Positions 1 through 64,000 of a stretch of 64,000 nucleotides of DNA are shown here, in pieces. This stretch comes from Rhodanobacter sp. A1T4. Its GTDB lineage: Bacteria > Pseudomonadota > Gammaproteobacteria > Xanthomonadales > Rhodanobacteraceae. The notes below the pieces were generated by a model that was given only the letters and a program-made list of their open reading frames with translations, made no database searches and was not told the origin of the DNA. The DNA lies in contig NZ_JACHCP010000011.1 of the NCBI RefSeq assembly GCF_014207185.1, positions 1 to 64,000 on the forward strand. The letters run 5' to 3'. Positions within the stretch are counted from its first letter, which is position 1. Each line of letters begins with the position of its first letter. The position numbers and the translations under genes are program-made.

Positions 1-135
1 GGGCAACTGCTGGTCGACGACGTCCAGCAGATCAGGATCGGTCAGCGCGTTGAAGAAGTCGTAGGCGTGGATGGCCCGCGAGCGTTGCCGGATCCGGCAA
101 CGTTGCGGCCGACGCGATCGGCAATTAGTGTGCAT
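1..135 (-). CDS. IS4-type transposase, N-terminal fragment (runs off the window start)
   Basis: Read on the minus strand, an ATG at 133-135 opens a frame that stays open to base 1. It contains AIHAYDFFNALTDPDLLDVV, the kind of N-terminal segment seen in IS4-family transposases, where a DFFN.LTDP.LL stretch precedes the catalytic DDE domain. Only about 45 residues are inside the window, so neither catalytic residues nor terminal inverted repeats can be checked. The true start may lie elsewhere in the frame. Family assignment rests on this short motif alone. Confidence 0.5.
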   Translation of the reverse strand, partial: MHTNCRSRRPQRCRIRQRSRAIHAYDFFNALTDPDLLDVVDQQLP

Positions 136-299
136 GGCGGCTGGCGGCCTTTGTGGGCCGTCTGTTTGGGTCGGACCAACAGTTGGCAGCAAAGGGGACG
201 GAGATAGTTAATCTGGGCGATTATCGCCTTTATTTGGCAATGGGAAAGTTGACCACCATTCGATACCCGGTTCTTCGCGCATACCAAGATGAGGCTCCG

Positions 300-1121
300 A
301 TGACTCGTACAGTTGCTGACAAACGCACCATCTTTCGCGCCCTGCACCAGCAAGGTTGTTTCGTGCTGCCCAATCCCTGGGATGTGGGCAGTGCACGGAT
401 GTTGCAGCACCTAGGCTTTGCAGCGCTGGCCTCGACTAGTTCGGGTTATGCCTGGTCAACAGGTCGCCCCGACTATGCGGTGACGCTTACGGATGTACTA
501 CAGCATCTGGCTTCTCTGTGCGAAGCGGTTGATCTGCCGGTGAACGCCGATTTCGAGTCCGGTTTTGCATCCGATCCCGAAGGGGTAGCGGTCAATGTCG
601 GGCTCGCCGTGCAGGCGGGTGTGGCGGGCCTCTCGATTGAGGATCGTGATATCGAGGCCCCATTCGGCCTCTACGACAGCGCCTTTGCGGTGGAACGCAT
701 CCGTGCTGCCCGTGCAGCGATCGATCGGTCAGGCGAGGACGTCATACTGGTGGCTCGTACCGAGGGCCTGCTGCACGATGCCGATGCCATCACGCCGGCC
801 ATCGACAAGCTGGTTGCTTTTGCCATGGCGGGGGCCGACTGCCTGTATGCGCCGGGCGTACGCGACAAGGCCCATATCGCGACGATGGTCCGTGCGGTGG
901 CACCCAAGCCGCTCAATGTTCTGGTCATGGACACCGGATGGAGCGTCGCCGAACTGGCCGATCTCGGCGTGCGACGCATCAGTATCGGCGGTGCGTTGGC
1001 ACGGGCTGCCTGGGGCGCGGCATTGGTGGCTGCCGAACAGATCAGGACCGGTTCGTTTAAGGGTCTGGCCAATGGAACGCCAGGCAGGCAACTGAACGAT
1101 ATCTTCGCCGGCTTCGCTTGA
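300..1121 (+). CDS. Isocitrate lyase/PEP mutase family protein (paralog 1)
   Basis: A 273-aa TIM-barrel enzyme of the ICL/PEP-mutase superfamily, which makes or breaks C-C or P-C bonds next to a carboxylate, with Mg2+ held by acidic residues. Visible signatures are LPNPWDVGSARM near residue 23, VNADFESGF (81-89) and SIEDRD (112-117), the metal-binding loops of the family. The substrate cannot be read; relatives include oxaloacetate decarboxylases, 2-methylisocitrate lyases and phosphonate enzymes. The frame is open from 153, but the conserved domain begins right after the ATG at 300, which has a purine-rich stretch upstream. A second family member lies at 7005-7811, without obvious co-transcription. 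Confidence 0.85.
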   Translation: MTRTVADKRTIFRALHQQGCFVLPNPWDVGSARMLQHLGFAALASTSSGYAWSTGRPDYAVTLTDVLQHLASLCEAVDLPVNADFESGFASDPEGVAVNVGLAVQAGVAGLSIEDRDIEAPFGLYDSAFAVERIRAARAAIDRSGEDVILVARTEGLLHDADAITPAIDKLVAFAMAGADCLYAPGVRDKAHIATMVRAVAPKPLNVLVMDTGWSVAELADLGVRRISIGGALARAAWGAALVAAEQIRTGSFKGLANGTPGRQLNDIFAGFA

Positions 1122-1265
1122 ATCTCTGCCGCGATTCTTTTAGGTCTTCAAACTCTAACGGGTTGCCGCTGGCCTTCTAACGGTAGTCCCCCGGTCGATG
1201 GAAGAACATGCGCGATGGCTGATCTCCGTCGGCTGCTCGGAAGAAATAGCCAGTGAAATTCGCCA

Positions 1266-1320
1266 TCAGCTCTCGCGAATAAAATCGACAAAGGCTCGCA
1301 GCCGTAAAAGCAGGTTACAG
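1266..1320 (-). pseudogene. Possible C-terminal remnant of a LysR-type regulator
   Basis: The minus strand reads LLLRLRAFVDFIRES followed by TGA at 1266-1268, with a stop codon about six codons upstream. The LRAFVDFIRE pattern is typical of the last residues of LysR-family regulators in proteobacteria. Nothing else of the gene is present, so this would be a decayed tail. The match is very short and could be chance. Confidence 0.3.
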
Positions 1321-1386
1321 AGGTTAGGCTAAAGAGGAAACGGCCGTCGCCGAGCCTAGTCGCTGCGGTGACCCCGTATGGTCAGG

Positions 1387-2823
1387 CTACTGAGTATCTT
1401 TAGTGTTGCTCGTTTCCGCCGGCTGCGGTGTTGGTGTATAGCCATCATCCAGCGTATGCACGAAGGCGATGATGTCCTGGATGTCGAGATCGGACATTGC
1501 TGGTGCGTCGCCGACTTTTCGGTCGAAGGGAGCATCTTTGATGTCGACGTTGCCTTGCAGTGCTTTGGGGATGTCGTTGTAGAGCGCGAGTTTGCCGCTG
1601 GCGTCGCGGGGATAGATTTTTTCGGGCTGGACGCTGCGCAGGTTGTAGAAGTCCATCACCTGTTTCAGCGTGTTGTACGCGCCGTTGTGGAAAAACACGG
1701 AGCGGCGGTCGACGTTGCGCAGGGTCGGGGTGAGGAACATGCCGCAGTATTGTTTCTGGCTGGCCAGATCCTTGCGGATGGGGCCGCATAGCCCGAGGTC
1801 GAAGTGCTCGGCATTCTTGTTGAGTTGCAGGTGCGGGTTGCGCGGTACGCCGAGGGCTTCGTACTGGGTGTCGGTGAAAAGCGGTGGCAGGCCATCGCGG
1901 CTCACCTGACTCAGGTGGCAGGCGGCGCAGTTGCCTTTTTGTGGATCGTTGAAGGCCTGCAGGCCGCGCATTTCGGCGGGGTTGAGCCGGGCCTTGCCTT
2001 GCAGCCACGCGTCGTATTTGCTGGTGAAGGCGTGGAAGGACGGGTCTTCGATCTGGTAGCGCACGATGGCAAACATCGCTTCGGACACGAGCCGATCCGG
2101 ATCGTTGAAGATGGTCGGGCCGAACAGTTGGATAAATCGCTGGCGGTAATCGGCGGTGGTCAATTTCCCGGCGATCGCGACCACGCTGACGTTGGCCATT
2201 TCGGCCGGATCAAGTGCGGGGAAAAAAGCCTGCCGCTGCAGCGAGTCGGCACGACCGTCCCAGAACAATCCGCCTTGCGGCACCATGGCTATCGGTTGCG
2301 TGGTACCGGCTGATTTCTGTGCCCTGGGGTCACCGCTGGCCGAGGCTGCCACGGCGTTGAGATTGATGGTTACATCGTCCGGACTGGTATCCGGGCCGAT
2401 GCCGAACGGTTGTTGCCGGTACAGATAGGCCAGCGAGGGCGGCGGCCGGTAGCCGAAGCTTTTCAGATCCGCGCCACCCGGCTGGACGGTGAGTTTGTTC
2501 GGCGGATTGTAGGCGTACTTGGGGCTGTGGCAGGACGCGCAGGATTGCTGCCCCGAGCCTGATAGCGATGCATCAAAAAACAGCAGCTTGCCCAGTTGCG
2601 CGACCGCACTCAGCGGCTGCACTGGCGGGAGATTCAATTGCACAGGATGCGGGTTGACGCCATCCGAACCAACCGTTCCTTTACCTGTTTGCGCATCGGC
2701 ACGATTGGCCAGTCCATAGGCGAGCAGGCAACTGGAAACGAGAGCCAGACAGCAAGCGGCTTTCAGCCGATGGGCGTGGTTGCGAGATGCAGGGCGTTGG
2801 GATGATCGGGCGTCGGACGGCAA
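1387..2823 (-). CDS. Dihaem cytochrome c peroxidase / MauG-like protein
   Basis: A 478-aa secreted protein with an N-terminal signal peptide (hydrophobic ACCLALVSSCLLAYGLA, cleavage likely near ADAQ) and two CxxCH haem c sites, SCASCHSPK and NCAACHLSQ. This is the architecture of bacterial dihaem cytochrome c peroxidases and MauG-type proteins, which reduce H2O2 or carry out oxidative chemistry in the periplasm. The spacing between haem sites and the GLFWDGRADSL segment fit the family. It lies downstream of, and on the same strand as, the phosphoesterase at 3004-4752, but a terminator hairpin (2929-2962) separates them. The electron donor and physiological substrate are unknown. Confidence 0.85.
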   Translation of the reverse strand: MPSDARSSQRPASRNHAHRLKAACCLALVSSCLLAYGLANRADAQTGKGTVGSDGVNPHPVQLNLPPVQPLSAVAQLGKLLFFDASLSGSGQQSCASCHSPKYAYNPPNKLTVQPGGADLKSFGYRPPPSLAYLYRQQPFGIGPDTSPDDVTINLNAVAASASGDPRAQKSAGTTQPIAMVPQGGLFWDGRADSLQRQAFFPALDPAEMANVSVVAIAGKLTTADYRQRFIQLFGPTIFNDPDRLVSEAMFAIVRYQIEDPSFHAFTSKYDAWLQGKARLNPAEMRGLQAFNDPQKGNCAACHLSQVSRDGLPPLFTDTQYEALGVPRNPHLQLNKNAEHFDLGLCGPIRKDLASQKQYCGMFLTPTLRNVDRRSVFFHNGAYNTLKQVMDFYNLRSVQPEKIYPRDASGKLALYNDIPKALQGNVDIKDAPFDRKVGDAPAMSDLDIQDIIAFVHTLDDGYTPTPQPAETSNTKDTQ

Positions 2824-2928
2824 AGCGGGAATCCGGTAGCTTCAATGGGATTGGCGAGAATAAATCATCGTGGATCCCCTCATTACAGCGGGATCGCGAC
2901 ATGCAGGTGAGGCCATACGTAGAGAAAT

Positions 2929-2962
2929 CACCCGTGCCCAGTGGAACGTCTGGGCACGGGTG
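2929..2962 (-). terminator. Intrinsic terminator of the phosphoesterase gene
   Basis: A perfect 13-bp inverted repeat (CACCCGTGCCCAG, 8-base loop, CTGGGCACGGGTG) lies 40 bases past the phosphoesterase stop. In the minus direction it is followed by ATTTCTCT, a moderate U-tract. Confidence 0.75.
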
Positions 2963-3003
2963 AGTCCGTTAGGGCTTACACGGCGTTGCCTGAAGGTGGT
3001 GCT

Positions 3004-4752
3004 TTACGGCCAGCGGGGATCGGTGTGCTTGGCGATTACAGTGCCCTGGTTAGGGTCCAGGAAGAGCGGTCGTGCCAGATCGAACGGGTTACGGCGGAAG
3101 TCGAACATGCCCATGATGCTACCGGCTGTCGCGTCGTTCGAACCCTGGCCGATACGCTGACCGCCGAGCCAGTTGTCTTCGATAAAGCGCACCACCGAGG
3201 ATTGCGTGATGCGGGTATCGTCGACGTAATTGACGCGTGCATAGGGCGAGATAACCAGGAACGGAACGCGCGTGCCGGGGCCGCAGCGGCCATTGACGAC
3301 GCCACCATGCACGCCGATGCCCGGCTTGGCATTGGGACCGGTGCATTTGCCTGAGCCATTGAGCTGATCGGCGCCCGTGACTGAACCTTCCGGCGTGGTT
3401 GAATCGAACGAGGCCGTGGTGGGTGACGCATAACGATGGTCGTACCAGCCATCGGAATCGTCGTAAGTGATGATGACCGCCGTATCCTTCCAGTCGGGCT
3501 GGTGCTCCAGGAAGTTGATGACCTTGACGACGAATTCCTGTTCATCCAGAGGATCCGAATTGCCTGGATGCGCATCATCCACTGCGGGCGCTTTCAGATA
3601 GCTCACCGAGGGGAAGTTTCCGGCGGACACGGCGCTGAAGAAATCGTTCACGTCGTATTCGTGGTGAACTGGCGTTGCGCTGCTGTCTTTCGGGTCGGTA
3701 TAGCCAATCTTGCTGATTGAGCTCGGGCGTGCGTGAGATGCGTTCGCCGTGGATGCGTAGTACTGGAACCAGTTGTGATGGGGGGTGTAGTCGGTCTTGG
3801 TCGCAGCCAGCACGCTGGAATAGGTGCTACGTGCGCAGCCCGTCGTTCCGTTGCTGTTGGTGGCGGTCAGGTCGAAGCCGCCCATGAAGCCGCCCCAGGT
3901 CAAATTGTTGGCGTTCAACAGATCGCCAATGTTCTTCGAGGTCATCCGGGCCGTGCTGGACGTCGAGGAACAGCTGTCGTAGGCCGGGTCGGTGTCGCCG
4001 ATCAGGGTCAAGCCGCCCTGGGTATCGGGAACGGTCGACGCCGAGCCGACGATGGCCTGGGCGCCGTTGGTAGTGCCAGATACCACTTCGAGCGCGCCTG
4101 GTGTCGAGGGTCCAAAGGTGTCGGTATAGGCATTGTCGTTAAGCGCAAAGTGCTGGGCGTAGTTCCACATCGCGGTCACGGTGTTGCCATCGAAGTAGGC
4201 CATGACTAGACCGTTGGTGCCAAAGGTACCGGTGCTGCTGACCGTGTTGTTGCCGGTGTAGGCGGGGAACCGATCGGCTGCACCGTTATCGTAGGCCAGC
4301 TGTTCCGGCGTATAGGAATGGTTCTGGCCTTCGGTGTTGGCCTGCGTGCGATCCAGCCGGAACGGATTGACTGCGTTGACGCCGTTGACCGGATTGAGTG
4401 CGTTCGGGTTATGCGTCAACAGGGCAGGTGTCAGGCCCTCGACGGCAGGCGTCGACCGCTTTGCGGTGAACACCGGCTCACCAGGCGGATTCTGGGCTAC
4501 CGGGTAGGTGCCGAAATAATGATCGAAGGAACGGTTCTCGCCAAAGATGACCACCAAGTGCTTGATCGGTGTGGCGGTCCGTACGGCGTCCTGGGGAGTC
4601 GTACGCCCAGGCCATGGCCAGTTAATCCCGTGGTCTGGGGAAAGCGTTTGATCCGCAGGCGAAGTCACCTGCGCCGAGACTGCGAATGCCAACCCCACTG
4701 AGGCGATCGAAGCGCACAGCAGCGTCTTGCGGAATAGTTGAGGGCGGAACAT
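3004..4752 (-). CDS. Secreted phosphoesterase, phospholipase C / acid phosphatase (AcpA) family
   Basis: A 582-aa exported hydrolase of the phosphoesterase family PF04185. A signal peptide (LLCASIASVGLAFAVSAQ) precedes the family's N-terminal motif KHLVVIFGENRSFDHYFGTY; ENRSFDHYFG holds the metal and nucleophile region. Further signatures are the YDDSDGWYDH segment and HGGVVNGRCGPGTRVPFLVISPYA, cut here as GTRVPFLVISPYA. Relatives are non-haemolytic phospholipases C and acid phosphatases that release phosphate from phospholipids or phosphomonoesters in the periplasm or outside the cell. It is paired with a dihaem peroxidase gene, as in several other proteobacteria (established only as general recollection). 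Substrate specificity cannot be read. Confidence 0.85.
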   Translation of the reverse strand: MFRPQLFRKTLLCASIASVGLAFAVSAQVTSPADQTLSPDHGINWPWPGRTTPQDAVRTATPIKHLVVIFGENRSFDHYFGTYPVAQNPPGEPVFTAKRSTPAVEGLTPALLTHNPNALNPVNGVNAVNPFRLDRTQANTEGQNHSYTPEQLAYDNGAADRFPAYTGNNTVSSTGTFGTNGLVMAYFDGNTVTAMWNYAQHFALNDNAYTDTFGPSTPGALEVVSGTTNGAQAIVGSASTVPDTQGGLTLIGDTDPAYDSCSSTSSTARMTSKNIGDLLNANNLTWGGFMGGFDLTATNSNGTTGCARSTYSSVLAATKTDYTPHHNWFQYYASTANASHARPSSISKIGYTDPKDSSATPVHHEYDVNDFFSAVSAGNFPSVSYLKAPAVDDAHPGNSDPLDEQEFVVKVINFLEHQPDWKDTAVIITYDDSDGWYDHRYASPTTASFDSTTPEGSVTGADQLNGSGKCTGPNAKPGIGVHGGVVNGRCGPGTRVPFLVISPYARVNYVDDTRITQSSVVRFIEDNWLGGQRIGQGSNDATAGSIMGMFDFRRNPFDLARPLFLDPNQGTVIAKHTDPRWP

Positions 4753-5175
4753 AGGAGAACTCCTGTTGATAGGTGCAACGAGACAGGGCTAGCCGGACAG
4801 GGCGGCCGCAGCGAAATTCAGTGAATCTCCTCCGTGGTTACGGCAAGCCACGTCGGGAGCGCGCACGGCTCGGGGGCCATTCAATCATCCGGATATGAAC
4901 ATTCCGAGACAGGTCAGCACTGCTTCGCTCGCAGCAAGAAGATGCGATGCGCCGTGGCGTATTGCTGCTGAACCCTGCACGGGGAATGCCGCTGCCGCTC
5001 AGCGCATGGCGCAACCCACGCAAGGGTGATCGACTGTGATGCCGCTATCACGCAGCATCGGGCCTCATTGGTGTCTAGCTGGCCATACCGATACGGTGGT
5101 GCAACACTGCGGACGCATAGGCGTTCAAGCCGTATTCCTGCCATCGTCAAGTTCGAACATAGGTGCCTGCTCGGC
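4753..5175. other. Intergenic region between divergent genes
   Basis: About 420 bases separate the divergent phosphoesterase and GGDEF genes. The GGDEF frame is open through the right half (from 5026), but that part shows no membrane segment or recognisable domain. I see no RNA gene or clear repeat; it presumably holds both promoters. Confidence 0.5.
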
Positions 5176-6333
5176 ATGTCCGCAACACGCAAGGCTGCAT
5201 CCGATACGGTTTCCCCTGGTGTGCCGCTGTCGGCAGTGGGTGCTTCATCCGGCGATCAGCGCCTGATCAGCACGCATTCGGCCTTCTGGGTGATGACTCG
5301 CCGCGTGACGATACTGGCAGCCTGCGTTGATGTGGCTTTCCTGGTGTTTTTTCTGGCTGTGGATTCGCCACTCTTGGCGTGGCTCAACGTGGTCAGTATT
5401 GGCATGTATGCCGCGGCCTACGGGCTGCTGGTGCGACGCCGAAATTCCCCCGCGCTGTTGCTGATATGGACGGAGGTAGTCGCACATGCCGCGATCGGCA
5501 CCATGCTGGTGGGTTGGGACAGCGGTTTTCACTACTACTTGCTTATGTTCATTCCCGCCATCGTGGTCAGCGGCGGCTGGCGCAGGGTGATGGCGCCGTT
5601 GATCGTTCTGTTCTTTTCCTATCTCGGCCTGCATGCCGCTGCTCATGCTGTCGGTGCGCTGGCCCCACTGGGCGAGTCGGCGCTGCAGATTCTCAACGTG
5701 TTCAACGTTTCCATTTTCTTCGCGATGGCCAGTTATACGGCGCGCTTCTACTACGGCCTGGTGCGCAAGAGCGAGCGCAAGCTGCGCGAACTGGCGACCC
5801 GTGACGCGCTGACTGGATTGTCCAACCGGCGACATCTGATGGACCTGGCCTTGCCGGAAATCGCGCGGGCGCGACATGCCAGCGAGACGCTGTCACTGGT
5901 GCTCGCCGATATTGACGATTTCAAGCAGATCAACGATGGCCACGGTCACGAGGCGGGTGATCTGGTCCTGACGCGGGCTAGTCGACTGTTCCGCGAAGCA
6001 TGCCGGACGCAGGACATCATCGCGCGCTGGGGCGGTGAGGAGTTTCTTTTCCTGCTACCGAACACCGAGCCCGACGATGCGGTGGATTTCGCCGAGCGTG
6101 TACGTGCGGGTATCGCCGATATGCTGATCGATCACGCGGGCGAAACGATTGCCTTCACCCTCTCGATGGGTGTCGCCATACTGGCCACGGGGGAAGATCT
6201 GGACGATGCGATCGGCCGCGCCGACAACGCGTTGTACCGAAGCAAGACCGATGGCCGTAACCGTGTGACGCTGGCGCCATTGACGCGCGCCGATACATCG
6301 CCATTGACGGATACGGGAGCGTGTCCGGTCTGA
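5176..6333 (+). CDS. Membrane diguanylate cyclase (GGDEF)
   Basis: About 385 aa. The N-terminal half has five to six hydrophobic segments (for example VTILAACVDVAFLVFFLAV and a run near LLIWTEVVAHAAIGTMLVGW), giving a membrane sensor module. The C-terminal half is a GGDEF domain that makes cyclic di-GMP from two GTP. It starts at ATRDALTGLSNRRHL, keeps the metal residues in LADIDDFKQIND, and has an intact active site WGGEEF. An RxxD inhibitory site (RTQD) lies exactly five residues before GGEEF, so product inhibition is expected. The ATG at 5176 is chosen because the frame upstream lacks family sequence; 5026 is the alternative. The input signal is unknown. Confidence 0.85.
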   Translation: MSATRKAASDTVSPGVPLSAVGASSGDQRLISTHSAFWVMTRRVTILAACVDVAFLVFFLAVDSPLLAWLNVVSIGMYAAAYGLLVRRRNSPALLLIWTEVVAHAAIGTMLVGWDSGFHYYLLMFIPAIVVSGGWRRVMAPLIVLFFSYLGLHAAAHAVGALAPLGESALQILNVFNVSIFFAMASYTARFYYGLVRKSERKLRELATRDALTGLSNRRHLMDLALPEIARARHASETLSLVLADIDDFKQINDGHGHEAGDLVLTRASRLFREACRTQDIIARWGGEEFLFLLPNTEPDDAVDFAERVRAGIADMLIDHAGETIAFTLSMGVAILATGEDLDDAIGRADNALYRSKTDGRNRVTLAPLTRADTSPLTDTGACPV

Positions 6334-6542
6334 TTCGCTCGCTTTGGAAGCCGGGAATTTCACTTTGCGGGTTCTGATCAACAATCGATTTTTCAGTGGT
6401 TCGTAATAGTGAATCCGCCGTTCTTGTCGTTGCCATCGATACAGCAAGTCGCCGGTATCGAGCGTCATATTCCACAGGCACCAAGCCGACATGTGGGATC
6501 ATTCGTTGCCGCTGTTTTTATTCACCCGTTTGAAGTTCGACG

Positions 6543-6737
6543 ATGCTTTGTAGCGACTGCCAGTCCGGTTATCACGCACCCTACGATCGCTTTGATCGGC
6601 TGGCGACGAATCCCGCCGGCCCAACCTATCTCATGCGATGCAAGCAGTGCGGTGCCTTATGGAACGAGACGTCCGGTATGCCGGTACTGCTCACCAGAAT
6701 AGAGGCCAGGTGGCTGTATTCGCTGGCACGTATCTAA
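6543..6737 (+). CDS. Small protein with two CxxC pairs (zinc-ribbon-like)
   Basis: A 64-aa ORF with CSDC at residues 3-6 and CKQC near residue 33, spaced as in a small zinc ribbon. It could bind one zinc ion and act in nucleic-acid or protein binding. There is no strong ribosome-binding site and no family I recognise by name. The regular cysteine pairs and the lack of any competing ORF argue that it is real. It sits alone between the GGDEF gene and the second PEP-mutase paralog, on the same strand. Confidence 0.5.
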   Translation: MLCSDCQSGYHAPYDRFDRLATNPAGPTYLMRCKQCGALWNETSGMPVLLTRIEARWLYSLARI

Positions 6738-7004
6738 ATGTGATGGTGTCTTTGCAGCGCCATTTTTGCCGCCTGTCGATTCTCTGTAGACACGATCCAG
6801 GCATAACCATGGCATAACCATAAGGTCCCAGGGTGAGTGATGTCGCGCCGATTTTCGGTGTTCTCCCCACACTGCACGGTCTGCATAACGACTGATTCTG
6901 CAAGTTGACAACATCGCAGGCGCAGGCATCCTTGTTCGGCGCGGCGGCCTGGACCCGACGCTATTCTGCGAATGACACTCACGACGGATTCGATGGAGAT
7001 CGTT

Positions 7005-7811
7005 ATGTCCCAGCAAACAGCCACCTTCCGCCGGTTGCATGGCGGCCCCGAACCGCTGCGGCTCCCCAATGCCTGGGATGCCGGTAGCGCCAGACTGTTC
7101 GAAAGCCTCGGTGCATTGGCCATCGCCACCACCAGCGCGGGCGTGGCGTGGGCGCTAGGCTATCCCGATGGTGGCAAGATGCTTGCCGACGTAGCGATCA
7201 GCGCCGCCACCAGCATGGCGCGAGTGCTGAGCGTGCCGTTGTCGGTCGACATGGAGAACGGCTACTCGGACGATGCAAACGTCGTGGGCGAAACCATCAG
7301 GCGGTTGCTCGATGCGGGCGTCGCCGGCATCAACATCGAGGACGGGCGGGACGCGCCAGGCAAACTCGCGGCGAAGATCGAAGCGATCAAGAATGCCGCG
7401 TCGAAGTCGGGTTTGGATATTTTCGTCAATGCCCGCACGGATGTTTTCCTGGCGAACCTGGTCGAGGCATCGAAGCGCGTCGACGAAGTGCTGTCGCGAG
7501 GCGCGACTTATCGTGCGGCGGGTGCCGATGGCCTGTTCGTTCCGGGGCTACGCGATGCGCCCGAGATCATCGCCATCGTGGAAGGCGTCGGCCTGCCGAT
7601 CAATCTCATGGCGTACCCTGGTCTGGCATCGGCGGATGAGCTGGGCAAGCTGGGCGTGCGACGCCTGAGCGCAGGCTCGGGCATATCACAGATGCTCTGG
7701 GGGCAGGCGGAGAGATTGGCAAGGGATTTCCTCGACACAGGTCGCTCGGAATCGTTGGCCGAAGGCTCGATGCCTTATCCGCAGCTGCAGGCGTTGTTCG
7801 CTGGCAAGTGA
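7005..7811 (+). CDS. Isocitrate lyase/PEP mutase family protein (paralog 2)
   Basis: A 268-aa member of the same TIM-barrel family as the gene at 300-1121, with matching landmarks: LPNAWDAGSARLFE near residue 20, the metal loop VDMENGY (81-87) and NIEDGRD (110-116), then FVNARTDVFL. The two are clearly divergent paralogs rather than a recent duplication. The start is fixed by GGAG six bases before the ATG at 7005; an upstream ATG at 6972 has no such site. Function is probably a lyase or hydrolase acting on a small 2-oxo or hydroxy acid; the substrate is unknown. It is followed closely by a dipeptidase gene. Confidence 0.85.
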   Translation: MSQQTATFRRLHGGPEPLRLPNAWDAGSARLFESLGALAIATTSAGVAWALGYPDGGKMLADVAISAATSMARVLSVPLSVDMENGYSDDANVVGETIRRLLDAGVAGINIEDGRDAPGKLAAKIEAIKNAASKSGLDIFVNARTDVFLANLVEASKRVDEVLSRGATYRAAGADGLFVPGLRDAPEIIAIVEGVGLPINLMAYPGLASADELGKLGVRRLSAGSGISQMLWGQAERLARDFLDTGRSESLAEGSMPYPQLQALFAGK

Positions 7812-7903
7812 TGCGTCGTTGCTGGTGGGATTCGCGTTTCAGTAGTTCTGCGTTGCCGGGAGCAGCCCTTTTGCGCATCCGGAACAACATGGAGAGAAAA
7901 GAC

Positions 7904-9268
7904 ATGACGATCAGCAGACGCTCGACCCAGGCCATTGTCGGCCTGGCCACGATCCTGGCCACGATCCTGGCCACGTTGTGCACGTCGTTGGCGATGGCGG
8001 CTCGACCCGACGATGCCGCTCTGATTGCGCGCGTCGATCATGTGCTTGCGAAGACGCCATTGATCGACGGCCACAACGATCTGGCGTGGGAAATTCGCGA
8101 TCGTTTCGCCAATGCTGCTGGCGTGGACCTCAGCGTCAGTACGGCGAACCTTCCGCTGAAGCCGGAAGACGGTGAAATGCAGACGCCGTTGATGACGGAC
8201 ATCCCGCGCCTGCACAAAGGTCATCTCGGTGCGCAGTTCTGGTCGGTGTGGATTCCGCCGACGGTCACCGGCCCTGCGGCGGTGAAGATGACGCTCGAGC
8301 AGATCGATATCGTGCACACCATGGTGGGCCGCTATCCGAAGGATCTGCAGATGGCCTATTCGGCGGACGACATCATGCAGGCGTTCAAGGCCGGCCGCGT
8401 GGCATCGCTGATCGGCATCGAGGGCGGTCACCAGATCGACGATTCGCTGCCGATGCTGCGCCAGATGTACGCCGTCGGTGCGCGCTACATGACGCTGACC
8501 CACACGCTGGACAACGATTGGGCCGATTCCGCGACGGATGCGCCGAAGCATCATGGGCTGACGCCGTTCGGACGCGCGGTAGTGCATGAGATGAACCGCC
8601 TCGGCATGCTGGTCGATCTTAGCCATGTATCCCCGGATACGATGCGCGCTGCCCTGACTACCTCGGTCGCGCCCGTGATGTTTTCGCACTCCGGTGCACG
8701 TGCACTGGACGATCACCCACGCGACGTGCCGGACGATGTGTTGAAGATGGTGGCGCGCAACCATGGCATCGTCATGGTGACCTTTGCGCCGTCCTATGTG
8801 TCGACTGCTCGCAATCGCTGGGAAGCTGATCGCGCTGCCGAGCAGACCCGCTTCAACGCACCACCTTACGCCGGCCTCTACATCGGTCAGCCCGAGCGAG
8901 CGAAGGCGGCGCTGGCCGAATGGGACCGCCAGCATCCCAAACCCGTCGTCACGCTGGCGATGGTTGCCGATCACATCGAACACCTACGCCAGGTGGCCGG
9001 GATCGACTGCGTCGGGATCGGTTCCGATTTCGACGGCATTCCCGACACGCCGCAGGGCCTGGAAGGCGTCGACAAGTACCCGGCTCTGCTCGTGGAGCTG
9101 GCACGACGCGGCTGGACCGACGAGGAACTCGGCAAGCTGGCCGGCGGGAACATGCTGCGGGTGCTGCGCGAAGCCGCCGCCGTGGCCACGCAGCTGCAGG
9201 CAAGCGAGCCGCCATCATCGGCAACGATCGAGCAGTTGGATGCTGCCGTCGCGAAGAAACCTTCGTGA
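7904..9268 (+). CDS. Membrane dipeptidase, M19 family
   Basis: A 454-aa exported zinc dipeptidase of the renal dipeptidase family, which hydrolyses dipeptides (some members act on D-amino acid or beta-lactam substrates) outside the cytoplasm. The N-terminus is a signal peptide containing a short in-frame DNA repeat encoding ATIL-ATIL. Zinc ligands are visible: HxD in LIDGHNDLAW (H57, D59), Glu in IGIEGGHQID, and His in VDLSHVSPDT and FSHSGARAL. The start is set at 7904, behind GGAGA with nine-base spacing; 7889 is an in-frame alternative. It lies about 90 bases after the PEP-mutase paralog, so co-transcription is possible. Confidence 0.88.
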   Translation: MTISRRSTQAIVGLATILATILATLCTSLAMAARPDDAALIARVDHVLAKTPLIDGHNDLAWEIRDRFANAAGVDLSVSTANLPLKPEDGEMQTPLMTDIPRLHKGHLGAQFWSVWIPPTVTGPAAVKMTLEQIDIVHTMVGRYPKDLQMAYSADDIMQAFKAGRVASLIGIEGGHQIDDSLPMLRQMYAVGARYMTLTHTLDNDWADSATDAPKHHGLTPFGRAVVHEMNRLGMLVDLSHVSPDTMRAALTTSVAPVMFSHSGARALDDHPRDVPDDVLKMVARNHGIVMVTFAPSYVSTARNRWEADRAAEQTRFNAPPYAGLYIGQPERAKAALAEWDRQHPKPVVTLAMVADHIEHLRQVAGIDCVGIGSDFDGIPDTPQGLEGVDKYPALLVELARRGWTDEELGKLAGGNMLRVLREAAAVATQLQASEPPSSATIEQLDAAVAKKPS

Positions 9269-9467
9269 AGTAATCCTCATGAAGCGGCAGGCGGATGACA
9301 TGCAGGAATCCGCGATGCAGGGCGCCGCGCACCGCCCACAAGGCCTTGCGCGTTGTGCTTTCTGTTAGCCGAAAGCGCCGGGCCGGATGGCACCCTGCAT
9401 GACCTTCGGCATATCCGACATTGCGCCACACGGTCTACCCTCGGTTATCCACCGGGGAGTTATATCC

Positions 9468-11270
9468 ATGTTGAAACCATTGATTGCAGGTATCGCGTTG
9501 GCCATCAGTGGCGCTGTCGCCGCACAGGCTGCGCCCGTCAGTTCGTCCACTTCCGCCGCTCAAGCCACACCGGCCTGGGTGGCCAGGAGCGATGCCGACG
9601 CCCAGCCGTTGCTGAAAGTACTGGCCGACTTCAATCCCGAGTTTGCCTCGCAGTTCGGTTTTCCAGGCTACGACGACAAAGCGATCGATCTCAAGCCGAA
9701 CGTGGGCGAACGCTCGCGTGCCGCGATGACGGCAGCGCGTGACGAACTGCAGAAAAATCTGGCGACGGAAACCGATGCGGATGTGCGTCAGGATCTGCAG
9801 ATCATGATCAAGGCGGCCGATCGCAACATCGAGGACAGCAAGCTCAACGAGCAGTATCTGCTGCCTTACACCGACGTCGGCCAGACCGTTTTCCAAGGCG
9901 AGTTCACCCTGCTGCAGGATCAGGTCGCCGCCGCGCGCCGACCATCCGCGCTCAAGCGCCTGCAGTGCTATGTCGGCATGACCGCCGGCTGCACACCGGT
10001 AACCAAGGAAGCTCAGGCGCTGTTCCAGGCGAAGCTGGACAATCCGAAGCTGATTGGCCCGTACAAGGTCGAGGTCGAACAGAATCTGGCCAATACCACA
10101 CGCTATGTCGACGGTATCCGCAAGCTGTACGCCAAGTACAAGATCGACGGCGCCGGTCCCGCACTGGATGCCATGCAGAAGCAGCTGAACGACTACGACG
10201 CATGGGTCAAGTCCACCGTGTTACCGCATGCTCGTACCGACTTCCGCCTGCCGCCGGCGGTGTACGCCAACAATCTCAAGCAGGTCGGCCTCGACATCAG
10301 TCCGCAGGACTTGATCAAGAAGGCCGAACTGGAGTTCATGGAAACCCAGGCGCAGATGCAGATGATGGCGCCGGACGTGGCGAAGGCCGAGAACATCAAT
10401 GCCACCGACTACCGCGACGTGATCAAGGGCCTGAAGAAGCAGCAGCTCGATCGCGATTCGATCGAGCCGTATTACCACCAGGTGATCGGCAAGATCCAGG
10501 ACATCATCCGCCAGCAGGGCATCGTCTCATTGCCCAACCGCGAGATGATCATGCGCGTGGCTTCGGAAGCAGAGAGTGCGGCGGAGCCGGCGCCGCACAT
10601 GGACCCGCCGCCGCTGATCAACAACCACGGCGAACGTGGCGCCTTCGTGTTGCCGCTCGGCAATCCGCCGAACGGCAAGGGCGACAACCAGGCTTACGAC
10701 GACTTCACCTGCAAGGCTTGCGCATGGACGCTCACCGCGCACGAAGGGCGGCCGGGGCACGAGCTGCAGTTCTCGGCGATGGTGGAGCATGGTGTTTCGC
10801 TCGCGCGATCGCTGTTCGCCTTCAACAGCGTCAACGTCGAGGGTTGGGCGCTGTATTCCGAATACATGATGATGCCGTACGAACCAAAGGGCGGGCAGAT
10901 GATCGCGCTGCAACTGCGCCTGCTGCGTGCGGCGCGTGCGTTCCTCGATCCGATGCTCAATCTCGGCCTGATCACACATGATCGTGCGCACGACATTCTG
11001 GTCAACGACGTGGGTCTGTCCGAGGCGTTTGCCCGCGAAGAACTCGACCGCTTCACCTTCCGCTCGCCGGGTCAGGCCACCGCTTACTTCTACGGCTACT
11101 CGCGCTTGCTGGAACTGCGTGCACACACGCAGATCGAACTCGGCAACAACTTCAACCTGAAACAGTTCAACGACTTTCTCATTGCCCAGGGCCTGCTGCC
11201 ACCAGACCAGCTTGCCGAAGCCGTCGACACGCAATTCATTCCCGCTCACGGAGGCAAGCGCTTCCAATAA
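9468..11270 (+). CDS. DUF885 family secreted hydrolase
   Basis: A 600-aa exported protein with signal peptide LIAGIALAISGAVAAQA and a DUF885 domain. The family hallmark HEGxPGHxxQ is present as HEGRPGHELQ (residues 425-434), resembling a metallopeptidase zinc site with the two histidines as ligands. Members are annotated as putative peptidases, but few have been tested. The start at 9468 has GGGGAG upstream; the frame extends to 9387 without a site. A long perfect hairpin at 11281-11314 follows the stop. With the M19 dipeptidase just upstream, an envelope peptide-degradation role is plausible but is inference. Confidence 0.85.
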   Translation: MLKPLIAGIALAISGAVAAQAAPVSSSTSAAQATPAWVARSDADAQPLLKVLADFNPEFASQFGFPGYDDKAIDLKPNVGERSRAAMTAARDELQKNLATETDADVRQDLQIMIKAADRNIEDSKLNEQYLLPYTDVGQTVFQGEFTLLQDQVAAARRPSALKRLQCYVGMTAGCTPVTKEAQALFQAKLDNPKLIGPYKVEVEQNLANTTRYVDGIRKLYAKYKIDGAGPALDAMQKQLNDYDAWVKSTVLPHARTDFRLPPAVYANNLKQVGLDISPQDLIKKAELEFMETQAQMQMMAPDVAKAENINATDYRDVIKGLKKQQLDRDSIEPYYHQVIGKIQDIIRQQGIVSLPNREMIMRVASEAESAAEPAPHMDPPPLINNHGERGAFVLPLGNPPNGKGDNQAYDDFTCKACAWTLTAHEGRPGHELQFSAMVEHGVSLARSLFAFNSVNVEGWALYSEYMMMPYEPKGGQMIALQLRLLRAARAFLDPMLNLGLITHDRAHDILVNDVGLSEAFAREELDRFTFRSPGQATAYFYGYSRLLELRAHTQIELGNNFNLKQFNDFLIAQGLLPPDQLAEAVDTQFIPAHGGKRFQ

Positions 11271-11280
11271 TCCGGTTGGC

Positions 11281-11314
11281 ACGTCAGCCCAGCAGATTTC
11301 TGCTGGGCTGACGT
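11281..11314 (+). terminator. Strong hairpin terminator after the DUF885 gene
   Basis: A perfect 16-bp inverted repeat (ACGTCAGCCCAGCAGA, then TT, then TCTGCTGGGCTGACGT) begins 11 bases after the stop. A T-run (gactttttcg) follows about 20 bases later rather than immediately, so termination strength is uncertain. Confidence 0.65.
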
Positions 11315-11460
11315 CACTGGGTGATTGCTGACTTTTTCGTTGTCGATGCGCCGGCACCAAAACGTACCTGCGATTGCGCTAGCATCAACTCCGGAATGCC
11401 GCCGGGGGGAAGCGTTCCGGCATGCTGCGTCAGCCCAGGATCCCCTCAATGGAGGAGCGG

Positions 11461-12282
11461 ATGGAAGAGGCATGGTATGTGGGCGTGGACGGTCAACCCA
11501 GAGGCCCATACGACCGCGACGCGGTTGAGCGCATGTTCGCCAACGGTATGTTCGATGCCGAGGCACTGGTATGGCGAGAAGGCATGCCGGCTTGGGCGTC
11601 GTTCACCGAGGCGGGCCTCAGGTGCTCCACTCCTCCACCGCTGCCCGAGTACGCCAGCGTTGACTGGCGCGCACCTAATGGATCCATTGACGTGCCCGCC
11701 GGTGTGCGCCCGCCAGATCTCGCAGTCGAAGACGATGGCTGGCAGGATCTTGGTCCCTCGCCGTGGAGTCGATATTTCGCCCGCTATGTCGATACGCTGG
11801 TTGTCGGCCTTGCTCTGTGGATGATCGTCGGCTTCGTGCTCGAAGCCATCGATCCAGCGACCTTGCACCGCGTGACCGGCGTCGATGGACTGATGCGTAA
11901 CCCGCTGTTCTCGAGCATCATGACGTTCGTGATAGTGATTCCTGTGCAGGCGTTGTTGCTAGGCCTGACGGGTACCACGGCCGGTAAATGGCTGTTCGGT
12001 GTGCGCATCACACGACACGATGGCAAGCCCATCGGTGTCATGCATGCGTTGACGCGCGAGCTCGAAGTATTTCTTAAAGGCGTAGGTCTGGGGATTCCGA
12101 TCGTCGCGCTGATTACCCAGATCGTTGGCTACCGCACCCTGGTCAACGAACGTCAGGCAAGCTGGGATGTTCATCGTGCATGGGTGGTGACGCATCGGCC
12201 GCCCGGTGGCGTGGCTACAGCACTCTTTGCCATAGGCCTGATCATCTGGGCAGGCGCCATCATCTATATCAAGGTGCGGTGA
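11461..12282 (+). CDS. GYF_2-domain plus RDD-family membrane protein
   Basis: About 273 aa. Residues 4-50 (WYVGVDGQPRGPYDRDAVER and following) match the GYF_2 domain, a peptide-binding fold that usually sits on membrane proteins. Residues from about 100 onward are an RDD domain: SRYFARYVDTLVVGLALWMI opens the first helix, and TGTTAGKWLFGVRI is the conserved loop after the second. The start is ATG 11461, preceded by GGAGGAGCGG. The last base of its TGA stop is the first base of the next gene's ATG, so the two are translationally coupled, and the neighbour also carries GYF_2. Partner and substrate are unknown; RDD proteins have been linked to ion transport in some bacteria. Confidence 0.85.
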   Translation: MEEAWYVGVDGQPRGPYDRDAVERMFANGMFDAEALVWREGMPAWASFTEAGLRCSTPPPLPEYASVDWRAPNGSIDVPAGVRPPDLAVEDDGWQDLGPSPWSRYFARYVDTLVVGLALWMIVGFVLEAIDPATLHRVTGVDGLMRNPLFSSIMTFVIVIPVQALLLGLTGTTAGKWLFGVRITRHDGKPIGVMHALTRELEVFLKGVGLGIPIVALITQIVGYRTLVNERQASWDVHRAWVVTHRPPGGVATALFAIGLIIWAGAIIYIKVR

Positions 12283-13301
12283 TGAGTATCGCCAGTCAGA
12301 TGATGCATCTGCGCCAGCACGGCCAGACGCTGGGTCCTTTCGAGGAGGCGGAGGTTCGCCGTCGCTATGACACCGGCGAACTCGGTGCCGATGTCGTGTC
12401 ATGGTGCTCGGGCGAGTCGCGCTGGCAGTCGCTGGGACGACGTTGGCCGGGCCATCGTCGGGCCTCCCGACAGTGGCCGGCTATCCTCGCCGGACTGTTA
12501 CTGGTCGGCTCGGCTGTGATCATCGCCGTGCCTGCCTGGAGTTTTCGCATATTGCCGTTGGGAGCGCAGCAACCACACGTACTGTGGATGTTGGAATGCA
12601 CGCTGATCGCGCTGGCACTGGCCATCATCAGCATTGGCAGCTGGCGAATTCGTCGTCGTGCCCAATCGCCCGGACTCATGTTTGTCCTCGGCAGCCTCGT
12701 GATTGTGCTGGCTGCCGTGATCGGCGTCAGCTTGGCGAAAGTGAGCGCGTCGTTGCTTGCCTATCGGTTACGGCAGGACAACGCGCTGGTTTCCTTCAAT
12801 GAAAATTCCCACGACATTGTCATCAAGGGCGCCATTGGCCCACACCTCACCAACGATCTGGATATGGTGATCAAGGCCCATCCTGATGCATTGAAGATCC
12901 TTATTCGAAGCCAGGGTGGCCTGGTCAACGATGCGTTCCGCACGGCTGAGGTGATCACCGCCGCGCATCTTCCGCTGGAGGTCGTCAATTACTGCGCCAG
13001 CGCCTGTGTGCTGCTTTGGGCCACCGTGCCCCAGCGCGAGATGGCGCCGGGTTCACACCTCGGCCTGCACCAGAACAGCCTGTCCCATGAATTCGATCCT
13101 GCACTCAATGAGGTAGCCAAGCAGAAGCTTGAGGTCCGCAGCGTCGCCGCGCTGGATCATGCCGGCTTCTCGCCCCACCTGCAGTGGGAGCGGCGCTCGA
13201 CACCGCCGGAAAAAATTTTCTGGGTCAGCGTGACAGAGGCGAAGGCCGAAGGTGTGGCATTCAATCTCGTTACGGCGCCGGGGCCACACGTTCAGTTTTG
13301 A
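12282..13301 (+). CDS. GYF_2-domain membrane protein with ClpP/crotonase-like periplasmic domain
   Basis: About 339 aa with a GYF_2 domain at the N-terminus (LRQHGQTLGPFEEAEVRRRY), then three hydrophobic segments, then a ClpP-like domain of the COG3904 kind. In that domain ILIRSQGGLVNDAFRTAEVI is the substrate-binding turn and NYCASACVLLW carries the likely nucleophile Ser240, followed by HLGLHQ. The domain should face the periplasm. Whether it is a working peptidase is not known for this family. The ATG overlaps the previous stop, so both GYF_2 proteins are made together and may form a membrane complex. Confidence 0.75.
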   Translation: MSIASQMMHLRQHGQTLGPFEEAEVRRRYDTGELGADVVSWCSGESRWQSLGRRWPGHRRASRQWPAILAGLLLVGSAVIIAVPAWSFRILPLGAQQPHVLWMLECTLIALALAIISIGSWRIRRRAQSPGLMFVLGSLVIVLAAVIGVSLAKVSASLLAYRLRQDNALVSFNENSHDIVIKGAIGPHLTNDLDMVIKAHPDALKILIRSQGGLVNDAFRTAEVITAAHLPLEVVNYCASACVLLWATVPQREMAPGSHLGLHQNSLSHEFDPALNEVAKQKLEVRSVAALDHAGFSPHLQWERRSTPPEKIFWVSVTEAKAEGVAFNLVTAPGPHVQF

Positions 13302-13406
13302 GTGACAAGAGAGGTCAGCGTGCGCTTTACACCAAAAGGCACGCAGCCCCATTTCGTGCGTTGTGAAACCTGCCATTAACGGGCTCTGTCCCAGTTACCC
13401 GATTAT

Positions 13407-14270
13407 TTATCCGGCCTGCTTTGCCAGTGCCCATGCAACGGTTTCTTTCATCGGTGTGGTGGGACGTCCGATGAGCTTGCTCAACTGTTTGCTGTCGTCG
13501 AAGAGGCCGCCAGCGCTGGCGCCGATGCCCGAATCGGCGAGCACTCCGGCCATGTGTTCCGGCATGCCAGCGGCAACCAGCGCAGCCTTGTAATCGAGCT
13601 CCGGCATGTTCACGTACGACACGAGCTTTTTCGACTGTTTGCTGATCTCGGCGGCGAACTCCGCCAGCGTATAGCTGGCGTCTCCGGCCAGCTCATAAAT
13701 GTGGTTGCCTTGAAGGTTGCTCGTGAGAACGGCGGCAGCAGCGGCGGCGTAGTCGTCCCGCGATGCGGACGAGATACGGCCTTCGCCGGAAGATCCGATC
13801 AGCGCGTTGTGGGCGAGCGCTGCCGGAATGGCGAGGGCGTAGTTCTCCGTATACCAACCGTTGCGCAGCAATGCGTAGGGTAGGCCAGAAGCGAGAATGC
13901 TGACTTCGGTCTGGCGATGCTCGTCAGCCAGTGCCAAGGGCGATGAATCGGCGTGCAGGAGGCTGGTATAGGCAATGAGCTGTACCTTCGCGCGTTTGGC
14001 GGCATCCACCACGGCTTGATGCTGGGTTATCCGCTTGCCGAGATCGTTGGAGGAGATCAGCAATACCTTGGTTGCTCCGTGGAAAGCGCTATCCAGAGTG
14101 GACGGCTCATCGTAATCGGCTTTGCGAACCTGCAGGCCCGACGCAGCAAGATCAGCCGCCTTGTCGGGGTTGCGTACGGCGGCAACGATTTGGGCCACGG
14201 GCACGGATTTGAGCAGGTTGTCGATAACGAGTCGGCCAAGTTGGCCGGTGGCGCCGGTGATGACGATCAT
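13407..14270 (-). CDS. qorB: NAD(P)H:quinone oxidoreductase, QorB type
   Basis: A 287-aa atypical short-chain dehydrogenase very similar in layout to E. coli QorB (YtfG). The nucleotide-binding motif GATGQLG is at residues 6-12; later signatures are VRNPDKA, LLISSNDLGKR, IAYTSLLHADSSPL, LLRNGWYTENYA and, at the end, GGLFDDSKQLSKLIGRPTT. It reduces quinones with NADPH, protecting against electrophile stress, and is cytosolic. It is divergently paired with an HxlR-type regulator at 14354, the same pairing as qorB/ytfH(qorR). Control by that regulator through the nested inverted repeats at 14308-14344 is likely. Confidence 0.9.
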   Translation of the reverse strand: MIVITGATGQLGRLVIDNLLKSVPVAQIVAAVRNPDKAADLAASGLQVRKADYDEPSTLDSAFHGATKVLLISSNDLGKRITQHQAVVDAAKRAKVQLIAYTSLLHADSSPLALADEHRQTEVSILASGLPYALLRNGWYTENYALAIPAALAHNALIGSSGEGRISSASRDDYAAAAAAVLTSNLQGNHIYELAGDASYTLAEFAAEISKQSKKLVSYVNMPELDYKAALVAAGMPEHMAGVLADSGIGASAGGLFDDSKQLSKLIGRPTTPMKETVAWALAKQAG

Positions 14271-14307
14271 GGGGATGTCTCTCTGTTTGAATGTGAGAGC
14301 ACGTTAA

Positions 14308-14344
14308 CCTTTATACTTACGTTCAGTAAGTACTGACATAAAGG
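14308..14344. promoter_or_regulatory. Candidate HxlR operator between qorB and its regulator
   Basis: Two inverted repeats are interleaved in the 83-base divergent gap: CCTTTAT (14308-14314) with ATAAAGG (14338-14344), and CTTAC (14316-14320) with GTAAG (14326-14330). Placement between regulator and target suits an operator that controls both directions. No binding evidence is available from sequence alone. Confidence 0.55.
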
Positions 14345-14353
14345 TAAGTATTC

Positions 14354-14788
14354 ATGAGCGCACGAGAGAAACTTTCCGAGAACGTGAAGCCGCTGGCGTC
14401 ACGACTGCGGCAAGGCGAACTGCTTTCAACGGATTGCCCGTCTCGCAAGGTGCTGATGCATGTCACCAGTCGATGGGGCGTGCTGGTGCTGCTGGTGTTG
14501 CTCGACGGCATGCATCGCTTCAGCGAACTACGACGAAAAGTCGGCGGAGTCAGCGAGAAGATGCTGTCGCAGACTCTGCAATTGCTCGAAGGGGACGGAT
14601 TTCTTCAGCGCAAGTCATTGCCGGTGATGCCGCCCCACGTCGAGTACACGCTGACGCCGTTAGGTCGAGAGGTTGCCGAGCATGTCAGTGGGCTGGGCGA
14701 GTGGATCGAGGTCAATCTACCGCGCATCATGCTGGCTCGCCGCCAGGGCACCAGCAAATCAGCAAGCAGGATGCATGCTTCCAAATAA
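14354..14788 (+). CDS. HxlR-family transcriptional regulator (QorR/YtfH-like)
   Basis: A 144-aa winged-helix regulator. Cys28 in STDCPSRKVL sits at the position where many HxlR/QorR proteins carry a redox- or electrophile-sensing cysteine, and FSELRRKVGGVSEKMLSQTL is the DNA-recognition helix region. HxlR proteins act as dimers. In E. coli-type arrangements the homologue represses the divergent qorB and itself until the cysteine is oxidised. Here the divergent qorB partner and the inverted repeats between the genes fit that scheme. The first in-frame ATG is used. Confidence 0.88.
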   Translation: MSAREKLSENVKPLASRLRQGELLSTDCPSRKVLMHVTSRWGVLVLLVLLDGMHRFSELRRKVGGVSEKMLSQTLQLLEGDGFLQRKSLPVMPPHVEYTLTPLGREVAEHVSGLGEWIEVNLPRIMLARRQGTSKSASRMHASK

Positions 14789-14903
14789 GCACTTTGCAGT
14801 CGTCGCTGACTCAAGCCCGTCGCGAATCACCCATCCATAGGACGCCCGTAGCTGATGACGATCAGCATGCGGGCCTCCTATGCGCGGCGATATCCGCGGC
14901 AGG

Positions 14904-17327
14904 TCAGTTCGACAACTTGTAGGCGATAACATAGTCGCCAAGCTTGGTGCCGAAGGAGCCGTGACCACCCGCGGCAGTAATCACGTATTGCTGACCATCG
15001 ACGGCATAGCTCATCGGCGTCGACTGGCCGCCGGCGGGAAGACGATCCTGCCACAGCTGTTCGCCGGTGCTGACGTCATACGCACGAATGTAATAGTCCA
15101 GCGTCGAGGTGAGGAAGGCGACGCCACCGGCCGTGGTCATCGGGCCGCCCAGGGTCGGTACGCCCAGCTTGAACGGAATCGGGATGGGCGAGCTGTCGCG
15201 GATGGTGCCGTTCTTGTGCATCCAGACGATCTTCTTGGTCTTCAGGTCAATGCCGGCCATGTAGCCCCATGGTGGCCGCATGCAAGGAATGCCGATCGGT
15301 GAGAGCAAGGCATGCAGATCGACGCCATACGGTGTGCCGTACATCGGCTGGACGCCGTTTTCGGTGCCGGACGGATGCGCGTTGTTTGGTGCGGCCGGAT
15401 TGTTCGGGCCGCGCGGTATCAGTGTCGATACGAAGGGAACCGCCATCGGATTGGCGATGGCAATCTGCCTGACCGGATCCACCGCAATGCCGCCCCATTC
15501 GAACATGCCGAGGTTGCCGGGGAAGACCAGCGTGCCCTGCAGCGAGGGTGGAGTGAAGGTGCCTTCATAGCGCAGCCGGTGGAAGGTTATACGGCACGCC
15601 AGCTGGTCGAAGATCGTGGCGCCCCACATATCGGCACCGGTCAGCTTTGCTTCGGGCCGGAAGGTCAATTCGGAGAACGGCTGGGTCGGCGATGTACGAT
15701 CGCCGGGAGCAGCCCCTTGGGGTACTGGGCGCTCGGGGGCCGGCACGATGGGTTGGCCGGTGCGGCGATCCAGCACGAACAGATTGCCGGTCTTGGCCGG
15801 TTGCATCACGGCGGGAACTACACCGTTGGCTGTCGGCAGGTCGACCAGGGTCGGCTGGGAGGGTAGATCCATGTCCCACAGATCGTGGTGCACGGTCTGG
15901 TACGACCAGACGCGCTTGCCGGTGTTGATGTCCAGCGCAACCAGCGCGCTCGAATAACGTTCGGCCAGCGGCGTGCGGTTGCCGGCCCAGATATCCGGCG
16001 TCTGCACACCCATCGGCATGTAGACCAGGCCGAGCTTGGGATCGTAGGACGCCGTCATCCAGGAATTGGGCGAGTTGTTGGTATAGGTGTGTGTCGCCGA
16101 AGGCAGGGCATTTTCGTCCTGAGCACCGGAATCCCAGGCCCAGACCAGCTTGCCGGTATGGATGTCGAAACCACGAATGACGCCGGACGGCTCGCGTGTG
16201 GAATAGTTGTCGATGACCGCGCCCGCGACGACCAGGATCTTGTCACTGACGATCGGCGGCGAGGTCGGCTCGTAGAAGCCCGGTGTGTGCTCGCCCATGC
16301 CTTCTTCCAGGCTCAGCGTGCCGTGGTCCCCGAAGCTGTCGCACAGTTTGCCGCTATCGGCGTTGAGCGCAATCATCCGGCCATCGTTGACCGGCAGGAA
16401 GATGGTGCGCGGGCAGTCCGTCGGCGCCGGCGTGCCATCGGCGTTGAGCGCGCCGGCCACGGTTTCGTGATACGACACGCCGCGACAGGTCAGATGCTGA
16501 AAGGTCGGGTTGTCCTGCACCTTGGGGTCGTAGGACCAGCGCAGCGTGCCGGTCTTCGCATCGAGCGCGAACAGGCGCTGATGTTGCGAGCAAAGGTAGA
16601 GCGTGTCGTGCACCTTGATCGGGGTGACCTCGAACGTGGTTTCCACCGGGTCGTTCTTGCCAGGCAGGTCGCCGGTGCGGAAGGTCCACGCCACTTTCAG
16701 ATGCTTGACGTTGGCCGGAGTGATCTGGGCCAGCGGCGAATAGCGTTGACCGAATTGGGTCCGGCCGTAATCGCGCCAGTCTTCGTCCGGCTGAGCGTCG
16801 TCATTCGGCGAAAGCGATCCTGCAACGGCGCCCGCAACGGATGCCGCGATGTTGCCGTTGATATCGTGATAGTTCGAGCCCAGACCAATGGCCAATACGA
16901 CGACGCTGAGGATGGCCGCAATCCACAACGGCCACGTCGGAGTTCTGGTGGTCGGACTATCATCGCGACCCAGATTGCGGGTGATCCAGGGCGTCAGCAG
17001 CCACAGGCCCAGCGGAAAGATGATGTCGACGCGAGCTGCCAGTGGCCACCAGTCGAAGCCGATGTCGCTGATCGACCAGGCCAGGGTGCCGATCACGACG
17101 ATGGCGTAGACCCACAATGCCGACCGTCGCCCCGCCAGCAGCAGGATGCCGGTGAGCAGGATGCCGAGACCGGCAATGGCATAGAAAGGCGAACCGCCCA
17201 GGGCAATGAGCCAGGCGCCACCGCCGCCGAGCGCCAAACCTATCAGGATAAAAACGATGCCAGTAATGCTTGGAATGGTTCGCGATCTGCGTGGAGATTG
17301 CATGGCGGCCTCGTGCTTGGCGTTCAC
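14904..17327 (-). CDS. gcd: Membrane-bound PQQ-dependent dehydrogenase, glucose/quinate/shikimate family
   Basis: An 807-aa quinoprotein close in size to E. coli glucose dehydrogenase (about 800 aa). Residues to about 140 contain five hydrophobic helices that anchor it in the inner membrane; the remainder is the periplasmic eight-bladed propeller binding PQQ and a divalent cation. Landmarks are DWRDYGRTQFGQRYSPLAQI at the start of the propeller, the tryptophan-docking style repeats (GTLRWSYD, GKLVWAWD, GKRVWSYQ, GEQLWQDR) and LVYMPMGVQTPDIW. It oxidises an aldose or cyclic polyol and feeds electrons to ubiquinone. Glucose versus quinate cannot be decided by eye. No PQQ biosynthesis genes are in the window. 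Confidence 0.85.
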   Translation of the reverse strand: MNAKHEAAMQSPRRSRTIPSITGIVFILIGLALGGGGAWLIALGGSPFYAIAGLGILLTGILLLAGRRSALWVYAIVVIGTLAWSISDIGFDWWPLAARVDIIFPLGLWLLTPWITRNLGRDDSPTTRTPTWPLWIAAILSVVVLAIGLGSNYHDINGNIAASVAGAVAGSLSPNDDAQPDEDWRDYGRTQFGQRYSPLAQITPANVKHLKVAWTFRTGDLPGKNDPVETTFEVTPIKVHDTLYLCSQHQRLFALDAKTGTLRWSYDPKVQDNPTFQHLTCRGVSYHETVAGALNADGTPAPTDCPRTIFLPVNDGRMIALNADSGKLCDSFGDHGTLSLEEGMGEHTPGFYEPTSPPIVSDKILVVAGAVIDNYSTREPSGVIRGFDIHTGKLVWAWDSGAQDENALPSATHTYTNNSPNSWMTASYDPKLGLVYMPMGVQTPDIWAGNRTPLAERYSSALVALDINTGKRVWSYQTVHHDLWDMDLPSQPTLVDLPTANGVVPAVMQPAKTGNLFVLDRRTGQPIVPAPERPVPQGAAPGDRTSPTQPFSELTFRPEAKLTGADMWGATIFDQLACRITFHRLRYEGTFTPPSLQGTLVFPGNLGMFEWGGIAVDPVRQIAIANPMAVPFVSTLIPRGPNNPAAPNNAHPSGTENGVQPMYGTPYGVDLHALLSPIGIPCMRPPWGYMAGIDLKTKKIVWMHKNGTIRDSSPIPIPFKLGVPTLGGPMTTAGGVAFLTSTLDYYIRAYDVSTGEQLWQDRLPAGGQSTPMSYAVDGQQYVITAAGGHGSFGTKLGDYVIAYKLSN

Positions 17328-17569
17328 TGGAAGTGATCAAAGATCGCTATGGCACTGACTTTCAGGCGTTGCCGCCAGGTTCCGGTCAGCATCGAACTGA
17401 CGATACATTTATTCGATCAAATAATCAGCATGGCGTTATCGGTTGTCATGTTTTCAGTGGTAGCCGAATCGCCTGGGCTATAAATGCGCAAGCCAGTTTC
17501 GCGCCAGCTGCAATCGAACCAGTGGCAATCGAATTTCCGTAAAGGGTGATGGGAGTCAGCTACCAGCCC

Positions 17570-18202
17570 TCAACACTTCACTGTGCCGCCCGCAATTGGC
17601 ACGCACGGGTGGAAGACGGGCGGTGGTGCTGGCGTGGGCGGGCCAACTGGGCCGGGGCCGTGACCACCACCGTAAGGCGGGCCGCCGCCCCAGTAGCCAG
17701 GGCCAGCGTTGTAGTACGGCCCCCCATTGTTGTTGACCGGCTGGGACAGTTGATCAAGGTACTCGGCGTTTTGCTGGCGCAGCGCATCGTTCTCACCTTG
17801 CAGCCGGCTGCGGCTGGCTGCGGCATCGATCAGTGCCTGCTGTCGGTCGGCTTCTTCGCGCTGTCTTTCCAGGGCGGCTTCGTCAGCCTGCTGCTGGGCC
17901 TTGGCTTCCATCCGCTGCTTGCGAGCTTCGAGGCGCTGTTTATAGAGCGAATCGATATTGTGCGAAACCGCATAGCGTTTGGCGACATCGTCCTGACCCA
18001 GGTCGAGATACTGGTCAATGATTTCGCTGTCGTCGGCCTGGTGGAGCAACTCGCCTTTACCGCCAGGGCAGGGTCGGTCGGTGTAAGCGACCTGCCCATT
18101 CTTGGTGCACTTGTAGATGTCTTGCGCGCCAGCAGATCCCGCAGCGCCCAGCAGCAGAATGAGGACGCACAGAAGGCGATTTTCCCGGGTCAGAATTTCC
18201 AT
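17570..18202 (-). CDS. DUF4124 domain secreted protein
   Basis: About 210 aa with a signal peptide (LLCVLILLLGAAGSAGAQ) and directly after it the DUF4124 signature DIYKCTKNGQVAYTDRPCPG, whose two cysteines may form a disulfide. A charged, Gln/Glu/Arg-rich coiled-coil segment follows, then a Gly/Pro/Tyr-rich low-complexity tail ending in two cysteines. DUF4124 proteins are common in Xanthomonads and have no established biochemical role. The start could be 18214 (first ATG) or 18202; neither has a good ribosome-binding site. The gene stands alone. Confidence 0.75.
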   Translation of the reverse strand: MEILTRENRLLCVLILLLGAAGSAGAQDIYKCTKNGQVAYTDRPCPGGKGELLHQADDSEIIDQYLDLGQDDVAKRYAVSHNIDSLYKQRLEARKQRMEAKAQQQADEAALERQREEADRQQALIDAAASRSRLQGENDALRQQNAEYLDQLSQPVNNNGGPYYNAGPGYWGGGPPYGGGHGPGPVGPPTPAPPPVFHPCVPIAGGTVKC

Positions 18203-18519
18203 AGTCACGTGCATTGTGCGCCAACGCCACGTAATGAAAACGTTGAGGTGGAAAATACCGCATTACGGTTGCTTTTGAATCACCCCATAGCTTTCCCTGG
18301 CGGCGCCACGATGACTGGCTCGTGTTCGTGCTGTTCTGGTTTCGAGCATGCCGAAGTCAGATTTCGGCGCCTCTACCTGCTCCGTTTCAGATGGCCATTT
18401 ATTAGCGCAAAGTAGCCATGTTGGGCACGGTTTGCGCGTGGAGATTGGCGTCGCCAGGTTGTATTGTCATCCACGCCGTCATCGCCGACGGTCCATGCCG
18501 ATGGACTCAGGAGATTTCC

Positions 18520-18924
18520 ATGCAAGGTTCCACTGATCTGGGCAAGTTGGTGCTTCGCGTTGTGCTGGGTGTCTTGATCTTGTTTCATGGTGTTTCAAAA
18601 TTGATCCTCGGTCCGGGCTATGTGCTTGGCGTCGTGGCCCAGGCTGGCCTGCCATCGTTCATCGCCTACGGCGTCTATATCGGCGAGGTTGTTGCGCCGG
18701 TGCTGCTCATCCTGGGTCTGCTGGCGCGATTGGGTGCGGTGATCATCGCCATCAACATGGTTGTCGCGCTCGCACTGGTGCATGTGAGTCAGTTGATCTC
18801 GCTGGCTAATACAGGCGGCTGGGCGCTGGAATTGCAGGGCATGTACTTGGGCACCGCCATTGCCATCGCGCTGCTTGGCGCTGGACGTTTCAGTGTGGGT
18901 GGCAGTAACGGCCGCTGGAACTGA
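18520..18924 (+). CDS. DoxX family membrane protein
   Basis: A 134-aa protein with four hydrophobic helices, beginning LGKLVLRVVLGVLILFHGVS, a typical DoxX opening, and with GLPSFIAYGVYIGEVVAPVL in the middle. DoxX proteins are small inner-membrane proteins associated with thiosulfate/quinone redox or detoxification modules; a specific role cannot be inferred here. The ATG at 18520 is preceded by AGGAG with seven-base spacing, which decides the start over 18418. A strong hairpin follows the gene. Confidence 0.85.
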   Translation: MQGSTDLGKLVLRVVLGVLILFHGVSKLILGPGYVLGVVAQAGLPSFIAYGVYIGEVVAPVLLILGLLARLGAVIIAINMVVALALVHVSQLISLANTGGWALELQGMYLGTAIAIALLGAGRFSVGGSNGRWN

Positions 18925-18952
18925 CAAGTGTCCGTTTTGCTGCTCATGAACC

Positions 18953-18988
18953 GAACGAACGCCAGTTATTGAAGCATGGCGTTCGTTC
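18953..18988. repeat. Perfect 12-bp inverted repeat after doxX-like gene
   Basis: GAACGAACGCCA and TGGCGTTCGTTC are exact complements separated by 12 bases. It lies 29 bases past the DoxX stop, so it may terminate transcription, but no T-run follows it. It also overlaps the end of a 63-codon minus-strand ORF (18966-19157) that I cannot assign. Confidence 0.55.
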
Positions 18989-19193
18989 GATCTCTAAACT
19001 TGATGATGGTTCGATCACCATCGAGAGCCATTGCAAAAATTGCTGCTAACTGAATCAGACGGCTATTTCGTTTTCCTTGGAAACGCAGTAGTGGCGCGAT
19101 GTCCGGACGTCCAAAAAAGCCAAGCTGAAGATCGATAATCATTTTGCACTGCACCACTTGTCAGCGTGATTCAATTTGCGTAGTTTTAGATGC

Positions 19194-19529
19194 ATGCTTT
19201 CTGCCTTCATCCATAGCCGTCCTTTGCTCCGCGCGTTGATCGCGTTGGTGCTGTTTGCCGGACTGTTGGGTACGGCGGCAGCGACGCATGCGAGTCTCAC
19301 CTTTGTGCACTCGGTAGCTGCGGTTGTCGATACCGTCAATGGCGATCTCGATACCTCCGCGCTTGATGACACCGTGTCGGCGGAGGATAACGGCCCCAAT
19401 GACACGCTTGATGTCCCGGATGCTTTGACGGTGCCGCAGGCACTACCTCCAAAGTCCCGTCCGACGACGGCACATGCAGCCCCGCTGCAGTGGCACGCCA
19501 CGTCCGAGCTGCGGCCACCGATCGTCTAG
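19194..19529 (+). CDS. Small putative exported protein
   Basis: About 111 aa. A hydrophobic N-terminal segment (LLRALIALVLFAGLLGTAAA) followed by ATHAS looks like a signal peptide or membrane anchor. The rest is acidic and rich in Asp, Thr, Ala and Pro with no recognisable domain. The gene lies about 140 bases before the carbonic anhydrase start on the same strand. The ATG at 19194 is chosen over the TTG at 19176. Function unknown; it may be cell-envelope related. Confidence 0.45.
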   Translation: MLSAFIHSRPLLRALIALVLFAGLLGTAAATHASLTFVHSVAAVVDTVNGDLDTSALDDTVSAEDNGPNDTLDVPDALTVPQALPPKSRPTTAHAAPLQWHATSELRPPIV

Positions 19530-19666
19530 GCGCCATGCCTGCCGCCATCTGTCCGGACGCGGCCTTTCTCTTCCTTTCAGCCCTTCGAAGCGCCATCGGC
19601 GCAGACGGGCATCTGTTTTCGCTTCGCCGCTTTCGCGGCGCGGCCACCTATTTCCGGAGATATCCC

Positions 19667-20350
19667 ATGGAACGCATGATTGATGGTTTTGCCCGTTTCC
19701 GCCGTGAAGTTTTTCCCGAGCAGCGCGAGGTATTCGAGCGCCTGGCCAACGGCCAGAGTCCACACACGATGTTCATTACCTGCGCCGATTCGCGGGTGAT
19801 GCCCGAGATGATGTTTTCGGCGCAGCCGGGTGAGCTGTTCGTCTATCGCAACATCGGCAACATCGTGCCGCCGTATGCGCAGCACGTCAGCGGCGTGGTC
19901 GCTGCGGTGGAGTACGCCGTGAAGGTGCTCAAGGTGCAGCACATCGTGATCTGTGGACACTCGGATTGCGGCGCGATGAAAGCCTTGCAACATCCTGAAA
20001 AACTCGAAGGCATGCCATCGGTGGAAACCTGGCTCAAGCATGCGGATGTGGCGCAGCATGTCACTGCCGAGAAATGTGCGCATTTGCACGGGGAGGATTA
20101 CTTGCGTTGCCTCACCGAGGAGAACGTGGTCGCTCAGCTTGAGCATTTGCGCACGTTGCCAGCGGTGGCCGTCGGCATGGCCAAAGGCAGTTTGACTATC
20201 CACGGCTGGATCTTCGAAATTCCTGACGCCAAGCTGCGCGTGTTCGATGGTACCAAGGGCAAGTTTGTCGATGTGCCGCTATCGGGCTCTGCCATGCCCG
20301 AGGCGTCGCCGAGGACTCGCTTTGCCTCGCTTGTTGCCACGGCCGCGTAA
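19667..20350 (+). CDS. Beta-class carbonic anhydrase
   Basis: A 227-aa cytosolic zinc enzyme interconverting CO2 and bicarbonate. The zinc ligands and catalytic dyad are visible as C39-x-D41-x-R43 in ITCADSRV and H98-x-x-C101 in GHSDCGAM. The start at 19667 follows CCGGAGA; the longer frame from 19490 has no family sequence. It is nine bases from a SulP-type transporter gene, so the two form an operon. This pairing is widespread and usually interpreted as bicarbonate uptake and hydration. The cyanase gene converging from the right uses bicarbonate and yields CO2, so this enzyme may also play the CynT role. Confidence 0.92.
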   Translation: MERMIDGFARFRREVFPEQREVFERLANGQSPHTMFITCADSRVMPEMMFSAQPGELFVYRNIGNIVPPYAQHVSGVVAAVEYAVKVLKVQHIVICGHSDCGAMKALQHPEKLEGMPSVETWLKHADVAQHVTAEKCAHLHGEDYLRCLTEENVVAQLEHLRTLPAVAVGMAKGSLTIHGWIFEIPDAKLRVFDGTKGKFVDVPLSGSAMPEASPRTRFASLVATAA

Positions 20351-20359
20351 GGTGCCCCG

Positions 20360-21868
20360 ATGAAAAACTACTTTTCGCAAGGTCTGTTTGGCCGCGACCT
20401 GTTGGGATCGGTCGTGGTGTTCCTGGTGGCGTTGCCGCTGTGCATGGGCATCGCCATTGCCTCGGGTATGCCGCCCGCCGCCGGTCTGATTACCGGCATT
20501 GTTGGAGGTCTGGTGGTTGGCTTTATCTCCGGTTCGCCATTGCAGGTCAGTGGCCCGGCAGCAGGTCTGGCGGTGCTGGTGTTCGAACTGGTGCGCACGC
20601 ATGGTGTTGCGGCGTTGGGTCCGGTGATTTTGTTGGCGGGCTTGATCCAGGTGGCGGCAGGACTGTGCCGCGTCGGCATCTGGTTTCGCATGACTTCGCC
20701 TGCGGTGGTCGCTGGCATGTTGTCGGGTATCGGCATTCTTATCATCGCTTCCCAGGCGCACGTGATACTCGATGCCAGCCCGGCGGCGAAGGGTCTGCAG
20801 AACTTTGCCGCGTTGCCGGGTGCACTGATGGATGCCTTCGCTGGTGGTACCGGTAAGGCAGCGCTGGCCGTTGGCGTGGCGACCATCGTGATCATGCTGG
20901 CGTGGGAAAAGCTGCGGCCGACCAAGCTGAAGTTTGTCCCGGGCGCCTTGCTGGCCGTGGTTGCCGTGACAGGTGTTGTACAGATGGCGGGCATTGCCGT
21001 GAAAAAGGTCGACGTGCCGTCGAATTTGTTCTCGGCGATTACGTTTCCGACGTGGACGGGCTTGGCGGATGTGTTCGATCCCACCCTGCTGATTGCCGCG
21101 GTCACGTTCGCGTTTATTGCGAGCGCGGAAACGCTGCTGTCGGCTGCAGCGGTTGATCGCATGCATAACGGCGAACGCACCCGCTACGACCGCGAGCTTA
21201 CGGCGCAGGGCATCGGCAACATGCTGTGTGGTTTTTTCGGCGCGCTGCCAATGACCGGCGTGATCGTGCGCAGTGCCGCGAACGTACAGGCCGGTTCCGC
21301 CACGCGTGGCGCGACGATTATGCACGGTGCCTGGTTGCTGGTGCTGGCGATGCTGCTGCCGTGGCTGCTGCGCATGACGCCGGTGTCGTGTCTGGCCGGC
21401 ATTCTGGTGTATACCGGTGTGAAAATGGTGAATCTGGGGCAAGTGAAGGACCTCGCTACTTACGGCAAGGGCACCGCGGCAATCTACCTGGCTACCACGA
21501 TCGCGATTGTCGCCACCGACTTGCTGGCAGGCGTGATCATAGGCTTCGGTCTGTCGCTGTTCCGCCTGGCGCTGCTGTCGTCCAAGCTGAAAATCGGCCT
21601 GCAGGACCATGCCACGCCAGGTGAGGCATCGCTGCATCTGGAAGGCTCGGCGACGTTTCTCAAGGTGCCAAGCATGGCCCGTACCTTGGAGCGTGTGCCC
21701 AACAACACGCGGCTGACACTGGTGCTCGATCGCCTTTTGCATGTCGATCAGGCGTGTTTGGAAATGTTGCGCGAATGGTCGCGGAACGCGTCGACGCGCG
21801 GCTGTGAGCTGGTGGTCGACTGGAAGGCACTGGATGCGCGTGTCGAGGGACGGCGCGTGGCGGCGTAA
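20360..21868 (+). CDS. SulP family anion (probable bicarbonate) transporter
   Basis: A 502-aa inner-membrane transporter with about 12 hydrophobic helices and a C-terminal STAS-like stretch. The signature region FISGSPLQVSGPAAGLAVLV matches the SulP transport motif. Downstream are AIASGMPPAAGLITGIVGG and MTGVIVRSAANVQAG, also characteristic. Coupling to the carbonic anhydrase nine bases upstream favours bicarbonate as substrate, as in SulP/CA operons generally; sulfate remains possible. The STAS region (about residue 425 on) is short. Confidence 0.88.
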   Translation: MKNYFSQGLFGRDLLGSVVVFLVALPLCMGIAIASGMPPAAGLITGIVGGLVVGFISGSPLQVSGPAAGLAVLVFELVRTHGVAALGPVILLAGLIQVAAGLCRVGIWFRMTSPAVVAGMLSGIGILIIASQAHVILDASPAAKGLQNFAALPGALMDAFAGGTGKAALAVGVATIVIMLAWEKLRPTKLKFVPGALLAVVAVTGVVQMAGIAVKKVDVPSNLFSAITFPTWTGLADVFDPTLLIAAVTFAFIASAETLLSAAAVDRMHNGERTRYDRELTAQGIGNMLCGFFGALPMTGVIVRSAANVQAGSATRGATIMHGAWLLVLAMLLPWLLRMTPVSCLAGILVYTGVKMVNLGQVKDLATYGKGTAAIYLATTIAIVATDLLAGVIIGFGLSLFRLALLSSKLKIGLQDHATPGEASLHLEGSATFLKVPSMARTLERVPNNTRLTLVLDRLLHVDQACLEMLREWSRNASTRGCELVVDWKALDARVEGRRVAA

Positions 21869-22101
21869 CCAGGGAAGGCAGGAGCGATTCTTGATTGCGA
21901 ACAAATGACTCTTAAAGTCCGATGTTCATGGTCGAGGATCGTTCTTGCCGTGACCTTTGATACTTCGATGGTGGCGAGACCTTGACGAATATCAGGGTCA
22001 TTGCCATCGATTCATGGCTTCAGATTTGATTAGATAGCTTTATGCCCGTGCCAATGTTTGGTGCGGGATATATTCTGATACGTGCTTTCAGCTTGCTCAT
22101 A

Positions 22102-22572
22102 TCAGAACGGGTTGTACGGCAGGAACTTGCCGTCGAGAGTAATGACTGCGCGTGAGCCACCATCGGGGTCTTCGACTTTCTTGATATCTATCTTGAAGTT
22201 GATGGCGCTGATGATGCCGTCGCCAAATTGCTCGTGCACCAAAGCGCGCAAGGTGGTGCCGTATACCTGCACCATTTCATAGAAACGATAAATGGTCGGG
22301 TCCGTAGGAATGCCGCCTGGAATGCTGCCGCGCATGGGTATTGTTTGTAGCAGCGTGATGTCGTCTTGATCGAGATCGAGCCGTTGCGCGACCAGTTTCG
22401 CTGCATCGCTCGGTAACGGATGCTGTCCGAGCAGGGCGGCAGTGACGTAAGCGAGACTCAGGCCGGTGCCTTCAGCCAGTTGCTGCCAGGTAAGATTTTT
22501 ACGCGTCTTGGCGTCGATGATTGTGTCGGTGAGATCGAGGCGTAGATCCTGGCTGACTTGCGAATGCGGCGT
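22102..22572 (-). CDS. cynS: Cyanase with ACG in place of the start ATG
   Basis: Cyanate hydratase converts cyanate plus bicarbonate to CO2 and carbamate (hence ammonia). Read from an ACG codon at 22570-22572 the protein is exactly 156 residues, the same as E. coli CynS, and the catalytic residues fall at the canonical numbers R96 and E99 (YRFYEMVQ) and S122 ([10 protein letters not shown]). The helical N-terminal domain ([20 protein letters not shown]) is intact. AGGAGA lies six bases before the ACG, the ideal spacing, and no ATG, GTG or TTG exists in frame upstream of residue 80. So either ACG is used, expression is crippled by an ATG-to-ACG mutation, or one base is miscalled. It converges with carbonic anhydrase/SulP genes. 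Confidence 0.9.
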
Positions 22573-22929
22573 GATTTTTCTCCTATGCGGGAATGGCAGA
22601 TTGGTCAGATCGTCGTTGCGATTTCAACGGGGTTCCTTCGCACGCCGCATGCGGCGGCCGCAATGCATTTGAAAAACTTATGACAGAAGATGTGACTGTG
22701 GCCCGCACTTTTGACGATCTACCGCAGCAGAAGCGCCTGCCATCAGCTACCTTGTAGTATCAAGATAAGCCGAATTATCGGCATTGATATTGTGTCATCA
22801 GCTTCAGGGCCCTAGGATCAAAACCGGTCGATAAAAAGAACGGGTGTCGGTGGAAACGGCTCGACCAATTGATCCATATCCTCGCCTTTGCTGGTTTTTC
22901 CCCTATCCACGACAGGATGCCGAGCCGCC
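22573..22929. other. Intergenic region between cynS and the lipase cassette
   Basis: About 360 bases separate the divergent cynS and the cassette starting at 22930. Base composition shifts from GC-rich to more AT-rich toward the cassette. I see no gene, RNA or long repeat here. Confidence 0.4.
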
Positions 22930-23457
22930 ATGACTATCCCCTCTACAGACGCCGACACCACGCACGAGTTGATGTCCAGCGCATCTTCTCTGCGATTCAA
23001 TGTGCATGACTTTGAGGTGTATTGCTACAACACGATTCGCTGCAGAGTGATTTACGACGAGTCAAACCTCAGCCCCTCGAACGCAGAGGATCATCCGTCG
23101 CCGCCCCCTCCCTCCGCTGATTACAAAGACCGCTGGGGTGAAGCTTCCTATATGAGCGTTCGTAATTTTCCTGCTCCTGCAGAAGTGAGCTGGGCGTCGC
23201 TTGACGGCGTTGAGCACGAAGCCAAGGTGGATATTGGCGCGATCTTCCAGGGCGAACGAGTCCTTTATAGCGTGCCCGATTCGGAAGTCCTGCAAAACTC
23301 TTTGGAGAACGATCCAGGGGTGTTTCTGGAGGTGAACGATCACACCATCAATGTTTATATGAAGGCTTTCATTCCCACCAAAACCGAGCGCGTGCCGGGA
23401 AATGAATACAGCAAATTCCGCAATGATCTGATTCTGGCCTGGAGCCACACTTTCTAA
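22930..23457 (+). CDS. Unknown protein, candidate immunity partner of the downstream lipase
   Basis: About 175 aa, no signal peptide and no membrane segment. The N-terminal part has FNVHDFEVYCYNTIRCRVIY, then a proline-rich patch (SPPPPSADYKDRWGE) and a beta-rich C-terminal half ending KFRNDLILAWSHTF. I do not recognise the family. The stop is 15 bases before the ATG of the DUF2235 lipase, which has its own strong ribosome-binding site, so they are co-transcribed. Size and position before a toxin-like lipase suggest an immunity protein or an effector-loading adaptor; this is inference from context only. The frame is open from 22888; ATG 22930 is the preferred start but has no clear ribosome-binding site. 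Confidence 0.6.
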   Translation: MTIPSTDADTTHELMSSASSLRFNVHDFEVYCYNTIRCRVIYDESNLSPSNAEDHPSPPPPSADYKDRWGEASYMSVRNFPAPAEVSWASLDGVEHEAKVDIGAIFQGERVLYSVPDSEVLQNSLENDPGVFLEVNDHTINVYMKAFIPTKTERVPGNEYSKFRNDLILAWSHTF

Positions 23458-23472
23458 TCAGGAGCAAAGAAT

Positions 23473-25077
23473 ATGGGCGGTATGCGCAGAGGGAACGGAA
23501 GCGAAGGCGAGAGCGGGGGCGGAAACCCGAGCGAAGAACTGCGGACGATGAGTGAAGGTAATCGCGTCTATCAGCTTACCGATAAAGATATGCATCTTTA
23601 TACGCAGGCTCGAACGACGCTATCAGATTTTCAAACGCCAAAGTTGGTGTCACTGGTTGAACCAACTGCCGAGCGGCCGGGCAGCAGGTTGTTTGTTGCG
23701 GCTTTTGATGGAACGGGTAACGATGCCGACAACGACCCTGTGAAGAATCAGACCAATGTTGCGCACATCCGCAAGGAGATTGAGGCTAGCCGCACCAGCG
23801 GAGCGACAAACGGCAATGTGGCGGTTGGTTACCTCCGCGGCCCGGGGACTCAAGGCAATGCATTGCCGCTCGGACACGAAGATCGCGCCGTTGGGGCATC
23901 GGTTTCTGCGACTAGGGACAGCATGAGAGGCTCGACGACGCAAGAGCGAGCAGAGAGGATGTATGACAAGTTTTGCACGCAGGCGACAGTGTGGAAAAGT
24001 GAACATCCAAAGTGTGAAATCGCGGTCTCCAGTGTAGGGTTCAGTCGTGGTGCAGAAGAGGCCGCGCTATTTACCCGCTTGGTACATGAGCGCGGTATCA
24101 GGAACATGAATGTTACTGATGTAAAAGCCGACGGCGCGTACCTAGTGCCTCCCAAACCGTATGGTCAAACGGCTCAGACAGTTGTGCTTTTCGATCCTGT
24201 AGCCACCGGTACAACAGAGAGGCTGGATCGCCATCTACCGTCTTCGGTCATTTCGGGTATCCAGCTTTATGCGGGCGACGAAAAGCGTAACTTGTTCAAA
24301 GGCGATCCCATCATTCCAGCGGTTAAGCCAGGTGACCCCGCGCCTAAAGAACATGTAGAGGGAACAGGGCCACAGAGTCGTTTAGTCGGCTTGATGATGC
24401 CCGGTTCACATTCGGACGTCGGCGGCAGTTATGCCCTCAACGGTGCTTCGGCTCGTGCGGGAAATTTCGGCGTCGACTATCTGAACAGCCTGAGCGACAA
24501 ACCGTTTATTAGTAACATCAAGGAGCCTGCGCGAGAGGATACGTACAGGCATAACTCGATGGACGCCGGTGGTTCTTCGATGGTCTGGACGTTGTACAAG
24601 GCAAACAACACCGGGAGTATGTATCGGCACTGGACTGGGCCAATCGATCGGAAAGATACTACTCCGGGCTCGCGAGCCTACGTCAACCAAGAACGTCCCG
24701 ATCCGGTGAATCCGGCTTTGAGTAGTAAGTATGCGTTTACTGGGTCAATAACGCACAATTCCAAGCCGCCACAGGAAATGGGCAATGCATCGAGGCCCGA
24801 GGCAACCAACGCTCGCAATGATCAGGCGCCACGTCAAGGTACCTCCAGAGAGTCAACCGATTCCGTTCTTAATACTTTGTCTAGAGCAGCCAGCAGCAAT
24901 GACATGAACATGGCGCAAGCCGTGCTCAGCAATTCCTCCAATCCGGCTTTGGCTGCTCGGGAACAAGGTGCGCAAGCGCAAGCTTCGCAACGGCAGCAGG
25001 CTCAACAATCTGCTGAGCCCCAGCCACAGCGGGAGCCGACGCCGCCTACCCAAAATGCGGGGCAACCAAGACGTTGA
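23473..25077 (+). CDS. DUF2235 / Tle1-like phospholipase, candidate antibacterial effector
   Basis: A 534-aa alpha/beta hydrolase of the DUF2235 group, which includes type VI secretion phospholipase effectors of the Tle1 kind. Visible signatures are LFVAAFDGTGND (about residues 72-83), the nucleophile elbow GxSxG as SVGFSRGAEE (about 189-194), VLFDPVATGT, and the histidine motif MPGSHSDVGGSY (about 308-319). The last 90 residues leave the fold: a Ser/Asn-rich helix-like part and then a Gln-rich tail (AREQGAQAQASQRQQAQQ). A polar Gln-rich tail is reminiscent of Xanthomonad type IV secretion effectors. AGGAG lies eight bases before the ATG. No secretion system is in the window. Confidence 0.8.
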   Translation: MGGMRRGNGSEGESGGGNPSEELRTMSEGNRVYQLTDKDMHLYTQARTTLSDFQTPKLVSLVEPTAERPGSRLFVAAFDGTGNDADNDPVKNQTNVAHIRKEIEASRTSGATNGNVAVGYLRGPGTQGNALPLGHEDRAVGASVSATRDSMRGSTTQERAERMYDKFCTQATVWKSEHPKCEIAVSSVGFSRGAEEAALFTRLVHERGIRNMNVTDVKADGAYLVPPKPYGQTAQTVVLFDPVATGTTERLDRHLPSSVISGIQLYAGDEKRNLFKGDPIIPAVKPGDPAPKEHVEGTGPQSRLVGLMMPGSHSDVGGSYALNGASARAGNFGVDYLNSLSDKPFISNIKEPAREDTYRHNSMDAGGSSMVWTLYKANNTGSMYRHWTGPIDRKDTTPGSRAYVNQERPDPVNPALSSKYAFTGSITHNSKPPQEMGNASRPEATNARNDQAPRQGTSRESTDSVLNTLSRAASSNDMNMAQAVLSNSSNPALAAREQGAQAQASQRQQAQQSAEPQPQREPTPPTQNAGQPRR

Positions 25078-25150
25078 CGATGAATCATGTCAGGCGAGGC
25101 GCTAGGCCAGAACGTGAGGCCGGATTTTTAGACTTTCTCAAGAGTGGACC

Positions 25151-25726
25151 ATGGAAGCCATAGATATTGACGAGCTAAAGCAGCAACTGCTGCAAATGGC
25201 GACCATCACCAGCTGGCTGGATGACAGAAGCGAACAAGCGGTGCAACGGGTCGAGGCCAGTACCGAGGCCCTGGACGAAGGGTTGCGTCGACTGGACGGC
25301 AATAGCGAACAATTTGTCGAAGAGGTCACGCGGCTTATCGGAGAGCACGTCCATCAGGCCGTTCTGCAAGGTGCCTCGAAAGCCGTCGGCGAATTCGACA
25401 AGCAGCTGCAGTCGAGCACGCGGGCGGCACAGTGGGCGGCGCAGGCGATGGACGAGCAGCGCAAAGGCTTGTCTATCGTGCAGCATGCACTGGTGTGGAA
25501 GGGCTTGCTCGCGCTGTTTATCGGTGCGCTGTTCGCCGTCGGTGGCGCAGGTTTCGTCGTGTGGGACAGCATGCGCGAGATCAAGATTGCCCAGTTCGAT
25601 CAGGATGTCTTGCATGCCACGCAGACCGGTGCGCTGACCCGCTGCGGTGAGGCGCTTTGCGCCAAGGTCGGTAAACAGATCAAGCGTTACGGCAATGACG
25701 GTGACTACGTGCTGCTGTCGGAATAA
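25151..25726 (+). CDS. Coiled-coil, single-pass membrane protein of unknown function
   Basis: A 191-aa protein: residues 1-112 are highly charged, amphipathic and predicted to be helical or coiled-coil (ELKQQLLQMAT, RSEQAVQRVEASTEALDEGL), then one hydrophobic helix (about 115-138, KGLLALFIGALFAVGGAGFV), then about 50 residues with two cysteines (RCGEALCAKV). I do not recognise it. It follows the lipase by 73 bases on the same strand, so it may belong to the cassette, but its base composition is more GC-rich and like the core genome. A membrane-tethered scaffold or sensor are both possible. Confidence 0.65.
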   Translation: MEAIDIDELKQQLLQMATITSWLDDRSEQAVQRVEASTEALDEGLRRLDGNSEQFVEEVTRLIGEHVHQAVLQGASKAVGEFDKQLQSSTRAAQWAAQAMDEQRKGLSIVQHALVWKGLLALFIGALFAVGGAGFVVWDSMREIKIAQFDQDVLHATQTGALTRCGEALCAKVGKQIKRYGNDGDYVLLSE

Positions 25727-25832
25727 ATAATTCTCGGCAGCACATTTCTCGATCACATGATGAAAGCCGATCGCCTCACCATTGATCCATCTGACAAATC
25801 AGTTTCACAGATGACTCGTGGTTGCCACGATG

Positions 25833-26426
25833 TCAGGCCGCCGCTGCTTTTGAATTCAACGCATGCGCCCGACCGGCTTGCCGCCAGCTGCGCAAGCCGA
25901 TCGCCGCCAGCACGATAAATCCCGCGTACAGCACCGAGGTAATCAGCAGGTGCTTGTAGACGTATTCGCCCACGTAGATCACATCCACCACGATCCATAG
26001 CCACCATGCGGCGATATGACGGCGCGCCTGCCACCACTGTGCGACGAGGCTGAATGCGGTGAGTGCCGAGTCGAGCCACGGCAAGGCAGCGTCGGTCCAG
26101 CGATGCATGGCGAAGCCGAGCATCAGTGATCCGATGACGCCGAGTGCGATATGCGCGGCGGCCTCGCTGGTTGGCAGCGGAGCGACCTGCACACGGCCGT
26201 CGTCATCGAGATTGCGTAGCCAGCGCAGCCAGCCGTAGACGATCAGCACGGCGAAGGCGACCTGCAGCAGCGCGTCGGAGTACAGTTTCGCCTCGGCGAA
26301 GATCCCGACGTAAACCGCGACCGAAAGCAAGCCGATCGGCCAGCACCACGGTCGGCGCTGCGCAGTAAGCCACACAGCCCACGCGCTGAGCAGTGCGCCA
26401 AAGAGTTCGATCCAGGATATTTCCAT
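25833..26426 (-). CDS. PnuC-family vitamin transporter, probably thiamine (PnuT)
   Basis: A 197-aa inner-membrane protein of the PnuC family, facilitators that take up nicotinamide riboside, riboflavin or thiamine. Hydrophobic helices and the PnuC-like WCWPIGLLSVAVYVGIFAEA and LYSDALLQVAFAVLIVYGW are visible; WWLWIVVDVIYVGEYVYK lies near the end. The start is ATG 26426 with GAGG upstream. It is 10 bases downstream of a TonB receptor gene whose leader has a TPP riboswitch, so thiamine is the expected substrate (PnuT type). The phosphotransferase upstream could trap it by phosphorylation. Confidence 0.85.
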   Translation of the reverse strand: MEISWIELFGALLSAWAVWLTAQRRPWCWPIGLLSVAVYVGIFAEAKLYSDALLQVAFAVLIVYGWLRWLRNLDDDGRVQVAPLPTSEAAAHIALGVIGSLMLGFAMHRWTDAALPWLDSALTAFSLVAQWWQARRHIAAWWLWIVVDVIYVGEYVYKHLLITSVLYAGFIVLAAIGLRSWRQAGRAHALNSKAAAA

Positions 26427-26436
26427 CAAGGCAGCC

Positions 26437-28632
26437 TCAAAACGCCAGGGTCGCGGAGAGCCGTGCCAGTCGCGGCGCACCCGGAAACAGGAAGCTGTCG
26501 CCGCCAGAGGTGCCGGTATCGCGCCAGTAGAAATGGTTGAACAGGTTGTCGATATTCAGCCGCCAGGTCAGCGCATGGCCGTCCAGTGCAGTGGTATAGC
26601 GCAGGCCGGCATCGAACACGTTATACGCCGGCACGCTGACCAGGCCGTTGGGTGTGGCGGGATTGGCGCTGGCGTAGCGCCAGCCACCGAGCACGCTGAG
26701 GTTGTTGGCGAACGGCAAGCGGTAGTCCAGATAGACGGCCGAACGCGCGCGTGGCACGTTGACCACCTGATGGCCTTCGTACGCAGGCGTGCCGGTGTCA
26801 TGCGCCTCAGCCTTGATAAAGTTGAAGCTGGCCGTGAGGCGCAGATTGTCGGTGAGGCGACCGTCAGCGTTGAGCTCCAGCCCGGTGTGCTCTTCGATGC
26901 CCTCCTGCACGAAGGTGAAGCCGGCGGTGGTATCGCTGGGTTGCGCGAACTGGTACGGCTGGCGGATGCGGTAGAGCGCGGCGGTGAGATCCAAGGCATC
27001 ACTCCAGGCGTACTTCACGCCGGCTTCGACCTGCCGCGACAGCAGCGGCGGCAGCACGGCGTTGCCGTTGGAAGTCCAGTACGGCGCCTGTGCGCCGAGT
27101 GAAAGATTTTCGCTATAGCTCACGTAGAACGTCAGCGGCGCCGTCGGCTGCCACATCACGGCGGCCTGCGGCAGTACCTTGCTCAAGCGCGTATCGCGCT
27201 GAAGCACGCCGTACGGATCGTAGGCGCGCTCCTGCAGGTGCACGAAGCGGCCGCCCAGAAGAACCTGCCACTGCTCGCCAAAGTGCATGCGATCGAGCCC
27301 GAACACCGAATGCTGCCAGCTGGTCAGCGTGCGCGCGGACGGACCGGGCTCGTCGGGCGACATCGCGTAGTAGGGCGGGTTGAACTCGCTGATATTGGCC
27401 GTGCCGACATAGTCGTAAACATACGGGCGCTGATCGAGCGTACGACGGAAGGCGCTGGTGCCCAGACTGACCTCGTTGCTTACGCTGCCGATGTCGAAAC
27501 TGCCCTTGAGCACGGCGCGCGCTTCGTCGTTCTCACGCGTGTCGTCGGGGCTGCGGTAGTCGTAGATGTCGTAGTCACCGTTGGGCGCGAAGAAATAGCC
27601 GGGGGGGGCGCCGCTCGCGCAGGCAGCGGCATAAAAACAGCCGTACGCGTAAGCCACGTTGTCATCGATCACGCTGTGACTGTGGCTGCCGGAAAGCTGT
27701 GCGCTCCAGTTGTCGCTGAAGCGGTAATTGAAGCGCAGCGTGGTGTTGCTGGCGTGGATGCCCACCGGCTGCTGCCACGGTTCGTAACCCAGCAGCTGCG
27801 TGCTGCTCGGATGCGGCGGCAGTGTGGTACCGCCGAGTAGCTGGTAACCGGAAACCGAACGTTGGCTGCTGGTCTGGTAGTCGGTATCCAGTTGCAAGGT
27901 GGCGTTGGAACTGATCTTCCAATCCGCCGCCAGCGAGATGAAACTGCGCCGGCCGTTGGTATGGTCGACATAAGAGTGCATGTCTTCGTGCGCCGCATTC
28001 ACTCGCACGCCGAACGTTGGCGTGAGCCAGCCGCCGACATCCACCGCGGTGTAGCGCGAACCATGCGAATCGGTACCGACGGTGACGGTGTGCACGTCGG
28101 CAGGCCGCTTGCTGACGTAGTTGACCAGGCCGCCGGGCGCCACCACGCCAGCTTCAAGACCGGCCAGTCCCTTCAGGATTTCCACCTGCTGCTTGTCTTC
28201 CAGTGGGGTCAGCTGCTCGGCGGTAATCGTCATGTCATTGAGGCGAAAGCCGGTGGCCAGGTCCAGCGGAAAGCCGCGGATGGAAATGTCCTGGTAGTAA
28301 CCGACCGGCGCGTAGTTGTCGCCGAGTGCCGCATCGGAGTGGGCGATCTCGCTGAGCGTGCGCGGCTGGCGGTCGTCGAGCTGGTCGCGGGTAATCACCG
28401 TGACCGCGGCCGGCGTATCGTGCAGCGGCGCGTTACCGAAGCTACCAAAGGTGTCGACTTGCGAGCTCTCGGCACGGTACCCCTTGTCAGCTTTGGCCTT
28501 GACCTTGATCGTCGCCAGCGGCGTGGCTTGCGATTCGTTCGGCACGGTGTCATCGCCCAATGCGATGGACGCGTTGGCGAGCGTCAGGACTGACAGCAGA
28601 GCGAACATAAGAGGGGTACGGATAAGCGTCAT
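26437..28632 (-). CDS. TonB-dependent outer-membrane receptor, probably for thiamine
   Basis: A 731-aa receptor: signal peptide (MFALLSVLTLANASIALG), TonB-box-like region near ATIKVKAKA, plug domain (DTPAAVTVITRDQLDDRQPR, ISIRGFPLDLATGF, LVNYVSKRP) and a 22-strand barrel ending in the required Phe (ARLSATLAF). By sequence it resembles siderophore receptors, but the leader carries a TPP riboswitch (28705-28780) and the next gene is a PnuC transporter. That context argues for thiamine or a thiamine precursor rather than iron. It is energised from the inner membrane by TonB-ExbBD, which is not in the window. Confidence 0.85.
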   Translation of the reverse strand: MTLIRTPLMFALLSVLTLANASIALGDDTVPNESQATPLATIKVKAKADKGYRAESSQVDTFGSFGNAPLHDTPAAVTVITRDQLDDRQPRTLSEIAHSDAALGDNYAPVGYYQDISIRGFPLDLATGFRLNDMTITAEQLTPLEDKQQVEILKGLAGLEAGVVAPGGLVNYVSKRPADVHTVTVGTDSHGSRYTAVDVGGWLTPTFGVRVNAAHEDMHSYVDHTNGRRSFISLAADWKISSNATLQLDTDYQTSSQRSVSGYQLLGGTTLPPHPSSTQLLGYEPWQQPVGIHASNTTLRFNYRFSDNWSAQLSGSHSHSVIDDNVAYAYGCFYAAACASGAPPGYFFAPNGDYDIYDYRSPDDTRENDEARAVLKGSFDIGSVSNEVSLGTSAFRRTLDQRPYVYDYVGTANISEFNPPYYAMSPDEPGPSARTLTSWQHSVFGLDRMHFGEQWQVLLGGRFVHLQERAYDPYGVLQRDTRLSKVLPQAAVMWQPTAPLTFYVSYSENLSLGAQAPYWTSNGNAVLPPLLSRQVEAGVKYAWSDALDLTAALYRIRQPYQFAQPSDTTAGFTFVQEGIEEHTGLELNADGRLTDNLRLTASFNFIKAEAHDTGTPAYEGHQVVNVPRARSAVYLDYRLPFANNLSVLGGWRYASANPATPNGLVSVPAYNVFDAGLRYTTALDGHALTWRLNIDNLFNHFYWRDTGTSGGDSFLFPGAPRLARLSATLAF

Positions 28633-28704
28633 TGATCATCGTCTCGTGGGTATACACACGAAGCGACGGCCAGCTATGCGCCCGGATGGACGCCAACGAC
28701 TCAG

Positions 28705-28780
28705 CAAGCTCCCTACGCCGGTACTAACCGGATCAGGTTCCAAGGGACTCTCTCAGCCCGGCAAACGCCGGGCACCCCCG
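28705..28780 (-). promoter_or_regulatory. TPP riboswitch (thi box)
   Basis: On the minus strand the leader reads GGGGTGCCC, a GC hairpin, then CTGAGAGAGTCCC, ACCTGATCCGGTTAGTACC and GCGTAGGGA. These are the conserved thi-box elements in the correct order. It lies 72 bases before the TonB receptor gene and downstream of the phosphotransferase gene, so it controls receptor and PnuC genes: thiamine pyrophosphate binding should reduce their expression, in Gram-negatives mostly by hiding the ribosome-binding site. Confidence 0.95.
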
Positions 28781-28820
28781 CTTCAAGACAGCTATTGAAT
28801 CACGAAATGTGAGTCATGCG

Positions 28821-29957
28821 TCAGGCCTGGTCGCGAATGGCCTGCAATAACGCCTGTCCCGGCGGCGTACCGAACCATGCGGTGTGGCCGAGCAGAAAAG
28901 TGTCGTAGGCGATGTCCGCATTGGCGCGCGAGCCGGTGACGGCGTGAAAATATTCCACTTCGGACAACGCGAAATCGAGGTGCACCAGCGGTAAAAGATC
29001 GGCCAGCAGATGGATATCGTCGGCGGTCAGTCGGCGCACTTGACGGTAACCGTCGATCAGCGCCAGCGCCATGTCCGCGTGCACGGCGTCGCCTCCGCCT
29101 TCAAGCGCCAGCCAAGCGATCGCATTGCGCTCGATCGCGGTGGCTAGGTCGAACAGGGCGAACGTGCGCGAGGCCAGCCCGAAGTCGAGCACCGCAGTGA
29201 CACAGGCGTTGTGGCCAGCCCCACTCCAGCACAGGTTGGACGCATGCCAGTCGTTGTGCGTCCATAGCGAGGGTTGCCGCACCAGTCGCGTCGACAGCGT
29301 CGGATGCCACGGCGCCAGCATGCGCTGCAGCTCGGCCGGCCAGTCACGTTGGCGAAGGTAGTCGGCGAGGCCCTGCCGATTGGGCAATTGCAGTCGCAGC
29401 GTGGTGATGGGATCGGTAGCGGCAATCAGTTCACTGCGGGCGACCAGAATGTGCGTGTGGCGCTGGTCCGCGTCGTATCCGGCGGCGGCATCGTGCAGGA
29501 TGGCCAGCATGCGACCGGCGGCCAGCGCGTGCCCGCGTTCACTCAACGGTGACCACGATACGGCATCGCGATAAAGGTCGATGCCGTCGGCGGTGGCGTG
29601 TACTTCGTAGACCCAGTCGCCTATTGCTGCGGCCGTTTGGCCGTCCAAACCCACAAACACCTCAGGTAACGGCATGTCGCCGGTGCGCAGATGCGCGATG
29701 AAGCGATGTTCCTCGGTCAGCGTGACGACCGAGCGCACGCGCCGATGGTGGCGTTTGACGAAGATCGTGCCTGCCGTGGTGTCGACCAGTGCCGCTGCCG
29801 ACAGCGGACGCGGGCTATGCCAGCGAATGTGCAGGGGCGTACCCAGTGACGGATAGCGCTGCAGCAGCTCGATGATCTCGTCCGTGCACAGCGCTGGCCA
29901 GTCGGGCATCACGCTGTCATCGGCCAGGCCGTGCACGCGGTGGGTCGTATCAGGCAT
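28821..29957 (-). CDS. Aminoglycoside-phosphotransferase-fold kinase, possibly acting on thiamine
   Basis: A 378-aa small-molecule kinase of the APH/choline kinase fold. The N-lobe has TIFVKRHHRR (ATP-binding lysine), the catalytic loop is LWTHNDWHASNL with the HxDxxxxN pattern, and the metal-binding Asp is in AVLDFGLAS. Substrate is not readable. It lies immediately upstream of the thi-box operon on the same strand, so a role in thiamine salvage (ThiK/YcfN-like phosphorylation) is plausible, although the riboswitch is downstream of this gene and does not cover it. The ATG at 29957 is used. Confidence 0.75.
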   Translation of the reverse strand: MPDTTHRVHGLADDSVMPDWPALCTDEIIELLQRYPSLGTPLHIRWHSPRPLSAAALVDTTAGTIFVKRHHRRVRSVVTLTEEHRFIAHLRTGDMPLPEVFVGLDGQTAAAIGDWVYEVHATADGIDLYRDAVSWSPLSERGHALAAGRMLAILHDAAAGYDADQRHTHILVARSELIAATDPITTLRLQLPNRQGLADYLRQRDWPAELQRMLAPWHPTLSTRLVRQPSLWTHNDWHASNLCWSGAGHNACVTAVLDFGLASRTFALFDLATAIERNAIAWLALEGGGDAVHADMALALIDGYRQVRRLTADDIHLLADLLPLVHLDFALSEVEYFHAVTGSRANADIAYDTFLLGHTAWFGTPPGQALLQAIRDQA

Positions 29958-30087
29958 TGGCAGTGAGCGCGGGTCGCGCGAATCGTGGTTGGCTGGGGGA
30001 TTATCCCCGAACGTTGCGGAGGATGCTTCCGGCTGGCTGCGGCATCGCGTCTAATGGCCGCTATTGTCGCTGCCAAGCGAGATCCTA

Positions 30088-30990
30088 ATGAGTGCCTTGC
30101 TGCTGCTGTTCGTCTGCCTTGTGCTTGGCGTACTTGTCGCGCGCTTCGCAAAGCCGCCCGCCGGCATCGTGCCGGGCATCAACTGGTGGGTGATCAACGT
30201 AGCGCTGCCGGCGCTGGTGCTGGAGCTGATACCCAAAGTCACATTCGACCCGCAGCTGTGGTTTCTGGTCGCGACCATGTGGATCACGTTTTTCGGTGTG
30301 TGGCTGGTATTTGGCTTGCTGGGGCCTCGACTGGGCTGGTCGAGGGGACGCATCGGTGCGCTGATCCTGGTCTGCGGGCTGGGCAATACCTCGTTCATGG
30401 GCTACCCGCTGATGCAGGCGCTGCACGGCAGGGAGGGTTTGACGCTGGCCGTGGTGGCTGATCAGCTGGGCTGCTTTCCGCTGCTGGCATCGGCAGGCGT
30501 GATAGTCGCGTCGATCTACGCCGGACGCACGCCGCAGCCGGGGACGATCGTCAAGCGCATCCTGACCTTTCCCGCTTTCGTCTCGCTGGTGATCGGTATC
30601 GTGGTCGGTCGCCTGGGCGGCTGGCCTGCGGGCTTGGACAGCGTGCTCGTTCCGCTGGGTGCCACGTTGACGCCGCTGGCGCTGTTTTCCGTCGGCTTGC
30701 AGTTCAAGTTTCGTCTGGGTAAGCACGAGCTCGGCGCGGTGAGCGCAGGTTTGGGCTGGAAGCTTTTGCTGGCGCCATTGCTGTGTCTGGCAATCGGCCG
30801 GCTGGCTGGCGTGCACGGGCTGGTGCTGACGATCGGCGTGTTGCAGGCGGCAATGGCACCAATGATTTCCGCGGCGATTCTTGCCGACGAATATGATCTC
30901 GATCCGGCGCTGGCCAATACCATCCTCAGCGTCGGGATCGTGTTGTCGCTGGCCACCATACCGCTGGGCAACTGGATGCTGGGCAGCTAG
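30088..30990 (+). CDS. AEC family transporter (auxin efflux carrier fold)
   Basis: A 300-aa permease with ten hydrophobic helices of the AEC family (PF03547), which in bacteria export or import small organic acids such as malonate, malate or amino-acid derivatives. Characteristic are GINWWVINVALPALVLELIP at the first inverted repeat, GLGNTSFMGYPLMQA, and APMISAAILADEYDLDPALA near the end. The start at ATG 30088 removes eight residues from the TTG-initiated frame at 30064. It is divergent from the phosphotransferase gene. Substrate unknown. Confidence 0.85.
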   Translation: MSALLLLFVCLVLGVLVARFAKPPAGIVPGINWWVINVALPALVLELIPKVTFDPQLWFLVATMWITFFGVWLVFGLLGPRLGWSRGRIGALILVCGLGNTSFMGYPLMQALHGREGLTLAVVADQLGCFPLLASAGVIVASIYAGRTPQPGTIVKRILTFPAFVSLVIGIVVGRLGGWPAGLDSVLVPLGATLTPLALFSVGLQFKFRLGKHELGAVSAGLGWKLLLAPLLCLAIGRLAGVHGLVLTIGVLQAAMAPMISAAILADEYDLDPALANTILSVGIVLSLATIPLGNWMLGS

Positions 30991-31062
30991 ACGCGTTGGC
31001 GACGCTTGCGTGTTGGCACGGCTGCGCCGAGACTGACCGGATACTCAGGGGAGTGTCGTTTC

Positions 31063-31629
31063 ATGGCCACGTTCGAACGGATCAAGCGGATCTTTGCCAG
31101 CGGCCAGACCGAGCGACGCGCGGAGCCTCGAAGCGGTGTGCCGAAAGGTGTACATGTGTTGGTGGTCGACGACTCGCCCACGATTTGCGCGGTACTGGAC
31201 AAGATGCTCAGCCAGGATGGACACGTGGTTATCCGGGCGACCTCTGGCGAGGAGGCTATCGCGCTGGCCAGCAGCGAATTGCCGGACCTGATCTTTCTCG
31301 ACATTGTGATGCCGGGCATGAACGGCTTTGCCGTGTTGCGGGCGCTGCGCCGTGAGCCGATGACACACGATATTCCGATCGTGATGATCAGCGGCAATCT
31401 GCAGGCGACCGAGCAGTTTTACGTGCAGCGTTTCGGCGCTGACGATTTCATGAAGAAGCCGTTTGGCCGTGGCGAGGTGTTTGCGCGGCTTCAGGAGTTG
31501 TCGAAGAGCGGACGACTGATCGTGCGTGAACGCGTCGGCGAAACGATGGTGACGGAGCCGGTAGATCAGGCGATGCATGACGCCATCCCTGATATCGCCA
31601 TGCCTGATGAGAACGACCTGCTGAAATAG
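31063..31629 (+). CDS. PilG/CheY-like response regulator with C-terminal tail (paralog A)
   Basis: A 188-aa protein: a receiver domain at residues 30-150 (VLVVDDSPTICAVLDKML; phospho-acceptor D80 in LIFLDIVMPGMNG; signalling Lys in DFMKKPFGR), preceded by a 29-residue basic leader and followed by a tail with no DNA-binding domain. The receiver resembles PilG and other twitching-chemotaxis regulators. The tail ends AIPDIAMPDENDLLK, a motif shared with the paralog at 32504. GGGGAG precedes the ATG at 31063. No histidine kinase is nearby. Confidence 0.85.
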   Translation: MATFERIKRIFASGQTERRAEPRSGVPKGVHVLVVDDSPTICAVLDKMLSQDGHVVIRATSGEEAIALASSELPDLIFLDIVMPGMNGFAVLRALRREPMTHDIPIVMISGNLQATEQFYVQRFGADDFMKKPFGRGEVFARLQELSKSGRLIVRERVGETMVTEPVDQAMHDAIPDIAMPDENDLLK

Positions 31630-31667
31630 GAGCGGAATTCCGACATGCTGCCTGCGGGCAGCACGCC

Positions 31668-31943
31668 TCAGAGTCGGATATTGATCCGCTGCGCCAGCGT
31701 TTCGATGGCCTGCTTGGCTTCTTTCAGGTCGGCACCGGTACGCTGGCGGTAGAGCTTGATGGCTTCGACTTTCTTCCTGGCGCGAACGGCTGCTTCGATA
31801 TCGGCATCGTCGATGGTGAGGTCAGGCGTCCATCGGAGACGCGAATCGCGCATCGTTTCGAAAGTCTTGCTCATACGGCCGAGCACGTAGCCACCGATAA
31901 AGAGCAGTCCGCCGATGAAAATACCGGGGGTATTCCAATCCAT
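31668..31943 (-). CDS. Small membrane protein with ribosomal L7/L12 C-terminal-like domain
   Basis: A 91-aa protein: one N-terminal hydrophobic helix (GIFIGGLLFIGGYVLGRM) followed by a domain containing KVEAIKLYRQRTGADLKEAK, which matches the C-terminal domain of ribosomal protein L7/L12. Such membrane-tethered L7/L12-like proteins occur widely with unknown function. The ATG at 31943 is chosen, since the first 12 residues of the longer frame add no conserved sequence. It is divergent from hslR, 44 bases apart. Confidence 0.7.
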   Translation of the reverse strand: MDWNTPGIFIGGLLFIGGYVLGRMSKTFETMRDSRLRWTPDLTIDDADIEAAVRARKKVEAIKLYRQRTGADLKEAKQAIETLAQRINIRL

Positions 31944-31987
31944 GGTTTTCTTCCATCCATGACGTCGATGAGATAACACTATCCGCC

Positions 31988-32392
31988 ATGAGTGACCGAG
32001 AGAGCAACTGCATGGGTGAAATGCGTGCCGATATCTGGCTGTGGGCCGCCCGCTTTTTCAAGACGCGCAGCCTCGCCAAGCAGGCGATCGAGGGCGGCAA
32101 GATCGACGTGAATGATCTCGGCTGCAAACCGGCCAAGGCCCTGCACGTTGGGGATCTGGTGAAGATTGTCCGCGGTGACGAGCGGATGGAAGTGCAAGTG
32201 CTGGCGCTGTCCGACAAGCGTGGCCCGGCGAGCATGGCGCAGACGCTTTATCGGGAAACCGACGCCAGCCGCACCACGCGCGAGGCGCTCAAGGAACAGC
32301 GGCGATTGAGCGGTGCAGCCTTTGACCATCCGCCATCGCGCCCCGACAAGCATGCGCGCCGCGATCTGCGCAGGATGAAGGACTCACGCTGA
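31988..32392 (+). CDS. hslR: Ribosome-associated heat-shock protein Hsp15 (S4 domain)
   Basis: A 134-aa RNA-binding protein closely following E. coli Hsp15: IWLWAARFFKTRSLAKQAIE and GGKIDVNDLGCKPAKALHVG form the S4 domain, and the C-terminus is basic with RPDKHARRDLRRMK. Hsp15 binds 50S subunits that carry a nascent chain after abortive translation and helps recycle them. It is flanked on both sides by the two paralogous response regulators at 31063 and 32504, with no obvious functional link. Confidence 0.93.
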   Translation: MSDRESNCMGEMRADIWLWAARFFKTRSLAKQAIEGGKIDVNDLGCKPAKALHVGDLVKIVRGDERMEVQVLALSDKRGPASMAQTLYRETDASRTTREALKEQRRLSGAAFDHPPSRPDKHARRDLRRMKDSR

Positions 32393-32503
32393 GCAGTGCA
32401 TCGCATTCTGCCAGCGAAATTTGCGGAACTATCCCAATACATCCACTGCCACGGTGCTACGCCGTTTCTTCATGAGTGGATTTGCATGTAAAGGGATGAA
32501 CCC

Positions 32504-33130
32504 ATGAGCGCGGCCGGCTTTGCCAAAGTGAGCTTTCTCCAGCGCCTGCTCAACAGCGTAGGCTCCGGTGCGCGTCCGCAGGCCGCGATCGGTGCACGTA
32601 TTCTGGTGGTCGACGATTCGCCGACGATCTGCGCGGTACTCGGCAAGATGTTGGTGCAGGACGATTACGAAGTGCTGAAGGCGACCGATGGCCATAGCGC
32701 GATCATCATGGCCATCAGGGAGCAGCCCGCGCTGATTTTTCTCGACGTGGTGATGCCTGGACTCAACGGTTTCGACGTGCTGCGCGCCCTCCGGCATGAC
32801 CCGCGTACACAGCACATTCCCATCGTGATGATCAGCGGCAATGCGCAGGCGACCGAGCAATTTTATCTGCAACGCTTCGGTGCCGACGACTTCATGAAAA
32901 AGCCGTTCGGTCGTGACGAGGTCTATCACCGCATCGGCCAGCTGGTGCTGTCCGCTCGACTCGCTCCGCGTTCGGCTGCGTTGCCGCCACCGGTCAGCCT
33001 GCGCAAGCCCCCCTCGGTCGCCGCGGCGCTGGCCGCGATTCCGGATGTTGCGCTGCCGGACGCCGACTATGCCAAGGTATCCACTCAACCCATGTTGGGC
33101 AGACTTGCCGTGCCGCATAACGTGGACTGA
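32504..33130 (+). CDS. PilG/CheY-like response regulator with C-terminal tail (paralog B)
   Basis: A 208-aa protein with the same plan as the gene at 31063: receiver ILVVDDSPTICAVLGKML, phospho-acceptor D81 in LIFLDVVMPGLNG, and the near-identical block MISGNAQATEQFYLQRFGAD followed by DFMKKPFGRDEV. After a longer Pro/Ala-rich linker, the tail again contains AIPDVALPDADY. There is no output DNA-binding domain, so it must work by protein contact. Conservation of the tail outside the receiver suggests it is a docking peptide. A bidirectional hairpin follows the gene. Confidence 0.85.
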   Translation: MSAAGFAKVSFLQRLLNSVGSGARPQAAIGARILVVDDSPTICAVLGKMLVQDDYEVLKATDGHSAIIMAIREQPALIFLDVVMPGLNGFDVLRALRHDPRTQHIPIVMISGNAQATEQFYLQRFGADDFMKKPFGRDEVYHRIGQLVLSARLAPRSAALPPPVSLRKPPSVAAALAAIPDVALPDADYAKVSTQPMLGRLAVPHNVD

Positions 33131-33197
33131 AGCGCAGAACCTGCGATCCATAAACCTGAACAAGGTTGCGATGCAAACAATGCGTTCGATGGAAAGA

Positions 33198-33227
33198 AAA
33201 ACGGCGACTCTCGCGAGCCGCCGTTTT
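33198..33227. terminator. Bidirectional terminator after response regulator B
   Basis: AAAACGGCG pairs with CGCCGTTTT around an inner CTC/GAG stem. An A-run precedes and a T-run ends the hairpin, so it can work in both directions. It lies 67 bases past the regulator stop. Confidence 0.8.
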
Positions 33228-33247
33228 GCATTTAGACGTTTTCAGCA

Positions 33248-33280
33248 GGTATTCGATCGAGATGCCCTCGATCGAATACC
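33248..33280. terminator. Perfect 14-bp hairpin at the end of katG
   Basis: GGTATTCGATCGAG and CTCGATCGAATACC are exact complements with a five-base loop. It lies 13 bases beyond the katG stop in the katG direction and probably ends its transcript, although the U-tract on that side is poor. Confidence 0.6.
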
Positions 33281-33293
33281 TTTCTGCCCAAGA

Positions 33294-35630
<2,337 letters not shown>

Positions 35631-35670
35631 CTAATGGCATCGAGTGATGCGCCAGCTTCTTGAGGGGCTG

Positions 35671-35781
35671 TTAGTGCTCAACCAGTAAAGGACCGCGGGG
35701 GATGGCGGTGAGGGGCTGTTCTGGTTGTCGGATACCGAAACACAGGCATCGCTGCTCAGACGTTTTTCGATCGTTGCTCAT
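35671..35781 (-). CDS. 36-aa upstream ORF ahead of katG, with a Cys-Leu-Cys motif
   Basis: An ATG at 35779-35781 has AAGGAG seven bases upstream, one of the best ribosome-binding sites in the window. It opens a 36-codon frame: MSNDRKTSEQRCLCFGIRQP, then a Pro/Leu-rich end and TAA. It ends 121 bases before the katG ATG on the same strand. The space between contains a GC hairpin around 35580-35605 (CCCGG...CCGGG). This could be a leader peptide that senses cysteine or oxidant state, or an independent microprotein. The repeat TGAGGGGCTGTT occurs twice here (35661, 35709). No homology is known to me. Confidence 0.45.
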   Translation of the reverse strand: MSNDRKTSEQRCLCFGIRQPEQPLTAIPRGPLLVEH

Positions 35782-36072
35782 GGTGCGGGCTCCTTGCGAG
35801 TTGCGGACAAGAGTGGCTGGCGGATGACGCGTGGTTCTTTGAATCTACGCGCTGCTTATCATCAATAGAATTTGATTATTCTTATGCAAACGATAGTGCT
35901 GGCCTATGACAGTTTTGTTGTTCTACGTCATGGGACGGCAGTGAGGCCGATCAGTTCCGCTCGGGGCGGTCTTGTTCCAGAGCGGCTGGTGGCCAATCGC
36001 CATAAATGGAAGTCTGGCGAGCATCAGCTGCTGCGTTGGCGTTGGTGCGTCAATCGACCGGATCGCGCGCTA
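35782..36072. other. Intergenic region between the katG leader ORF and ureG
   Basis: Part of a roughly 520-base stretch between the katG start and the ureG stop. The portion near 35850-35890 is AT-rich and may hold the katG promoter on the minus strand. A 70-codon plus-strand ORF (35872-36084) has no ribosome-binding site and looks spurious. Confidence 0.4.
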
Positions 36073-36738
36073 TCAGGGCAGTAGCAGGCCCTGCGTTTCG
36101 ATAAAGCGGATGACCTGATCAAGACCGTCTTGTCGGCGCAGGTCGGTCATCGCGAACGGCTTGTCACCGCGCATGCGCAAAGTGTCTTCACGCATAACCT
36201 CCAGCGACGCGCCGACATAAGGGGCGAGATCGGTCTTGTTGATCACCAGGAGGTCGGAGCGGGTGATGCCGGGGCCGCCCTTGCGCGGAATTTTCTCGCC
36301 GCCAGCCACGTCGATCACATAGATGGTGAGGTCGGATAGCTCCGGCGAAAACGTGGCCGCCAGATTGTCGCCACCGGATTCGATGAACACGATATCGGCA
36401 TCGGGATACACGTCGAGCATGCGTTCGATCGCCTCGAGATTGATCGAGGCATCCTCGCGGATCGCGGTATGCGGGCAGCCGCCGGTTTCCACGCCCATGA
36501 TGCGTTCCGGTTCCAGTGCGCCGGCTACGGTGAGCAGGCGCTGGTCTTCCTTGGTGTAAATGTCGTTGGTGATCACCACCAGGTCGTAACGATCGCGCAT
36601 CGCCTTGCACAGCATTTCCAGCAAGGTGGTCTTGCCTGAACCGACCGGGCCACCAATGCCCACGCGCAGTGGCGGCAGCGTGCGCGTGCGGGGCTGGCGA
36701 GAAGGTGCGTGCGTGTGTGCGGCAGATGCGATGCTCAT
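36073..36738 (-). CDS. ureG: Urease accessory GTPase UreG
   Basis: A 221-aa SIMIBI GTPase that delivers nickel to apo-urease in complex with UreD, UreF and UreE. The P-loop GPVGSGKT is at residues 30-37, with [33 protein letters not shown] (nickel-binding CPH) and [12 protein letters not shown] (base recognition) following. The ATG overlaps the ureF stop (ATGA). Last gene of the urease operon. Confidence 0.96.
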
Positions 36739-37433
36739 GAGCGGAACAGCCTCGTGTATTGAGTTTCGTGATGCGCGGAAAGAATGCCCAGCATCGGCGT
36801 GAAGTTGCAGGCCTGTGCCGGTGTCCGGGCAAGCGTTTCTTCGACCCAGGCCGGCAGGTGGTTGGCGAGGCGGCGCAGGATCGCCTGTCCCACAATCTGC
36901 CCCAGCGGCACCAGTTTCACCGCGGCCGTGGTGAGGTTTTCCGCGAGGCTCCATCCCATCGCATACAGGGCGTCGCGCTCATCGGCCAGACCCAGCACCA
37001 CGGCCGCGCAAGCATGCACGCTGGCGTAGGCTGGCGGGTGTAGCGAACCCAGCACGGCGCGATGGGCGTCGGTCAAGGTATGCAACTGCGGTAGCGCCTG
37101 CAGCCATAGGGCCAGCGAACGCCCGGTCTGCTCGCTTTCCATGCGCAGCTCGGCGGTTTCGCGCATGGCGATCAGCTGGGCGTTGAGTGTCGCGATCGCC
37201 TGCTCATCAAGTTCGGTCCAGGCGGCATATTGCGCGCGCCACAGCGGCGCCTCGCCTTCGGCCCAGGCCAGCGCAAGGTAATCGGCGATCCACTGCTCGG
37301 CGCTGGCCGCATCGAACACTACGCGAGCTTCCAGCGCGGCCTCCAGCCCCAGCGAATGGCTGAAGGCGCCGACCGGTAGTGCTGCTGATGCCAGCTGCAA
37401 CAGCGCTGGCAGGTTTGACGGATCAGCGCGCAT
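36735..37433 (-). CDS. ureF: Urease accessory protein UreF
   Basis: About 232 aa, all-helical. It bridges UreD and UreG in the urease activation complex and gates GTP hydrolysis. [20 protein letters not shown] is the conserved N-terminal segment and the protein ends with [11 protein letters not shown], typical for UreF. ATG 37433 overlaps the end of ureE by 11 bases; the longer frame upstream is the ureE sequence in another frame. Confidence 0.94.
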
Positions 37434-37968
37434 GCGGATCGCGCAGCGGCGAAAGGTCCGGTTCGTGCCGCCGGAATACCGCTTGCGCCAGCGCGTAGTC
37501 TTCGGCAAACGTCGCATCGTGGCCATGCTTGTGACCGCCGCCGTAGGCACCGGTCTCCGGCTGGAACAGTGCCTCGATCGCATCGATCTGCACGCCAAGT
37601 TGGTCGAGCATGTCGCGCAGCACGGGATCAGGCGTGATCGCCAGATAGCCGTCGCCGACTTCCACTGGGATATGCCGGTTGCCCAGGTGATAAGCCGCGC
37701 GCGTCAAAGCCAGCGGCGTAGCAGCGGTGACGCGCAGCACGGGCTCGGCCGCGGCTACCACGATAAACACCGAATCGTCGTCGGCCTCTAGCCGGTCACC
37801 CGGACGCAGCATGAGGCCGGGCATCAGCGCCCAGGCCAGCTCGCGGCCGTCAGGCAGGGTGAGCCGGTGCCGGCTGCGCTTGCGCTGGTCGAAGCTCAGC
37901 TCTAGGGTTTGAACCGGCACGGCGGTGTCAGCATCGGTTGCAGTCATATGACGCAGCATGATCAGCAC
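37423..37968 (-). CDS. ureE: Urease accessory nickel chaperone UreE
   Basis: About 181 aa. UreE binds nickel and hands it to UreG/urease. Visible are [12 protein letters not shown] in the N-terminal domain, [12 protein letters not shown] (the conserved metal site His) and the His-containing tail [12 protein letters not shown]. The GTG at 37968 is favoured because GGGAGGATCTC lies right before it; the next in-frame ATG (37959) would be 15 bases from that site. Confidence 0.94.
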
Positions 37969-37981
37969 GAGATCCTCCCAT

Positions 37982-38512
37982 TCATTCGCGGCATGCGCTG
38001 AAAGCAGGTGTGGATTTATTCTGCGGCGCGACGATCGATCGGTAGTAGAAGCGACTGTCTACGCTCATGATTGGGAATGTAGCGGGCAAGTCATCACGAT
38101 CGATGACTTGGAAACCCTGTTTTTCATAGAAGCGTTGCGCAGCCAGAAACTGGGTGGTGGTGCCTAGAAACACCGTATGTATGCCGTGCGTACGGCTCCA
38201 CTCGTACAAGGTGTCGAGCAATTGTTGGGCAACGCCATGCTGGGCCCCGCGAAAGGGTTTGGCCACGAACATCTTGCGCAACGCCGCCTGACCATGACCC
38301 ATATCAAGCAAGGCGATGCTGCCGATTACTGCGTCGTCGGCTACTGCCAACCAGAACTGGCCGCTGCCACGTTGATAAAAACCGGTGATATCGAGCAGAT
38401 CTGGCTGCGCCTCCAGAGTGATTGGAATCCCGAATTCAGCCTGTTGAATCGGCAGGATCAATTCGGTCAGGGCGGCTTGGTACTTTTCATGAAAGGGAAC
38501 GATCTCGATCAT
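37982..38512 (-). CDS. GNAT-family N-acetyltransferase inserted in the urease operon
   Basis: A 176-aa acetyltransferase. The acetyl-CoA site is [20 protein letters not shown] (the R/Q-x-x-G-x-G/A loop in variant form), followed by [20 protein letters not shown], the usual beta-5/alpha-4 region. The substrate is unknown. It sits between ureC (62 bases upstream) and ureE (13 bases downstream) on the same strand, with GGAGG five bases before its ATG, so it is translated as part of the operon. GNAT genes are not standard urease genes; the link to nitrogen metabolism is unknown. Confidence 0.85.
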
Positions 38513-38574
38513 GCATACCTCCAATAAGGCAGAGCAGACGCCAGCGATGCAAAGCGGGAAATATCAAAGAAATA

Positions 38575-40274
<1,700 letters not shown>

Positions 40275-40278
<4 letters not shown>

Positions 40279-40613
40279 TCGAGCGGTCCCATGACATCAC
40301 CATTGAAACCGTAGACCAGGCGATCGCCAGTCAGTGCGACCAGGATGACCTCACGTGACTGCCCGGGTTCGAAACGCACCGCGGTACCGGCGGCGATATC
40401 GAGCCGGAAACCACGCGCGGCGGTGCGGTCGAAATGCAGCGCGGTATTGGTTTCGGCGAAGTGGTAGTGCGAGCCGATCTGGATCGGCCGGTCGCCGGTG
40501 TTGGCCACGGTGAGGGTGAGCGTTTCGCGGCCGACGTTGAGCGCGATCTCGCCCTCGTCGATCAGGTATTCGCCGGGGATCTTTAGGCCTTGAGTCATGG
40601 CGCTGGGGTTCAT
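40275..40613 (-). CDS. ureB: Urease beta subunit UreB
   Basis: A 112-aa structural subunit of urease, with the hallmark [17 protein letters not shown] and [20 protein letters not shown]. It assembles with UreA and UreC into the trimeric (ABC)3 core. GGGAG precedes ATG 40613. The stop of a short leader ORF (40610-40687) overlaps this ATG, so translation may be coupled to it. Confidence 0.96.
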
Positions 40614-40687
40614 GTGGTCTCCCGCGTCGGCGGCAGCGAATGGATGTTGACAGCAAAGGTAGGATGACGGGAGAACGTGCGGCGCAT
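40610..40687 (-). CDS. Possible 25-aa leader ORF coupled to ureB
   Basis: An ATG at 40685-40687, preceded by GAGGATCGTC, starts [20 protein letters not shown] and ends in TGA at 40610-40612, inside the ureB ATG. It fills the otherwise empty gap between ureA and ureB. The ATG/TGA overlap is what translational coupling would look like, but there is no other evidence that it is translated. Confidence 0.3.
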
Positions 40688-40713
40688 GACGATCCTCGAA
40701 GTTTGCGGTTAGC

Positions 40714-41016
40714 TCAGCTGATCGGGTCGTGCACGGTCACCAGCTTGGTGCCATCGGGAAAGGTGGCTTCGACCTGGATGTCCGGGATCAGCTCGGCAAT
40801 GCCGTCCATCACGTCGTCGCGAGCGAGCAGGGTGGTGCCGTAGTGCATCAACTCGGCGACGCTGCGGCCGTCGCGCGCGCCTTCCATGATCGCTGCGCTG
40901 ATAAACGCCACCGCCTCGGGATAGTTGAGCTTGAGCCCGCGCGCCTTGCGCCGTTCGGCCAGCAGGCCGGCGGTGAAGATCAGCAGCTTGTCCTTTTCGC
41001 GGGGTGTCAGTTCCAT
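40714..41016 (-). CDS. ureA: Urease gamma subunit UreA
   Basis: A 100-aa structural subunit with the standard sequence [20 protein letters not shown], then [20 protein letters not shown] and a conserved C-terminal [14 protein letters not shown]. UreA, UreB and UreC are separate proteins here, as in most proteobacteria. It is 50 bases downstream of ureD. Confidence 0.97.
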
Positions 41017-41066
41017 ACGGCTCTCATGTCCAATCGCTTTCGTGATGTCAAATCAGGTGAACGATG

Positions 41067-41957
41067 TCAGGTAGACCAGATGCGCGGTCGCTGCGATGGC
41101 ATGGCCGCTGTCCATGGTCTCAAGGTATGCCACAACGCTTCGAATAATTCACGCACCGTGTGACCGCTGGCGCCGAGTGCGCGAATCACGAGTAACTCCG
41201 CGGGAGCGGCAAGCCAGGTGATGCCACAGGGCAGGTCGAATCGGGTCGCCGTGGCGCGCGCGGCGGCCAGCGCCTCGACGTGGTTGGCCGATAGCCGTGG
41301 CGAACACGCCCAGGCCGTGGCAAAGACGTTGTGGCCCGCTAGCCGCAGTAATGAATCGCGCAGCGGATCATCGGCCGCCAGATGGGCCTGTTCCAACCAC
41401 ACCGGATGATCGTCACGAAGCAGCGCGAGACGCTGTTGCCAGAAGCCGTGCTTCCATCGTTCACCCGCAGCCAACCTCCCGAGTTGCACGATGTCCCAGC
41501 CGAACATCGCCGCCCGCGGTGCCAGGTCGATCTCGCACTGCTGAATAACCTGTGCGCCGTCGAACAGGATCGACTCCTGTGGCAACCACTCAAGGCAGGC
41601 GTCGTCAGCGACGGTCAGGTGTAGCGACTGTTGCGCCGGTGCGGCGTGGCCTGCGCGATACCATTTGGCTGCGCCCGGCGTGGTGAGCAGGGCATGCGCA
41701 CCACGTTCCATCTGGACGTCTATTTCAAGCTTGTCGCCACCGGCGATACCGCCGGGTGGGTGCAGCAGCAGTGCGTGGCAGCAGCCAGGGCCTTCCGGGT
41801 ACAGCATGCGTTGCACGCGCAGCGGTCCGCGATGGCTGCGATGCACGGCCTGAGTACAGGTATCGCGACGGGCAAAGCGCAGTTCCAGTCGCGCCGACCA
41901 CGCGCCCGCTGACGAAGCCCGCAGACTGGCTTCGATGTCGGGTACGTGATCTGGCAT
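41067..41957 (-). CDS. ureD: Urease accessory protein UreD
   Basis: About 296 aa, the first gene of the operon. UreD is the scaffold that binds apo-urease and, with UreF and UreG, inserts nickel. Signatures: LLHPPGGIAGGDKLEIDVQM, LLTTPGAAKWYR, LEWLPQESILFDGA and DIVQLGRLAAGE. ATG 41957 is preferred to the TTG at 41972. No dedicated nickel permease (ureH, nikA) is visible in the cluster. Confidence 0.93.
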   Translation of the reverse strand: MPDHVPDIEASLRASSAGAWSARLELRFARRDTCTQAVHRSHRGPLRVQRMLYPEGPGCCHALLLHPPGGIAGGDKLEIDVQMERGAHALLTTPGAAKWYRAGHAAPAQQSLHLTVADDACLEWLPQESILFDGAQVIQQCEIDLAPRAAMFGWDIVQLGRLAAGERWKHGFWQQRLALLRDDHPVWLEQAHLAADDPLRDSLLRLAGHNVFATAWACSPRLSANHVEALAAARATATRFDLPCGITWLAAPAELLVIRALGASGHTVRELFEALWHTLRPWTAAMPSQRPRIWST

Positions 41958-42005
41958 CGAGCGGTAGGACAACGAAGAAATCCCTGCACGAAAGTGGTGA
42001 AACGG

Positions 42006-44681
42006 TCAGCCCGACGTTAGCAGACCTTTCAGTCGGTATAGCGCCTCCAATGCTTCGCGCGGCGTCAGCGCATCGGGATCGATATCGGCCATGGCGCGGT
42101 CGAGCGCCGAGGGCTCTGGCACGGCTGGTGTAGATGCACCGAAAAGACCTAACTGTGGTGAATGGGCGGAGCCACGCTTCTTGCGTGACGGATCGTGATC
42201 GGCGCCACCACGCTCCAGCTCTGCCAGCGTACGCCGCGCGTCGGCAATCACTGATTTCGGCAGGCCGGCCAGTGCGGCCACCTGCAGGCCAAAGCTGCGG
42301 TTGGCAGGGCCGTCCTTCACCGCGTGCATGAAGACCAGTTGCTCGCCCAGCTTTTTATCGTGAAATTCGACGGCGTCCAGATGCACATTGGCGATGGACG
42401 GGTATTCGCCGGCCAGCTCGGTCAGCTCGAAATAATGGGTGGCGAACAGCGTGTAGGCGCGGCTGCTAGCAGCCAGGTGTACGGCTGCTGCGCGCGCCAA
42501 CGACAGGCCGTCGTAGGTGCTGGTGCCCCGACCGACTTCGTCCATCAGCACCAGACTGTGCTCGGTGGCGTTGTGCAGGATGTTGGCCGTTTCGCTCATT
42601 TCCACCATGAAGGTGGATTGTCCGCGCGACAGGTCGTCGCCCGCGCCGATGCGGGTGAAGATGCGGTCGATCGGGCCGATCACCGCCTGCTTGGCCGGCA
42701 CATAGCTGCCGATGTGGGCGAGCAGCACGATCAGCGCGTTCTGGCGCATATAGGTGGACTTACCGCCCATGTTCGGTCCGGTGATCACCAGCATGCGGCG
42801 ACCGCCGCGACCTGCCACGTCATCAAGAATCAGGTCGTTCGGCTCGAACGGCTCGTCGCGGACCTTTTCCACCACCGGATGACGGCCACGCTCGATCGCG
42901 ATGCCGGGTTCGTCGGTCAGTTCGGGTGCGCTCCAGTCCAGCGCTTCGGCGCGTTCGGCCAACGTGGCCAGTACGTCGAGTTCAGCCATCGCGCTGGCGG
43001 CGGATTTCAGCGGTTCGAGCTGTCCGGTGAGTGTGTCGAGCAGCGCTTCGTACAGGGCACGCTCACGCATCAGTGAGCGCTCTTTCGCGGAGAGCACCTT
43101 GTCCTCGAAATTTTTCAGCTCTTCGGTGATGTAGCGCTCGGCGTTCTTGGTGGTCTGCCGACGCGTGTAATGCGTCGGCGCCTTGTCGGCCTGCGCCTTG
43201 GTGATCTCGATGTAGTAGCCATGCACGCGGTTGTAACCGACCTTCAGCGTGGTGATACCACTGGCGGCTTTTTCGCGCTCCTCGAGTTCAACCAGGTACT
43301 GATCGGCATGCGTCGACAGCCGGCGAAGTTCGTCCAGTTCCCCGTCGTAGCCGTCGGCAATGACGCCGCCGTCGCGCTGCAATACGGGTGGCTGCGCGAC
43401 CACGGCGCGCGCCAGCAAGTCGGCGATGTCGGCATGGTCGCCGATGCGCTCCGCGAGGGAACCCAGCAAGGGCGACGCTTCTCGAGGAGTGCGGCCATGG
43501 ATGGCCGCTTCTTGATCTTCGCGCTCATGAATGAGCGCACTAATACTAGGCGCGGCCGCCAGCCCGTCGCGCAACGTGGACAGGTCGCGTGGCCGCGCCG
43601 AGCGCAGCGCCACGCGGGCGAGAATGCGTTCCAGATCGCCGATGCCACGCAGCTGTTCGCGCAGCGATTCGTAGCGGCGGGCGTCGATCAAGGTGCCGAT
43701 GGCCTGGTGGCGAAGGCGTAGTACGTCGCGCGAGCGCAGCGGTCGGTTGAGCCAGCGGCGCAGCAGACGCGCGCCCATCGGCGTCACCGTTTCATCGAGC
43801 ACACCCAGCAGCGTGTGCTCGGTGCGGCCGCTGGGGTGCGTATCGATTTCCAGATTGCGTCGCGTGGCCGCATCCATCGCAATCGTCTCGCTGGCGCTTT
43901 CCACCGCCATGCCCGAAAGATGCGGCAACGCACTTTTCTGGGTTTCTTCGACATAGCTGAGCAGGCAGCCGGCAGCGGCGATGGCCAAGGGCAAATCGCG
44001 TGCGCCGAAGCCGCCGAGGTCGCGCGTGCCGAAAAAGCGGTTGAGTTCGCGCGTAGCCGTGTCGATATCGAAATGCCATGGCGGCCGCTTGCGCAAGCCG
44101 GGCAGGCCGCTGACGAATTTCGGCCAGGCGATGTTTTCGTCGACCAATGTTTCGGCAGGTTGCAGTCGCGCCAGTTCGGCCGCCAGCGCTTCGGCGTTGG
44201 GTACTTCGCTGAGCAGAAAGCGGCCGCTGGTCAGATCGACCCAGGCCAGCCCGTAGTTGTCGCGTGTGCCGCCAGCGATCGCCAGCAGCAGATTGTCCCG
44301 ACGTTCCTCCAGCAGCGCGGCGTCGGTTACCGTGCCGGGTGTGACGATGCGCACCACCTTGCGCTCGACGATGCCCTTGGCCAGCGCCGGATCGCCGATC
44401 TGCTCGCAGATCGCCACCGATTCGCCCAACCGCACCAGTCGCGCCAGATAATTTTCCGCCGCGTGGTAGGGCACGCCAGCCATCGGAATCGGCGCGCCGC
44501 CCGACTGTCCACGCTGAGTCAGGGTGATATCCAGCAGCCGCGCCGCCTTGCGCGCATCGTCGAAAAAAAGCTCGTAGAAATCGCCCATTCGGAAAAACAG
44601 CAGCACGTCCGGATGCGCCGCCTTGGCACCCAGATACTGGCGCATGAACGGGGTGTGCTGTGAAAGATCGTCTTGGGTCAT
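42006..44681 (-). CDS. mutS: DNA mismatch repair protein MutS
   Basis: An 891-aa mismatch-recognition ATPase. The N-terminal mismatch-binding motif is [17 protein letters not shown] (Phe-x-Glu as FYE), connector, lever and clamp domains follow, and the ATPase has Walker [14 protein letters not shown] and signature [16 protein letters not shown]; it ends with a C-terminal segment required for tetramerisation ([20 protein letters not shown]). Length is a little above the E. coli protein. ATG 44681 starts at [13 protein letters not shown]. It stands alone on the minus strand, adjacent to the urease operon. Confidence 0.97.
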
Positions 44682-44831
44682 GCGGTGCAGGTCTTGGCGT
44701 GGTCGTGTCGAACGGAGCGGGCGGCGGTTTTGCGCGTGAAGCAAAACGGATTCAAGTCCATCAGTCTCGCATGGAGCTGTTCTTCGTTCCTACCCATGCT
44801 GGCGTTGGCGTCTATTGCCAATCACGGACTT

Positions 44832-45938
44832 TCAAGGGCTGAAAACCAGCACCAGGAAGACCGCGAAGAGCGACAGGTGAACCGCACCTTCCAGCATCGT
44901 GGTGCGCGAGCCTGAAAAAGTCAGTCCGCTCAGAATCAGGGTGGCCGCCAGCAGCACGATGCTCGCGGGAGGTAGGCCCAGAACGACTTTCTGCCCGGTA
45001 ATCAGCCCGATGATGAGTACCGCGGGAACCGTCAGCCCGACCGTCGAAGTCGCCCCACCCAGGCAAAGATTGATCGCTCGTGTCAGCTGGTTTCTGCGGA
45101 TGGCGATCAGCGCGGAAATACCTTCCGGTGTGAACACCAGCATGGCAATCACCACGCCACCCAGGGCTGGGGGCGCACCCATCGCGGCGATGCCGTGATC
45201 CAGCACTTTGGCCAGGCTTTTGGAGAGAATGACGATAGGCAGAATATTGACCAGCAGCATGACCACGTGTCCGATCAGCTTGCGCCTGGAAAGCGGTGGC
45301 GATACAGCCTGAGCCTCGATGACGACGGGCTCGTCGCTATTGGCAGGCTCCACAAAAAACCCCTTGTGTCGGCCGGTCTGCAGCCATAAAAAGATGCCGT
45401 AGAGACCAATCGTCAACACCGAAAAAGCTGTCGCTTGCAGCGAGGTAAGCGTGCTGTCGGACGTGGATGCAGTGAACTTCGGCAGCACCAGCGCAATCGT
45501 CGACAGCGGTATGACCACCGCCAGGTAAGCCGACGCGCCCTGCAGGTTGTAGGACTGTTCGTGATGGCGTGCGCCGCCGATCAGCAGCCCCAGCCCGACC
45601 ACACCGTTCAGCACGATCATCAGCACGGCGAACATGGTGTCGCGCGCCAGCGTGGAGGCATCCTGCGCGCTGATCATCACGGCGGAGATCAGCGCCACCT
45701 CGATCAGCACGATCGACAAGGTGAGGATCAGGGTGCCGAACGGCTCGCCCAACATCTCGGCCAGTTCCTCAGCCTCGTGCACAACGCCAAAGGCGACCCA
45801 GATGATCACCAGGAACAGCCATGCGAACAGGCCTATGCTCACGGCTGGACTGGCCAGTGCGCTCATCCAGCTTGCGCCGAACACCAGAAACAGGACGACG
45901 GAAAGCCAGGCGATGGTCGGGCGAATGAAAACTTTCAT
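44832..45938 (-). CDS. chaA: ChaA-like cation/proton antiporter
   Basis: A 368-aa inner-membrane antiporter of the CaCA superfamily, ChaA type, exchanging Ca2+ or Na+/K+ for H+. It has about 11 hydrophobic helices and both alpha-repeats: GEPFGTLILTLSIVLIEVAL and the mirrored VVIAMLVFTPEGISALIAI, each with the ion-binding acidic residue. An acidic stretch near VVHEAEELAEMLGEP precedes the first repeat. It likely serves alkaline or salt tolerance. The gene is divergent from pncC. Confidence 0.87.
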   Translation of the reverse strand: MKVFIRPTIAWLSVVLFLVFGASWMSALASPAVSIGLFAWLFLVIIWVAFGVVHEAEELAEMLGEPFGTLILTLSIVLIEVALISAVMISAQDASTLARDTMFAVLMIVLNGVVGLGLLIGGARHHEQSYNLQGASAYLAVVIPLSTIALVLPKFTASTSDSTLTSLQATAFSVLTIGLYGIFLWLQTGRHKGFFVEPANSDEPVVIEAQAVSPPLSRRKLIGHVVMLLVNILPIVILSKSLAKVLDHGIAAMGAPPALGGVVIAMLVFTPEGISALIAIRRNQLTRAINLCLGGATSTVGLTVPAVLIIGLITGQKVVLGLPPASIVLLAATLILSGLTFSGSRTTMLEGAVHLSLFAVFLVLVFSP

Positions 45939-46131
45939 GGTGTTGCTCCGGACGACGATGGGAATCCATGCCCAAGGGGCGGCGGAATGATGCCGTCGAG
46001 TTTATGCGATAGATGCGCTGCGAGCTCTCGCCTTGCGCGATATTCCATTGCACGGGTCAAACACGATGTGCCGAAGGGCGCTGTGAGACGCCATGGCATA
46101 ATTCGCGCCTCTGTGCAGATCGAGTTCAACG

Positions 46132-46644
46132 ATGGCGAGTTCAGCGATGGATTTTTCCGATAGGCATCTGAATGAGCTGGCCCAGGACGTGGCAGCCATC
46201 GTGATGGCGCACAAGCTGATGTTGGTAACCGCCGAGTCGTGCACCGGCGGCTGGATCGCCAAGACGCTGACCGATCTGCCGGGCAGCTCGACCTGGTTTG
46301 ACACGGGTGTGGTGACCTATAGCTACCAAGCCAAGGAATCCCTGTTGGGGGTCAATCCGCGCACGTTGGAGCGAACCGGCGCGGTCAGCGAGGAAACTGC
46401 ACTGGAAATGGTCTCCGGCGCGCTGGCCCGCTTCGGCGCAGGCGTGGCGGTGGCGGTGACCGGTATCGCCGGGCCATCCGGGGGCACGGTGGAAAAACCG
46501 GTCGGCACGGTCTGGATCAGCTGGAAGCGGCGTGGTGGCTACGGTCGCGCGCAGTTGTTCCACTTTCCAGGCGACCGCGAGGCCGTGCGACGGCAGACCG
46601 TGGCCGCCGCGCTCATCGGTTTGCGCAAAACCCTGACGGATTAA
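46132..46644 (+). CDS. pncC: Nicotinamide-nucleotide amidohydrolase PncC (CinA C-terminal domain)
   Basis: A 170-aa stand-alone CinA C-terminal domain deamidating NMN to NaMN in NAD recycling. Key residues: TAESCTGGWIAKTLTDLPGS with the catalytic Ser-Cys-Thr region, the Tyr in VVTYSYQAK, and VAVTGIAGPSGGTVEKPVGT. Two in-frame ATGs exist (46132 and 46147). It precedes recA by about 150 bases, a conserved order in gammaproteobacteria. Confidence 0.93.
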   Translation: MASSAMDFSDRHLNELAQDVAAIVMAHKLMLVTAESCTGGWIAKTLTDLPGSSTWFDTGVVTYSYQAKESLLGVNPRTLERTGAVSEETALEMVSGALARFGAGVAVAVTGIAGPSGGTVEKPVGTVWISWKRRGGYGRAQLFHFPGDREAVRRQTVAAALIGLRKTLTD

Positions 46645-46696
46645 AGCGACGCAGCCCGCCTGATCAGCTTGACCGGTATGGGATACTTCGACGGTA

Positions 46697-46712
46697 GCGA
46701 ATCGATATTCGC
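46697..46712. promoter_or_regulatory. Inverted repeat in the recA promoter region
   Basis: GCGAAT and ATTCGC flank a CGAT centre, 85 bases before the recA ATG. I do not see a canonical E. coli LexA box (CTG-N10-CAG) here. Xanthomonad LexA sites vary, so this repeat may be the SOS operator, but that is a guess. Confidence 0.3.
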
Positions 46713-46796
46713 GTGATCGCAGCCCGTGAGACCCGCTCCGGGCATGATGCTACCCAGTTCTCAGACAACCTTTCAGCCCAACCGGAATTCAAGACG

Positions 46797-47831
46797 ATGG
46801 ATGACAACAAGCGCAAGGCACTGACCTCCGCCCTAGGCCAGATCGAAAAGCAGTTCGGCAAGGGCGCGATCATGCGCATGGGCGATCGCGTCAATGAAGC
46901 CATTGAAACCGTCTCCACCGGCTCGCTGGGCCTGGATATTGCCCTCGGCGTCGGCGGCCTGCCGCGTGGCCGCGTGGTCGAAATCTACGGACCGGAGTCG
47001 TCTGGCAAAACCACCATGACCCTGCAGGCCATCGCCAGCTGCCAGCGCGCCGGCGGCACCGCGGCGTTCATCGATGCCGAGCATGCGCTCGACCCCACCT
47101 ACGCCGAAAAGCTGGGCGTCAAGGTCGACGATCTGCTGGTGTCGCAGCCGGATACCGGTGAGCAGGCGCTGGAAATCGCCGACATGCTGGTGCGCTCAGG
47201 CGCAGTCGACATGGTGGTGGTCGACTCGGTCGCCGCACTGACGCCCAAGGCGGAAATCGAGGGCGAGATGGGCGACTCCCACGTCGGCCTGCATGCTCGC
47301 CTGATGAGCCAGGCGCTGCGCAAGCTGACCGCCAACATCAAGAAATCCGGCACGCTGGTGATTTTCATCAACCAGATCCGGATGAAGATCGGCGTGATGT
47401 TTGGTAGCCCGGAAACCACCACCGGCGGTAACGCGCTGAAGTTCTATGCCTCGGTGCGCCTGGATATCCGCCGCATCGGCGCGGTGAAGCGCGGTGACGA
47501 GATCATCGGTTCGGAAACCCGCGTCAAGGTCGTCAAGAACAAGGTGGCGCCGCCGTTCCGTCAGGCCGAGTTCGAAATCCTCTACGGCGAAGGCACCTCG
47601 CGCGAAGGCGAGATCATCGAGCTGGGCGTGGCTCAGAACCTGATCGACAAGTCCGGCGCCTGGTACAGCTACAAGGGCGACCGCATCGGCCAGGGCAAGG
47701 AAAACGTGCGCCAGTTCCTGCGCGACAATCCCGCCATGACCAACGAGATCGATACCTTGCTGCGCGAGCGACTGCTGGTACCAGTCGGCAAGCCGGCACC
47801 GATTTCCGCAGAGGAAGTTGAAGAGGCCTAA
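46797..47831 (+). CDS. recA: Recombinase RecA
   Basis: A 344-aa strand-exchange and SOS co-protease. Walker A GPESSGKT is at residues 65-72, [16 protein letters not shown] gives Walker B, and loop L2 contains [18 protein letters not shown]. The C-terminus is short and acidic (ISAEEVEEA). ATG 46797 gives the standard start [20 protein letters not shown]; the frame upstream to 46713 is not conserved. It is followed by two small genes before recX rather than directly. Confidence 0.98.
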
Positions 47832-47853
47832 GCCTTAAGCGGGGGGAAGAGAA

Positions 47854-48402
47854 ATGCCGAGCTTGAAATGGACTTTTTTGTTGGCGGTGTTGCTTGGCTT
47901 GGTGGTGGTTGTGTCTGTTGCAGCCATCAACCGGCCTGAAACGCAACACCATGTTTTGGCGAGACCACTCGCAGGTTCGGTATGGGTGACGGAGCAGATC
48001 GATGCCAGCCAACTGGCAGGCATCAAGTCGCAAGGGTTTCGCTCTATTGTCGACTTACGCCCTGATGGCGAAGTTTCCAATCAGCCAGCCTCGACGGATG
48101 TAGCGCGTGCAGCGCAGGGCGTAGGGCTAACGTTCGGTTATGTTCCAGTTCAGCATGGAGACATTCCTGCCGCGTCCGTCGATGCACTTGGGCAGTTGCT
48201 CGCCCAGTCAAGCAGGCCGATTCTTCTTTACTGCCGCAGCGGGCATCGCGCCGCACGTACATGGGCGCTAGCAGAGGCTTCCCGTCCGGGAGGCCTGGGC
48301 GTTTTGGAGATTGAGTCTGCGGTTCGCCAGGTCGGGCAATCCGCCGATGATCTACATGGACAAATCGCGGCGCGTATTGCGTCGAGATCAGTGGTTCATT
48401 AG
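47854..48402 (+). CDS. DUF442 / beta-lactamase-hydrolase-like phosphatase, membrane anchored
   Basis: A 182-aa protein: a short N-terminal hydrophobic helix (TFLLAVLLGLVVVVSVAAI) followed by a tyrosine-phosphatase-like fold of the DUF442/TIGR01244 kind. The catalytic loop is C127-R-S-G-H-R132 (LLYCRSGHRAART), matching the CRSGTR motif of this family. Members are often fused or linked to sulfur-transfer or hydrolase functions; the true substrate is unknown. GGGGGAAGAG precedes the ATG. It lies 22 bases after recA and splits the usual recA-recX pair. Confidence 0.8.
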   Translation: MPSLKWTFLLAVLLGLVVVVSVAAINRPETQHHVLARPLAGSVWVTEQIDASQLAGIKSQGFRSIVDLRPDGEVSNQPASTDVARAAQGVGLTFGYVPVQHGDIPAASVDALGQLLAQSSRPILLYCRSGHRAARTWALAEASRPGGLGVLEIESAVRQVGQSADDLHGQIAARIASRSVVH

Positions 48403-48413
48403 GAGCGTCACGC

Positions 48414-48590
48414 ATGGCGACAATCGATCCACTTCAATACAGTGGCCGCACAGAAGTCGATATGACGGTGCGCGGACGCTTTTCGAGGATATTTTCTTAC
48501 GGTGCTGTTATTGCTCTCGGGTTGGTTATAGGAGCATTTATCGGGATGATAGTGGCGTTTTTCCTCGACTTTATAAGCATCAGTTGCTGA
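48414..48590 (+). CDS. 58-aa single-pass membrane protein between recA and recX
   Basis: A 58-codon ORF with AGGAG eight bases before ATG 48414. The N-terminal half is polar (MATIDPLQYSGRTEVDM) and the C-terminal half is one long hydrophobic segment (GAVIALGLVIGAFIGMIVAF), ending ISISC. It begins 11 bases after the phosphatase and ends three bases before the recX ATG, filling the gap precisely. No family is recognised; it may be a small membrane regulator for the phosphatase. Confidence 0.65.
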   Translation: MATIDPLQYSGRTEVDMTVRGRFSRIFSYGAVIALGLVIGAFIGMIVAFFLDFISISC

Positions 48591-48593
48591 TGC

Positions 48594-49094
48594 ATGAAAC
48601 GCCGTCCCGGCTCCGATGATCCCGCCAAGCCCAAGCGCAGTGCCTATGACAAGGCGCTGGGCCTACTGGCGCGGCGCGAGCATTCGAAGCGCGAGCTGAA
48701 AACCAAGCTGCGCCAGGGCGGCTACGAAGGCGAGGAAACCACCGAGGCGATCGATCGCCTTGGTGAGCAGCAATACCAAGACGATGACCGCTTCGGCGAA
48801 GTGCTGCTGCGCAGCCGTATTGCCCAGGGTTATGGTCCGATGCGGCTGCGCGTGGAGCTCAAGAGTCACGGGCTCAGCGATGCCCGGATCCGTGAATTGT
48901 TGAACGACGCCGAGGTCGACTGGGTCGCTTCGGCATCATCCCAATTGCGCCGCCGCTACGGCAATGTGGGCGTATCCGATCCTGCTGAACGCGCCAAACG
49001 GGCGCAGTTCCTCTTGCGCCGGGGCTTTGACGGCTCCACAGTACGGAGTGTTACCCACGCCGACGTGGACGAAGCCGCCGACGACAGCCCCTGA
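48594..49094 (+). CDS. recX: Regulatory protein RecX
   Basis: A 166-aa all-helical RecA inhibitor. It has the three-helix repeat pattern with ALGLLARREHSKRELKTKLR, LGEQQYQDDDRFGEVLLRS and AQGYGPMRLRVELKSHGLSD, typical of RecX. It begins three bases after the 58-aa membrane protein, so the recA transcript probably continues into it. Confidence 0.93.
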   Translation: MKRRPGSDDPAKPKRSAYDKALGLLARREHSKRELKTKLRQGGYEGEETTEAIDRLGEQQYQDDDRFGEVLLRSRIAQGYGPMRLRVELKSHGLSDARIRELLNDAEVDWVASASSQLRRRYGNVGVSDPAERAKRAQFLLRRGFDGSTVRSVTHADVDEAADDSP

Positions 49095-49179
49095 GATCCA
49101 TCATCCACCGATGATGCAGGGGTTCATCGCGTGGTTCGACCGGGGCGTGGCCTCCTGACCGATGGCCATTACGATCCGC

Positions 49180-51807
49180 ATGAAAACCTCCGAAATCCGC
49201 TCGACCTTTCTCGACTACTTTCGCTCCAAGGGTCATACCATCGTGCCGTCCAGCTCGCTGGTGCCAGCCAGTGACCCGACGCTGCTGTTCACCAACTCGG
49301 GCATGGTGCAGTTCAAGAACGTGTTTCTCGGCAGCGAAAAACCTGGTTACGTCCGGGCAGCGGACGTGCAGCGCTGCCTGCGTGCCGGCGGCAAGCACAA
49401 CGATCTGGATGCTGTGGGCTATACCGCGCGCCACCACACATTCTTCGAGATGCTGGGCAACTGGTCGTTCGGCGACTATTTCAAGCGCGACGCGATCCAT
49501 TACGCGTGGGAGCTACTGACCGGCGTGTTCAAACTGCCGGCCAACAAGCTGTGGGTCACTGTCTATCAAACCGACGACGAGGCCTTCGATATCTGGAACA
49601 CGCAGATCGGCGTACCGGCCGAGCGCATCGTGCGCATTGGTGACAACAAGGGCGCACCGTTCGCGTCGGACAACTTCTGGCAGATGGCCGACACCGGCCC
49701 GTGTGGTCCGTGCACGGAGATCTTTTTCGATCACGGCGCCGATATCGCCGGTGGCCCGCCCGGTTCGCCGGATGAAGACGGTGACCGCTACATCGAAATC
49801 TGGAACCTGGTGTTCATGCAATTCGATCGCGCGCCTGACGGCACGCTGAGCCCGCTGCCAGCGCCTTGTGTGGATACCGGCATGGGCCTGGAGCGTCTGG
49901 CCGCCGTGCTGCAGCACGTGCACTCCAACTACGAGATCGACCTGTTTGCGCATCTGATCGCTGAAGCCGGCAAATTCACCGGCACCAGCGACCTGGGCAA
50001 CAAGTCGTTGCGCGTGATCGCTGATCACATCCGTGCCTGTTCGTTCCTCATCGTCGATGGTGTGCTGCCGTCCAACGAAGGCCGTGGCTACGTGCTGCGC
50101 CGGATCATCCGTCGCGCGCTTCGCCATGGCTGGATGCTTGGCGTGCGTGGCGATTTCTTCTGGAAGATGGTGCAGCCGCTGGTCGAGGAAATGGGCGAGG
50201 CGTATCCCGAGCTTGCCGCGAAGCAGGCATTTGTCGAGGACGCCTTGCGTACCGAGGAACAGCGCTTTGGCGAAACGCTGGAACATGGCATGCGCGTGTT
50301 CGACGATGTGGCGGGTAAATCGGGCATAACCATCCCTGGCGCCGACGCGTTTCGTCTCTATGACACTTACGGTTTTCCCGTCGACCTCACCGCCGACATC
50401 GCGCGTGAGCGCGGCCTGGAAGTGGACATGGAGGGCTTCGACAAGGCCATGAACGAGCAGCGCGAGCGAGCCCGCGCTGCCGGTCGTTTCGAGGCCAAGG
50501 GGCTCATGCCGGCAGATCTGGCGAGTCTGCTGAAGCCCACGATCTTTCTCGGCTATGACGCTCTGTACAGTGAGGCCAGCAAGGTCGTCGGCATCGTCCG
50601 TGACGGCAAGCAGGTCAGCGAGCTTGGCGAGGGTGAGGAGGGCTTGCTGATTCTCGATCGCACACCGTTCTATGCCGAATCGGGCGGGCAGGTGGGGGAT
50701 ACCGGCGAGTTGATCAATGCCGCCGGCCGGCTCGATGTGCGCGATACGCTGAAGATGGGCGGCGTGTTCTTTGGTCACGCTGGCCGCTGGCACGGCGCGC
50801 AGCCGCTGCGTACCGGTGATGTGGTCGAGGCCAGCGTAAATGCGGCACGTCGTCAATCGATCGTGCTCAATCATTCGGCCACCCATCTGCTGCACGCGGC
50901 CTTGCGCAAGGTGCTGGGCGATCACGTCACCCAGAAAGGCTCGCTGGTCGCGGCTGAGCGGCTGCGTTTCGACTTCTCGCACTTCAAGCCGATGAGCCGC
51001 GAGGAGCTGGCTACGGTCGAGGCGATGGTGAATGCCGAAGTGCGCCGTAACGCCGCCGCCGAAATCCATAACATGGCTTACGATGAGGCAATCGAGTTTG
51101 GCGCCATGGCCCTGTTCGGCGAGAAATACGGCGCCGAAGTGCGCGTGTTGAAGATGGGCGATTTTTCCACCGAATTATGCGGCGGTACGCATGTCAGCCG
51201 CACCGGTGACATTGGCCTGTTCAAGATCGTCAGCGAGGCCGGCGTGGCTTCTGGCGTGCGTCGTATCGAAGCGGTGACTGGCGATGGCGCCTTGGCCTAC
51301 GTGACGGATGAAGAGCGTCGCCTCGGTGAACTGTCGCACCTGCTTTCGAGCAGCGGTGACGATGCGATCGAAAAATTGCGGCAGATCTTCGAGCGCCAGA
51401 AAAAGCTCGAGCGCGAGCTGGAGTCGTTGCGCAGCAAGTCGGCCGGCTCGGCCATCGCCGATCTTGCCGGTACGGCCCAGGACGTTGATGGCATCAAGGT
51501 CGTTGCGGCACGGCTGGAAGGTCTCGACGCCAAGTCGTTGCGCGATGGTGTCGATCAACTCAAGCAGCAACTCGGCGACTGCGTGGTGCTGCTGGCGGGC
51601 GCGGCCGATGGGCGCGTATCGCTGATCGCTGGTGTGCATGGCAAGGCGCTGGGCAGGATCAAGGCTGGTAGTGTCGTTGCCCATATCGCTGCACAGATTG
51701 ATGGTAAGGGCGGTGGTCGGCCGGACATGGCGCAAGGCGGCGGTTCGGATACACCCCAGTTGCCTGCACTCCTGGCCGCCTTGCCGGCGTGGATTTCGAG
51801 CCAGTAA
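49180..51807 (+). CDS. alaS: Alanine-tRNA ligase
   Basis: About 875 aa. Class II synthetase start [20 protein letters not shown], the aminoacylation domain ([15 protein letters not shown]; motif 2 region [19 protein letters not shown]), the editing domain with [20 protein letters not shown] and the zinc residues [12 protein letters not shown], then the C-terminal DHHA1 domain ([14 protein letters not shown]). An earlier in-frame ATG at 49162 adds six residues; neither has a strong ribosome-binding site. It follows recX closely, and csrA comes next. Confidence 0.96.
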
Positions 51808-52003
51808 GTCGGCGCTGAGTTGCGGCGTGCCGCGCCCCTTGTCATCGTTCGGACGCATTGCGCGGGGGGGCGGCGCTCGGCTAGTATCAACGTAATGTGT
51901 ACGCTGCCGGGGCAACGGTGGAGTCACCAGTCATGACAGCTAACCAGTGTCAGGGCTGTGAGCCGGGAAGGCGGAAGGGCCTTCGATGGATCAATCGTCG
52001 AAC

Positions 52004-52047
52004 TGTGGATGGATGGAGGCTCAGGGGTGAGGCGCCCTCAATCCACA
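52004..52047 (+). promoter_or_regulatory. Structured csrA leader with GGA motifs
   Basis: TGTGGAT (52004-52010) can pair with ATCCACA (52041-52047), exposing or enclosing several GGA triplets (GGATGGATGGAGG). Another GGA lies near the start codon (TATGGAG). CsrA proteins bind GGA motifs and often repress their own mRNA, so autoregulation is a reasonable reading, not a demonstration. Confidence 0.4.
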
Positions 52048-52080
52048 GGCCCATGACCAAACATTTATGGAGTTACAACC

Positions 52081-52284
52081 ATGTTGATTCTGACCCGCAG
52101 GGTCGGCGAAACCCTGATGATCGGCGACGAGGTGACCGTCACCGTTCTGGGCGTCAAGGGCAATCAGGTGCGCATAGGCATCAATGCCCCCAAGACCGTC
52201 GCAGTGCATCGCGAAGAAATCTATCAGCGCATCAAAGGCGAAAACGGTACAGATAGCGCATCTGACGAAGCCGCCGAGAGCTGA
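52081..52284 (+). CDS. csrA: Carbon storage regulator CsrA
   Basis: A 67-aa RNA-binding global regulator, [20 protein letters not shown] at the start with the RNA-binding residue Arg6-7 region, and [13 protein letters not shown] at the C-terminal RNA-contact end. It represses translation of target mRNAs carrying GGA in hairpin loops. The alaS-csrA-tRNA-Ser order is conserved in gammaproteobacteria. The C-terminal tail ([15 protein letters not shown]) is acidic. Confidence 0.97.
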
Positions 52285-52288
52285 TTGA

Positions 52289-52311
52289 CGATCAAGGCTT
52301 TACCTTGATCG
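52289..52311 (+). terminator. Hairpin after csrA
   Basis: CGATCAAGG and CCTTGATCG form a perfect 9-bp stem with a five-base loop just after the csrA stop. There is no T-run, so it may be a processing or attenuating hairpin rather than a full terminator. Confidence 0.45.
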
Positions 52312-52357
52312 CACCGATCGGTATCCTTGCCGGCTCTGCAGCAATGCGGAGAAATTT

Positions 52358-52450
52358 GGAGAGATGCCCGAGTGGCCGAAGGGGCTCCCCTGCTAAGGGA
52401 GTATAGGGTCAAAAGCCTTATCGAGGGTTCGAATCCCTCTCTCTCCGCCA
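52358..52450 (+). tRNA. tRNA-Ser(GCT)
   Basis: 93 nt from GGAGAGATGCCCGAG to the encoded CCA. The acceptor arms GGAGAGA/TCTCTCC pair, the anticodon loop reads CTGCTAA with anticodon GCT, a long variable arm is present, and the T-loop is GGTTCGAATCC. This is a frequent integration site for mobile elements in this lineage, and island-type genes follow. Confidence 0.97.
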
Positions 52451-52461
52451 GATATGCAACT

Positions 52462-52487
52462 AAGCCCCTGAAATATGGGGCTTTTTT
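52462..52487 (+). terminator. Terminator after tRNA-Ser
   Basis: AAGCCCC and GGGGCTT form a 7-bp stem followed by six T, a typical intrinsic terminator, 11 bases after the tRNA. Confidence 0.85.
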
Positions 52488-52566
52488 GTGGGAGAAATTT
52501 ATCTACCCATGAATCTACCCACAATGAACATGACCCTTGGGGTGTGTCGTAGCTGGGTTGGTGAAG

Positions 52567-52812
52567 CCTCCAGTCGGGCGAGTAAAAGGAGATGAAGCCG
52601 CTGCGGGAGGTATGGCGCTCAGCGGCTACCTGGTCGAGTGACGTCGTCGAGGTTGCGCGCCTGAGACGCGGTATCTCTTCCCGGGGCAGTTCGATGAACA
52701 GGCGATCCGTCTCGAAGTTGTAAAACCCCGGGGAATCCAGCGACTCAAAGCGAGCCAGCTGGATCCCGACCTCGTCACAGTAGGACTGCGCGAGCTCTTT
52801 TGCATAGGCTAG
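52567..52812 (-). pseudogene. Remnant of a phage/island hypothetical gene
   Basis: The minus strand reads YAKELAQSYCDEVGIQLARF, then SLDSPGFYNFETDRLFIELP and, further on, AERHTSRSGFISFYSPDW. The combination FYNF-TDR and TSR-GFISFYS is familiar from hypothetical proteins of phages and islands. The reading frame continues at both ends into unrelated sequence, including the antisense of tRNA-Ser, and has no start of its own. So only an internal segment survives. Confidence 0.5.
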
Positions 52813-52879
52813 GTGGACGGCGTGCCAGTGGCAGGTATCTCTGACCCGATCGGTGAGACCGGGATTCATATCCCCTTGG

Positions 52880-53136
52880 TCGTTGGAGATGGCATGCTCT
52901 CGCACATCGACTTGCCGGCCCTTGGCACGACCTTTCCCATGCCGGTCTTCATCATCCAAGGCAAAGAAGACCTCCTCACCATGCCGACCGTGACCAAGGC
53001 ATACTTCGACCGCATCAAAGCGCCGACCAAGAAATACATTCTGCTCGACAAGGTCGGCCACGACCCCAATCCGCTCATGGTCGATGCACAGTTCCAGGTG
53101 CTGAAGACGCAGATCGCGCCGCTGGTTCACGATTAG
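52880..53136 (+). pseudogene. 3' fragment of an alpha/beta hydrolase (prolyl aminopeptidase-like)
   Basis: The translated tail IDLPALGTTFPMPVFIIQGK and EDLLTMPTVTKAYFDRIKAP, then LLDKVGHDPNPLMVDAQF, matches the last third of alpha/beta hydrolases, holding the acid (ED) and His (GHD) of the triad. The nucleophile-bearing N-terminal two thirds are missing. Upstream, the same DNA is occupied by the antiparallel phage-type remnant, so the gene was truncated by the island's arrival or a deletion. Confidence 0.6.
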
Positions 53137-53386
53137 AGCGAACGAGTTCAGAGCCATAGCTAGAGCTGGCGCTGGATACTCCCTTGCTTAAGCGGACAGC
53201 CGAGTCTTCTTTGGGTCGACATGCGACCTTCAGTCGGATGGTCCGTTGGTTGGCGATGCCGGTCAAGTTGTGTTGCGCGCTTGGTCAGTTGTGCCTGCAA
53301 TGATTGGTTAACAAGCTGGCAATCTGCGGTCTGGGAGTTGCTAGTTATCTCGTTCAGCCCATGGCTTAGCCAGCACGTTCTTTTAC

Positions 53387-54865
53387 TCAGAGCACAAAGT
53401 TGTTGATGTGCCCAAAGTAACGCGGGTTGCAGAGGATCTCAACGGATTTCCCGTCTCGGACAATCCAGATTTTGTCTTGATTCTTCAGGCGTCGAAGCGC
53501 TGCATCCACACGGCCAGGGGATTTTCGCTCGGGGTATGGACCGCATCGCTGAAGTTCGGAGAGATTGTATTTTGCAACATCTTCGCGCTCCAGGTCCGTA
53601 CGCTTACCGATGCGATCCCTAAACCAATGATCAAAGCGGGTCGCATCTGCTTGGTCTTGGGGCACCGGCACCGGTGGCGGCCTACAGAAAATGAGTTGAT
53701 ACTCGGCAATAAAATATTCGAGTACCTGATCAGCATTTTCAGCGTCTTCCAACGAAATTTCTAGTGTGTCTTCTCTGAGATAAGCGAATAGCGCAGCCAA
53801 TCTAGCCATGTTGTCGGCAAGCTTTGACGCAACAGCTTTCATGTCACTAAATTCACCCAAGTCGCTGCAACCCGCCTCGATGTTGTTGAAGTAAATGATC
53901 CAGTACTTTTCGGCGTCGGGGCTAAATTTCAGAGTTTTACGCTCGAATCCGCCGTCGGTCACGGCTTTCCAGTTTTCAATCAAAACATGCAAGAGACGCT
54001 CATCGAACTCTTTCATGCCGTTGAAGTAGGGGAAACCCATATCAATGTAGCGGGTGCCCTGTGTCGAAGGGGGGTTACAAAATAACGGTCGTGCAAAGAG
54101 GCCCAACCCCAAGGCCTGCTCGCCCTTTTTGCGCATGAATTTCTCAAACGCACTAGCCTGAAGCATGACCATGATCGTCATGCTTGTTTGACTGATCGGT
54201 TCATCCCCGTAATCGGCTTCGTCGTCGACGCGGTCTGCTTTCAAAGGAGCTCCATCCCAGGCCTCAGTGAGTAGCGACAAATCTTGGAATGCTCGGCCAT
54301 TTACCGGCTTCTCTCCTTCGCCAGCAATGATTCCTACAGATGGCCACTCTTTCACTGCTTTTGCCAGCCTCTCCGGGCTAACATCTTTGAATCGCATTTC
54401 GGGGACGAAAGGTCTGGGGATCTGCTTCTTAAAGTGCTCTTCGAGCTTCTCCTGCAATGATTCGGTCGGCGCCCCTTTTTTTGCGGCGACCTTTATTTCG
54501 TCGGTAATGGATTTTAGTTTAATTTTCCATACAACTTCGGCTGCCTTGCCGGCCTCCTTTTGCTCGGATGTTTTTTTGCGAACAAAACGGATAAATGTCT
54601 CGTGAACCGCAAAAGCCCCATCGATAAGTGCCGACTTACGCTCGCCTGATTCAGCGATCGCAAATATGAACAAGCCAACGGAGGATGGCTTGCATTTATA
54701 CCGCTGCACGTTGATGTGTCCCGCAAAGGCCAGCGATAAAGAACCAAGAAGGGCAGCAAAACACAATTCGATAGGCACTTTAGTCTTTTCTTGCAAATCG
54801 AGTAAGGCGTCTCTCAGGATCAGTGGCAACGCATTGATCGGAAATTGTCGTGCGGAGCGGTACAT
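53387..54865 (-). CDS. DUF3987 (YfjI-like) replication/helicase-type protein of the island
   Basis: A 492-aa protein of the DUF3987 group found in prophages and integrative elements, a P-loop primase/helicase-like ATPase. The N-terminal region has PIELCFAALLGSLSLAFAGH and the Walker-A-like FAIAESGERKSALIDG; a charged Lys/Glu segment follows, then the conserved GEGEKPVNGRAFQDLSLLTE and LGLGLFARPLFCNPPSTQGT. The C-terminus looks like a winged-helix segment (GRVDAALRRLKNQDKIWIVR). Base composition is lower in GC than the core genes. It is likely part of the element's replication module. Confidence 0.75.
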   Translation of the reverse strand: MYRSARQFPINALPLILRDALLDLQEKTKVPIELCFAALLGSLSLAFAGHINVQRYKCKPSSVGLFIFAIAESGERKSALIDGAFAVHETFIRFVRKKTSEQKEAGKAAEVVWKIKLKSITDEIKVAAKKGAPTESLQEKLEEHFKKQIPRPFVPEMRFKDVSPERLAKAVKEWPSVGIIAGEGEKPVNGRAFQDLSLLTEAWDGAPLKADRVDDEADYGDEPISQTSMTIMVMLQASAFEKFMRKKGEQALGLGLFARPLFCNPPSTQGTRYIDMGFPYFNGMKEFDERLLHVLIENWKAVTDGGFERKTLKFSPDAEKYWIIYFNNIEAGCSDLGEFSDMKAVASKLADNMARLAALFAYLREDTLEISLEDAENADQVLEYFIAEYQLIFCRPPPVPVPQDQADATRFDHWFRDRIGKRTDLEREDVAKYNLSELQRCGPYPERKSPGRVDAALRRLKNQDKIWIVRDGKSVEILCNPRYFGHINNFVL

Positions 54866-55370
54866 GAATATCTCTAAGATGGATTATTTTAATTATTTAT
54901 AAATTTGCTTCAAACAGGTTGGTAAACTTTCAATCCATGGATTGAAGGTCTCATTCGAACGTTGCAAATGTATTATTTCATCAAATTTAATGGTCTGCCA
55001 GATTTTATTATTTTAAAAATCGTACGATAAGGTTATTAATCGGTCGTTATCAGACATCTAAAGACGAAATGGGACAATGAAAATAATTAGCGAACTGGCA
55101 CATTTTGGCCCGCTGCCAATGAGCAACGCGCAGCACGTGTTGGCGTCCGAAGTGGCATGGGGAGAGAACGCGCGTCAGACAAGCAAGATGACTCAAATCG
55201 TAGCGATGGTGGGGTGCCCGCTGTTTGGGTACCCGCAGTTTAGGCAGCGGGCAGAGGCGAACATGGAGGAATGTGGCGTGCGCCAACTTATCCCGCACGG
55301 TCGCCTTCACTGCGGGAATGCGCATAACGCGGCCGAGGGCCATCGGCAATTGATGCACGCCTTGCCAGTG

Positions 55371-55420
55371 TTGCGACGATTGCGAAGTTGCGACGATTAG
55401 CAAGTTCGCAATCGTCGCAA
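55371..55420. repeat. 16-bp inverted repeat with a third internal copy
   Basis: TTGCGACGATTGCGAA (55371-55386) is the exact complement of TTCGCAATCGTCGCAA (55405-55420). The 18-base loop itself contains another direct copy of GTTGCGACGATT. Three copies of one 12-mer in 50 bases look like iterons or a regulator array. Confidence 0.8.
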
Positions 55421-55829
55421 ACGCTTCCACCGACGGTATTTGTCGAATCTCGTGGAATTCGAGATTGCGCTTTTGATCGTCAAGGGCTGTGGGCTGGCCT
55501 CTCGGGGTCTTGGGCCTGCCCGTTATCTCGTGCTGCCAAAGCCTGCTTCACACCTTTAGACGATCATGGGCACGCGACTGACAGCGCGTGCCGTGGGCTC
55601 AACAATTGCTCGATGAACACTCGAGCCATGCGCAGTCTTCGATGAAGGTATGGAGCGCTTTAGGTGTCGTAGAACCTAGCGGCTGTTGACCGCGCTGGTG
55701 GCACGTACACGATGATTTGGTGGCCAGACCCGGTCGTCCTCAAAGGGCCGGGAAACGCGGCGAGGCATGCGTTGCAGCCTGAACATTGGTTTAGAGCTGC
55801 GGCCGCTGAGCTCTGTTCTTTTTAATCAT

Positions 55830-55862
55830 TTCCCTAGGAAATGAAATCCAATTCCTAGGGAA
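55830..55862. promoter_or_regulatory. Palindromic operator candidate upstream of the AlpA-like gene
   Basis: TTCCCTAGGAA (55830-55840) and TTCCTAGGGAA (55852-55862) are exact complements with 11 bases between; each half is itself nearly palindromic around CCTAGG. It lies 65 bases before the AlpA-like gene and could bind that protein or an element repressor. Confidence 0.6.
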
Positions 55863-55927
55863 CGCAATTCTCAACGATTGCGGCGTCGCCTAGATTCGGT
55901 CGCACCCCAACCAGAAGGACCGCGCCA

Positions 55928-56173
55928 ATGTGCGATTGCAACTGTTGCAAGAAAGGCAAAGATAAGTACTACACCGTGGAACGCTTGGCTGACTATCTCG
56001 ACATTGGTGTTTCGACGATCCATGACTATGTCAACCAGGCAGGCCCTCACCACCTGCCGGATTTTCCGAAGAAGGTTCTAGTGGGTATCAAAGCAGTGCG
56101 CTTCGACCCGGTTGACGTCGAAGAATACCTGCGTAAGCAGAAGGAAAAAGGGTTGCCGAAAGGGCGTCTTTGA
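55928..56173 (+). CDS. AlpA/MerR-type helix-turn-helix protein (excisionase-like)
   Basis: An 81-aa protein. After a cysteine-rich start (MCDCNCCKKGKDK) it has YYTVERLADYLDIGVSTIHD, a MerR/AlpA-type helix-turn-helix, and a C-terminal FDPVDVEEYLRKQKEKG, typical of AlpA-family regulators and excisionases of P4-like elements. Such proteins activate the integrase or promote excision. Four cysteines at the N-terminus (CDCNCC) are unusual and may bind a metal. Confidence 0.7.
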   Translation: MCDCNCCKKGKDKYYTVERLADYLDIGVSTIHDYVNQAGPHHLPDFPKKVLVGIKAVRFDPVDVEEYLRKQKEKGLPKGRL

Positions 56174-56680
56174 TCCGCCGTCTCCGCGATGAACCAAGAA
56201 TGTGGAAAGCGCTAACCCGACAGGTGTCGGAACTGACGATACCGCCGTTCTACCGGAGGATTAATCGGTAACAGCATGGCTTTCAGGGTCTGCCTTTCAG
56301 GTTTAACCATGGTTACAGGCATTTGAGACAGCGGTAGTGGCGTAAATGTTATGGGGAGAGGGACTGTCCCTACGCGATACACGTGTAAATAATTTATTGA
56401 TTGACATCATGTTGTGTCGAGGCGCCTCGATCGCATGCTTCAAAGCAATCAGTGCAACCAATGATGCGCAACCCACCATGACCCATGGCTCAACGTTCGT
56501 CTACGTCAGTAGATCGAGCGCTTGGTGCATCTTCGCGTTCGCGCAACGAACGCTTTAACCGGCAAGCAGAGAGGGGGAGAGTCGTGTAGCCCTAGCGCCG
56601 CGGCAACGGAAAGTTCGCCTCCAGAGCCTCAGAACTTCTTTTTGACCACCTAGGCCACCTACGGCACAGAGGTAATGATC
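56174..56680. other. Intergenic region with small palindromes
   Basis: About 500 bases without a supported gene between the AlpA-like and Gp2-like genes. Two short perfect palindromes are present: TAACCATGGTTA (56304-56315) and AGGGACTGTCCCT (56357-56369), plus an AT-rich patch at 56385-56405 that could be a promoter. A 70-codon ORF (56346-56558) has no ribosome-binding site. Confidence 0.4.
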
Positions 56681-57784
56681 ATGTACGACAGTATTGAAGA
56701 GACTGACTACGCCTTAAGGAATTCAGCGGGTGGACCGGTGATCGTGTCACCGGATAGGCGTAATCAAACATCGTGGCAAGGATTCACGGACGAGTTCGAC
56801 GTAGTAGGGGCCGGAACCCTGATCGATACCTGTATGGAAGATGTCATCTACTCAAAGGGAGATTTGTATTACGTAAAGCCCCATCCGGCGCACGGGTCGC
56901 TCTGGGCGTTCGCCAAACCGCTGGGTAAGCAACTCTTACGTCGCGTCAGCGACATACAGCGTGCGCATGCGCATTACCCATTGCACACCTTCAATCCGTA
57001 CTTCCAGATGCTTGACCGAAATACGTCGGAGATCGGCCAGTGGGAGCTGCCGGAAGAGGGCAACCTGTTGAATCGCGTAGACCGCTATAACGAGGCCGTC
57101 CGGCGGATCCGCCAAGAAGGCAATGCCAAGGATTTCAGGTATTGGCTGCGGAGCCACAAACGGCGCTCAGCAGATAACCTAGTCAGTGTCTGTGAATACT
57201 TTCGGGAGGTGTTCGCCGTGTATTCAAAAATCCTAGTTCTTCGTATTGAGTTGAACTTTCTGGAGCAGTGGCGACTCCCGGGTACCGAGGACTGCGTGAC
57301 CTATGCTGAGGTGAAGGAATACCGGGAGCGGTTCCTACGTGACCTGCGTAGAACATTGCCGGTTCACTACGTCGGGTATGTGTGGAAGCTGGAGTACTCC
57401 GTGCTCTCAGGCTTCCATGTGCACGTCATGATCCTGTTGGACGGACAGAAGGCCCGTCAGGATGTTGTCTACGCTGGAATCATAGGCGACCACTGGAGCA
57501 ACGTCGTCACGGCAGGGAAGGGCTTCAGCTTTAACTGCAATCGCGATAAGCGGGCTTACAAGCGGCTTGGCATCGGTCTGGTTTGCCATGACGACTGGTT
57601 CATGCGCGGCAACATGGAGTACGCCGCGAGCTATTTAATAAAACCTGATATGTATATTGAACTGGTGATGCCAGACGGTGACAGGACGTTCGGAAAGGGT
57701 AACGCACCGGTTCAACTGGCTAATCGGCTCGGCAGGCCTAGGAACGAGGTCTTATTGAGCAAGAATGATCGAGCGAAGCCATAG
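56681..57784 (+). CDS. Inovirus Gp2 / YagK-YfjJ-type protein (Rep-like)
   Basis: About 367 aa. The C-terminal half matches the inovirus-type Gp2 (YagK/YfjJ) family seen in filamentous phages and P4-like islands: ILVLRIELNFLEQW, LPVHYVGYVWKLEYSVLSGF and the HUH-like HVHVMILLDG, then GNMEYAASYLIKPDMYI. The His-hydrophobic-His motif and the following Tyr-containing helices resemble rolling-circle replication proteins, so it may nick an element origin. The N-terminal third is not recognised. AGAGG is seven or eight bases before ATG 56681; the ATG at 56675 is too close to it. Confidence 0.75.
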   Translation: MYDSIEETDYALRNSAGGPVIVSPDRRNQTSWQGFTDEFDVVGAGTLIDTCMEDVIYSKGDLYYVKPHPAHGSLWAFAKPLGKQLLRRVSDIQRAHAHYPLHTFNPYFQMLDRNTSEIGQWELPEEGNLLNRVDRYNEAVRRIRQEGNAKDFRYWLRSHKRRSADNLVSVCEYFREVFAVYSKILVLRIELNFLEQWRLPGTEDCVTYAEVKEYRERFLRDLRRTLPVHYVGYVWKLEYSVLSGFHVHVMILLDGQKARQDVVYAGIIGDHWSNVVTAGKGFSFNCNRDKRAYKRLGIGLVCHDDWFMRGNMEYAASYLIKPDMYIELVMPDGDRTFGKGNAPVQLANRLGRPRNEVLLSKNDRAKP

Positions 57785-57848
57785 ATCCGATCAGATTTAA
57801 TTTGGGTTGCATTGAAGGGAAGTATTTGTATTTTACAGCCATAGACGA

Positions 57849-58682
57849 CTAGATCGGCTTGGTTCCCTTTACGTCATTAGCGATCTTGTTGATTTCTCCA
57901 GACGTAAACCATTTATCGATTGTAACCCTCAATTTCTCTGCATCGCGATTAATGCCCTTTTGGCTTGTTCCAATGTATTTTCTAAGGGACTCACTTTCGC
58001 AGTATGAATATAATTCGTCTTTAATCGCATCTAGCACGATGAATTTACTATTGCGCGGGTTATTAGAAAAGTAGCTAAAGATTAACTTCTTCGCATGTAC
58101 CTTGGCACGGTTGGCCTGATTTTTGTTTTCCTGCATGGCTCCCTGAGTACGATGGTAGATGGTCGGAATATGCAGGCGCATCGCGATTCCCGTAGCAATG
58201 CCGCGGTACCGTTCCGCTTCTCCCCAGGCGAGCCAGGCATCGTCGTAGTTTGCTGTCTTTAACCCATTTTTCTTGGCTTGTAGGCAATACGCTATGGAAA
58301 TCGCAATCGGCTTAGAGATATCTCCGCTGTTCATTTGTGCAGGGTCGGATGCCTTCCAGTCGTTGGCAAGGTCCTTGGCTGTATTGCCCGTTTCCAGGTA
58401 CTTCTGGACACTATCTTCAATACTCTTAAATTCCTTCTCGGCGTCTGGACGCAAAGTGTCAGGGTACGAGCCAAATAAATTCGAGCCAGGGACTTTTGCT
58501 AGCGTGTTGCCGCGCATTTTGTTCTGACGTAGACCTAGATCCAGCGTGTTGATCAACATTTTCTGCGTCAGTTGGATGGCGTCTCGAAGTTTTGGAGAGC
58601 CAGTGAACTGGATGAATGGTGCATCAGTTGGCATCACAGAAAGAGTTCCTTGTGGTTTGAGCTCGTGTACCTCGAATTGCAT
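57849..58682 (-). CDS. Island protein of unknown function
   Basis: A 277-aa, mostly helical, charged protein without membrane segments or cysteine pairs. Notable segments are WLAWGEAERYRGIATGIAMR in the middle and, near the end, KKLIFSYFSNNPRNSKFIVL and SLRKYIGTSQKGINRDAEKL, which resemble a winged-helix DNA-binding region. I do not recognise the family. It converges with the Gp2-like gene (64 bases apart), and its DNA is markedly more AT-rich than the core genome. It may be a regulator or replication accessory protein of the element. Confidence 0.65.
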   Translation of the reverse strand: MQFEVHELKPQGTLSVMPTDAPFIQFTGSPKLRDAIQLTQKMLINTLDLGLRQNKMRGNTLAKVPGSNLFGSYPDTLRPDAEKEFKSIEDSVQKYLETGNTAKDLANDWKASDPAQMNSGDISKPIAISIAYCLQAKKNGLKTANYDDAWLAWGEAERYRGIATGIAMRLHIPTIYHRTQGAMQENKNQANRAKVHAKKLIFSYFSNNPRNSKFIVLDAIKDELYSYCESESLRKYIGTSQKGINRDAEKLRVTIDKWFTSGEINKIANDVKGTKPI

Positions 58683-59289
58683 CGTCTTTAAAGATCATGA
58701 GGTGGCTGAGGCAAGTAGACGTGCATTCTGGGAACGCGTCGCTGCGAAATGCAAGCGAGCTACGCGAAGAGTCTGGAAACCTGGCCATAAACTTTGGTCG
58801 TATGCACGGATGCGGAGAAAATTGACAGTGTTTCTTCTTACGTACGAGCTTGTAGGCTCGAAGTGGGTTGCGGCGGCGAAGGCTGACTAGCCAAGAGTCA
58901 TCTGTCCGTATTCAATTTGGAGCCCACATGGGGCCTGATGACGCCCATAGAAAATTCACTGTGGGGGACGACGCTAGCGCTTCGCGCGCAAAATCCAGAT
59001 GGAGGATTGGCCGCAGTGGACGCAGTGATGATCCAGATTCGACATCGGCATTCTACGCACGTGCGCTTTCCGTCGGAGCCAATAATTAATACATCGATCT
59101 GACGCCGGTCGCTTGGACTTTCTAGATCCGGAATGTACGCCTCCCATTTCCGCGTTCGCGTCCGCGCTCTGGAGCATCTGGGCGACGCGCTGATTTAGTT
59201 GTTCCAACGCACCGGGTTCAGTGGGCACGATATATTCCTTTCTGGACTGTCCTCTGGATCTTAAGCACCTTCCGCCTATGACTCAAAGT
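58683..59289. other. Gene-poor stretch of the island
   Basis: About 600 bases with only short overlapping frames (up to 114 codons on plus, 84 on minus), none with a good ribosome-binding site or recognisable domain. A minus-strand piece, ALEQLNQRVAQMLQSADANA near 59160-59210, looks protein-like but has no clear context. Probably decayed sequence. Confidence 0.4.
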
Positions 59290-59466
59290 ACTTGGTGGAA
59301 CCGACGCAGAGCACCGCAACAATAAAAATCAAGAAGGCCATTACGTGAAAAGCGTGCACCCATGAGGGTGCACGCTCTTCTTTACGGCTACTTGAATTGT
59401 TCCATGGTGCTGCCTGGGGTGTTTTAGCGAGGTAAGGACCTACGCTGGCGCAACTGCGCCGACCAT
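59290..59466 (-). repeat. Diverged copy 1 of the membrane-protein gene tail plus terminator
   Basis: About 177 bases are clearly homologous to 60648-60821, sharing GGTGGAACCGACG, a large GC hairpin ending GCACGCTCTTC, and GTTTTAGCGAGGTAAGGAC. On the minus strand it reads MVGAVAPA and then a stop, against VVGSVAPAMRPYLAKTH in the intact gene; a small deletion breaks the frame. So this is the dead 3' end of a second copy of the membrane protein. Confidence 0.75.
59351..59376 (-). terminator. Terminator hairpin in repeat copy 1
   Basis: AGCGTGCACCC and GGGTGCACGCT form a perfect 11-bp stem with a four-base loop; on the minus strand TTTTC follows. It corresponds to the hairpin at 60704-60737. 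Confidence 0.7.
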
Positions 59467-59550
59467 GTCCTCTCGAGGACCTCTGTCCGTCAATAAATCT
59501 ACATAAGTTATTGATTTAACTAAATACATCTGTGAGGCAGAGCGGCTGGT

Positions 59551-60241
59551 ATGCCATTGGGTATGCCGGCCGTTGTTGTTTCTGGTTCTATCTTGTTGAG
59601 CTTTGTTGGGCAGGCTTTCGTACCTGTTTCGCAAATGATGACGCCCGGCCAGCGAATTCTGTTTGGAGGACGTACTTGGCTCATTGAAGTCATCGACGAA
59701 GAACATAAGGCGATCCATGTCGCGCCCGCCAAGGGCGGCGCTCCCCCGCTGTTCAATGGAGGCGGCGGGCGCGTGCATACCCGAGTGCGGGAGCGCATGC
59801 GCGATATTTATCTTGCACAAGACACGCTTCCGTTCCTAGACCCTACGGCACAACGCTTCTTGGGAGAAGGCCGCGAGACGTTCACCACGCTGGCGCTGGC
59901 CGATCGCTTGCTGCTTGATCAGGGAAGCCACGCGATCCTGTTGACTTGGCTGGGCGACGCGGCCAACGAGGCAATCGCTTGCCTGCTCATGTCGCGCGGC
60001 CTGCGGGCATTCACAGGCAGGTTGGGAGTTGAGATCCAGCGCGCCAACCATAGTCTCGAAGAGATCGAACACTTGCTTGGTGGGGACATCGGTTCGGAGC
60101 CCGCGGCACCTGTGGACGAATTGCTCGCGAAAGCAAGCAATCTTGCCCGCGAAAAATGGGACGGATTGCTTTCGCCGCATCTATTGCGGCAAAGCTACGC
60201 CAGCTCCAACTTGGATCTTAATGAGGCTATGGCATGGCTTC
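59551..60241 (+). pseudogene. C-terminal fragment of an Lhr-like DEAD/DEAH helicase (defence type)
   Basis: A frame of about 230 codons reading MMTPGQRILFGGRTWLIEVI, then HVAPAKGGAPPLFNGGGGRV, FLDPTAQRFLGEGRETFTTL and ANEAIACLLMSRGLRAFTGR. This is the pattern of the C-terminal domain of large Lhr-like helicases, several of which occur in phage-defence islands. The motor domains (Walker A, DEAH) are missing, so it is 5'-truncated. The recognisable domain ends near 60241 and the frame continues to 60321 with unrelated residues. It lies between the two repeat copies. Confidence 0.6.
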
Positions 60242-60321
60242 GCATGACGTTTAAATCGCGGTCATATCAAGTCGGTAGCGACACTAAACTCTCCTGCGTG
60301 CCAAGTTCCTGCAACCGCTAA

Positions 60322-60647
60322 GAAAGGTCTGGACCACGGCCGAGATCGCCCCATACCAAGCCTCATCTGACGTCATTAACCACTCAGTGACCGGCCGCTT
60401 CAGCCCTCCAACTCCCCACGGTAGTTGGTCGCACCGGCCGGTGACTCGGCTACGAGCATTACGTGCTCGACAGATGGTTTGAACGCAAAGCGCACTTAGG
60501 CTTGCCGGAGTGGAGCTGCAGGTCGGCACCTACATGTCTACGATCCATTGCCCGATTCACGTAGTGCGTCTGAACCGGCAATCTTAGATTGCCACGTGAG
60601 TCTGGCCCGAGCCGACTAGGTGTCAAGGCATGCGCCGACCCAGAGTG
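60322..60647. other. Gene-free segment between helicase fragment and repeat copy 2
   Basis: About 325 bases. Only short frames without ribosome-binding sites; I see no RNA gene. Composition resembles decayed coding sequence. Confidence 0.35.
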
Positions 60648-60821
60648 TCTGGTGGAACCGACGAGCGAGGCACTGCAACAAAAAATAAAGAGCGCCATTA
60701 CAAGAAGAGCGTGCGCCCCGAGGGGCGCACGCTCTTCACTATTTGCTTCAATTTTTCATGGTGCCGCACTGTGTGTTTTAGCGAGGTAAGGACGCATCGC
60801 TGGCGCAACTGAGCCGACCAC
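60648..60821 (-). repeat. Copy 2 of the repeated tail (in the intact gene)
   Basis: Homologous to 59290-59466 over about 175 bases. It includes the last 22 or so codons of the intact membrane-protein gene and its terminator. Identity looks like about three quarters by eye. Confidence 0.75.
60704..60737 (-). terminator. Long terminator hairpin of the membrane-protein gene
   Basis: GAAGAGCGTGCGCCCC pairs with GGGGCGCACGCTCTTC, a perfect 16-bp stem with a two-base loop, 19 bases past the stop codon at 60756. Confidence 0.8.
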
Positions 60822-61997
60822 GTTGCCCTGAAAATCAATACAGACCGAATCCGGGCAGCTATAACGCAACGCGTCAGTATTACGTACCGGAGTGATGGTA
60901 TCGGCGACCTGCGCAGTACTACCAATCGACTGGCCGGTCTCACCGACACATTGATGGGACCCAACATTGCATTCGATCAGATAGATCGGATAGCCGTCCT
61001 TGGACTTGGCCCCTGAACTCGTGGCAAAGGGAAAGGTGTCGAGATTGACAGCCCCACCATCGGGATCTGCTGCTCCCGCATTCTGAAGCGCCCAGAGGGC
61101 CTTGGGATCATCAGGCGGCAGAGCATTGGGTAGTGCCGCAGAAGCCACTGTGGTTTGGCTGGAAGTGTCTTGAGTGACGTCGCTCGAAGATGGGGCAGCA
61201 GCTTGTACCGGTGCTTGTGCGGTTGGAGAGAGCTGAGCTGATGGTGACGACGCGGTACCGCCACCAAGGGCTTGTGACACGACTTGCGCAGCCGCATCGC
61301 CCTCAGGATCGGGCTGAGTCATCTCATGAGCAACGATGTGAAAATAAACGGCAAGCACGGCGCATATAACGGATATGCAGCCAAGTGCAATTTGTCCACG
61401 CCTGATGTTCTGCGCTCTCTTCTTGGCCTTGGCTTCGTCTTCCGGTGGCAACGGTACGTTAGGCGAGATTCCGATCGTCGCTGACGATGCGCTTATCGTG
61501 GTGGCGGCCGAAGGTACGGGAATCGAGCTATCCACGGATACCGTGTTCCAGCCAATGCGAAGGCCTTGCAGGAGGGAGAGGCCCATAATCGCGACTTCCA
61601 CCACAAAGAAAATTATCATTTCCACGGTCGTCAGATCATCGCTCGTGTTACCTACGATGACGGTGGTAATGGCTGACACTAAGAGCGAGACGGCAGCAGC
61701 GCTGCCGTACCATTTCGCCATAGGGACTTTACGCGCAGTAGGTAAGGCAGATGTCCCGGTGCCTACCTCGTAATGATAGCGTTGACCACGCTTGAAACCG
61801 AGCCAAAGCATGAAGCATGTTTCCAACGCGTAGATAACAAACATCGAAATGGAATTGGCCGTGTCGCTTTCAAAACGCGCTCTCGTTGCTAGAAAAAACG
61901 CAGACACGTTTATGACAATGAACACGCGAAGGAACACCAGCTTTTGTGCCGTTCGAAGTTTGCTGAAGATGCTGAAGCTTTCAGTAAAGATGTCCAT
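60756..61997 (-). CDS. Multi-pass membrane protein with periplasmic Cys-containing domain
   Basis: About 413 aa. Four hydrophobic helices lie in the first 165 residues (for example LVFLRVFIVINVSAFFLATR and VEMIIFFVVEVAIMGLSLLQ), one more after a charged linker (IALGCISVICAVLAVYFHIV), then a Ser/Thr/Ala/Pro/Gln-rich spacer and a C-terminal domain with four cysteines (YLIECNVGSHQCVGETGQSI, RYSCPDSVCIDFQGN). I do not recognise the family. ATG 61997 is used; a TTG at 62009 is in frame. It is 126 bases downstream of a lipoprotein gene on the same strand, so both may act at the envelope. A broken second copy of its tail lies at 59290. Confidence 0.65.
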   Translation of the reverse strand: MDIFTESFSIFSKLRTAQKLVFLRVFIVINVSAFFLATRARFESDTANSISMFVIYALETCFMLWLGFKRGQRYHYEVGTGTSALPTARKVPMAKWYGSAAAVSLLVSAITTVIVGNTSDDLTTVEMIIFFVVEVAIMGLSLLQGLRIGWNTVSVDSSIPVPSAATTISASSATIGISPNVPLPPEDEAKAKKRAQNIRRGQIALGCISVICAVLAVYFHIVAHEMTQPDPEGDAAAQVVSQALGGGTASSPSAQLSPTAQAPVQAAAPSSSDVTQDTSSQTTVASAALPNALPPDDPKALWALQNAGAADPDGGAVNLDTFPFATSSGAKSKDGYPIYLIECNVGSHQCVGETGQSIGSTAQVADTITPVRNTDALRYSCPDSVCIDFQGNVVGSVAPAMRPYLAKTHSAAP

Positions 61998-62040
61998 AGT
62001 GAATTTCAATTTCCCTGCTCAATGATCAATGGCACATATA

Positions 62041-62076
62041 CGCCGTCGTCCGACCGGATCGGGGCGAACGACGGCG
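62041..62076 (-). terminator. Terminator hairpin after the MORN lipoprotein
   Basis: CGCCGTCGT and ACGACGGCG are exact complements with an 18-base loop, between the lipoprotein stop (62124) and the next gene. The loop is long, so termination would be partial. Confidence 0.5.
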
Positions 62077-62123
62077 TCTGGAGTTGCGCTCTCTTAGTGC
62101 AGAGTCACTGACTACTGAGTGAC

Positions 62124-63161
62124 TTAAAGCGATGTCGCGTTTGGATCAAGAACAGTCCTAACTGTCGAAGTCTGCGCACCATTTTGGAAGGTCAAAAGAA
62201 CCTTGCCATATACCGGAGATATGTACTCAAACGGACCGTCAAGTAGGCCATTCTTCACGTGACAGGAAAAGACTAAGTGGTCATTTCCGTCATAGCCTCG
62301 GACAGCGCCATCAACACGCCCATTAATCCAGTTGCTAACGAGATGAGACACTTTTGCCAAGAATTCATCGCCGGGGCCCGCAAGTGCTGGCTCGAAAGTC
62401 AGAGAGGCAATGCCACTAGGTCCTACGGTGTTCCCAATCGATTGCCCCCAGTCATCCCAAGTCCCAACCCTTTGACCCGCTGAATAAGAGCCCTTGGCGA
62501 ACATTGCTTGGCTGTTAGGAAGAGTCCACGTAGCCGGACCGTCAAGCTGTCCATCCTTGTACTCGGCTACCCCGGTGTTCTGGGCATATTTACCCGACAC
62601 AATTTTGCCGTTACTCCAGATTGAGTCAGAAATCGGTGTTCCATTGACATCCCACGTTCGGACTCGTCCGTTTTGGGCTCCATCTTTCCAAGAAACCTCC
62701 TGCAGTAGTTGCTTACCATCGTCGGTATAAATCTTTGCTGTCCCGTTAAGCCGTCCGGCCGACCAATGGAATTCGCGTATCAGCACGCCACTATTAGGGT
62801 TGTAAAGCTTCGAGTCTCCCTCGTAGGCTTCATGTTGATAGGTAAGCTCGAAAGCTTTTTGCCCGCTTGATGTGGAGCATGTTGCCAGCCCATCCATGAC
62901 GCCATTTTTGTACTGTGTCTTGCAAGTTGCGAGGTTGTTACTGAGCGTCTGGCCTACTGCATTTGTCCAATATTGCTGTAGCGCATCTGGAATCTGATTT
63001 GCCCATTCAACAGTTCCCGTAAAAGGGGTGGTGCTCCCGTGCTTGTACGCCAGCCCACTGTTTTCATCGAGCTGGCGAGAGTCCAGTGTCTCTTGACCAC
63101 ATGCTGTGAGAAACGCGCAGGCGAGCGCGATTGAGGCAAATGCTGTAACTGTTTTACGCAT
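62124..63161 (-). CDS. Lipoprotein with MORN-like (YwqK-type) repeats
   Basis: A 345-aa protein with a lipoprotein signal (FASIALACAFLTACG, lipobox LTAC, Cys21). The mature part has repeats of the form NG-x-DG-x-A-x-Y: TQYKNGVMDGLATC, HWSAGRLNGTAKIYTDDGKQ, SWKDGAQNGRVRTWDVNG, VAEYKDGQLDGPATW and HVKNGLLDGPFEYIS. These are MORN-like repeats of the YwqK family, some of which are antitoxin or immunity proteins of polymorphic toxins. It has no start ambiguity. An immunity or envelope-scaffold role is possible; nothing here proves a toxin partner. Confidence 0.75.
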   Translation of the reverse strand: MRKTVTAFASIALACAFLTACGQETLDSRQLDENSGLAYKHGSTTPFTGTVEWANQIPDALQQYWTNAVGQTLSNNLATCKTQYKNGVMDGLATCSTSSGQKAFELTYQHEAYEGDSKLYNPNSGVLIREFHWSAGRLNGTAKIYTDDGKQLLQEVSWKDGAQNGRVRTWDVNGTPISDSIWSNGKIVSGKYAQNTGVAEYKDGQLDGPATWTLPNSQAMFAKGSYSAGQRVGTWDDWGQSIGNTVGPSGIASLTFEPALAGPGDEFLAKVSHLVSNWINGRVDGAVRGYDGNDHLVFSCHVKNGLLDGPFEYISPVYGKVLLTFQNGAQTSTVRTVLDPNATSL

Positions 63162-63344
63162 GAGAAATTCCCCTGTAGTCCTAAATATTGTTCACCAACA
63201 CCCTACGGCGTCACGCTTGCTTGTCGGCTGCCCGCACTAAGCAAGCCCGCTAACGGCGGGGTTTGGCACGAGACTGCGCTGGTTGTAATGCCATCGATGG
63301 CGTATGGCATCCCTGCGAAAGTGAGGCCGTATGTTGGGACAAGA

Positions 63345-63363
63345 ATACCTATTAAACAGGTAT
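63345..63363. promoter_or_regulatory. Candidate XRE operator
   Basis: ATACCT (63345-63350) and AGGTAT (63358-63363) are exact complements with seven bases between, and a third AGGTAT half-site lies at 63393-63398, just before the XRE gene. The region is AT-rich (gaattatatataacg), as expected for a promoter. Confidence 0.55.
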
Positions 63364-63429
63364 AAATCCTGAATTATATATAACGATTAGGCAGGTATAG
63401 CTTGATTGACCGACCCCCCAGGCCCGGTC

Positions 63430-63708
63430 ATGAAGCGAACATCCCTCTACAGCGAAAGGCACGCCGTGCTTGTTGACTATCTGCGCGAGCTGAGGGTGCT
63501 TCGCCACCTCACGCAGGCTGAAGTGGCCGAAGCTATTGGCAGGCCGCAGACCTACGTGTCCGATATTGAGAAAGGCAAGCGAGGTCTGGATTTGCTTCAG
63601 GTGCTGGATCTCTGCGAAGCCTACGACGTGTCGCTTCCTGCGTTTTCGGTCGAGTTAGATAAACGGCTGAAGAAGCTTGTAAAGCCTTCGCGCCGCGCAA
63701 ACCGATAA
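63430..63708 (+). CDS. XRE-family HTH regulator
   Basis: A 92-aa protein with one helix-turn-helix: VDYLRELRVLRHLTQAEVAE followed by AIGRPQTYVSDIEKGKRGLD, the canonical XRE arrangement, and a basic tail (RLKKLVKPSRRANR). It is small, so it is probably a repressor of the island or an antitoxin-type regulator. ATG 63430 is used; the frame is open to a TTG at 63406. Divergent from the lipoprotein gene, with a palindrome in between that could let it control both. Confidence 0.8.
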   Translation: MKRTSLYSERHAVLVDYLRELRVLRHLTQAEVAEAIGRPQTYVSDIEKGKRGLDLLQVLDLCEAYDVSLPAFSVELDKRLKKLVKPSRRANR

Positions 63709-63831
63709 CGCATTGCTCGGGTATGTCAGATCCGAGGGACTTCCGTACAGGGTTGTCTGGCAGGTTTGTGGCGCTTATTAAGAGGAACGATGGCCAAGCC
63801 CATGGCTGCGCTATTTGCGGACTCATCCAAC

Positions 63832-64000
63832 TCAAATAAGGCCTCGACCAGCCATACTCACGCACTCAGCGCCCACGATGATGTGGTCCAGAATTCGCAC
63901 GCCGACGAGACTCAACGCCTCACGAAGTTCTTTTGTGATGGCCCTGTCTGCAGCACTGGGTTCCGCAACCCCGCTGGGATGGTTGTGCGCCAAGATGGCG
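63832..64000 (-). CDS. RadC family JAB-domain protein, C-terminal part (runs off the window end)
   Basis: The minus strand ends a frame reading [20 protein letters not shown], then [20 protein letters not shown] and a stop at 63832. HNHPSG is the JAMM/JAB metal motif with its His residues, as in RadC proteins commonly carried by integrative elements and islands. About 56 codons are inside the window; the rest is beyond 64000. Confidence 0.88.

Follow-up and report, generated by a model that had tools for sequence, protein, structure and literature searches.

AUC is usually a stronger start codon than ACG, and Hecht reportedly measured all 64 codons in E. coli in 2017. The use of AUU, CUG and AUC starts across prokaryotes, at variable incidence, is described in the available excerpt of PMC9845219. 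According to the excerpted text of PMC5472188, IF3 represses starts other than ATG, GTG and TTG; infC begins with ATT in E. coli and with ATC in Streptomyces; and the GTC start of Streptomyces sigR, itself repressed by IF3, was established by changing codons, by Western blotting and from the protein's N terminus. At the level of titles and abstract openings, the literature search turned up no chromosomal gene in bacteria for which initiation at ACG has been proven. The cynS gene described here shares with sigR, as excerpted there, a start-codon rule that picks the wrong start and a suspected non-canonical one; in contrast to sigR, the suspected start of cynS comes from sequence.

The gene lies in a window of 64,000 nucleotides, positions 1 to 64,000 of contig NZ_JACHCP010000011.1 of Rhodanobacter sp. 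A1T4. On the minus strand, positions 22102–22572 read without inner stops as 156 codons plus a stop codon, with ACG as codon 1 (TPHSQVSQ...LPYNPF). The translated frame scores 199.8 bits against TIGR00673 (cynS; cutoff 113.3) and 218.1 bits against NF002773 (cutoff 150), and contains the Pfam domains CYNS_N (residues 11–79) and Cyanate_lyase (residues 88–154); additionally, the solved cyanase chains 1dw9 and 7o74 align to it without offset over residues 4–156. R96, E99 and S122, which we take to be active-site residues from their role in the E. coli enzyme, are present at those numbers, and are unchanged in all 86 other distinct rows of an alignment drawn from 89 relatives, namely, 80 loci from named genomes (the best 80 of 540 confirmed loci) and nine loci of the organism's own family. 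Frame, family scores and alignment thus agree with the first-pass annotation of a complete cyanase gene of 156 residues with these three residues in place. A cyanase would be expected to break down cyanate in a bicarbonate-dependent reaction. As judged from the same features, the gene is an ordinary bacterial cyanase apart from its start codon: relative to described CynS (TIGR00673; chains 1dw9, 4y42 and 7o74), it is alike in length, numbering, active site and both domains, and differs in having ACG as codon 1, in a K109R substitution, and in that no cyn operon was seen alongside.

The ACG codon (22570–22572, minus strand) is preceded by the Shine-Dalgarno-like sequence AGGAG (22580–22584), at a distance of 7 nt, which bears out the earlier description of a suitably placed ribosome binding site. 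Directly upstream of ACG, and in frame with it, is an ATC codon (22573–22575), 4 nt from AGGAG. Reading back from ACG, the frame stays open over 17 codons as far as a TGA, and no ATG, GTG or TTG occurs among them; two CTG codons are in frame, farther upstream than ATC. The first in-frame canonical start is the ATG at 22333–22335 (M80), and, as had been predicted, gene callers demanding such a start would see only a 77-aa fragment.

The first-pass annotation had placed ACG where the start ATG belongs and proposed a comparison of codon 1 across relatives. ATG stands exactly in the ACG column in 85 of the 89 relatives (84 counted mechanically, together with L046, which is gap-free after correction of a gap that tblastn had misplaced), and one codon later in the remaining four (L040, L069, L079 and L080). 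Hence, among the best 80 of 540 loci and the nine of the family, none is without ATG at codon 1 or 2, and there is no conserved non-canonical start codon among these relatives. The ACG column is, therefore, the ancestral start column and, as ACG is one transition from ATG, the alignment indicates that an ancestral ATG became ACG at its middle base, through either a single T-to-C step or an erroneous base. Provided that the base is correct, the ancestral start was destroyed in the A1T4 lineage. L080 (Burkholderia multivorans WS-FJ9) shares the ACG of A1T4 at this column, with ATG directly after it, so that the ACG of L080 may simply belong to the leader. Among the 84 counted relatives (again from the best 80 of 540 plus nine), 19 have ATC before the ATG, from which it follows that the ATC of A1T4 is probably inherited leader.

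The first-pass annotation also treated ACG as the initiation codon; as stated, this lacks support, as it overlooked the adjoining ATC, a competing near-cognate start that reads as the start of infC in this genus. In the infC gene of A1T4 itself (L115, G000:C2), the open upstream frame is devoid of canonical starts, and GGAGG, 8 nt and then ATC mark the N terminus. The same ATC was found in all 31 genus loci examined (A1T4 and 30 of the 43 other matching genomes; 44 of 45 genus genomes match), and none of them has a canonical start within the eight codons that precede the conserved DNKG motif. From these sequences and the known infC genes, we infer that ATC is the infC start codon in these loci, so that the genus can very probably use ATC for initiation. 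The cynS site may consequently be viewed as two near-cognate codons in tandem, ATC-ACG, that follow a good Shine-Dalgarno sequence, and resembles infC (ATC by sequence in this genus; ATT in E. coli and ATC in Streptomyces in the excerpted PMC5472188) in presenting a near-cognate codon behind a purine-rich Shine-Dalgarno sequence. The two differ in that the infC codon is kept in every one of the 31 loci and lies 8 nt from GGAGG, whereas the ATC of cynS looks like leader inherited from before a lost ATG. An unusual initiator tRNA as an explanation is unsupported: the one initiator-type tRNA found with a 42-base pattern has the anticodon CAT.

On balance, we favour the interpretation that A1T4 carries a laterally acquired cynS in which ATG was changed to ACG by a single T-to-C step, giving a start-mutated gene that would make little or no full-length CynS. 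Both the Shine-Dalgarno sequence and the coding frame remain intact in this gene. Any full-length translation would then be weak and would begin at the tandem ATC-ACG, of which ATC is usually the better codon and ACG, at 7 nt as against 4 nt, the better spaced; IF3 should hold down both. We infer a real mutation, with weak initiation limited by IF3, and the allele would then either be strongly hypomorphic or have been silenced recently. Since ACG occupies the position of the relatives' ATG, right after an ATC, the locus probably holds a gene that has been weakened or has recently fallen silent, rather than one that proves a novel type of start signal.

The coding sequence itself appears to have been constrained. 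The dN/dS ratios between A1T4 and seven relatives are 0.10–0.17, with dS above 1 in all seven and, thus, near saturation; among the relatives themselves, four of six pairs give 0.12–0.21 and two are uncomputable. This suggests that the protein was constrained over most of the branch, and is not informative as to how recently the start changed. Of the 89 columns in which at least 90% of the other rows agree, A1T4 CynS departs at four (A71D, K109R, L128I and K154N). Of the 87 distinct rows (best 80 of 540 loci plus nine of the family), three have more departures (8, 8 and 5) and one has as many, placing A1T4 in the top five; in the seven other rows with a nearest-neighbour identity of 0.78–0.83, the number ranges from 0 to 4, such that A1T4 is at the upper end. 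As it falls within the range of rows at similar distance, we did not count this as decay of the protein. K109 is unchanged in the 86 other rows from the same set, and its conservative replacement by R in A1T4 may point to constraint beginning to relax or to drift in the lineage.

The first-pass annotation argued that an intact frame with intact catalytic residues favours function. Both are indeed intact, and the further decay that would mark a start-loss pseudogene (stops, frameshifts or a broken active site) was not seen in the 156 codons, but the step from there to function is weak. Only 41 of the 1395 possible point changes in cynS create a stop and, in a model with an assumed indel rate of 7% of substitutions, the probability that a copy free of constraint is still open is 0.63 after 1% neutral divergence and 0.40 after 2%. 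An open frame can therefore not separate function from recent loss and, with so few point changes making stops, further decay is not yet expected if the start was lost recently.

Three other readings of the start have to be set against the mutated one. A base-call or assembly error, with a true ATG and an ordinary working cynS behind it, is unlikely, albeit to be reckoned with; the first-pass annotation had raised a base error and a recent start loss as its alternatives. It would account for an ACG that is one base from the family ATG in a gene that otherwise looks normal, and the allele comes from one assembly only. That assembly is, however, a good one (100% complete, 0.24% contamination, 31 contigs), and a check of other starts also speaks against it: in a comparison of 160 kb of the A1T4 contig with 299 kb of another genus genome (G025), 117 of 1076 ORFs were matched, of which 30 were kept at an identity of at least 60% and with overlaps removed, and in 26 of this small sample of 30 a canonical start coincides with or precedes the aligned part. 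The four ORFs flagged look over-extended or spurious by judgement; the fourth, viewed on the G025 side only, almost coincides in position with the second, on the opposite strand.

We consider it rather improbable that cynS has a working, selected non-AUG start, yielding useful CynS from ATC and/or ACG, perhaps under IF3 control in the manner of infC or Streptomyces sigR. The intact and constrained frame and active site are consistent with such a start, as are the good Shine-Dalgarno sequence, the use of ATC at the head of infC in the genus, and the precedent of the IF3-repressed GTC start of sigR in the excerpt of PMC5472188. Moreover, the folding of the start region is ordinary, at −5.7 kcal/mol against a median of about −5.2 kcal/mol (range −14.7 to −1.1 kcal/mol) in 88 of the 89 relatives, these again being from the best 80 of 540 loci plus nine of the family. 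Set against this are the ATG at codon 1 or 2 in every one of those 89 relatives, an ATC that looks inherited and lies only 4 nt from AGGAG, and the silence of long-branch constraint on the time since the start changed. The specific version in which cynS is translated from AUC and then ACG behind its strong Shine-Dalgarno sequence, with an output governed, as in infC, by the amount of IF3 or the state of the ribosome, is a long shot. Initiation at M80, giving a 77-aa protein with the C-terminal domain only, is very improbable: M80 falls between CYNS_N and Cyanate_lyase, with all three active-site residues behind it, but no Shine-Dalgarno sequence is apparent ahead of it by eye, and M occurs at this column in just 3 of the 86 other rows (best 80 of 540 plus nine of the family), which argues against a conserved start.

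If the base is right, the start-mutated cynS offers a natural case for measuring how much full-length protein is obtained from near-cognate codons behind a good Shine-Dalgarno sequence, and growth on cyanate is a simple readout for such a start-codon question. It also illustrates that one base in a start codon can hide a whole enzyme from gene callers. Should the tandem AUC-ACG reading be true, this would be an acquired metabolic gene whose start codon, and not a regulator, keeps its output low. Apart from these points, the gene is an ordinary copy, mutated at its start, of a common detoxification gene.

The genomic context bears on the origin of the gene. cynS is found in one of 45 genus genomes and in 10 of 233 family genomes, that of A1T4 included. 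In A1T4 it is part of a segment of ∼4 kb (21869–25868) that, by genome comparison, stands in place of 965–968 bp in the genomes G025 and G041; the segment also holds a Tle1-like gene for a type VI secretion (T6SS) phospholipase (23473–25077) and two ORFs without Pfam matches (22888–23457 and 25151–25726). The replaced interval contains a 222-aa ORF, assigned to MOSC by Pfam in G025 and judged by eye to be similar in G041; the A1T4 genome as a whole gave no MOSC match. The rarity of cynS in the genus, together with the 4-kb segment where G025 has its MOSC gene, argues that the A1T4 gene is laterally acquired. The left edge of the segment adjoins a SulP-family transporter gene (20360–21868, plus strand) that converges on cynS, and which is itself preceded by a gene for a β-carbonic anhydrase (Pro_CA in Pfam; 19490–20350, plus strand). 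At the DNA level, the SulP-side flank is shared only with G025 and G041 among the 44 other genus genomes. The carbonic anhydrase–SulP pair was considered as part of a cyn operon and rejected, since G025 carries the pair without cynS. G041 also has the pair, with ∼1 kb of the SulP gene missing relative to A1T4 (L113, G041:C69, 3126), reflecting either a deletion or an assembly gap.

Among eight ORFs beside cynS in L003, L004, L007 and L009, representing some of the neighbours only, there is neither a carbonic anhydrase nor a LysR regulator; one of the eight, in L003, is an MFS transporter that could be of the cyanate type. A cynS relative is present in 100 plasmid records, the best at 79% identity. 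No mobile source of the 4-kb segment was found: among the 15 plasmid matches listed, 10–12% of it is covered, corresponding to the cynS part only. The nearest alignment row to A1T4 CynS is 80% identical (among the best 80 of 540 loci plus nine of the family). In a midpoint-rooted tree of the 87 distinct rows from this set, with identical rows merged and L046 left out because its misplaced gap made it look three residues short, A1T4 shares a 10-row group with Oxalobacteraceae, Burkholderiaceae, two Pseudomonas and a bog metagenome genome. Support for pairing it with this metagenome row, which has a long branch, is weak (85/70). The other nine family copies of cynS fall in the other large group of the tree, apart from A1T4.

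A search of 21850–23100 for sigma-70-like promoters found none, where 1.1 would be expected by chance, and argues neither way. In the leader (22583–22708, minus strand), frames beginning with GTG at −136 and TTG at −55 both end at a TAG that overlaps the cynS Shine-Dalgarno sequence, a layout that could couple their translation to that of cynS; the TTG frame has AAGGA ahead of it. The leader that separates cynS from the divergent ORF at 22888–23457 additionally contains a small GC-rich hairpin (22769–22782).
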